34,406 nucleotides of DNA from Fimbriiglobus sp. (GTDB lineage Bacteria > Planctomycetota > Planctomycetia > Gemmatales > Gemmataceae). The stretch spans positions 1-34,406 of the forward strand of contig JANXWE010000112.1 in the NCBI GenBank assembly GCA_025351325.1, written 5' to 3'. The stretch's first letter is position 1. Each line of letters begins with the position of its first letter. The translations under genes and the position numbers were made by a program. The notes beneath the pieces are model-generated. The model had not been told where the DNA came from. It ran no database searches and was given only the letters and a program-made list of their open reading frames with translations. Positions 1-34,406 of this stretch are shown piece after piece.

Positions 1-924
1 CGCCATCACCTCCCCGCGGTCGCGGGTGACCGCCGACCAGAACAGCGACGGGTCGATGGTCGGGCCGAGGGTTCGGACGCTGCCGTCGAACAGCAACGTC
101 GGCAGCCCGCTGGCGTACGGGGTTTGCGGCAGAGCCGACCACGCCGAGTCGATCTTGGGACGCACTTGGAACGTCTGCCCCGGAACCGACGGCCGCGTCA
201 CCGGCTGGCCGTTGATCATGCTCGTGATCGGGATCATCTCGCCCCGGAACCCCGCATCGGCGAAGGTTGCCCGCCGCAAGTTTTCATAAAAGTCAGTGCT
301 TTTGTTTGCCGGACTTGCTTGAGCGTAACTCGTCTTGGTCTCCAAGTACCCCGGTTCCACGTCGTCTTTGGTCTCATTACTATTCAGGAACATGTACGAT
401 ACCAAGTACCGTTCCGTCGCGGCGATGGTCTGACTGGTTCCGTCCGAGAAGCCGCCTGTCAGATTCGGCCGGCCTTCCAACGCGAACATGTTGAGGCCGT
501 AACTGCACGGCCCTTCAGTGATTCCACTGCCCATTTCAGGAACCACTTTCCAGAGGTGGAACGTCGGATCGGCCGGGCCGGTGAGGACTTTCAAAGGCGG
601 GGTTCCGTCGTTCAGGCCCAGTTTGATTTCCATGAACGGAAGCAGTTCCCGCATGAGTGGTGTGTCGGCGTTGGCATCGTCGGTACCGTTCATGAAAGTG
701 ACAAGGCGGGCGTTTTTCACGCCGGGCAGGCGTCCATTGGCATCATGGTATTGATGCATCGCCAGGCCGATTTGCTTCAGGTTGTTCGTCGATTGCATCC
801 GGCTCGCCGTGAGGCGCACCATCTGAATTGCCGGCAAGATGAGGGCGACCAACAGCAAGATGATTGCGACGACGACGATCAGTTCCAGCAGCGTGAATCC
901 GCGACGAAGTTTAGACTGAGACAT
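1..924 (-). CDS. DUF1559 prepilin-like protein, 3' end beyond window
   Basis: The reading frame opens with ATG at 924 and stays open for 308 codons to the left edge, so the C-terminus is cut by the window. The N-terminus reads [19 protein letters not shown], a type IV prepilin-type leader with the processing Gly at 9 and the conserved Glu five residues into the mature part, followed by a hydrophobic helix. Downstream are the planctomycete DUF1559 signatures, [15 protein letters not shown] after the helix and FDGSVRTL near the C-terminus. GAGGA lies about 8 bases before the ATG. In the usual H-X9-DG motif the His is a Tyr here ([12 protein letters not shown]). It follows the exported 161-residue protein by 43 bp on the same strand. 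DUF1559 proteins are thought to be pseudopilin-like exported proteins; the role is unknown. Confidence 0.9.
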
Positions 925-967
925 GATTCGATCCTCGTAGTTTGGAGAAGGGAGAGGTGATGGAGGC

Positions 968-1453
968 TTATGGCGCGGGGACGGGAATCCACTCGCTGCC
1001 GTTTACTACAATAGTTTTGATCGGGGCGCCAAGTCCGTTCTGGAGTATGATCCTCATTTCGTATGTATAGGCGTTTGCATTATAGACGCCGATATTTATC
1101 GTGCCAAGATAAGACCCGTTGGCTAGATTAGCTACATTTCGGGTGATGCCTTGTTGCTGTTGTGCGTTCGGGTTGTTTTCTACGATGTTGAATCCATCTG
1201 GAGTGAGGGTTCTGAGCGTTGCGCGATTTGTTCTTCGAAGCGTGAGTCGAACTTGCAGAACTCCGGGAACGCCTGTGAAGTCTCCTGAGCATGCGACATC
1301 GTATGTGAGTGCCGCGTTTTTAATCGGCTTTCCGATTGTTGCAGTGCCATCCGGATCAGCTTTCACGTTTGAACTGCTAGCGAGAAATGCGAAGAGAGCT
1401 AGCGCGAGCACCGAGCACCGAGCACCGAGCACCGAGCACCGAACACCGAACAC
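968..1453 (-). CDS. Exported protein with heptamer-repeat 5' end (start uncertain)
   Basis: The frame encodes about 161 residues. A signal peptide-like stretch ([15 protein letters not shown], then NVKA|DPDG as a possible cleavage site) is followed by about 125 residues with no recognised domain, rich in Thr/Asn/Val and probably a beta-sandwich. The first codons fall inside a heptanucleotide tandem repeat. The in-frame start would be GTG at 1453, within the repeat and without a ribosome site. A better start, ATG CAA ATG at 1481-1473 (MQMTKLSV), is off by one base and in this sequence reads 34 residues to a stop at 1377-1379. Loss of one heptamer would join it to the signal peptide and mature protein. 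Base composition looks more AT-rich than the neighbours. It lies upstream of the DUF1559 gene and is probably co-transcribed with it. Function is not recognised. Confidence 0.65.
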
Positions 1454-1461
1454 CGAACACC
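1406..1461. repeat. Heptanucleotide tandem repeat, 8 copies
   Basis: Counting on the plus strand there are five copies of GAGCACC (1406-1440) followed by three of GAACACC (1441-1461), 56 bp without interruption. Read on the minus strand it is GGTGCTC/GGTGTTC. Because 7 is not a multiple of 3, each gained or lost copy shifts the downstream frame by one, while the repeat gives the same cyclic peptide ([14 protein letters not shown]) in every frame. It sits exactly between the good ATG (1475) and the signal-peptide core of the 161-residue exported protein. Confidence 0.95.
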
Positions 1462-1689
1462 GACAACTTAGTCATTTGCATCTGTCCGACTCCGTGGGAG
1501 AGGAATGTTGCCACATGGGAGTGTGGCCAACCAACGCAGGCTGTGAGTGCCAAGAACGTTGACTAATAGAAATTACTGCCTTGGAATCATGGCTGTCAAG
1601 CGAATTGCGGACTGTTCCAAAAGATTTGTCAGATTCAACATGAATAGCTTCCGATTCCGCGCTCGACGGCCGTCTCGCAAGTAAACAAT

Positions 1690-1735
1690 CGAAGCCGACG
1701 AATCCCTATTTTGCAATAGGACTGCGTCGGCTTCG
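1690..1735 (-). terminator. Hairpin downstream of tRNA-Glu
   Basis: Arms of 11 bp (1690-1700 and 1725-1735, CGAAGCCGACG and its complement) enclose a second stem, CCTATT at 1705-1710 with AATAGG at 1715-1720. On the minus strand it begins 13 bp after the tRNA 3' end and is followed by TTGTTTACTT, a weak T-rich tail. It is a likely terminator for the tRNA transcript, and could also work in the other direction. Confidence 0.6.
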
Positions 1736-1748
1736 TTCGCATTCACAC

Positions 1749-1821
1749 TGACCCTGCGGGGTTTCGAACCCCGGTCCCAGCCTTGAAAGGGCTGTGTCCT
1801 AGGCCACTAGACGACAGGGCC
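1749..1821 (-). tRNA. tRNA-Glu (anticodon TTC)
   Basis: On the minus strand the cloverleaf can be folded by eye. The acceptor is GGCCCTG with CAGGGTC (one G-U pair). The D arm contains GTCTAGTGGCCTAGGAC. The anticodon stem CAGCC/GGCTG holds loop CTTTCAA, giving anticodon TTC. The T arm is CGGGG-TTCGAAA-CCCCG. The discriminator base is A at 1749 and no CCA is encoded. Length is 73. The TTC anticodon and the D-loop sequence fit bacterial tRNA-Glu. Confidence 0.95.
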
Positions 1822-1984
1822 TTGTTCCGGCACCAACTTCTAGGACACCCATTTTTTAAGGGTTCCGTGCCCCAGCGTCAACCCGTGTTGCCAGAATCCG
1901 CGCGGTTCCGACCCAATGCCTCATTTTCCCCTTGCCCTGCGCTCGGAAATCTCCGTCAATAGAGCTATCGCACCGCCCTCGGAG

Positions 1985-2851
1985 ATGCCCGTGACATTCG
2001 CTTCTATCGTCCTCGCCTTCGCCATGCAAATCCCCGCCGCCGGGCCAAGCCCATTCGACTTTGCCGACGGAGATCGCGTGATCCTGATTGGCGGCACCCT
2101 GATCGAGCGCGAACAAGCCTCCGGCTACTGGGAACTGGCCCTGACGCTGCGCAACAAAGATAAGACCGTGGGCTTCCGCAATCTCGGCTGGAGCGGCGAC
2201 ACCGTTTGGGGTGAATCGCGTGGCAGCTTCGACGGGCCATCAAAAGGGTACGCCAAGCTGTTGGAACTGTCGAAGGAACTCAAGCCGACAGTAATCGTGC
2301 TCTGCTACGGACAGAACGAATCGTACGCCGGGGAAAAAGGGATCAAAGCCTTCGTGGCCCAGTACGAAAAGTTGATGAAGGATCTGGCTCCGACGAAGGC
2401 CCGGTTCGTGTTGCTCAGCCCGACGCCATTCGAGGAGGTATCGCCGTTGAAAGATGCCAAGGGGAAGAACGAAAACTTGGCCAAGTACGTCGCGGCGATC
2501 CAGGAGCTGGCCACGGCCCAGAAGGCGGGCTTCGTCGATCTGTTCACCGGGATTCCGCAACTGTCGAAGGGGACAACCTACACCGAAAACGGCGTCCACT
2601 ACAACGAATCTGGGTACGCCCGCACGGGGCCACTGTTCGACGCTGGGGCGACCGATTCCGAGCCACTCCGGGCGGCGATTGTGGCCAAGAACGAACTCTT
2701 TTTCCACCGTTGGCGGCCACAAAACGAGACGTACCTGTTCGGCTTCCGCAAGCATGAGCAGGGTAAGAACGGCAAAGAAATCGCGGAGTTCGACCCGCTT
2801 GTGATCAAAGCCGAGAAAGAAATCGTGGAGTTGCGGAAGGCGTTGAAGTAA
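1985..2851 (+). CDS. SGNH/GDSL-like hydrolase family protein, exported
   Basis: The ORF is open from 1916, but ATG at 1985 gives an N-terminus that looks like a signal peptide (VTFASIVLAFAMQIPAAG), so I take 288 residues. The SGNH blocks can be followed: block I is degenerate (ILIGGTLIE, residues 33-41, GGT where GDS is usual), block II is NLGWSGDT (67-73), block III is YGQNES (109-113), and block V near the C-terminal third is ENGVHYNESGY, with His kept but the Asp three residues before it replaced by Asn. SGNH enzymes cleave esters on carbohydrates or lipids; with Ser and Asp both changed, activity here is doubtful. The fold assignment is firm, the catalytic role is not. It stands alone between the tRNA and the convergent que genes. 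Confidence 0.8.
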   Translation: MPVTFASIVLAFAMQIPAAGPSPFDFADGDRVILIGGTLIEREQASGYWELALTLRNKDKTVGFRNLGWSGDTVWGESRGSFDGPSKGYAKLLELSKELKPTVIVLCYGQNESYAGEKGIKAFVAQYEKLMKDLAPTKARFVLLSPTPFEEVSPLKDAKGKNENLAKYVAAIQELATAQKAGFVDLFTGIPQLSKGTTYTENGVHYNESGYARTGPLFDAGATDSEPLRAAIVAKNELFFHRWRPQNETYLFGFRKHEQGKNGKEIAEFDPLVIKAEKEIVELRKALK

Positions 2852-2855
2852 GCGG

Positions 2856-3278
2856 TCAAATCACGGCGGCCACACTGGCCGCCTGATACGTCGCATAACT
2901 TGTGGGGGTCTCCCACATGGTCACTTCCACCACAGGGTAGCCTTCGGCTTCGACCCAGTCGTAGATGAGCTTGGCGATGTTTTCGGTGGTCGGGTGCTCG
3001 TCCATGCTGTAAACCGGCTCGCCGGCGGCCCGGAGCATCGGTACCAACGGGTCGCTCTGGAATAACAGCATTTTGTGATCGAGCGTTCGATCGATCCAGT
3101 CGCCGATGTGCTTGCGCATGGCCGAGAAATCGACGACCATCCCCAGCTCGTCCAGCTCCCGTCCGGCGACGGTGATAACGGCCCGGCCGTTGTGCCCGTG
3201 CAGGTGTCGGCACTTGCCGTCGTAGTTCATCAGGCGGTGGCCGAAGCAGAACAGAATTTCTTTGGTCACGCGGAACAT
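2856..3278 (-). CDS. queD: 6-carboxy-5,6,7,8-tetrahydropterin synthase QueD
   Basis: A protein of 140 residues starting at ATG 3278, preceded by a GAGAAGG-type ribosome site. It belongs to the PTPS/QueD family, which converts dihydroneopterin triphosphate to 6-carboxytetrahydropterin in the queuosine/7-deazaguanine pathway. The zinc ligands are His14 (CFGHRL) and the pair in HLHGHN (His27, His29), with the catalytic Cys at 23 (CRHLHGHN). The LDHK motif (residues 66-69) supplies the Asp-His pair, and WETPTS (122-127) the substrate-binding Glu. The length is normal for the family. It starts 23 bp after the QueC-like gene and is probably in one transcript with it. The ORF is open upstream to 3761, but that extension is the antisense of the QueC-like gene. 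Confidence 0.92.
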   Translation of the reverse strand: MFRVTKEILFCFGHRLMNYDGKCRHLHGHNGRAVITVAGRELDELGMVVDFSAMRKHIGDWIDRTLDHKMLLFQSDPLVPMLRAAGEPVYSMDEHPTTENIAKLIYDWVEAEGYPVVEVTMWETPTSYATYQAASVAAVI

Positions 3279-3301
3279 CGGGGCCTTCTCGGTTGGCGGG
3301 A

Positions 3302-4030
3302 TTACGCGATTATTTGAGCGCCTTTCGCGGAGCGAGCCGAATACGGGGTCGGATCGTCCATCCCCGCTTCCGCGAAGCCGCGTTGCCGCTCCGCGCATTT
3401 GTTGCAGCGGCCGCAGTGGCGACCCCGCACCGGATGGATGCACGAGAACGTGTGTTGCAAGGGCATCCGTGCACCCCGTTTCAGCACGTCGGCTTTCGTC
3501 AATTCTAGCAGGGCATACGGTCGCAAAACACGAACATGTCCACGAACACTCCGATTCACCGCATTGGCCATGCCCGTGTAAAACGCCGGGGTGGCATCCG
3601 GGAAGGGATTCGAAGCCAGCGGTGCCGTGGCCAACTCGTGTACCCCATTGAGGTGGCACCAGAGCAGAGCTTTCGCCAGCAGAATCACGTTGCGACCGGG
3701 GAGGTAAACGGCGGCGTCGGCGGATTGTTCGTCCGGTGTTCCACGACCGGTCAAACTCCAATGTTCCCCGTAAAGATCACCGACGGGGAACGCGAGTTCG
3801 GTCAACGGTTTCAAGGCTGGAGTTCGCACCCCTTCAAGAAATTTTAAGAGGTGGTCGTGCTCAACCGATTCCCAGATGGCCCCGGTGCGAATCGAGATGG
3901 GATAGACCACCGGATAGGCCAGCAATGCTTCGCCGAGGAGGACGGCACTGTCCAACCCACCGCTGACAAGTACCGCCAGCGGTGCGGTGGCATTGGTCGG
4001 GGGCCAGTGATGAGTCAACGTGTCTGACAT
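3302..4030 (-). CDS. queC: 7-cyano-7-deazaguanine synthase QueC-like
   Basis: A 242-residue protein from ATG 4030 (the ORF is open to 4081, but MSDTL gives the normal length). QueC forms preQ0 from 7-carboxy-7-deazaguanine using ATP and ammonia. The PP-loop SGGLDS lies at residues 23-28. A PGRN motif (111-114) and the C-terminal zinc site (Cys197, Cys206, Cys209, Cys212 in CIHPVRGRHCGRCNKC) are present. The usual DYGQRH-type segment after the PP-loop is replaced by SIRTGAIWESVE, so this is a divergent QueC/ExsB-like branch. It is followed by queD. No ribosome site is obvious. A hairpin at 4056-4080 precedes it. queE and queF are not in the window. Confidence 0.85.
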   Translation of the reverse strand: MSDTLTHHWPPTNATAPLAVLVSGGLDSAVLLGEALLAYPVVYPISIRTGAIWESVEHDHLLKFLEGVRTPALKPLTELAFPVGDLYGEHWSLTGRGTPDEQSADAAVYLPGRNVILLAKALLWCHLNGVHELATAPLASNPFPDATPAFYTGMANAVNRSVRGHVRVLRPYALLELTKADVLKRGARMPLQHTFSCIHPVRGRHCGRCNKCAERQRGFAEAGMDDPTPYSARSAKGAQIIA

Positions 4031-4055
4031 CGGAACTATTCTAGCAAGCTGCGAC

Positions 4056-4080
4056 TGAAGGATTCTCGAATGATCCTTCA
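4056..4080 (-). other. Hairpin between lipoprotein gene and queC
   Basis: TGAAGGAT at 4056-4063 and ATCCTTCA at 4073-4080 are perfect complements, with a shorter alternative ATTC/GAAT pairing nested inside. On the minus strand it lies between the lipoprotein stop (4097) and the queC start (4030). There is no T-tract after it. It may be a weak terminator or an attenuating leader. I see no preQ1 riboswitch consensus here. Confidence 0.4.
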
Positions 4081-4096
4081 ATAATCGGCAGGGACA

Positions 4097-4492
4097 TCAT
4101 TCATTGGCTTGGAGCTTTTCCGCAGCCTTCGCCGCGTAACTGCGAACTTTGATGTCACGATCGTGCTCGCGGAGGTCGGCCAACTTCGGGACGACCTCCC
4201 GTGCGGCCGGGCCGAATTTCACGAGGGCGAGGATGACTTCGCACCGCACGGTGGCATCCTTGTCTTTCAAGGCTTCGCTCAATGCGGTGAACACTGTGGG
4301 ATCGGCTAGCCCCACATTCCCAAGTTTGAATGCCGCTTCTTTCCGAGTCTTGGCATCTGGGCTGGTGCGTAGCGTTTCGACCCAGTGGCCTGTAGGCTTG
4401 CCACCAGAAAGCGTCGTCGTGGGCCGTGGGCTGCATCCGACGACGATAGTGGCGATCAAAATCGCGGCCGGTAGAATGCAAAGTCTTCGCAC
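4097..4492 (-). CDS. HEAT-repeat lipoprotein
   Basis: A protein of 131 residues with a GTG start at 4492 and GAGG about 8 bases upstream. The N-terminus is a lipoprotein signal peptide: MRRL, a hydrophobic core ILPAAILIATIVV and a VVGC lipobox with Cys20 as the lipid-modified residue. The mature part holds two to three HEAT-like helical repeats (for example TRKEAAFKLGNVG, ATVRCEVILALVKFG and VRSYAAKAAEKLQ, each with the typical Arg and Asp spacing). HEAT arrays bind other proteins; the partner is unknown. It begins 24 bp after the stop of the DUF1559 gene, so both are probably co-transcribed, linking it to the cell envelope. Confidence 0.8.
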   Translation of the reverse strand: MRRLCILPAAILIATIVVGCSPRPTTTLSGGKPTGHWVETLRTSPDAKTRKEAAFKLGNVGLADPTVFTALSEALKDKDATVRCEVILALVKFGPAAREVVPKLADLREHDRDIKVRSYAAKAAEKLQANE

Positions 4493-4516
4493 GGTGTTGC
4501 CTCGTTCAGGTGTCGA

Positions 4517-5458
4517 TCAATACTCGGACGGGACGGTTTCCCCGTTGGCACGGGTACCAAAGGCTTGGAGTATCAGTCCATCGCGTGTGAAGCTCCCATC
4601 CGAGTTATCTCCGGAGACGGTGCGTAGGAAGCGCACCGATCCGTCGGCGAACACGAAATTGGATCCACCCGTGTGCCGGCTGGAAAAGTCGTCGAGGCCA
4701 CCGTCGGTGTCGGTGGTAGCGTTGTTCAGGTGCGAATGGGCTTGAACCAAGACGGAAGCCGGATAGGAACCAGCGCCCGAGCCAGGGCAGGGGTTTTGTT
4801 TTCCCCGCAGACAGACGCCGTTATTCACAGCACCGGCCCAAATCCCGTTCGCGTTCCCCCAAGATCGTTCCCCGATCATGATCGTGTTACTCGTACCGTC
4901 CGTGACGTCCGTCAAACGAATCCGGCTGTTGCGGTAGAAGATTCCCAACCCAACCGCGTCGGTCGAACCGGACTCGTCCCCGCCGACGCAAGCGGCGTAA
5001 CTGCTGGGCGCCGCTGAGACGATCGTGTTACCAAATGCATCGGGCACCGGGAACGCAGCCGCCGGCGTGAGATCGGAAGGGCAAAGGTAGACTTTCAACA
5101 TCGTGCCGATGGCGGGAGAGTTTTGCACAGGCTGGGTTAAATTAAGTTGGCGGTAAAGGTTATCCTGTTCCATGTACGGGAGCAATAGTGCAGCCCAGCC
5201 CCAACCCGTGTTGATGTCGCTGGCACTGTCGGTGTACGGGGCACTGCTTACATAGCTGGAGGGGAACACCAGGTTGGCGTCGTGATAGTTGTGAAGTCCG
5301 AGTCCGATCTGCTTCATGTTGTTCTGACACGACATCCGAGCAGCCGCTTCACGCACCTTCTGCACGGCCGGTAATAGCAAGCCGATCAAAATAGCGATGA
5401 TCGCGATCACCACCAAAAGTTCGATGAGCGTGAAGGCGGAGCGGGGCAAGCGGCGCAT
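4517..5458 (-). CDS. DUF1559 prepilin-like protein
   Basis: A complete protein of 313 residues. The N-terminus [19 protein letters not shown] is a type IV prepilin/pseudopilin leader with Ala instead of Gly before the cut, Glu at mature position 5 and a long hydrophobic helix ending in [14 protein letters not shown]. The DUF1559 body contains [33 protein letters not shown] and the H-X9-DG motif ([17 protein letters not shown]). GGAGA lies 6 bases before the ATG. These proteins are abundant in planctomycetes and presumably processed by a prepilin peptidase and assembled or retained in the envelope (inference). It is the first gene of a run with the HEAT lipoprotein and possibly the que genes, and differs from the DUF1559 protein at the left edge in keeping the motif His. 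Confidence 0.93.
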
Positions 5459-5692
5459 AGCCGATCTCCAATAGTAGCAAATCGTTGTGGATGGTCAGTC
5501 GAACAAAGTTCAGGCGAGTTCTTGTTGAGACTCAGACTCAATACCACAATTCTAGTTGGCGGAGAGTGGCTGTCAATATGAAATGGAAGTGATTCAGTAC
5601 GAATTGTAAACCTTTGCAATATCACCTAGGAATCGTTGCGGTGATGAACGATTCCGGTATGCTTGGGATCTCACCCTTTGGGATTGTCACGC

Positions 5693-6757
5693 ATGTTATT
5701 GTTCGACTCGCACCTCGACCTCGGATTGAACGCCGTCGATTGGAACCGCGATCTGCGGATGGATGTCCACGATATCCGCGTGCAAGAAGCCAACTGTGGG
5801 ATGACAGATCTTGGTCGGCAAACGGGCACGGTCAGTCTGCCCGAACTCCGCAAGGCTGAGATAGGCATCTGTGTAGCCACCGTGCTCGGTCGCATCGAGC
5901 AAGCGGTCAATCATTCGTTCGGGTACAGCACTCCTCATGCCTGCTATGCCATCGCCCAAGCACACCTCGCCTACTACAAGGCGATGGAACGCGACAAGCT
6001 GATGCGGATGATCCGCACCAAAAGCGAACTGGCGGCCCACGTAGCCCAATATCAGGCCAACCCTGCTGGAACGCCACTCGGGTACATTTTGAGCATGGAG
6101 TGCGGCGATCCGATCCTCGACTCCGAGAACATTCACGATTGGCACGCCCAAGGTTTACGGGCTATTGGCATCACGCATTACGGCACCAACCGCTACGGCG
6201 GAGGAACACGAAGCGAAGTCGGCCTGACGGTCGAAGCCGTGCCACTTTTGAAAAATATCGAGAAGCTTGGTATTGCCTTAGATTTGACGCACTTATCGGA
6301 TCGTTCCTTCAACCAAGTCCGCGACACGTTCGGCGGCCGCGTGTTGGCCAGCCACCAGAACGCCCGCAAATTCTGCGATTGGCAGCGTCAGTTCAGCGAC
6401 GACCAAATCCGCTTCGTCCTCGAACGTGACGGCGTCATCGGGATCGCCTTCGACGCCATCATGCTCCAACCCGGCTGGGTGCGGTCCGTCACGAAGCCGA
6501 TTGTGACCATGGAGCGCGCCGCCGACAACATCGATCACATTTGCCAACTCGCGGGCAACGCGAAACACGTCGGTATCGGCAGCGATCTCGACGGCGGCTA
6601 CGGCTTCGAGCAGACACCCGCCGACTTGAACACCATCGCTGACCTGCAAAAGATTCCAGGAATTCTCGAACGACGAGGCTATCGCCCGCCCGACATCGCC
6701 GGCATCCTCCATGGCAACTGGCTGCGATTCTTCGGCGAAGTGCTTCCGACAAAATGA
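5693..6757 (+). CDS. Membrane dipeptidase, peptidase family M19
   Basis: A protein of 354 residues from ATG 5693; the ORF is open 10 codons further, but MLLFDSHLD aligns with family starts. M19 enzymes are dizinc hydrolases that cleave dipeptides. The metal ligands can be placed: His7 and Asp9 in DSHLD, Glu136 in SMECGD, His200 in LDLTHLSD, His221 in LASHQN, and the late Asp in GIGSDLDGG. The barrel is complete and the length is usual. No signal peptide is seen, so it is probably cytoplasmic. It is transcribed alone, divergent from the DUF1559 gene (234 bp gap) and ended by a very strong hairpin shared with convergent clpX. The substrate could be an L,D- or D,D-dipeptide from peptidoglycan, but nothing here decides that. 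Confidence 0.93.
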   Translation: MLLFDSHLDLGLNAVDWNRDLRMDVHDIRVQEANCGMTDLGRQTGTVSLPELRKAEIGICVATVLGRIEQAVNHSFGYSTPHACYAIAQAHLAYYKAMERDKLMRMIRTKSELAAHVAQYQANPAGTPLGYILSMECGDPILDSENIHDWHAQGLRAIGITHYGTNRYGGGTRSEVGLTVEAVPLLKNIEKLGIALDLTHLSDRSFNQVRDTFGGRVLASHQNARKFCDWQRQFSDDQIRFVLERDGVIGIAFDAIMLQPGWVRSVTKPIVTMERAADNIDHICQLAGNAKHVGIGSDLDGGYGFEQTPADLNTIADLQKIPGILERRGYRPPDIAGILHGNWLRFFGEVLPTK

Positions 6758-6761
6758 CATT

Positions 6762-6810
6762 GGTAAAAGCGAAACCCCAGCCGTCGGACGGCTGGGGTTT
6801 CGCTTTTACC
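6762..6810. terminator. Bidirectional intrinsic terminator
   Basis: A perfect inverted repeat with 24-bp arms (6762-6785 and 6787-6810) around a single central G. It carries a GC-rich core (CCCCAGCCGTC) flanked by AAAA on one side and TTTT on the other. Because both ends are A/T tracts it can terminate the M19 gene on the plus strand and clpX on the minus strand, lying 4 bp from the former and 8 bp from the latter. Confidence 0.93.
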
Positions 6811-6818
6811 GTTCGACT

Positions 6819-8117
<1,299 letters not shown>

Positions 8118-8309
8118 TGCGTCCCCGAAATGAGAGAAAAATGAAATCGTTGAGTTTGGAACATCCGACTGCGGATCAGTGGAGAACTATAGCTTCACAA
8201 AATTTCTTCAGGAGTCGGGAATCTCGTGTGAATGCGCGCTTCGCACGATTCGTTCACCGGTCTTGTCGGTTTTCCCGCTGGGGCCGATTTCGATGACGGT
8301 ACGGCCGAT

Positions 8310-8669
8310 CTACGGGGTCGGATCGGGTGGTACTGCCGGAACTGCCGGTACGACCGGCGGGAGCGGTTCTGGGGCGACTTCCACCGCAGGAACTGGTACC
8401 GGCAACCCAACTTCTTGCCGCATCTGCTTCGAGACCTTATCGCGGATGCGTTTGTATTCCGTTTCCGTGATTTCGCCTCGTTCGAACAAGTCTCGAAAGT
8501 GCGTCAGCGATTCCGTCGACTCGATCCCCATGCGTGCCTGTTTCTTACGCCAATTATCGAGCCACCAAATGACGATGGCTCCGGCGAGAAGCACCAGAAC
8601 GAGTGACACTGTCCCGATGAGGAACTCGGGGTTGTCGAGTAAGTTGGTGGCAGCAAAAGCCGGCAACAT
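8310..8669 (-). CDS. Small membrane protein with SHOCT-like helical segment
   Basis: The ORF is open to 8918, but ATG at 8669 has a perfect AGGAGG 8 bases upstream and yields a sensible 119-residue protein. Residues 16-38 form one transmembrane helix (FLIGTVSLVLVLLAGAIVIWW), followed by a basic stop (NWRKKQ). Residues 54-80 (LTHFRDLFERGEITETEY and on) resemble the SHOCT-type short helical segment often found at protein ends. The C-terminal 30 residues are a Pro/Val-rich tail. N-out/C-in orientation is expected from the positive-inside rule. Function is unknown. It lies upstream of clpX on the same strand, with a 192 bp gap in which I see nothing decisive. Confidence 0.8.
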   Translation of the reverse strand: MLPAFAATNLLDNPEFLIGTVSLVLVLLAGAIVIWWLDNWRKKQARMGIESTESLTHFRDLFERGEITETEYKRIRDKVSKQMRQEVGLPVPVPAVEVAPEPLPPVVPAVPAVPPDPTP

Positions 8670-8736
8670 CGAGGCCCTCCTGGCCCCCGGCAAAGTGGGG
8701 GTGGGCAGGGTTTCGGCAACCCTTGCTGTGCGGGGC

Positions 8737-8742
8737 ATTATA
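8737..8742 (-). promoter_or_regulatory. Candidate -10 box for small membrane protein gene
   Basis: On the minus strand these bases read TATAAT, an exact consensus -10, in otherwise GC-rich DNA, 68 bp before the ATG at 8669. No good -35 box is found at 16-18 bp spacing, so the call rests on the -10 alone. Confidence 0.35.
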
Positions 8743-8960
8743 ACTTTAACCCGGCACTCGGCGACCGAATTGCCGACAAACTGAAACGAAAATCGGAAAT
8801 CGGTGCAAACCGAAGCGCCGGCACGACGCTTGCGCCGTGTCCGCCGGGAACGATAGGCGGGATCGCTCGGAGTCGAGCAACCCGCATGAAGTGCCATCGT
8901 GCCGTGGAACCGCCGCAACCGATTAAATCCCCGGCGACACTCCGGATGCGTCGACTCTGC

Positions 8961-8988
8961 TTGACGCGCACCCCGCTCCGCTTAAAAT
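8961..8988 (+). promoter_or_regulatory. Candidate sigma-70-type promoter for dnaG-rpoD
   Basis: TTGACG (8961-8966) and TAAAAT (8983-8988) are separated by 16 bp, each matching the sigma-70 consensus at five of six positions. Transcription would begin near 8995, leaving a leader of about 60 bases before the dnaG start at 9057. Since rpoD is downstream, autoregulation is possible (inference). Confidence 0.6.
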
Positions 8989-9056
8989 GACGAAGTGACC
9001 ACGGATGGTCTCATTCGCAGCCTAGTTTCGGCACACCCGAACGATTCCGGTGACCC

Positions 9057-10892
9057 GTGCCCCGCATCTCGGTCGATCTGAAAAAACAGGTGAAGGCCGC
9101 CAACGACATTTGCGATGTCATCTCGACGTACATCCCCGTGGCCAACGCCGGGAAGCTGCTCAAAGCCGTCTGTCCCTTCCACAACGACACCCGCCCGTCG
9201 CTGCAAATCGACCGCCAATACCAAAACTTCCGCTGCTGGTCTTGCGACGCCAAAGGCGACGTCTTCGACTTCGTGATGAAGTTCGAGAAGGTCGAATTTG
9301 GCGAGTGCCTGCGGATGCTGGCCGAGAAAGCCGGAATCAAGCTCGACACCCAAGCCAGCCCGCAAGACGAAGTCCGCAGCCGACTGCTCCGGGCCATGAA
9401 ATGGGCCGAGGAGAAGTATCGGGCTTGCTTGATGGACGAAGCCGAGGCGGCCAACGCCCGCGTTTACTTGGGGGAGCGCAAACTCGCCGGTGCGTCGGTA
9501 CGTCAATTCGGGTTGGGATTCGCCCCCGTGAACGGCGATTGGCTCGTCCAATGGGCCTTGCGGGAAGGGTTGCCGACGGATGTGCTCGTGGAAATCGGAC
9601 TGCTCGGCGTCCGCGATGAGAACCGGGGTCATTACGACCGCTTCCGCGATCGGGTGATGTTCCCGATCCGCGATGTCCGGGGGCAGACCGTCGGCTTCGG
9701 CGGCCGCATCCTCCCCGATTCCCCACTCGCGGCCCGGGCGCCCAAGTATTACAACTCGGCGGAGACACCCCTCTTCAAGAAGAGCGAGCTGATTTACGGC
9801 CTCGATCTCGCCCGTCATGCCGGGGCCGCCGCCGGTTATTTGGCCGTGGTCGAAGGCTATACCGACGTGATGATGGCACACCAATGTGGTGTGACCCAAG
9901 TGGTCGCCACGATGGGAACCGCCCTCACCACGATTCACGTCGGTCAACTCCGGCGCTATGTTCCCAAGGTCGTTTTGGTTTACGACGCGGACGCCGGGGG
10001 CATGGGCGGAGTTGATCGGGCTCTCGAATTATTCGTGAGTCAAGATGTGGAACTGGCAGTGGCGTCGTTGCCCGAGGGCCTCGACCCGTGCGATCTGTTG
10101 GTCAGCCCCGGTGGGGTGGAAATATTCCGCCTAGCCCTCGCCAACGCCCAGGACGCTCTGGAGTTCAAGTTAAATATCCTCCTTTCCAAAGAAAATAGCC
10201 AAACCGTGGAGGGAACCACCCGCGTGGTGGATGCCATCTTGAGTATGATGGCATTGGCCCCCTCAATGCCGAGCCAGGCCGGGGCCGTGCGGCAAGAACT
10301 GATCGTGTCGCGGTTGGCGCACCGACTCGGCTTGCGGCAGGAAACAGTTTGGGCCAGACTGTCCGAACTTAAGGCGGAGCGGCGCCGGAACGAGCAGCGT
10401 CCCGGCCGGTTGGTGGCCGAGTCGATGGTCGGCGACACGCCCGCACCGACCCCGAAAGCCAGTGCCGCCATGGCGATCGAGCGCCAGCTTTTGGAAGTGT
10501 TGTTGGCAGAGCCGCCGTTGGTGTCGATTGCGGCCGCGAGTATCCCTCCGGAGGAGTTGCAACATTCTGGCCTACGCCGAATGCTCACAGACTTATATGC
10601 TTTGGAGCAAGACGGTCACACGCCGGATTTGGACGGTTTGCGTGTCCGGCTCATGGATCGGCCCGATTTGGCGGAAGCGGCGATGAAATTGGAATTCGTC
10701 GGCCGGCAGATGAACGACCGACCCGAATGGCTCGGACGAATCGTGAAGCGGTTCGCCGAGCAAGAAACGGAGTTCGCACAAAAGGCTGTCCAGACTCAAC
10801 TGGCGGCCGGCAGCATGGACGATGCCGCTGCGCTGGATCTGCTCCGCAGACTCCAAGCGTCAGCCAAAGCCTCGCCCCCCAACAGCAACTGA
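9057..10892 (+). CDS. dnaG: DNA primase DnaG
   Basis: A complete 611-residue primase with a GTG start at 9057 and no strong ribosome site. DnaG makes the RNA primers at the replication fork and is recruited by the DnaB helicase. The CHC2 zinc domain shows Cys39, His42 (CPFHNDTRPS), Cys60 and Cys63 (CWSC). The RNA polymerase core includes the YGLDLAR segment. The TOPRIM metal-binding acids are Glu266 in VVEGYTD and Asp310/Asp312 in YDADAGG. The C-terminal 150 residues are helical and correspond to the helicase-interaction domain. It is followed at 126 bp by rpoD, the classical macromolecular synthesis operon order, with rpsU missing from the usual upstream position. Confidence 0.97.
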   Translation: MPRISVDLKKQVKAANDICDVISTYIPVANAGKLLKAVCPFHNDTRPSLQIDRQYQNFRCWSCDAKGDVFDFVMKFEKVEFGECLRMLAEKAGIKLDTQASPQDEVRSRLLRAMKWAEEKYRACLMDEAEAANARVYLGERKLAGASVRQFGLGFAPVNGDWLVQWALREGLPTDVLVEIGLLGVRDENRGHYDRFRDRVMFPIRDVRGQTVGFGGRILPDSPLAARAPKYYNSAETPLFKKSELIYGLDLARHAGAAAGYLAVVEGYTDVMMAHQCGVTQVVATMGTALTTIHVGQLRRYVPKVVLVYDADAGGMGGVDRALELFVSQDVELAVASLPEGLDPCDLLVSPGGVEIFRLALANAQDALEFKLNILLSKENSQTVEGTTRVVDAILSMMALAPSMPSQAGAVRQELIVSRLAHRLGLRQETVWARLSELKAERRRNEQRPGRLVAESMVGDTPAPTPKASAAMAIERQLLEVLLAEPPLVSIAAASIPPEELQHSGLRRMLTDLYALEQDGHTPDLDGLRVRLMDRPDLAEAAMKLEFVGRQMNDRPEWLGRIVKRFAEQETEFAQKAVQTQLAAGSMDDAAALDLLRRLQASAKASPPNSN

Positions 10893-11018
10893 TCGGCGGC
10901 GGTTCTTCGGGATCGTCGCAGGACAACACACCACGAGTCAGCACCGCGAGTTTCGACCTTACCCCTTTCGACCGGGCACGGCCCCGGGCAGGTTGACCGC
11001 AGGACTGGGAGGCGTCGT

Positions 11019-12704
11019 ATGGCTTGGAAGACCGACGAAACGTTGAAGGCCCTGATCGAAAAGGGCAAACAATCCGGATCGCTCACCTACGACGAGGTGA
11101 ACGCCGCGCTGCCCGAATCGGCCGAGCCGGATCGGCTCCCCGACCTGCTCGAACTGCTCGAACAGCAGGGCATCACGCTCATCGAAGCCGAAGACGCCGA
11201 AGAAACCCCGGCCGCACCGGCTCGCACCGACGACCGCCCCGCAGCCGAAGTCGCCGCCGCATTTGAAGACAACGACGGCGACGGCCGGCACATCGACGAT
11301 CCCGTCCGCATGTACCTCACGCAGATGGGCGAAATCCCGCTGCTCGACCGCAAGCAAGAAGTCTCGCTGGCCCAACGCATCGAGGTGACCCGCCGGCGTT
11401 TCCGCCGCAAAGTCCTCGAATGCGATTACGCCATGCGAAACGTCTTCGAGACCCTCAAGCGGGTTCATCTCGGCGAGCTGCCGTTCGACCGCACGGTGAA
11501 AGTTTCTCAGACGGAGAATCTCGAAAAAGACAAGATTCTCCAGCGGATGCCGCACAACCTGCGCACCCTCGAACCGCTGATGGAATCGAACGTCGACGAC
11601 TTCCACCGGCTCATCGAAGCCGAGTTGTCGGACGGCCAAAAAGACGACCTGCGCAAGCGGCTCAAGTCGCGCCGCCGCAAGACCGTGACGCTGATCGAAG
11701 AAATGTCGATCCGCACGCAAAAAGTTCAGCCGCTGATGAAGAAGCTGGAGCAAATCAGCTCGCGGATGGATGACCTCGAAGATCAAATTTCGGCGCTGAA
11801 GGGGAACCGCAGCGCCCGGGAAGAGCGTGGCAACTTGCAGAAAGAGCTGCAAGACCTGATGCTCATCACGCTCGAAGAGCCAGCCGGCTTGCGTCGCCGG
11901 GTGGCGATCATGAAGCAGCGCTTCGGCGAGTACGAACAGGCGAAACGCGACCTTTCGGGCGGGAACCTCCGCCTCGTGGTCAGCATCGCCAAAAAGTACC
12001 GCAACCGTGGCTTGAGCTTCCTCGACTTGATCCAAGAAGGCAACACCGGCTTGATGCGGGCCGTCGACAAGTACGAGTATCGGCGCGGCTTCAAGTTCAG
12101 CACCTACGCCACCTGGTGGATCCGCCAAGCGATCACGCGGGCCATCGCCGATCAGGCCCGGACGATCCGGATTCCGGTTCACATGATCGAGACGATGAGC
12201 AAGCTGCGCAACGTCTCGAAGAAGCTACTCCAAGAGATGGGCCGCGAACCGACCATCGAAGAGACGGCCAAGGCGGCCGGGATCAGCTACGAAGAGACCA
12301 AACGCGTCTTAAAGATCAGTCGGCACCCGATCAGCCTGGATCGACCCGTCGGCGAAGGCGAAGATAGCTACTTCGGCGATTTCATCGAAGATAGTACGGT
12401 CGAATCGCCCGTTTCGGCGGCCACCAATGAAATGCTCAAGGACAAGATCGAGAACGTACTGAAGACGCTGACGTACCGCGAGCGCGAGATCATCAAGCTC
12501 CGGTACGGCCTCGGCGACGGCTACACGTACACGCTCGAGGAGGTCGGCCGCATCTTCAAAGTGACCCGCGAACGGGTTCGGCAGATCGAAGCCAAGGCCG
12601 TGCGGAAGTTGCAGCACCCGGTGCGCAGCCGCCAACTGGAGGGGTTCCTCGACGTCTGGGGCGCCGCGATCGCCGCCCGCAAGCAAGCCCACCCGGTGGG
12701 TTGA
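11019..12704 (+). CDS. rpoD: RNA polymerase primary sigma factor RpoD
   Basis: A complete 561-residue group 1 sigma-70 factor. GGGAGG lies 6 bases before the ATG. Region 1.1 fits residues 1-60, then an acidic linker and region 1.2 from residue 92 ([19 protein letters not shown]). Regions 2.1-2.4 follow, with [38 protein letters not shown] and [17 protein letters not shown], which read the -10 element. Region 3 begins at [11 protein letters not shown]. Region 4.2 is [20 protein letters not shown], the -35 reading helix. A non-conserved insertion of about 150 residues sits between 1.2 and 2.1, as in other primary sigmas. It is the downstream partner of dnaG and is ended by a hairpin. Confidence 0.97.
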
Positions 12705-12731
12705 GTGATTCTGCGGCGAGCCGCTGAGCAT

Positions 12732-12771
12732 GAGCTGCCGGATTCTGATAAGAAAAAGAATCCGGCAGCTC
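12732..12771 (+). terminator. Hairpin after rpoD
   Basis: Perfect 15-bp arms, GAGCTGCCGGATTCT (12732-12746) and its complement (12757-12771), enclose a 10-base A-rich loop, 27 bp after the rpoD stop. There is no long T-tract after it on the plus strand, but the stem is very stable. It is the likely end of the dnaG-rpoD transcript. Confidence 0.75.
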
Positions 12772-12996
12772 ACCTCCTTCCACTGCTTTATTGCACTTCA
12801 GGCTTTGATCGATCCGCTAATGATTCATGCGCTCCAGTCCTCAAAATCGCCGTCGTATTGTCCTCGAACAAGCGCGTTCAGGAATGGCGCAAGTTTTGCC
12901 GCGTTTGGAGTTTGATGATTGTTGCGAGATTCATTCAAGTTCGCACAGGGCGACGTATCTCGTGACAGGGCATACACCTTCGGAGGTTCGCGTCTC
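12772..12996 (+). other. Intergenic region before Gly/Tyr-rich gene
   Basis: I see no gene in this 225 bp stretch. Composition is less GC-rich than the flanking genes and it probably carries the promoter of the gene at 12997. GGAGG (12982-12986) with 10 bases to the ATG is the only clear signal. Confidence 0.45.
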
Positions 12997-13407
12997 ATGA
13001 TCCGCTCTCTTTTCTGCGTCGCGGCGCTGTTCGGGGCCACTTCGGCCCTGTCCGCCGGCGAACTCGATGGCGTCAAACCCGCCACCAAGACCGAAAAAGC
13101 CGCAGTCACCGTCGCCACACCGGCGAGTGAACTCGATCAAGAATCGCCCACGGCGGCCCACCGTCGCGGCGGTTGGGGCTACGGCGGCGGTTACCGAGGT
13201 GGGTACTACGGTGGTTACCGTAGCAATTACTACGGTGGCTATCACGGCGGCTTCGGCGGTGGCTATTCGTCGTACTACGGTGGTGGCTTTGGTGGTTACG
13301 GCGGTTACTCGTCGTACTACGGCGGCGGCTTCGGCTACCAGTCGTACTACCAGCCTTCGTACGTCACGTATTCGAGCTACTACCCGGTCTACAACTCTTG
13401 TTGGTGA
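12997..13407 (+). CDS. Exported Gly/Tyr-rich repetitive protein
   Basis: ATG at 12997 with GGAGG 10 bases upstream gives 136 residues; the ORF is open 26 codons further but without a site. Residues 1-20 are a signal peptide (MIRSLFCVAALFGATSALSA|GEL). The mature part has a Thr/Ala/Lys-rich stretch of about 35 residues and then a low-complexity domain from residue 56 (HRRGGWGYGGGYRGG) of GGY, GGF and SSYYGGGFG units. The 11-residue unit GYSSYYGGGFG occurs twice exactly. Such Gly/Tyr-rich exported proteins are common in planctomycetes; function is unknown. The sole Cys of the mature chain is the penultimate residue (NSCW). It is ended by a hairpin at 13415-13439. Confidence 0.85.
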   Translation: MIRSLFCVAALFGATSALSAGELDGVKPATKTEKAAVTVATPASELDQESPTAAHRRGGWGYGGGYRGGYYGGYRSNYYGGYHGGFGGGYSSYYGGGFGGYGGYSSYYGGGFGYQSYYQPSYVTYSSYYPVYNSCW

Positions 13408-13414
13408 TTCCGGT

Positions 13415-13439
13415 CGAGGCGACGCCCGTGGTCGCCTCG
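13415..13439 (+). terminator. Hairpin after Gly/Tyr-rich gene
   Basis: CGAGGCGAC (13415-13423) pairs with GTCGCCTCG (13431-13439) around a 7-base loop, 7 bp after the stop codon, followed by TGTTGATTGT. A plausible intrinsic terminator with a weak tail, separating this gene from the protease gene at 13485. Confidence 0.6.
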
Positions 13440-13484
13440 TGTTGATTGTCACACCTTGTTGCGCACCACTTCTCGAGTTCCACC

Positions 13485-15161
13485 ATGCGTCGCTACGGGG
13501 CCGGCCTCGCCGGGTTGCTATTCGCCGGAATGATCGTTGTTGCGGTGGAACCGCCAGCGACCCTAGCCCCGCAATCGGCGTCGAAATTGACGAACGCGGA
13601 AAATGCTCGCCGAAAACTTGGGCTGTACGCCAGTTACCCGGCGGTGCCGACCATCGGCCAAGTGAAGGTGGCCATTCTCGATTCCGGGTTCGACCGCATT
13701 GATGGCAAACGACCGTATTTGCCCAAGAGCGCGGTACTCGTCGAACACTACGATCCCGAATTCATCAAGACGTTCAAACTCGGCGAACCCGACTTCCAAA
13801 AAGCATTCGTCCCCGGCGAATCGCACGGTCGTTCCATGGCCCAAATCGTCTGGGCGGCCACGGGCAATGCTCCGTTCGGCCCGAAGTTCTTTCTCCTCAA
13901 CGCCAATGGCCCGACGCTGTTCCGTCGTGCTGTGCGGTACGCCATTGAGCAAAAGGTCGATGTGATTCTCTTCAGCGGCACCTTTGAAGGGGCCGGGAAT
14001 TACGACGGTCGTGGCCCGATCAATTTGGCCGTGGACGAAGCGATTGCTGCTGGAATTATCTGGGTGAATGCCACCGGGAACGCGGGCGGCATGGTCTACA
14101 ACGGGCCGGTGGCCGTCGACGCGGACGGCTATTTGAAGCTGCGGACGGGCACCGATCCGACGGCCCTGCGCTTCGCCAATCGGCTCGATGAAAACGCCGT
14201 CACGGTGACCCTGACGTGGAACGATTACCGCGATGCAGAAGATGCTGGGACGGACAAAGATCTCGATCTGATCGTCGAAGATTGGCTCGGTCGCGTGGTC
14301 GGCGAAAGCAAATTGAAGCAGGTGCCCGCCGACAAGACCGCGGGACTCGGGGAGACGAAAAACCCGCGGGAACGACTGATCTTCACCGATTTGCCGGCGA
14401 ACCTCACGGGGCAAGAATACCGCATCCGCGTGAAAGCGAAGAGTGCCAACTTCGGCCCGCTCGACCGCATCCGCATTCTCGTTTCGACCACTCGGGTGGC
14501 TCCGATCACCGATCCGGACACCACGAAAACGATTGTCCCCGTTGAGTTTCTCGATGCCCAACCGCGCGGCGAAATTTATCCACCCGCCGACCACGCGGGT
14601 GTACTGGCCGTGGGCGATTCGACAGCGCAATCGGCAGTTGGCCCAACTGCCGACGGCCGGTTGAAACCCGACGTTCTGATTGCCGATTCGGTGGCCCGGT
14701 TCAGCAACGGCGATGAATCGGTCGGCTCGTCCAACGCCGCGGCCTATTTCGCCGGAGTGGTGGCCGTGCTGAAGGCGACGGAACCCACTTTGACCACGGC
14801 GCATTTGCGCGAATGGGTACGCCAACTCGACCGCAAAAAAGCTGTGGTGGATACCCGGCTGCGTACCGCTGAAGAACAGATTCCATCTGAAGTGGTACCG
14901 CTGTCGCCGAATCAGCAGCGGGCACTGCGCTACGCGACGATCACAGTGGAACAACAGCGCCGGCGTGGTGACAAGAACCCGGAAGTGTTTGTTTCAAGCC
15001 CAGGTGGAACCACAGTCGTCACACCGAGAGGAACCAACACACCAGTTGTGCAAGTGGGTTCCACTACCAGCGAAGTCAGCCGCCGGGAATCGTTGGCGCA
15101 TACTCCTTGGTTGACTCCAACACCGCGGGAACTGGCCGGAGTTGTGCGGCAGATCCGTTAA
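13485..15161 (+). CDS. Exported subtilisin-like serine protease (S8 family)
   Basis: From ATG 13485 the protein has 558 residues; the ORF is open to 13446 but this start is followed by a signal peptide (RRYGAGLAGLLFAGMIVVAVE). It is a S8-type protease: Asp in VAILDSGFD, His in ESHGRSMAQIV, oxyanion Asn in NATGNAGG and Ser in VGSSNAAAYFAGV. All four catalytic residues are therefore present, though around the Ser the usual GTSMAAP reads GSSNAAA. Between the Asn and the Ser there are about 240 residues, including a probable beta-sandwich insertion (residues ~220-350) with VTLTWNDYRDAEDAG and KDLDLIVEDW. The C-terminal 80 residues are low in structure and rich in Thr/Val. It follows the Gly/Tyr-rich gene by 77 bp. 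The substrate is unknown. Confidence 0.88.
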   Translation: MRRYGAGLAGLLFAGMIVVAVEPPATLAPQSASKLTNAENARRKLGLYASYPAVPTIGQVKVAILDSGFDRIDGKRPYLPKSAVLVEHYDPEFIKTFKLGEPDFQKAFVPGESHGRSMAQIVWAATGNAPFGPKFFLLNANGPTLFRRAVRYAIEQKVDVILFSGTFEGAGNYDGRGPINLAVDEAIAAGIIWVNATGNAGGMVYNGPVAVDADGYLKLRTGTDPTALRFANRLDENAVTVTLTWNDYRDAEDAGTDKDLDLIVEDWLGRVVGESKLKQVPADKTAGLGETKNPRERLIFTDLPANLTGQEYRIRVKAKSANFGPLDRIRILVSTTRVAPITDPDTTKTIVPVEFLDAQPRGEIYPPADHAGVLAVGDSTAQSAVGPTADGRLKPDVLIADSVARFSNGDESVGSSNAAAYFAGVVAVLKATEPTLTTAHLREWVRQLDRKKAVVDTRLRTAEEQIPSEVVPLSPNQQRALRYATITVEQQRRRGDKNPEVFVSSPGGTTVVTPRGTNTPVVQVGSTTSEVSRRESLAHTPWLTPTPRELAGVVRQIR

Positions 15162-15174
15162 ATAAATTCCCGAC

Positions 15175-15204
15175 GAAAAAAGCTCGACCCAGGTGGGTCG
15201 AGCT
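15175..15204 (-). terminator. Intrinsic terminator for small membrane peptide gene
   Basis: AGCTCGACCCA (15181-15191) pairs with 15194-15204, and the minus-strand stem runs into TTTTTT at 15181-15176. It is therefore a canonical intrinsic terminator for minus-strand transcription, 29 bp after the stop of the 41-residue peptide gene. On the plus strand it may also end the protease transcript, with a weaker tail (GTTGCGT). Confidence 0.85.
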
Positions 15205-15233
15205 GTTGCGTAGAGTGGATTCCGATCCATCGA

Positions 15234-15359
15234 TCAAAATTTGAAGACGCCGCCCCAAATGAGAGCGATGATGATCACGATCGTCGGGGCACCCAGTAGG
15301 CCGGCGATGATGCCGTAACTGATCCGACCCGCACGAACGATCCGGGGATTGGTCAACAT
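15234..15359 (-). CDS. Small single-pass membrane peptide, 41 residues
   Basis: ATG at 15359 is preceded by GAGG at 7 bases; the frame is open to 15467 but that part has no site. The peptide has a basic N-terminus (MLTNPRIVRAGR), then a hydrophobic helix, ISYGIIAGLLGAPTIVIIIA (residues 13-32), and the end LIWGGVFKF. N-in/C-out insertion is expected. It has its own intrinsic terminator at 15175-15204, so it looks like a real, independently transcribed unit. No family is recognised. Confidence 0.7.
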   Translation of the reverse strand: MLTNPRIVRAGRISYGIIAGLLGAPTIVIIIALIWGGVFKF

Positions 15360-15657
15360 GTTGAACCTCAAAGTCGAGGGTGAGTTTGGAAGTGCGGCGT
15401 CGAAACCGCGACGTAAAAATCGAACGCAATCAGCGTGCCAATTCGATGATGGCTGAAAGTTTCGCATGCGACGAGTGCCAGAATATCAGGCAAATTTATA
15501 CCGATGGCAGCTAGTCGGATTCAATTTGTATTGCGATAAATCTATGCGGATGATAGAGTTAGGTTCTAAGCGGTGTCGTTGGCATGGGAATCGCATCGTT
15601 GGGTCACACCTCTCGGATTTCGCTCTCCAAGCAGATCAACAACGAGGAGATAATCCC
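15360..15657. other. Divergent intergenic region
   Basis: 298 bp between the minus-strand small peptide and the HAD gene. A frame is open on the plus strand from 15466, but it lacks a ribosome site and has unlike composition. The part near 15515-15570 is AT-rich and probably holds promoters, but no box pair is convincing. Nothing else is seen. Confidence 0.45.
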
Positions 15658-16518
15658 GTGAAGCACGGATACTTGATCGACATGGACGGTGTTCTGTATC
15701 GTGGATCGCAATTGATTCCCGGAGCCGACACGTTCATTTCTCAATTGCGGCATCGAAACATCCCATTTCGGTTCCTGACCAACAATAGCCAGCGGACACG
15801 CCGCGATGTCGTCGCCAAGCTCGAACGCATGGGCGTTTCGGCCGAGGAAGAGCACGTCTTCACCTGCGCAATGGCCACGGCCCGATTCCTGGAGAGCCAG
15901 AAGCCCCGTGGCACGGCGTTCGTCATCGGCGAGGGAGGTTTGCTCACGGCGTTGCATCAGCACGGTTATGCCGTGGTGGACCACGATCCCGACTACGTCG
16001 TGGTGGGGGAAGGACGCACCTTCAATTTGGAATTGGTCGAAGCGGCGACGCGCATGATTGTGGGTGGGGCGAAATTAATTGCCACGAACCTCGATCCGAA
16101 CTGCCCGACCGACCGCGGCGTCCGGCCCGGTTGCGGGGCACTGGTGGCCCTTCTAGAGGTTGCCACCGGCGTGAAAGCGTTCAGTGTTGGGAAGCCCAGT
16201 CCCGTGATGATGCGAGCGGCCCGGAAGGAATTGGGCCTCACCACCGATCAGACCACCATGATCGGCGACACCATGGAGACCGACATCCTCGGGGGTGTCC
16301 AACTCGGCTTCCGCACGGTGCTCTTACTGACGGGTGGTACCAAACGCGAAGATCTGATCCACTACGCCTACCAACCCGATCTCGTCGTGTCGTCCCTCGC
16401 CGAGTTCTCGGATCGGCTCAGCGATTCCGATTGGCAATCACCGTGGGGCGAGCCGGCCCGCCCAGAAAAACGGACTCCGGCACGGCACGCCGACGTATCG
16501 GAATCGGTTTTGGCGTAG
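15658..16518 (+). CDS. HAD-IIA family sugar-phosphatase (NagD-like)
   Basis: GTG at 15658 with GAGGAG (15644-15649) 8 bases before gives 286 residues; the longer frame from 15466 is not supported. HAD motif I is DMDGVLYRG (nucleophile Asp8, acid Asp10), motif II TNN (41-43), motif III GKPSP (Lys179, 178-182), and motif IV GDTMETD (203-209). The cap between 60 and 170 is of type IIA (NagD). These are Mg-dependent phosphatases acting on nucleotide monophosphates or sugar phosphates; the substrate cannot be read from sequence. The last 30 residues are a charged Pro/Arg-rich tail. It is followed by the Flp pilin gene with a 201 bp gap. Confidence 0.9.
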   Translation: MKHGYLIDMDGVLYRGSQLIPGADTFISQLRHRNIPFRFLTNNSQRTRRDVVAKLERMGVSAEEEHVFTCAMATARFLESQKPRGTAFVIGEGGLLTALHQHGYAVVDHDPDYVVVGEGRTFNLELVEAATRMIVGGAKLIATNLDPNCPTDRGVRPGCGALVALLEVATGVKAFSVGKPSPVMMRAARKELGLTTDQTTMIGDTMETDILGGVQLGFRTVLLLTGGTKREDLIHYAYQPDLVVSSLAEFSDRLSDSDWQSPWGEPARPEKRTPARHADVSESVLA

Positions 16519-16719
16519 GACTCGAAAGTTAACACGTTGTCCGAGATTCAGGCACCGCAAGAAGCCCGGGGAATTATTCCGAATATTCTGTTTGCGGGGA
16601 TTTGTGCGGCGGCGTTCGGTGATCTAAATAACTCTCGTTGCCCTCGTGTGGCACGTCGGATTGCGGAGGATTTTGCCTTCGCAGCCATCGCTGATAATCG
16701 TTTCAACCGGGAGTTTTCG

Positions 16720-16899
16720 ATGAAGAAGTTGATCCAGTCGGCAGTCGTGTTCTTGAAGCGTGAAGATGGCCCGACGGCCGTGGAATACGCCGTCATGCTC
16801 GCCCTCATCGTCGTGGTCTGCATCGCCGCGATCACCGCCATCGGCGGTGCGTCGAACCAGACCTTCAGCCAAGTCGGCTCGGCCATCAAGCCTAGCTAA
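16720..16899 (+). CDS. Flp-family type IVb pilin
   Basis: 59 residues from ATG 16720, with CCGGGAG (16707-16713) 6 bases upstream. The leader MKKLIQSAVVFLKREDG is cut after Gly17 (DG|PTAVEYAVML), with the invariant Glu at mature position 5 and Tyr at 6, then a hydrophobic helix and the tail SNQTFSQVGSAIKPS. Flp pilins are assembled by the Tad apparatus (TadA/CpaF ATPase, TadB/C, TadV peptidase), none of which is complete here. It has its own terminator at 16919-16956 and seems to be transcribed alone. The nearest Tad-related gene is the motorless CpaF-like one at 21417. Confidence 0.93.
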   Translation: MKKLIQSAVVFLKREDGPTAVEYAVMLALIVVVCIAAITAIGGASNQTFSQVGSAIKPS

Positions 16900-16918
16900 T
16901 GCGACGAGCACCAATTCA

Positions 16919-16956
16919 AAAGTCCGGTTCGGAATTCGTTCCGCACCGGACTTTTT
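16919..16956 (+). terminator. Intrinsic terminator of pilin gene, UUCG loop
   Basis: AAGTCCGGT-type outer arms (16921-16928 with 16945-16952), an inner stem CGGAA/TTCCG (16930-16934, 16939-16943) and a TTCG tetraloop, followed by TTTT. One mismatch (16929/16944) separates the two stems. It is a canonical rho-independent terminator. Confidence 0.9.
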
Positions 16957-17002
16957 TCGTATCCATCGGGTAAGCTGAGTTGTGGCGAGTCGACTGTGTG
17001 CC

Positions 17003-17533
17003 TCAGCTTGCCCCGTGGGCGAGGGCATGGATGAACGCCAACGTGAACGCAGGTAAATCGGCCGGCATTCGGCTGGTGATAATGTGGCCATCGATCACCA
17101 CTTCGGCATCGACCCAAGTGGCTCCGGCGTTCACCACGTCGTCTTTGATGGCAGAAAAACTCGTGGCCTTGCGTCCGCGCAAGGCCGTAGTCGAACAGAG
17201 CACCCAAGGCCCGTGGCAGATGGCCGCGAGCGGTTTCTTCATCGCGTCGGCGTCGCGCACCAACTTGAGCATCGCCTCGCTGCGGCGGATGTAATCGGGG
17301 CAAAAGCCACCGGGAATCAGGATGCCAGCGATGTCGCCGGCTCGCACGTCCTTAGCGGCCACGTCCGATATGGCCGGGTAGCCGAGCTTGCTGGGGTAGG
17401 TTTTGCCGACTTCGGGCGCAACCAAAACCACCTCGGCTCCCGCCTCTTTCAAGCGGTACACGGGGTACCAGACTTCCATTTCTTGGTACTGCTGTTCGAG
17501 CAGCACCGCGACGCGCTTTCCGCTGAGATTCAT
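17003..17533 (-). CDS. DJ-1/PfpI family protein (class I glutamine amidotransferase-like)
   Basis: 176 residues from ATG 17533, overlapping the stop of the preceding HEAT gene by ATGA (17530-17533). It is a DJ-1/PfpI fold protein: nucleophile Cys106 in AICHGP with His107, the supporting Glu13 (VLLEQQYQEMEVW), and IPGGFCPD (73-80) as the oxyanion-type loop. Members are intracellular proteases or deglycases; sequence does not separate these. It is the last gene of a three-gene operon and has no signal peptide, so it is cytoplasmic, whereas its neighbour is exported. Translational coupling suggests linked expression. Confidence 0.92.
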   Translation of the reverse strand: MNLSGKRVAVLLEQQYQEMEVWYPVYRLKEAGAEVVLVAPEVGKTYPSKLGYPAISDVAAKDVRAGDIAGILIPGGFCPDYIRRSEAMLKLVRDADAMKKPLAAICHGPWVLCSTTALRGRKATSFSAIKDDVVNAGATWVDAEVVIDGHIITSRMPADLPAFTLAFIHALAHGAS

Positions 17534-18231
17534 CGACCGACTCCGGGTGGTGCTGGGGCTATGAAGATTTGAGGCGGCAGGACGGGCTGCATATTGATTT
17601 CGCGCCGACCGGGTCGTACTGGTGCTGTCGCCACGGCGGGTTTCGGCGCGGGATCGAGTATGACGTTGCGGAGCGTGCGGAGGTCGGCCAGCTTCAACTT
17701 GGTTTCGCCGAAGAATTTGGTGCCCGCTTGAATCGTGTCGGCTTCCAGCGTGCCCCGGAAACTCGAGGTCTCGGTGACGATCACGTCGTAATCGTGAACC
17801 TCTTGGCGATCCCTCGGCAGGTTCGCTTGCATCTTGGTCACGATCTCTTCCGCGCGGCGAGTCGCTTCGGCGTTAGTTCCCGTCATCGCTTTCTTCAACG
17901 TCGGCAGTGCGACTTCGCCCCAGTCCAGCAATTGCTTTTGAGCCTGCTCGCGTTTCTGATAATCCGGCGAACCGAGTTCCTCGGTGGCCGCGAGGATCTT
18001 CGCTTCCAGGCCATCGGGGTAACGGAACCCCAGTTCGATTCGGACGATCTCCGAGACCGGCACGGTCAGCTTGCCGTACTTGGTGACAAACGTCAATTTG
18101 CCCTCGGGCAAGAACAGCGGCACCGAACTGCTGTCGGTGAAGCCCCCGATGAACGGCAACCCGGTTGGTTCGCCGGCACGGGCCGCCGAAACGAGGAGGA
18201 TCGAAGCCAAAACGGCGTGCCAGCGTGTCAT
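17530..18231 (-). CDS. Exported HEAT-like protein with duplicated beta module
   Basis: 233 residues. MTRWHAVLASILLVSAARAG is a signal peptide. Residues 43-70 (GKLTFVTKYGKLTVPVSEIV) form a short beta module. A HEAT-like helical part follows (85-140, YQKREQAQKQLLDWGEVALP and a second helix pair). A second copy of the beta module follows in residues ~150-185 (FRGTLEADTIQAGTKFFGET, then KLKLADLRTLR), so the protein looks like module-HEAT-module. The C-terminus is a Pro-rich tail. It overlaps the AtuA-C-like gene by ATGA (18228-18231) and the DJ-1 gene by ATGA (17530-17533). Function is unknown; the module resembles one seen in other planctomycete exported proteins. Confidence 0.8.
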   Translation of the reverse strand: MTRWHAVLASILLVSAARAGEPTGLPFIGGFTDSSSVPLFLPEGKLTFVTKYGKLTVPVSEIVRIELGFRYPDGLEAKILAATEELGSPDYQKREQAQKQLLDWGEVALPTLKKAMTGTNAEATRRAEEIVTKMQANLPRDRQEVHDYDVIVTETSSFRGTLEADTIQAGTKFFGETKLKLADLRTLRNVILDPAPKPAVATAPVRPGRREINMQPVLPPQIFIAPAPPGVGR

Positions 18232-18602
18232 GGAGTTGCTCCGGTCGGGGTCGTACGAACCATGTTCCCATGTTCGACGGGAAGGTCAATCGCCATTTGC
18301 AACAATGCGAGTGCGTAGCTCTTCCCTTGGGTGTCGATACGGAGCGACCGGCTCGCGCCGCCGGCCAGCGCGTCGTAGAGCATGAAGTTCAGCCCGAGTA
18401 CATTTGCGGCTTCGAAGCGTTCCACACGGCTCGCACCCAGCGGGGCGAAGTACGCCGCGACAACCTCCGTTGTGAGGTGGGCCTTCAACCAATCATATCC
18501 GGCCGGTGTGTACGCGATGATTGCCACGTTGGAGTGGTTGCCTTTATCGCCACTGCGGCCGTGGGCGATGGTCGAAAGCGACACCAAAATATTATCGGAC
18601 AT
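18228..18602 (-). CDS. AtuA C-terminal-like ferredoxin-fold protein, standalone
   Basis: 124 residues from ATG 18602; the ORF is open to 18743 but the start at 18602 aligns with the domain. The opening STIAHGRSGDKGNHSNVAI and RVERFEAANVLGLNFMLYD and GGASRSLRIDTQGKSY are the conserved stretches of the C-terminal domain of AtuA-type proteins (acyclic terpene utilisation, DUF1446-associated). Normally this domain follows the larger DUF1446 part; here it stands alone and no DUF1446 gene is in the window. It leads the operon with the HEAT-like and DJ-1 genes. The role is unknown; a subunit with a partner encoded elsewhere is a reasonable guess. Confidence 0.85.
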   Translation of the reverse strand: MSDNILVSLSTIAHGRSGDKGNHSNVAIIAYTPAGYDWLKAHLTTEVVAAYFAPLGASRVERFEAANVLGLNFMLYDALAGGASRSLRIDTQGKSYALALLQMAIDLPVEHGNMVRTTPTGATP

Positions 18603-18889
18603 GGCACGACTCCAATCGAAGTTCCGAATTTTCCGATATTGTACCCGAGCTTCATGCGTACCATGTGCTGGATTCGCTAAACGGTTCGGCGCATCGACGG
18701 CCCGGTTTCGCGTTAAGCTGGCTAAACATGGAGGTTTGTGCAAGCTTTTCTGATCGTAACGCGCCGGGTCACTCGTAAGGATCGTATCGGCGCAAAAAAG
18801 AATTGTGATCCGCTTCCGACAACTTAACCTAAGCTTTGGAGACGTACAGAACGGGCCTTAGCCCCTGTATTCTTTTCGGAGAACCAACC

Positions 18890-19831
18890 ATGAGCCTCAC
18901 CCGCCGTTTTTTAACCCTCGCCTCTCTCGGCGTAGTCGCCTCAGCGACTCCGAGCTTCGCCGGCTGGAACAATGTGTTCCTGACGTCGTGCAACGATTGC
19001 GAGCCGCGCACCGCGTATAAGCTGCCGCCGACCAGCACGAGCATGAAGTTGGAATCGACTTCGTACTACGAAACGGTCACGGTGATGCGGCCCGAGAAGT
19101 TCATCGAAGAAGTGCCCGTGAAAGTGACGAGCTACTTCTACGAACCGGTCACGACCTACACCTACCGCAGCTATTACGATTCGTGCTCGCGGCAGTGCCA
19201 GCAGATCGCCGTGCCGCGGACATCGAAAGTCCGCCGCGAAGAGTGCAACACGGTGATGAAAGCCGTGGAGCGTGTTCGGATGGTACCGGTGCAGGTCGAA
19301 CGTGAAGTAACGGAATCCCGTCCCGTTTACACCAGCTACGGCCCTGTGCAGAAACATGTCGGGCCATACCGCGACAGTGCCAGTGCCCCGCGGGTCGATG
19401 AGTATCGGAACCCGAAGCCGAGCGTCCTGCAGGAAGGCGGATCGATCCCTGAAACTCGCCTGCCGACGTCGCCGATGTATATGCCCGGCCTGTCGAACCC
19501 GAAAGCCAAGCCATCGGCCCCGGCGAATTTCCGCTCGAATGCGATGACGACATCGTTTGCCAAAGTGGCCTCGACCAAAGTGTACGGCGAAGTGGTGCAA
19601 ACCGACCAGAAGACCCCGCTGGCCAACGCCAAGTTGGTCTTCGTGAACGTCGCCGACACCGAGAAACGCGAGTACATCTCGGCCGATGCCTACGGCCAAT
19701 TCGAGAAGACTCTCCCGGCTGGCGAATGGTATCTTTACGTCGGCCCGGGGGATGGCAAAGCCAACCTCCACTCGCAGATCAAAGTGAGCGAAGGTGAACC
19801 GAAAGGTTTTAACGTCGTCGCTTCGAAGTAA
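18890..19831 (+). CDS. Exported protein with Val/Tyr-rich part and a carboxypeptidase-like C-terminal domain
   Basis: ATG at 18890 with GGAG 8 bases upstream gives 313 residues. Signal peptide MSLTRRFLTLASLGVVASAT, cut likely after PSFA (residue 24). The first 130 mature residues are rich in Tyr, Val and Thr with short recurrent units (SYYETVTV, PVKVTSYFYEPVTTYTYRSYY, RMVPVQVEREV) and six Cys, suggesting disulfides. A Pro/Ser linker follows. The last 75 residues (VYGEVVQTDQKTPLANAKLV, then LPAGEWYLYVGPGDG) look like a carboxypeptidase regulatory-like beta-sandwich. The gene is monocistronic with a strong terminator and divergent from the AtuA-C operon. Function is not known. Confidence 0.82.
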   Translation: MSLTRRFLTLASLGVVASATPSFAGWNNVFLTSCNDCEPRTAYKLPPTSTSMKLESTSYYETVTVMRPEKFIEEVPVKVTSYFYEPVTTYTYRSYYDSCSRQCQQIAVPRTSKVRREECNTVMKAVERVRMVPVQVEREVTESRPVYTSYGPVQKHVGPYRDSASAPRVDEYRNPKPSVLQEGGSIPETRLPTSPMYMPGLSNPKAKPSAPANFRSNAMTTSFAKVASTKVYGEVVQTDQKTPLANAKLVFVNVADTEKREYISADAYGQFEKTLPAGEWYLYVGPGDGKANLHSQIKVSEGEPKGFNVVASK

Positions 19832-19850
19832 TGCAACGTGAAACGAACTG

Positions 19851-19880
19851 AAAAACACCGGCGAAGACGCCGGTGTTTTT
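19851..19880 (+). terminator. Intrinsic terminator, 13-bp arms
   Basis: AAAAACACCGGCG (19851-19863), loop AAGA, and its perfect complement (19868-19880) ending in TTTTT, 20 bp after the stop at 19831. The leading A-run makes it possibly bidirectional. It separates the exported protein gene from the NupC-type gene, and makes a NupC start upstream of it unlikely. Confidence 0.93.
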
Positions 19881-19993
19881 CGTGCCGACCGGTCTGCTGT
19901 AACTCGTTCATCGCCTGCTTCCATCGTCCGGGTTCCACCCATGATTCCGTCCGAGATTCCACCGGAACGAATCTTGCCACCAACACCCATTTC

Positions 19994-21337
19994 GTGGCGT
20001 CTCGGTATGGCGACCGGGTGATCCTGCTCGTTTTGGCGACCTACGGTTTGTACGATTCATTTAGTCCGTCAATCCGGCCTCGTTTCCAAGCGGGGATGGG
20101 GATCGTCTGCTTCCTCGGTGTGGCAGCCTGTTTTTCCACGAGTTTGCAATCGGTGCGACGGAAGACGTTACTCTGGGGCATTGGCCTGCAATTCGCACTC
20201 GCCGTGGCGGTGATCCACTCGGAGTGGGTGCGGGCCGTGTTCGAAGTACTGGGCACCGGGATCGGCTACCTCATCAAAGCCTCGGATGCGGGCGCCGAGT
20301 TCGTCTTCGGGTCACTTTCGAAAGTGAATGGTCCAAGTGGCTTCGTGTTCGCGTTCAAAGCGCTACCCCCGATCATCTTCGTATCGTCGTTCTTCAGCGT
20401 CCTCTATTATCTCGGCATCCTCCAGTTCTTCGTGCGGTTGATGGCCCGCGCCATGATGTATGTCATGGGTACCAGCGGGGCGGAGACGCTGTCGGTGGCC
20501 GCGAATGTATTCATGGGGCAGACGGAAGCGCCCCTGATCGTCAAACCGTTCGTACCGCGGATGACGCGCTCGGAATTGCTGGCCCTCATGGGCAGCGGCA
20601 TGGCCCACATTTCCGGTGGCATGATGGCGGTCTACATCAGCTACGGGGCCGACCCCGTGGCGATTCTGTGCACGTGCGTCATGGCTTGCCCGGCCAGTTT
20701 GTACCTCACCAAACTGATCCTGCCGGAAGCGGGAACCCCGGTGACCCTGGGCACCGCGAAAATCGACGTGAAGACCAATTACGTGAACGTCATCGACGCG
20801 GCTTCGGGCGGGGTCAAAGATGGTCTGTGGCTCGCATTCAACGTGGCGGCGATGCTGGTTGCCTTCCTCGCGTTCATCGCCCTGTTCGACTTCGCACTCG
20901 GTGGCCTGAAACCGGGTTTGGTGCACGCCGGCGTTCCCGCCGAGCGGTTGGAGTGGTGGGCGGACGATTTGAAGCTGGAAACGATCTTCGGCAAAGTGTT
21001 CGCCCCGGTCGCCTTTTTACTCGGCGTGGAACCGGGCGAAACGCAGAAAGTCGGCAGCCTGCTTGGCATCAAACTCGCCGCCAACGAGCACGTGGCGTTC
21101 CTCAAACTGAAAGAGTGGAAAACACAAGATGGCTACCTGTCGCAACGCTCGCAAGATCTCGCCGTCTTCGCCCTGACTGGCTTCGCCAATTTTGCGTCCA
21201 TCGGCATCCAACTGGGCGGAATTGGGGCATTGGCACCCGAGCGACGGGCCGACTTGGCGAAACTGGGCCTGAAAGCGCTGCTGGTTGGCTTCCTGGCCAC
21301 GCTTGTGAACGCGGCCATCGCGGGATTATTGATGTGA
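19994..21337 (+). CDS. NupC-type concentrative nucleoside transporter
   Basis: A polytopic membrane protein of about 447 residues. The family signature GQTEAPLIVKPFVPRMTRSE and GSGMAHISGGMMAVYISYG is present, so it should import nucleosides with Na+ or H+. About eight or more hydrophobic segments can be counted. The frame is open from 19838, but that includes the terminator at 19851-19880; in-frame GTG codons at 19994 and 20018 are the only sensible starts, and neither has a ribosome site. An ATG at 19941 in another frame reads 26 residues ending at 20021, exactly where this frame continues; with one more G in GGG (20016-20018) the two would join. The N-terminus is therefore uncertain. A 79 bp gap separates it from the CpaF-like gene. 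Confidence 0.88.
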   Translation: MASRYGDRVILLVLATYGLYDSFSPSIRPRFQAGMGIVCFLGVAACFSTSLQSVRRKTLLWGIGLQFALAVAVIHSEWVRAVFEVLGTGIGYLIKASDAGAEFVFGSLSKVNGPSGFVFAFKALPPIIFVSSFFSVLYYLGILQFFVRLMARAMMYVMGTSGAETLSVAANVFMGQTEAPLIVKPFVPRMTRSELLALMGSGMAHISGGMMAVYISYGADPVAILCTCVMACPASLYLTKLILPEAGTPVTLGTAKIDVKTNYVNVIDAASGGVKDGLWLAFNVAAMLVAFLAFIALFDFALGGLKPGLVHAGVPAERLEWWADDLKLETIFGKVFAPVAFLLGVEPGETQKVGSLLGIKLAANEHVAFLKLKEWKTQDGYLSQRSQDLAVFALTGFANFASIGIQLGGIGALAPERRADLAKLGLKALLVGFLATLVNAAIAGLLM

Positions 21338-21416
21338 GGTGTCCGGAAAATCGGCACATTCCCGAATCTCGTTCTATGCTTGAACGCCCAGGCCCACCCT
21401 GCCCGAGAATCGCTCG

Positions 21417-22388
21417 ATGACTCCGTCTCTGTCCGGCACAAGTTCTGTCTGGACGACGCCCAGCCCGAATCCGCGGGGAACGCCGTCCCCCGTGGAAATG
21501 CTTCGCCGTGCCCACACGCGACTAGCCGAGCGCTTCGATCCGAGCAAAACACGGCACAAACCGCTGTCGATTCTGCGCCAGGAAGCGCGCCGGTTGCTCG
21601 ACCAATATTTCGAAGTGGAGTGGCAGTCGCTGCTGAAGCCCGACCGCGAAAAACTGATCGAAGACATTCTCAGCGAAGCCCCCGGGTTCGGGCCGCTGGA
21701 AGAACTCTTCCGCGACGACGCCACCAAGGAAATCATGGTGATCGCCGCGACGCAAATCATTGCGAAGAAAGCCGATGCGTGGCTGCCGACGAGCGTGCGG
21801 TTCCGCGATTCCGGGCAACTCCGGAGCTACCTCGCCCGCTTGGTGGAGTCCGGTGTCGCCTACGTGCCAACCCCGGTGGCGACGGGTGGTTTCGACATCA
21901 AGTTGGCCAACGGGTTCCGGGTACTCGCGCTGCTGCCACCCGAAATCATGGATCAATCGCCGCTGGTGTTGTTCGTCCGCGGCGAACCGTTGCCGATGCC
22001 CGCCGAAGCGACTTCGGTGATGATGTCGACGCTGCGGCGGAACTTGCCGAGCGGTAGCATCAATGCTCCGGTGCCGCAGACTGCGCCGGCGATTTCAAGT
22101 GGGACGATTGCCACTCCGGCACCCCGATCGGCGGTGATTCCGATGCCCGAACTGCGGGCGACGATCGTTCTCGATCCGCTCGGCCGATTGAAGCAGCACG
22201 TCACCGAACGGATCATTGCCAAATGCGCTGCGGCCGGGGTGTATGATCTTTCGGTGATCCCGTCCGGGGAACTCCAACGGGTCATCCACGCCCACGTACT
22301 CGAAATCTCGATGCAAGATCGCGTAGCCATCGACGACGCCTCCAAAGAGCGGATGGTGCTCGAAATCCTTGCCAAGATGAACCGTTAA
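21417..22388 (+). CDS. CpaF/TadA-like protein without the ATPase domain
   Basis: 323 residues from ATG 21417, no strong ribosome site (an alternative in-frame ATG is 21498). Residues 48-190 align with the N-terminal part of CpaF-type secretion ATPases: LLDQYFEVEWQSLLKPDREK, GFGPLEELFRDDATKEIMVI, LPTSVRFRDSGQLRSYLARL, NGFRVLALLPPEIMD. In CpaF this is followed by the Walker A and B motor; here I see no GxxGxGKT and no Walker B. A Pro/Thr-rich linker (~190-245) leads to a helical C-terminus (255-323) with KQHVTERIIAKC and ERMVLEILAKM, resembling the first helical domain of CpaF, so that unit may occur twice. It may be an assembly or regulatory partner of a Tad motor (inference). Confidence 0.72.
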   Translation: MTPSLSGTSSVWTTPSPNPRGTPSPVEMLRRAHTRLAERFDPSKTRHKPLSILRQEARRLLDQYFEVEWQSLLKPDREKLIEDILSEAPGFGPLEELFRDDATKEIMVIAATQIIAKKADAWLPTSVRFRDSGQLRSYLARLVESGVAYVPTPVATGGFDIKLANGFRVLALLPPEIMDQSPLVLFVRGEPLPMPAEATSVMMSTLRRNLPSGSINAPVPQTAPAISSGTIATPAPRSAVIPMPELRATIVLDPLGRLKQHVTERIIAKCAAAGVYDLSVIPSGELQRVIHAHVLEISMQDRVAIDDASKERMVLEILAKMNR

Positions 22389-22416
22389 AACGGGTTCCAA
22401 TTCGATAGTTCAATAC

Positions 22417-22438
22417 GCCAGCGAGCCGGCTCGCTGGC
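22417..22438 (+). terminator. Palindrome between CpaF-like and acylase genes
   Basis: A perfect 22-bp palindrome (GCCAGCGAGCC and its complement) 28 bp after the stop of the CpaF-like gene, followed by TTGTCGTTT. It can fold as a stem with a 4-base loop and is a plausible terminator; no long T-tract is present. Confidence 0.55.
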
Positions 22439-22497
22439 TTGTCGTTTCCACTTCTGCAATATGTTCACTCTAGCTGAATCGACTCCGAGAACTGAGC

Positions 22498-24831
22498 ATG
22501 TCGCTGCGCAAGTTGATCTTCCGGGCCATCTTTGGTGCACGCTTGCCGTACAGCCGTGGTGAGCTGCGCATCCCCGGTTTGGAACGACCCGTCACGATTC
22601 GTCGCGACAAGTTTGGCATCCCCGCCATCGAAGCGGAAACCGAGCACGACGCCCACTTTGCCAGCGGGTTTGTTCAGGGGCAAGATCGTTGCTTCCAGCT
22701 CGAAACGATGCTGCGCATCGGTCGGGGCACCTTGGCTGAACTCGTCGGCCCCGGCGGGTTGCCCCTGGATCGCATGAGCCGGCGGATCGGCTTCGCCCGC
22801 AGTGCCATCGCCCAAGTGAAAGTGCTCGACGCCGATGTGCAGGAGACGTTGAACGCCTTCGTCGCCGGGGTCAATGCCGGGCAGACTCTTGGGCTGCCGG
22901 CGAAGCCGCACGAGTTTGCAATTCTCGGTGGTAAGCCGACCCCTTGGACGACTGCCGACGTACTGGCGACACTCAAGCTCATCAGCTTCAGCCTGCCCGG
23001 CAATTGGGATGTGGAACTCGCTCGCTTGCGCATGCTCCGTGCCGATGGCCGTGTTGCTGTGGAAGCCCTCGATCCCTCGTGGAACGATGTTCCCGACAAT
23101 TCCAACGGCTCGGCTGCACTCGATGCGTTGGCACGCGATCTGGCCCTGTTCCAAGAGTTCGTGCCGACGGGAGGCGGCTCGAACAATTGGCTCATCGCCG
23201 GGTCGCGGACAGTGTCGGGTAAGCCGATTTTGGCGAACGACCCGCACTTGCGGCCGGACATCCCCCCGCCGTGGTATCTCCTGCAAGTGCGGACACCAAC
23301 GCGCTCCTTCGCCGGGGCCGCACTCGTCGGGACCCCGGCCGTGGCGATCGGCCACAACGGCTTCTGCGCCTGGGGGGTCACCGCCGGACTGACGGACAAC
23401 ACCGACCTATTTATTGAAACGCTCGATGCCACCGGCCGACAAGTCCGCAACGCCGATGGCAGCTTCACCGCGTGTGAAGTGGCACGCGAAGTCATCCGCA
23501 TCCAAGGGAAGCCCGATCACGTTGAGGAAGTGTTGCTCACGCCGCGTGGCCCGGTGATTTCGCCGCTGGTGCCGGACGTGCGCGAGGTACTCTCGATGCG
23601 GGCCGTGTGGCTCGATGCGCTGCCATTGCGCGGGCTGCTCGATGCCCCGTTGGCGACCTCGTTCGACAGCTTCCGTAAGCCGTTCGCCGCGTGGCCTTGC
23701 TTGCCGCTGAACATGCTCTACGCGGACGCGACTGGGGAAACGGGGTACCAACTCGTCGGCCAAGTGCCGGTTCGCAAGATGGGCCAAGGGATGGTCCCGC
23801 TTCCCGGCGACGCCCCCGGTGCCGGTTGGGAATCCGAGCACCTGCCGTTCGACAAGATGCCATTCGTGCGGAATCCGAGTGCGGGCTATTTCGCCACCGC
23901 CAACGACGACCCGTACATCCGTCCGGAAGCGGCGACGGCCGGGTTTCTCGGGGCCGATTTCCTCGACCAATACCGGGTCGATGCCATCCGGCACGAACTG
24001 GCCCAACGGCCAGACGGCTGGGACTTGGCCGCGTGCTCGGCATTGCAACTCAATGTGCGTTCGTTGGCGTGGGACGAGATCCGCGAGGTAGTCTTGAACA
24101 TCCCGACGGAATTGCCGAATGCCCGCGAAGCGTTGGAACTGTTGCGAACGTGGGATGGTCACGTCGATGCCCGCTCGCCGGCCGCGACGGTCTTCGAACT
24201 GTTTATTGCCGAAATGTCTGTCCGCGTGGCCAAGGCGAAGGCACCGCTGAGTTGGGAACTCGCACTCGGCGGTAGTGGCAGCGAAGTGCTTGCCCACAAT
24301 TTGTTTGCGGATCGCCGCACAGCACACTTGGTGAAATTGATCCGCACGCAACCGGACGGATGGTTCGCACAATCGTGGCCACTGGAAATGGCCGATGTGT
24401 TGAATGGCGTGATCGAACGATTGCGCGAGAAGCATGGCCCCAGCCCAGACTGGTGGCAATGGGGCGACCTCCGTCCCCTGCACGCCAAACATCCGATCCT
24501 CGGCAAACACTGGCTGTTCGGGCCGATCTTCAACGCTCCGAGCATCCCTTGCGGTGGCGACAGCAATACCATCAGCCAGGCGGGCATTGCCCCGCTACGC
24601 CCCCTGCAACCGACCGGCAACATCGCCGGCCTGCGGATTGTTTTCGACTGCGCGAACTTCAGCAACACACGGGTCGTGCTCTGCGGCGGCCAATCGGGCA
24701 ACCCGTACTCCCCCCACGCCCTCGACCTCTTCTGGAAATGGCAACTCGGCGACACCGCGCCGCTGCCATGGACGCCGCAAGAGATTTTGAAGGGGGCCAA
24801 GGCGACCTTGCGGTTGGAACCGGTGGCTTAA
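22498..24831 (+). CDS. Penicillin acylase family protein (N-terminal nucleophile hydrolase)
   Basis: 777 residues with ATG at 22498. The precursor is expected to cut itself into an alpha chain (about residues 1-227) and a beta chain starting with the catalytic Ser228 (TGGG|SNNWLIAGS), the family hallmark. The alpha chain has GIPAIEAETEHDAHFASGFV and QGQDRCFQLETMLRIGRG; the beta chain has ANDPHL, NTDLFIE and FATANDDPY. Such enzymes hydrolyse amides of acyl groups, from beta-lactams to acyl-homoserine lactones; the substrate cannot be decided. No signal peptide is obvious (MSLRKLIFRAIFGARLP is only weakly hydrophobic). Its stop overlaps by 4 bases (24828-24831) the stop of the convergent CoA-transferase gene. 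Confidence 0.92.
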   Translation: MSLRKLIFRAIFGARLPYSRGELRIPGLERPVTIRRDKFGIPAIEAETEHDAHFASGFVQGQDRCFQLETMLRIGRGTLAELVGPGGLPLDRMSRRIGFARSAIAQVKVLDADVQETLNAFVAGVNAGQTLGLPAKPHEFAILGGKPTPWTTADVLATLKLISFSLPGNWDVELARLRMLRADGRVAVEALDPSWNDVPDNSNGSAALDALARDLALFQEFVPTGGGSNNWLIAGSRTVSGKPILANDPHLRPDIPPPWYLLQVRTPTRSFAGAALVGTPAVAIGHNGFCAWGVTAGLTDNTDLFIETLDATGRQVRNADGSFTACEVAREVIRIQGKPDHVEEVLLTPRGPVISPLVPDVREVLSMRAVWLDALPLRGLLDAPLATSFDSFRKPFAAWPCLPLNMLYADATGETGYQLVGQVPVRKMGQGMVPLPGDAPGAGWESEHLPFDKMPFVRNPSAGYFATANDDPYIRPEAATAGFLGADFLDQYRVDAIRHELAQRPDGWDLAACSALQLNVRSLAWDEIREVVLNIPTELPNAREALELLRTWDGHVDARSPAATVFELFIAEMSVRVAKAKAPLSWELALGGSGSEVLAHNLFADRRTAHLVKLIRTQPDGWFAQSWPLEMADVLNGVIERLREKHGPSPDWWQWGDLRPLHAKHPILGKHWLFGPIFNAPSIPCGGDSNTISQAGIAPLRPLQPTGNIAGLRIVFDCANFSNTRVVLCGGQSGNPYSPHALDLFWKWQLGDTAPLPWTPQEILKGAKATLRLEPVA

Positions 24832-25820
24832 ACAGCTTCGCCCACCAACACTTCGCGTTGGCGGAGCTGCTGCAGTCGCTTCAGTCCGCCGCACCGTTCC
24901 AAATAGTCGTTGAAATCTTTCACGCCGTGGATGTGGGCTTGCAGGAAGGCTTCGTAGGCCACGGGATCCTGTTCCACTTGCAGCCAGTTCCGCAAGTGAA
25001 CGTCGTCCGACGCATACTCACCGGGCATGTTGCCGGGATAACTGCCGTAGGGAACTTCGCACACGGCATCGACACACAGGAATGGGATCTGCGTGGTGTG
25101 CGGTTCTCGCCGCATCACTTCGTGCGGCACCACCCGCTCGCAGGTGATGATGAGCCGCTTGGCGGCACGGGCCAGTTCGATATCGGACACCGACGTCCCG
25201 CGAAACCGGCAGTTGCCAAAACGGTCGGCTTCATGCACATGGATCGCGGCGACATCCGGGTACAATGCCGGGACCGCCGCGAGCATTTCCCCCGTAAATG
25301 GGCAGACGATGACTTGCGCCGGACTGTGGTTAAAGGTGTCGGTGCCCTGCATCGAACGGGTCGGCACAAAGGGCACCCCCATCGATGCGGCCGTGAACCG
25401 GAGGGCTAGGGCGTAATTCGACCACTCGACCGTTTGCACCGTCCCCGATTGCAACACCCGTCGCGATTGAGGAGACAGCCCGTAAGCTTCGAGTCCGACG
25501 ACGTATGAAATGTCGACCCGGGAGAGCGTTTGGCCCCGCCCGGTGAGGTTGCCGGCACAGAGCAATTCAAAGTCGTGCGTGGAGGTGTGGCCGGCAAATC
25601 CGAGGTTCTGTTTTTGTTGCCGGAGGATTTCGTGGAGGATGGCCGTGGGGATACGGTTGACGCCGAAGCCACCACTGCAGAAGTAGGAACCGTCGGGGAT
25701 GAACCGTTCCACGGCCTCGGCGACAGTCATGGCCTTGTCGATCAAGGCCCGCGGTTTCAGGGCGAATGCTTGGCGGGCGGCATCGGAACTGGGTTCGGTG
25801 AAAAGGGGAGGCCGTTCCAT
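24828..25820 (-). CDS. CoA-transferase subunit alpha (GctA-like)
   Basis: 330 residues from ATG 25820. The sequence fits the alpha subunit of family I CoA-transferases (glutaconate CoA-transferase A type): the AVERFIPDGSYFCSGGFG glycine-rich segment and PALYPDVAAIHVHEADRFGN. In this family the catalytic Glu is on the beta subunit, usually the next gene; no beta gene follows here. The gene is preceded by a TPR protein gene on the same strand with 21 bp between. Its 3' end overlaps the convergent penicillin acylase gene by 4 bp. The role may be acyl-CoA metabolism with a beta subunit encoded elsewhere, or an adapted use of the fold. Confidence 0.85.
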   Translation of the reverse strand: MERPPLFTEPSSDAARQAFALKPRALIDKAMTVAEAVERFIPDGSYFCSGGFGVNRIPTAILHEILRQQKQNLGFAGHTSTHDFELLCAGNLTGRGQTLSRVDISYVVGLEAYGLSPQSRRVLQSGTVQTVEWSNYALALRFTAASMGVPFVPTRSMQGTDTFNHSPAQVIVCPFTGEMLAAVPALYPDVAAIHVHEADRFGNCRFRGTSVSDIELARAAKRLIITCERVVPHEVMRREPHTTQIPFLCVDAVCEVPYGSYPGNMPGEYASDDVHLRNWLQVEQDPVAYEAFLQAHIHGVKDFNDYLERCGGLKRLQQLRQREVLVGEAV

Positions 25821-25841
25821 GGTTCACCGACGGGCCATCGA

Positions 25842-26273
25842 TCATCGTTCGACGTATTCGCGGAGAAGATCGCAGAAGCGTTGGTCTTTGCGGAGCGAGG
25901 CGAGGTCGCGGTCTTGGATCATGTAGCGGAAGTCGTTGTAGCCGAGGGTCACCGCTTGGCGAAGTGTTTCGATGGCCAAATCAGGCTGGAGCATCAGGGC
26001 GTACCGACACGCCAAGTTGTAGTGGGCGTCGGGATCATCCGGGCGGAGTTTCACCAGCACTTGGTCGATGAGTAGGCCTTCTTTGAGGAGCCCTTTGGTC
26101 GTCAGGTTGCCGGCTTGGGCACGGAGGGCATCCGAGTAATCGGGAATGCGGCGGAGTAAGTCGGCGAAGAAGGCCAGTTCGAAATCGAGTTGGGATCGTT
26201 CGGCGAGCATGGCCAGCACGGAACCGCGTGCCGCTTCGGGTATCGATTGAGGACGTTTGCTCGGGTTTGGCAT
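25842..26273 (-). CDS. TPR-repeat protein
   Basis: ATG at 26273 with GAGGA 6 bases upstream gives 143 residues; the ORF is open to 26366 but without a site. Residues ~55-130 contain two to three tetratricopeptide helices, ending in a characteristic DAHYNLACRYALMLQPDLAI and AVTLGYNDFRYMIQDRDL, the TPR end-of-group pattern, followed by LRKDQRFCDLLREYV. TPRs bind proteins; the partner is unknown. It is cytoplasmic by sequence and sits 21 bp before the CoA-transferase gene, probably in one transcript. Confidence 0.8.
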   Translation of the reverse strand: MPNPSKRPQSIPEAARGSVLAMLAERSQLDFELAFFADLLRRIPDYSDALRAQAGNLTTKGLLKEGLLIDQVLVKLRPDDPDAHYNLACRYALMLQPDLAIETLRQAVTLGYNDFRYMIQDRDLASLRKDQRFCDLLREYVER

Positions 26274-26477
26274 GGAAGTCCTCGGGTGGTAGCGAATGCG
26301 GGCTGCGGCCAAGATGAGGGAAATAAACCCCGCGAACCCTTCGATAGGATTATACCCCATCTCCACGTTAGGGCAAATGAGTCGGCGCCGGGCCTTTGGA
26401 TAATTTCCGGTAAGATTGTCGAAAAGGCCGACTTCGCAGCCTGAAGCGTTAATGCACGGGGTTCACTCGGACGCGGT

Positions 26478-28961
26478 TTACACCATGCCCCAATAGCGGC
26501 GTAGGCCCCATTCGGCTAGCAATAGACCCGCAAAGACGGCGAGCCACGTCGGCAGGAACCCTTCGGAAGTTTTCCGATCCCAGTTCGGCAAGTACTTCTG
26601 CTTCGGCTTCACGTTGTCGAGCGGTTGACCGCGCAACTCTTTGAGGAACCCCGGCAGCTCGTCGAGGCGGTACCCTTTGCCGCCGCTGGCCGCCGCGACT
26701 TTCGCCAGGAAGTCCGGGTCGGCCGCCGTGCGGAGCATCTCCTCGGCCGTCTCCGGGTAGCCGATGAACTTCGCGGTGGCGTCACCGGTCACCGATTCTC
26801 CCTTGGCCGTCTTCCCAGTCGCCGTGACCTTCACCGTGTATTCCCCGGCCGTTGGCGGGTTGTAATTGAGGATCGATCCACCCGCCGCGTCGGTGTCCAC
26901 ATCGACCTTTTTGCCCAAGTTGTCGCCCGGTGCGAACAGCGTGACTTCGAAAGTGGGATTCACAACCGTGGCTCCGTTCTGACCGCGGATTCCGAATTTG
27001 ACCTCTTGTTTACTTCCGACGGCCAAGCGCGGAAACGAGGGCCGCGCCGTGACGGTGCTTTCGTCGGTCTCTTGGTGGGCGAGCCAAAGGACGAGTTGGC
27101 GCCAGAAGCGGGAGTGGATCTGTTTACCATCCTGCGATTTCGGTTGGCCGTAGCGCTGCCACATGTAGGTGTCTTGGGCGCCGAAGGTCAGCACGCGGCC
27201 GCGGTTGCCATCGCCGATCTGGTGGCCGACGAGCAGCGGAGCCAGCCCCTTGCCATCGGAACTGCGAATCACCGGATCGGTACTTGCGGCCCAAGCGTAG
27301 ACGTCGGCGGTGGCCAGCGGCGTGCCCATGTTGCTGATCCCGGTGAAGCGCGACCGGTTCGTCCGCAGGTTCAAGTTGTTCCAGAGTTCGTCCGACTCGG
27401 CTTTGCTGCCACCGATTTTCACGAGGAAGTTGTCGGCGAAACGCGGGTTGACCACGACTTGGAAGCGCGACGTGGCGGAATCGAAAAACCCGGCGGGAAT
27501 GTCGGCGGGGCCGTCGTCGAGCCGGATCGGCAGAATCGCCTCGAGTTCTTTGACGCCACGCCAGCCCGATTTCGGCGCTCCCGTACGTGCATCGTTGATG
27601 CGTTCATTCGGCTGCCCAGAGAACGTCGCGTGCCCGCCGATCATCAGGAAGCCCATCCCCTTCTTAATGACGCGCTCGGCGATGCGACCGGGAATCTTCG
27701 GGTCGATGGCGGCAAGTTGATTCGCGGCGATGTTGCCGAGAATCATGACGTCGTAGGCTTTGTCATCGAAGTCGAACGCTTCGAGCAAGCCTGCTCCGCC
27801 CTCGTCGGTTTGGAGATCGATCTTGCGGACATCGATCCGTGGGTCGGCTGCCAGCGCATCCAGCAGCAACGCATTCTCATAGAGGTACCGGCCCACCACC
27901 AAGACACGCAGACCTTCCTTCGTGAGGTTCATGTACGTTTCGAGCACATTGTTTGCTGGGTTGATGTCGCCGGGCACGTCGGCGATGGGAATCTCGATGC
28001 GGACCTTGATCTGCTTGCGCGGTTGCTTCTTCTCGTCATCGGGGAGTTGATCCGGCGCTTTCAACTTCAGCTCGACGGTGTTGTCTTTCTCCTTCGTCAA
28101 TTTCACTTTCTCGATCAGCACATCTTGGTAACCCTTGCCGAGATCGTACTGCACCCGAACTGGCACCGTCGAACCGCCGAAGCCGTAAGCGTTGACCTTC
28201 AACCGCAGCGTGACGTCGTTCTTGATGGCGACCGGATCGGGGTCGAGCCGGGCATCGACGAGGGCGACATCGCGGACGGCCCCCGGTGGGGTGGTCGTAC
28301 CGACGACGAAGGTCTGAATCGGTGCGGTGCGACGCCAAGCGCCGGCTTCGGCGAGGGCCGAGGCACCGGGTGAATTCTCAGCACCATCACCGATGAGAAT
28401 GTGGCCGCGCACGAATTTCTGCCCCTGCCATTTTTCCAGCGTGCGACTCAAGTAGGTGCGGTAATCCGACTGCTGGGCGTCGACCTTCGCAGCGGGGTCG
28501 TAGGCACCGGCGGCTTCGGTGAACGCGCTGGCCCCGAAGCCGTAAAGCGTCACCGTCATGTTCTGCTCGGTTTGCAACGCATCGATCGTCGGCTGGCTGA
28601 GATCGAGCGTCCGGCGGACGGCGTCGATCCGGCTGGAATTGCCGACTTCGTCGCGGACGGTCATGCTCTCGGACAGGTCGATGCCAATGAGCAACTGCGT
28701 GCGGATCTTGGGCTGTTCATCGATGGGGTAAGCCGGTCGCAACGCGGTCAGCAAGACCACGAGCAACGCTATTAAGCGCAAAGCGACCAGCAGGAGTATT
28801 CGTCGGCGGTTCCCAGCCAATTGGCCGGAGTACGTCCAAACCGTGAGGGCGACAATGGCCGCCCCCGCTGCCACCAGCAAAAGAATCGCCAGCAAGTTGG
28901 TCGGCTGAGCCGACCAACTCAACGACAATGGCCGGTTGAAGTACGAGATCAACGAGTTCAT
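26478..28961 (-). CDS. Large VWA / glutamine-amidotransferase-like membrane protein
   Basis: 827 residues from ATG 28961; the ORF stays open to 29651, but that extension is antisense to the upstream gene. Two transmembrane helices (residues ~22-43 and ~54-74) are followed by a VWA domain with the MIDAS DLSES (95-99) and a later IGDGAENS. A class-I glutamine-amidotransferase-like region follows (VLVVGRYLYENALLLDALAA, YDVMILGNI, FLMIGGHATFSG), with no clear Cys-His-Glu triad. Then comes a beta-sandwich before a C-terminal helix (PTWLAVFAGLLLAEWGLRRY). This arrangement is common in planctomycetes and usually near MoxR/DUF58 genes; those are absent here. It is the third gene of the Gfo/Idh/MocA operon. 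Function is unknown. Confidence 0.88.
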   Translation of the reverse strand: MNSLISYFNRPLSLSWSAQPTNLLAILLLVAAGAAIVALTVWTYSGQLAGNRRRILLLVALRLIALLVVLLTALRPAYPIDEQPKIRTQLLIGIDLSESMTVRDEVGNSSRIDAVRRTLDLSQPTIDALQTEQNMTVTLYGFGASAFTEAAGAYDPAAKVDAQQSDYRTYLSRTLEKWQGQKFVRGHILIGDGAENSPGASALAEAGAWRRTAPIQTFVVGTTTPPGAVRDVALVDARLDPDPVAIKNDVTLRLKVNAYGFGGSTVPVRVQYDLGKGYQDVLIEKVKLTKEKDNTVELKLKAPDQLPDDEKKQPRKQIKVRIEIPIADVPGDINPANNVLETYMNLTKEGLRVLVVGRYLYENALLLDALAADPRIDVRKIDLQTDEGGAGLLEAFDFDDKAYDVMILGNIAANQLAAIDPKIPGRIAERVIKKGMGFLMIGGHATFSGQPNERINDARTGAPKSGWRGVKELEAILPIRLDDGPADIPAGFFDSATSRFQVVVNPRFADNFLVKIGGSKAESDELWNNLNLRTNRSRFTGISNMGTPLATADVYAWAASTDPVIRSSDGKGLAPLLVGHQIGDGNRGRVLTFGAQDTYMWQRYGQPKSQDGKQIHSRFWRQLVLWLAHQETDESTVTARPSFPRLAVGSKQEVKFGIRGQNGATVVNPTFEVTLFAPGDNLGKKVDVDTDAAGGSILNYNPPTAGEYTVKVTATGKTAKGESVTGDATAKFIGYPETAEEMLRTAADPDFLAKVAAASGGKGYRLDELPGFLKELRGQPLDNVKPKQKYLPNWDRKTSEGFLPTWLAVFAGLLLAEWGLRRYWGMV

Positions 28962-28981
28962 GCAGTGTACCGGAGTTTCTT

Positions 28982-29989
28982 TCAGATTAGCAGAAGTACT
29001 CCAAGAATCAGGAACACAAACGCGATGATACCCAAGTATAGCAGAGCTTCGAGTTTCCAAGTTGGCGTTGGCGGTGTCGGCTCGACGAACATCGGCAACA
29101 GGGGAACGGAGACGCTCAGGACCGGCTTCAATGAATCGAGGAGCAGTTTCTTGCGCGGCCCGGAGATACTTTCGCCCAATTCCTGAATCCGCTCCGCGAC
29201 GACACTCCGGCTCAGCGGCGAATCGAGAACCGCGTTCCAAAGCTCGGGGTGATCCGTCAAAATGTGCTGAGCGCGCAAAATGTATTCGCGTAACACGTCG
29301 GTGGGTGCGACGGGCAAGAATGCCCGTGCCGCGGCGTCGACCTCGCGTGGTATCGTCCGCGTCTTCGACGTTTTGAGCGTGGCTGCGAGTGAAAAAGCCC
29401 GCCACTTGGCCGGGAGCAACTCGTCGCGGAGAATCTCTTCGCATTCGCCGACGTTGCCCGGAAAGAGTAGGGGCACGACTTCCGGCGTCGCTTGAAATAG
29501 ACAGTTCACGGCTGCGCGGCGCAAGATCCTCCGGCCTGGGCCGGTCAGCGTTGTCAACTCCCGGCGGCGGGTTCGGAGGAGAGTCAAGAAATAGTCGGCC
29601 AAGACCGCAGGTTGTTGAGATTTGCTGACGACTCCCCAGTACTTCTTCCAAGCGGAAATGTCTTCATCTGCCACGGCATCGAACGCGGCGATCAAGTACG
29701 GTTGCACTCGATCCGGAGGGAGGAACCAATCGACGAATACGGGAATCAGTTCACTGTGGATCGTCGCCAAACAACGCAACTGAGACCAAACGATCTCGCT
29801 CCGGGCCAGCAGTGCGTCCATGCCCGCTGTGAAGCCGCCGAGCAGCAGTAAATCGTCGGCGCCGGCGAAGCCGGCATCGATGTGGAGCAGGGCTTCGCTC
29901 GCCGCGCCGGGTTCGCCGGGCCAAGTGCCCGAAGCGGTTACGGTGAGGGGCGGCACTACCACGGGGAGTTTCACCGAGGATGCGCTCAT
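28982..29989 (-). CDS. Tail-anchored protein of unknown function
   Basis: 335 residues from ATG 29989, one base after the TGA of the oxidoreductase gene (29993-29991); the longer frame to 30085 overlaps that gene. The first 100 residues resemble a beta-rich domain (VVVPPLTVTASGTWPGEPGA). Residues 130-290 are helical and contain an Arg-rich run (LLRTRRRELTTL). The C-terminus is a single hydrophobic helix, LEALLYLGIIAFVFLILGVLLLI is too long to be accidental: it spans roughly 313-335, so the protein is tail-anchored with most of it in the cytoplasm. It lies between the oxidoreductase and the VWA gene (20 bp). No family is recognised. Confidence 0.75.
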   Translation of the reverse strand: MSASSVKLPVVVPPLTVTASGTWPGEPGAASEALLHIDAGFAGADDLLLLGGFTAGMDALLARSEIVWSQLRCLATIHSELIPVFVDWFLPPDRVQPYLIAAFDAVADEDISAWKKYWGVVSKSQQPAVLADYFLTLLRTRRRELTTLTGPGRRILRRAAVNCLFQATPEVVPLLFPGNVGECEEILRDELLPAKWRAFSLAATLKTSKTRTIPREVDAAARAFLPVAPTDVLREYILRAQHILTDHPELWNAVLDSPLSRSVVAERIQELGESISGPRKKLLLDSLKPVLSVSVPLLPMFVEPTPPTPTWKLEALLYLGIIAFVFLILGVLLLI

Positions 29990-29990
29990 G

Positions 29991-31130
29991 TCAATACTGC
30001 GGGATCGCCACCCGGGTGCCGCCGGCCATGGCACTTTCATGGGCGCAGATGCCGACGAGCGTCCAGTTGGCACTCGTGGCCGCATCCGGGAATGCGGGCC
30101 GTTCGCCCAACACGGCCATCAGAAAGTTGTGTGCCAAGTGCGGGTGACTGCCACCGTGACCGCCGCCCTGCACGAAGCTGAGGTGAGTCGTGTCGTGGAT
30201 GGCCCCCGTAAATTTGCGAATCGGTTCCGGCAACCGCTCGGCGTAGTCGGGCACCTTCACGCGGCTCGGGATCTCCCCTTCCGTCCGCGGCGTCTCCGGG
30301 CTGTTTTTGGTGTGGATCACGGGGTCTTCCCCTTCCACTTGCTGCCACTCGAAACTGGCCTTGGCCCCGGTCACGTCGAAGCTCTCGCGGTACTGCCGGG
30401 CCACGTCGAACAGGGTGCGGGTGACTTCGGCGCAGACGTCCGAATCTTTGATTTTGAACGTCGCCGTTTCCAGGGCGAACGGACTGCCGTAGTTGCCGAC
30501 GAGATCTTCGCGGATACGCCCGGAACCGTGGCAGACGACGCTCTCGGCGAGCGCCGGACGCCCCGGTGTGCTCAAGATTGCCAAGCACGGGCTGACGCAG
30601 TGCGTGGCGTACCACATGGGTGGTAAGCCGGGCCAGTAATTCGGCCAACCGTCCATGTCTTGCTGGTGACTGCCACGCAAGAACTGGATGCGTCCGAGTG
30701 CCCCGCGGTCGTACAGTTCCTTGGCGAAGAGGTACTCCCGAGCGTACACCACCGTCTCCATCATCATGTACGTTTTGTTCACTTTGCGTTGCAGGGCCAC
30801 AATCTCGGCGATGTCGATTTGGCTCGTGGCCATCGGCACGGTGCAGGCCACGTGCTTGCCGGCCTTGAGTGCCGCGATGGTCTGCGGGCCATGATCCGGA
30901 ATGGGGCTATTGATGTGGACCGCGTCGATGTCCGGGTCGGCCAGCACGTCCTCGAAATTCGTGTAGCGTTTGGCAATGCCGAACTTGTCGGCGCAGGCGT
31001 TGAGTTCTGTTGAGTTCCGCCGACAGACGGCGACCATCTCGGCGTTCGGGTGGTTTTGGTAAATGGGAATGAATTCGGAGCCGAAGCCGAGGCCGACGAT
31101 GGCCACGCGGACTTTTTGAGTGGACGGCAC
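29991..31130 (-). CDS. Gfo/Idh/MocA family oxidoreductase
   Basis: 379 residues from ATG 31130. The Rossmann domain has GLGFGSE (residues 13-19) for NAD(P) and INSPIPDHGPQTIAALKAGK (73-92). The usual EKP motif after GKHV is TVP (CTVPMATS), so the Lys is missing. The C-terminal domain is the Gfo/Idh/MocA beta-sheet (GGHGGSHPHLAHNFL). Such proteins oxidise or reduce sugars, inositols or related alcohols; many planctomycete members are not characterised. No twin-arginine signal is present, so it is cytoplasmic. It is the first gene of an operon with the tail-anchored and VWA genes. Confidence 0.88.
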   Translation of the reverse strand: MPSTQKVRVAIVGLGFGSEFIPIYQNHPNAEMVAVCRRNSTELNACADKFGIAKRYTNFEDVLADPDIDAVHINSPIPDHGPQTIAALKAGKHVACTVPMATSQIDIAEIVALQRKVNKTYMMMETVVYAREYLFAKELYDRGALGRIQFLRGSHQQDMDGWPNYWPGLPPMWYATHCVSPCLAILSTPGRPALAESVVCHGSGRIREDLVGNYGSPFALETATFKIKDSDVCAEVTRTLFDVARQYRESFDVTGAKASFEWQQVEGEDPVIHTKNSPETPRTEGEIPSRVKVPDYAERLPEPIRKFTGAIHDTTHLSFVQGGGHGGSHPHLAHNFLMAVLGERPAFPDAATSANWTLVGICAHESAMAGGTRVAIPQY

Positions 31131-31239
31131 GGGACGCCTCGGAATCGGGAGGGGATGATCTGATGGTCAGATTAGCCCGCAGGCCCAAGCGGGGCAACCG
31201 AGTTCGGGGGAATGTCAGATCGCGTTGATTGCCCGTCCA

Positions 31240-32604
31240 CTACCCACTGATGCAGGAATCACCGTCGCGGTAGTCGGCACCGCCGGCGAAGACGGGCAAT
31301 TCGCTGAATTGGTACGGGAGTTTCAGCTCCACCTCGATCCAAGCCCCGTTCGCGTCGACGCGGGTCTCCACGCGGCCACCGACGTTCAAGATCAGCGAGG
31401 CGGCTTCACTGGTGGGGAGGCTCTCGTCATCGTGTTCGGTGCTACTGTCTTGGCGTGTTCGGTAGCTTGGCGACCAGGCCCGCGCCAGTTCCGTCGCGTT
31501 GGCATTCCGGCACGGGATGCGCACCGTCAGGCACAGATTTTCGCGGCTGTCGTCGGAGCGCAACTCGAACCGGGCCGGGTCGGCTTCTTCCCCGAACGGT
31601 CGGCGAGCAAACGCGATCAACTCCACAGCGACCAGGGCGAAACCTTCGGTGGGAATCACCAACCCACGTTCGGACAACGGGCCATGGATGGTCACCGTAC
31701 TCCCCGACGCACCGGCTTGGTCGACCCAGGTTTGCAGCGCGAGGATGGTCTCATCTGACTTGGCACCACGCCCCGGTTCCGCCGTCTGGCAGCGCTGGTG
31801 CGATTGCGACGCCGAGATACGCAGCTTGTGTTTCTGAGTCGTGCGGAACGTCCAAAGCGACTGCCGCATCCGTCGCTCTTCGGTGATGTCCTGGAGGCGG
31901 ATCACCGTATCGGCGGACGCGTCACCGGGCACCGTGAACTGTTCCAGGAAGTACCAAACCCCGGTGCCATTTGGAGTCTCGGGCCGCACGAGGTAGATCG
32001 GCGCCGTGGGATCAACCGCGTTCTGATTCCGCCCGATGAGGATGTGATCTGAAGTCGCGGCAATCCAAAAATCGCGGTGCGGTGCTTGCACGGGCAGGTG
32101 CAGTTCTCGCCGGGCCGCTTCGTTGGCGTAAGTCATCTTGCCCTGGCGATCCAGCGTCAAATAGCCGTCGTCAGCATGTTCCACGACCCAATCAAACTTC
32201 TGCCGCTCTTGCAGCAGTCGGCGGTAGCGGTTGAGGCGGAGCAGCGTGTGGATACGGGCGCGCAGTTCGACGCGGTCGTACGGTTTGACGATGAAATCAT
32301 CGGCCCCATTCTCGATACCGCGGATGCGCGATTGACGGTCGTCGAGCGCCGTGACGAGTAAAATCGGTACGCCGGCGAGCACCGGATCGGCACGCAATTT
32401 CGCACAGACATCGAAGCCGTCCATGTCCGGCATCATCACATCGAGAAGGATCAAGTCGGGCAGCTCCGCCCGGGCGATCTGCAATGCCTCGCGGCCGTGC
32501 GCGGCGAATAGCAGCCGCATCCCCTGGTTCAGCAGCAGGGCTTCGAGGGTTTCGCGGCACGGGGCCTCATCGTCGACAATCAACACAATCGGCAGGGCGG
32601 ACAT
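31240..32604 (-). CDS. Response regulator with PAS and degenerate kinase core
   Basis: 454 residues from ATG 32604. REC domain residues 6-125: acidic Asp11/Asp12, phospho-acceptor Asp55 (LILLDVMMPDMDG), Thr85 and Lys107 (VKPYD). A coiled helix leads to a PAS domain (~135-245, DGYLTLDRQGKMTYANEAAR). After that comes a kinase-like but eroded part: TTQKHKLRISA (His259) resembles a DHp H-box, IPTEGFALVAVELIAFARR resembles an N-box with the Asn lost, and no DxGxG or GTGLG box is found. The final ASLILNVGGRVETRVDANG fits the last strands of the HATPase fold. It lies 4 bp after the hybrid kinase gene and is probably phosphorylated by it. Its output is unknown, as no DNA-binding domain is seen. Confidence 0.82.
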   Translation of the reverse strand: MSALPIVLIVDDEAPCRETLEALLLNQGMRLLFAAHGREALQIARAELPDLILLDVMMPDMDGFDVCAKLRADPVLAGVPILLVTALDDRQSRIRGIENGADDFIVKPYDRVELRARIHTLLRLNRYRRLLQERQKFDWVVEHADDGYLTLDRQGKMTYANEAARRELHLPVQAPHRDFWIAATSDHILIGRNQNAVDPTAPIYLVRPETPNGTGVWYFLEQFTVPGDASADTVIRLQDITEERRMRQSLWTFRTTQKHKLRISASQSHQRCQTAEPGRGAKSDETILALQTWVDQAGASGSTVTIHGPLSERGLVIPTEGFALVAVELIAFARRPFGEEADPARFELRSDDSRENLCLTVRIPCRNANATELARAWSPSYRTRQDSSTEHDDESLPTSEAASLILNVGGRVETRVDANGAWIEVELKLPYQFSELPVFAGGADYRDGDSCISG

Positions 32605-32608
32605 CGGG

Positions 32609-34219
32609 TCACTCCAAAATAACGGTGGGCTTCGGTAACAACAATTGGGCGATCTTCGTCGACAGTGCCCGCAGGGTGAACGGCTTACTGAGGTAATCGG
32701 TGGCTCCCGCCGCCAGCATCTGCTCACGATCCCCGGCCATGGCATTCGCGGTCACAGCGAGTATCGGCACGTTCGCGGTAATCGGGTGTTCACGGAGGAT
32801 TTTGATGGCGTCGATGCCGTTGATGCCGGGCATGCGGCAGTCCATCAAGATGATGTCGGGCCGAATTTCAAACGCGTGCTCCAAGGCGAGGTAGCCATTA
32901 CGGGCCACGGTGACGCCGAAACCACGTGCCCGCAAATAGTCCGTCACCAAGCGGATCACCGGCTCGGAATCTTCTGCGAGTAGCACACTCACCCCATGAC
33001 CGGCCGAGATCGGTGGGGGCGTGATGACGAGCGGAGACGCTTCATCGTGGCTCGTCGCCGTCGGTTCCCAAGGGAGTTCCACGACGAAGCGCGATCCCGA
33101 ACCGGGTTGGCTTTCCACCGTCACCCGGCCGCCGTGCAGCTCCGTCATTTTCTTCACCAACGACAATCCCAGCCCGGTGCCGACGTACTGCTTCGCCAGC
33201 CCCGCGTAGACTTGCACGAACGGCTGGAACAGCTTCAGTTGGTCGTCCGGGGCGATGCCGATGCCGGTGTCCCAGACGCTGAAGCGGATTGTCCCCATTG
33301 CCGCGTCGGTGGTCACTTCGAGACCGACCGAGCCGCTATCGGGGGTGAATTTCACGGCGTTGCCGAGGAGGTTCACCAAGATTTGTTTCAGTCGGCGTGG
33401 GTCGGCCCGCACGAATTTCGCTTGCGGATCGGCGCTGAAATTCACCCGCAACCGCTTCTTGTACGCCGTCGGTTTCACGAACAGCATCGCCATTTCGCAC
33501 AGCGATGTCACCGGTACCGGTTCGGTCTGCAACTCCAGCATCCCGGCTTCGACCTTCGACAGATCGAGGATGTCGTTGATGAGTTCGAGCAAATGGCGGG
33601 CGCTGCCGGTAATCGTCTTCAAACAGCGCGTTTGCATTGCCTCCAGTTCCCCGTACACCCCCTCGGCCAAGGCTTCGGTCAGCCCCAAGATCGACGTCAG
33701 CGGCGTCCGCAGTTCATGGCTCATGCTCGCCAGGAATTCGTCCTTGAGTTTGGCGGCACGGCCGAGGGCGTCGTTGGTAATTTTCAGCTCGGCCGTGCGG
33801 TGCCGGTCGGTCTGATCGACGGCGACGGCGTGCAGCATCAACCCGCCGTTGGCGGTCGAACCCTTGTTGACGGTCGATTGCACCCAGCGGATTTCCCCGT
33901 CCGGCTTGACGATGCGATATTCGTTCGTCCAGCGGGTTTGTTCACCGGCGACATGCTCTTGCAAGCGTTGCCGGAGGGCGTCGACGTCGTCGGGGTGGAT
34001 CATCCGCCAGGCGAGCGTGGCATCGGCGTACAACGCTTCGGCCGTCACCCCCCAGACGGTCGAACAGGCCGGGCTGACGTAAGCGAAGCGGTTTCGGCCA
34101 TCGCCGCCGATTTCGTATTGGAAGACGACGCCGGGAATGGAATTGAGGAGGTGGCGCAAGCCGCCGTGGCCCAACTCGGGCAGTGGCTCCAATTCATTCG
34201 ATCCGTACGCTCGATTCAT
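32609..34219 (-). CDS. Cytoplasmic hybrid histidine kinase (PAS-HisKA-HATPase-REC)
   Basis: 536 residues from ATG 34219, with no transmembrane segment. PAS domain residues ~22-140 (NSIPGVVFQYEIGGDGRNRF, WRMIHPDDV). HisKA with the phospho-His168 in SMSHELRTPLTSILG. HATPase with the N-box NLLGNAVKFTP (Asn287), G1 DTGIG (317-321) and G2 GTGLGL (347-352). C-terminal REC 408-530: Asp416/Asp418 region, acceptor Asp460 (IILMDCRMPG), VTANAMAG and KPFT. All catalytic residues are present. It is 4 bp upstream of the REC-PAS protein, giving a two-protein phosphorelay with two receivers. The signal sensed by the PAS domain is unknown. Confidence 0.95.
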   Translation of the reverse strand: MNRAYGSNELEPLPELGHGGLRHLLNSIPGVVFQYEIGGDGRNRFAYVSPACSTVWGVTAEALYADATLAWRMIHPDDVDALRQRLQEHVAGEQTRWTNEYRIVKPDGEIRWVQSTVNKGSTANGGLMLHAVAVDQTDRHRTAELKITNDALGRAAKLKDEFLASMSHELRTPLTSILGLTEALAEGVYGELEAMQTRCLKTITGSARHLLELINDILDLSKVEAGMLELQTEPVPVTSLCEMAMLFVKPTAYKKRLRVNFSADPQAKFVRADPRRLKQILVNLLGNAVKFTPDSGSVGLEVTTDAAMGTIRFSVWDTGIGIAPDDQLKLFQPFVQVYAGLAKQYVGTGLGLSLVKKMTELHGGRVTVESQPGSGSRFVVELPWEPTATSHDEASPLVITPPPISAGHGVSVLLAEDSEPVIRLVTDYLRARGFGVTVARNGYLALEHAFEIRPDIILMDCRMPGINGIDAIKILREHPITANVPILAVTANAMAGDREQMLAAGATDYLSKPFTLRALSTKIAQLLLPKPTVILE

Positions 34220-34406
34220 CGCCGCGGCGCCCGCTGGTGTGTCGTCCCAGAGTGGTTATCGAAGGGAACGCGCGCGGAATTTCAATTCGTGGCCGAGTTC
34301 GCGCCGGGGTCGCGTTTTTGAATTGGGGGTGCGAAGGGGAAATGGCCAAAAGCCACCGGAACGGTTCCGGTGGCCTCGAATGTGTGTGCGATCCAAGATC
34401 ACGCGA
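34220..34406. other. Right-edge intergenic region
   Basis: 187 bp with no gene that I can support. It holds the upstream region of the hybrid kinase gene and one strong hairpin near 34352-34374. An open plus-strand frame crossing it is antisense to the kinase. Confidence 0.5.
34348..34374 (-). terminator. Intrinsic terminator of a gene beyond the right edge
   Basis: GCCACCGGAAC (34352-34362) and its complement (34364-34374) surround one G. On the minus strand the stem is followed by TTTTGG, so it terminates minus-strand transcription entering from beyond the right edge. That would isolate the kinase operon from an upstream gene. Confidence 0.7.

Follow-up and report, generated by a model that had tools for sequence, protein, structure and literature searches.

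Does the number of copies of a short repeat decide whether a planctomycete makes one of its exported proteins? The question is raised by a locus in a 34,406-nucleotide stretch of Fimbriiglobus sp. (contig JANXWE010000112.1, positions 1 to 34,406), which as a whole is called the window below. On its minus strand, eight heptanucleotide units of the form GGTGYTC lie between an ATG preceded by a Shine-Dalgarno (SD) sequence (1481) and the core of a predicted signal peptide. The host is an uncultured planctomycete, and its assembly is a draft of 382 contigs. Most known cases of repeat-driven switching come from host-adapted pathogens. An initial annotation had read the locus as a contingency locus, in which copy number switches the exported protein on and off, and we followed up this reading computationally.

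A heptamer array at the start of a gene for a predicted exported protein

The array is far beyond chance expectation. TRF recovered it as 8.4 copies of a 7-bp unit (1405-1463) with a score of 97, the runner-up array in the window scoring 50, and the longest exact self-overlap of period 4 to 12 in the window is 31 nt, against at most 13 nt in 40 first-order Markov simulations. TRF and a frame check bear out the eight repeats between the ATG and the signal-peptide core that had been annotated (Table 1). The unit is not divisible by three and sits within a coding start, and it encodes the heptapeptide GVRCSVL/F in every frame, as had also been noted.

The consequences of copy number for the ATG frame are as annotated. 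With eight copies, the frame ends after 34 residues, and with seven or ten copies it joins the signal peptide and the exported protein. Joining copy numbers are 1, 4, 7, or 10 (n = 1 mod 3), with products of 161 amino acids at 4 copies, 168 at 7, and 175 at 10, while at 5, 6, 8, 9, 11, or 12 copies a stop follows after 22 to 41 amino acids. Gain or loss of units thus decides whether the ATG start shares the frame of the product. When seven units are removed and one copy is left, a canonical 25-residue signal peptide stands in frame with the SD-preceded ATG, as judged by sequence and hydropathy. This single-copy version is a textbook case, so the array probably arose when GGTGCTC was duplicated in tandem inside the hydrophobic core of such a peptide in an ancestor.

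The exported protein has a signal-peptide-like N terminus by hydropathy, with a hydrophobic core ending VKA↓D, and no domain match; products of contingency loci are usually, though not necessarily, exported or exposed on the surface. Its structure model is strand-rich and of low confidence (mean pLDDT of 49.5), too uncertain for a structure search. The downstream gene had been called prepilin-like, which its N_methyl and DUF1559/SBP_bac_10 domains support; it carries an SD-like sequence of its own. An Rfam search matched only the tRNA.

Table 1. Features of the locus in the window (all on the minus strand)
Feature	Positions	Remarks
Prepilin-like DUF1559 (SBP_bac_10) gene	1-924	Downstream; N_methyl and DUF1559/SBP_bac_10 domains; cut by contig end
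Exported-protein ORF, 161 codons	968-1453	From first in-array GTG (others at 1432 and 1411)
Predicted signal-peptide core and cleavage region	1358-1411	Hydropathy
5' module (about 145 nt of noncoding upstream DNA, array, signal peptide)	1358-1627	89% identical to C130 locus
ATG frame at eight copies	1377-1481	34 codons and TAG (1379-1377); out of frame with signal peptide
Heptamer array, 8 units	1406-1461	Gene sense (GGTGTTC)3(GGTGCTC)5
ATG start (ATG CAA ATG)	1479-1481	Second ATG at 1473-1475; same in paralogue L002 at 1624
GGAG, SD-like	1490-1493	8 nt ahead of ATG; conserved in paralogue
tRNA-Glu (TTC)	1749-1821	Upstream

A second copy of the locus in the same genome

The genome has a second copy of the exported and prepilin gene pair with the same layout, on contig C130 (L002). 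Its array consists of exactly eight units, all GGTGCTC, and SD, ATG, and frame relation are as at the window locus, so that both loci are out of frame for the ATG start. The 5' modules align over 271 nt with 89% identity and one 1-nt gap, and despite this 11% difference the SD and ATG are unchanged. The entire exported proteins, signal peptides included, are only 49% identical, yet all gaps are multiples of three and there are no stops. Intact open reading frames with in-frame gaps in both copies indicate that the signal-peptide-phase frame was kept under selection, and hence that there was translation of the genes during at least some of their history.

For the mature exported protein, dN is 0.61 and dS about 2.6, which is near saturation; for the prepilin genes, dS is about 0.8 to 0.95. 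Compared with the synonymous sites behind them, the 5' modules differ far less and were thus either homogenized later or strongly constrained, which suggests gene conversion or constraint on the noncoding DNA.

The two arrays differ in unit pattern, TTTCCCCC versus CCCCCCCC. There are three differences, all C/T at one unit position and in three adjacent 5' units, a clustering of T-type units with p = 0.0015 under independent point changes. Because the differences cluster in this way, turnover of units after the split of the two 5' modules is probable, and the array probably slipped.

What speaks most against a fast switch is that both loci have eight copies despite the 11% difference in their flanks, since hypermutable arrays should rarely agree, unless conversion or chance intervened. 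This agreement would say nothing about stability if eight copies were an assembly product or the outcome of gene conversion between the loci. That the 5' modules differ by 11% when dS behind them reaches 0.8 to 0.95 and about 2.6 is in keeping with such an origin, as is the fragmented draft; in addition, one contig of Gilliamella sp. Choc5-1 begins at an array of this heptamer, so assemblies can break at such arrays. However, an array of 56 bp is below the usual length of a short read and the unit patterns of the two loci differ, and we consider this explanation very improbable.

Start codons within the array

The ATG had been annotated as the only good start, but it is not the only possible one. 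GTG codons within the array at 1453, 1432, and 1411 share the signal-peptide frame, each with GGUG ahead, and their pairing with the anti-SD (-5.4 to -5.6 kcal/mol) is nearly equal to that of the SD of the ATG (-6.1 kcal/mol). Since pairing of -5 or better is reached by 26% of random positions, it is weak evidence for initiation. Judged from these codons, in-frame starts in the array could sustain protein synthesis at any copy number.

The main rival to a switch follows from this arrangement: the exported protein would start at an in-array GTG (1453 or 1432) at any copy number, with the array simply forming the signal peptide's n-region. A GTG, and a GGUG able to pair with the anti-SD, come with every heptamer, so starts are available in every frame. 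Both paralogues have open signal-peptide-frame reading frames from an in-array GTG at eight copies, and both genes are intact at this number. The product from GTG 1432 has positive charge and a good core, and in L002 the ATG-proximal Lys is replaced by Gln, so the Arg residues of the repeat would provide the charge of the n-region. Against this, the conserved SD-preceded ATG just upstream is in another frame and would make ribosomes traverse the array out of frame, and a GTG with a four-base SD is weak. The figure for random positions also counts against it. We regard a GTG start without any switch as rather unlikely.

No consensus sigma-70 promoter or terminator was found near the start. In the alignment of the two paralogues, most substitutions in the extension that they share ahead of the ATG change the amino acid, so this DNA does not look coding.

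Distribution of the gene and of the heptamer

Neither the exported protein nor its array turned up in 98 relatives, including three genomes of the same genus, and degenerate patterns for the protein had no match in 84,980 species genomes; no relative carrying another copy number was found in these searches. In the same-genus genome G002, the tRNA-Glu and a GDSL-lipase gene are syntenic and the exported and prepilin genes are absent at that place, so the pair is a local gain or loss. Within the genome of the host, GGTGYTC arrays are confined to the two paralogous genes, and looser matches are near the control level. No other heptamer array of at least four copies was seen in the 347 kb sampled from this genome, nor were further signs of repeat-driven switching in the sampled part.

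Beyond the host, a scan of species genomes found the heptamer in at least 118 places across many phyla, and in a sample of the phylum, 14 of 392 genomes had at least three exact units. Among the low-GC loci that could be classed, the arrays are mostly intergenic, with a few at coding starts. In a Chlorobiota metagenome-assembled genome (MAG) (L169; JAADHG010000159.1, about 3396-3427), seven units and then a lipoprotein signal come after ATG AAA CACC; the frame is out at seven copies, one unit from open, and would be in frame at 5, 8, and 11. Gilliamella sp. Choc5-1 has nine units after the in-frame ATG of an exported protein (L221), and in a paralogue (L170), 12 units are in frame with the protein, the start lying beyond the edge of the contig. 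In a Synergistaceae MAG (L196, 6067-6098), an intact family 2 glycosyltransferase gene has seven in-frame units just past its ATG.

Kapaibacterium SKW166 has many arrays of the GGTGYTC heptamer that are apparently intergenic (L164, L199, L222, L226, L227, L229, L236, and L242), several of them with the same CGAAAACTATTA or CGAAAACTTTTA sequence behind them. A genome related to the host has an inverted pair of heptamer arrays facing each other about 40 nt apart (G106:C23:5409-5503).

In related genera, short arrays from the unit family of the window array, read as CRARCAC (L019-L047 and L072-L101, from family relatives, mainly of genus g17), are oriented: they have an ATG-started open reading frame 3 to 29 nt downstream in 18 of 27 distinct cases on the CRARCAC strand, compared with 2 of 27 on the opposite strand and 14% at random positions. 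These short (CRARCAC)n arrays directly before an ATG are likely a 5'-leader element, comparable to the TAACTGA repeats of Beggiatoaceae. Membership of the window array in this class was rejected on position and orientation: arrays of a 5' leader lie between promoter and start codon, and the window array lies downstream of the SD-preceded ATG. If the true start were an in-array GTG, part of the array would come to lie ahead of the start.

The cases at coding starts raise the possibility that GGTGYTC is a recurrent contingency heptamer that, independently in Planctomycetota, Chlorobiota, Gilliamella, and Synergistaceae, came to act as a reading-frame switch between the start codon of exported or surface-related genes and the rest of their coding sequence. 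As neither strand of the unit contains a stop codon in any reading frame, it would be usable in either orientation. We think this generalization doubtful.

The same distribution bears on neutral expansion, according to which a slippage-prone, recurrent heptamer grew in a dispensable signal peptide without regulatory role, in genes weakly expressed or being lost. Similar arrays, most of them away from coding starts, are scattered over Planctomycetota and many other phyla; no homologue of the protein was detected in the other genomes searched, and the gene pair is missing from the syntenic place in G002. But both reading frames have stayed intact despite strong divergence, all gaps keep the frame, and the array sits at the same point in both gene copies and nowhere else in the genome; we hold neutral expansion to be unlikely.

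A candidate copy-number switch

The best-supported reading is that copy number controls the ATG frame, in a strict or a graded manner, with a probability of about 0.42 in our estimate. It is favored by the frame arithmetic and the single-copy signal peptide, both read directly from the sequence, the retention of the SD-preceded ATG and of the mature frame in the paralogue, the probable turnover of units, the confinement of such arrays to the two genes within this genome, and the presence of the same heptamer at starts elsewhere. A strict on/off switch is made less likely by the equal copy number and by the in-frame GTG codons of the array. Further points against the reading are that the 347 kb sampled held no other array of four or more heptamers and that the searches of relatives gave none with another copy number. 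In RNA folding, the array did no better than shuffles (z = +1.5), which does not help to choose between a switch, a GTG start, and neutral expansion.

Under copy-number control, the ancestral signal peptide would have begun at the ATG at 1481, with one GGTGCTC of its hydrophobic core duplicated in tandem. Slippage would then alter the number of units (its rate, switching, and any benefit are inferred), and the SD-driven ATG frame would enter the exported protein only at n = 1 mod 3. In the strict form, copy number would decide whether the protein is made and exported; in the graded form, it would set how strongly, with the weak in-array GTG starts as a fallback. Polar effects on the prepilin-like gene are possible. 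The sequenced population would be fixed, or in its majority, at eight copies, the out-of-frame state.

Of the contingency reading in the initial annotation, the architecture has held up, with a logic like that of Opa and neuO which makes switching plausible by analogy; the eight copies in the paralogue as well and the GTG codons in the array speak against it. The locus is therefore best described from its architecture as a candidate, and not a demonstrated, contingency locus.

The Opa proteins of Neisseria have CTCTT repeats in the region coding for the leader peptide (PMC3960869, PMC3899988), and their variation is proven, at about 1e-3 per cell per generation (PMC3960869). As in Opa, a non-triplet repeat lies in the stretch that codes for the signal peptide of an exported protein and copy number sets the frame; unlike the Opa pentamer with its proven variation, the window locus has a heptamer with in-array GTG codons and shows no variation in copy number from its paralogue. 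In neuO of Escherichia coli K1, a prophage-borne acetyltransferase gene, the heptanucleotide AAGACTC is present in 14 to 39 copies in phase-on strains and switching has been observed (PMC8653822). The window locus resembles neuO in that a heptanucleotide array stands at the 5' end of its coding sequence and that one class of copy numbers in three is in frame, but it encodes a small exported protein and has eight copies, duplicated with the same number. Short heptamer arrays recur in unrelated bacteria, among them the TAACTGA direct repeats of Beggiatoaceae, often at gene starts (PMC4679880), and the heptameric repeats of Xanthomonas and Nostoc (PMC4692102). These are mostly intergenic, whereas the window array is inside a coding start, in an orientation opposite to that of the 5'-leader arrays of related genomes. 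A search of the literature available for planctomycete phase variation and the GGTGYTC heptamer returned nothing relevant.

The paralogue pair and the Chlorobiota case are ready-made tests, and the GGTGYTC heptamer is easy to search for. If it works, a heptamer switch for this pair of exported-protein and prepilin-like genes would extend repeat-driven switching to an environmental planctomycete with a larger genome.
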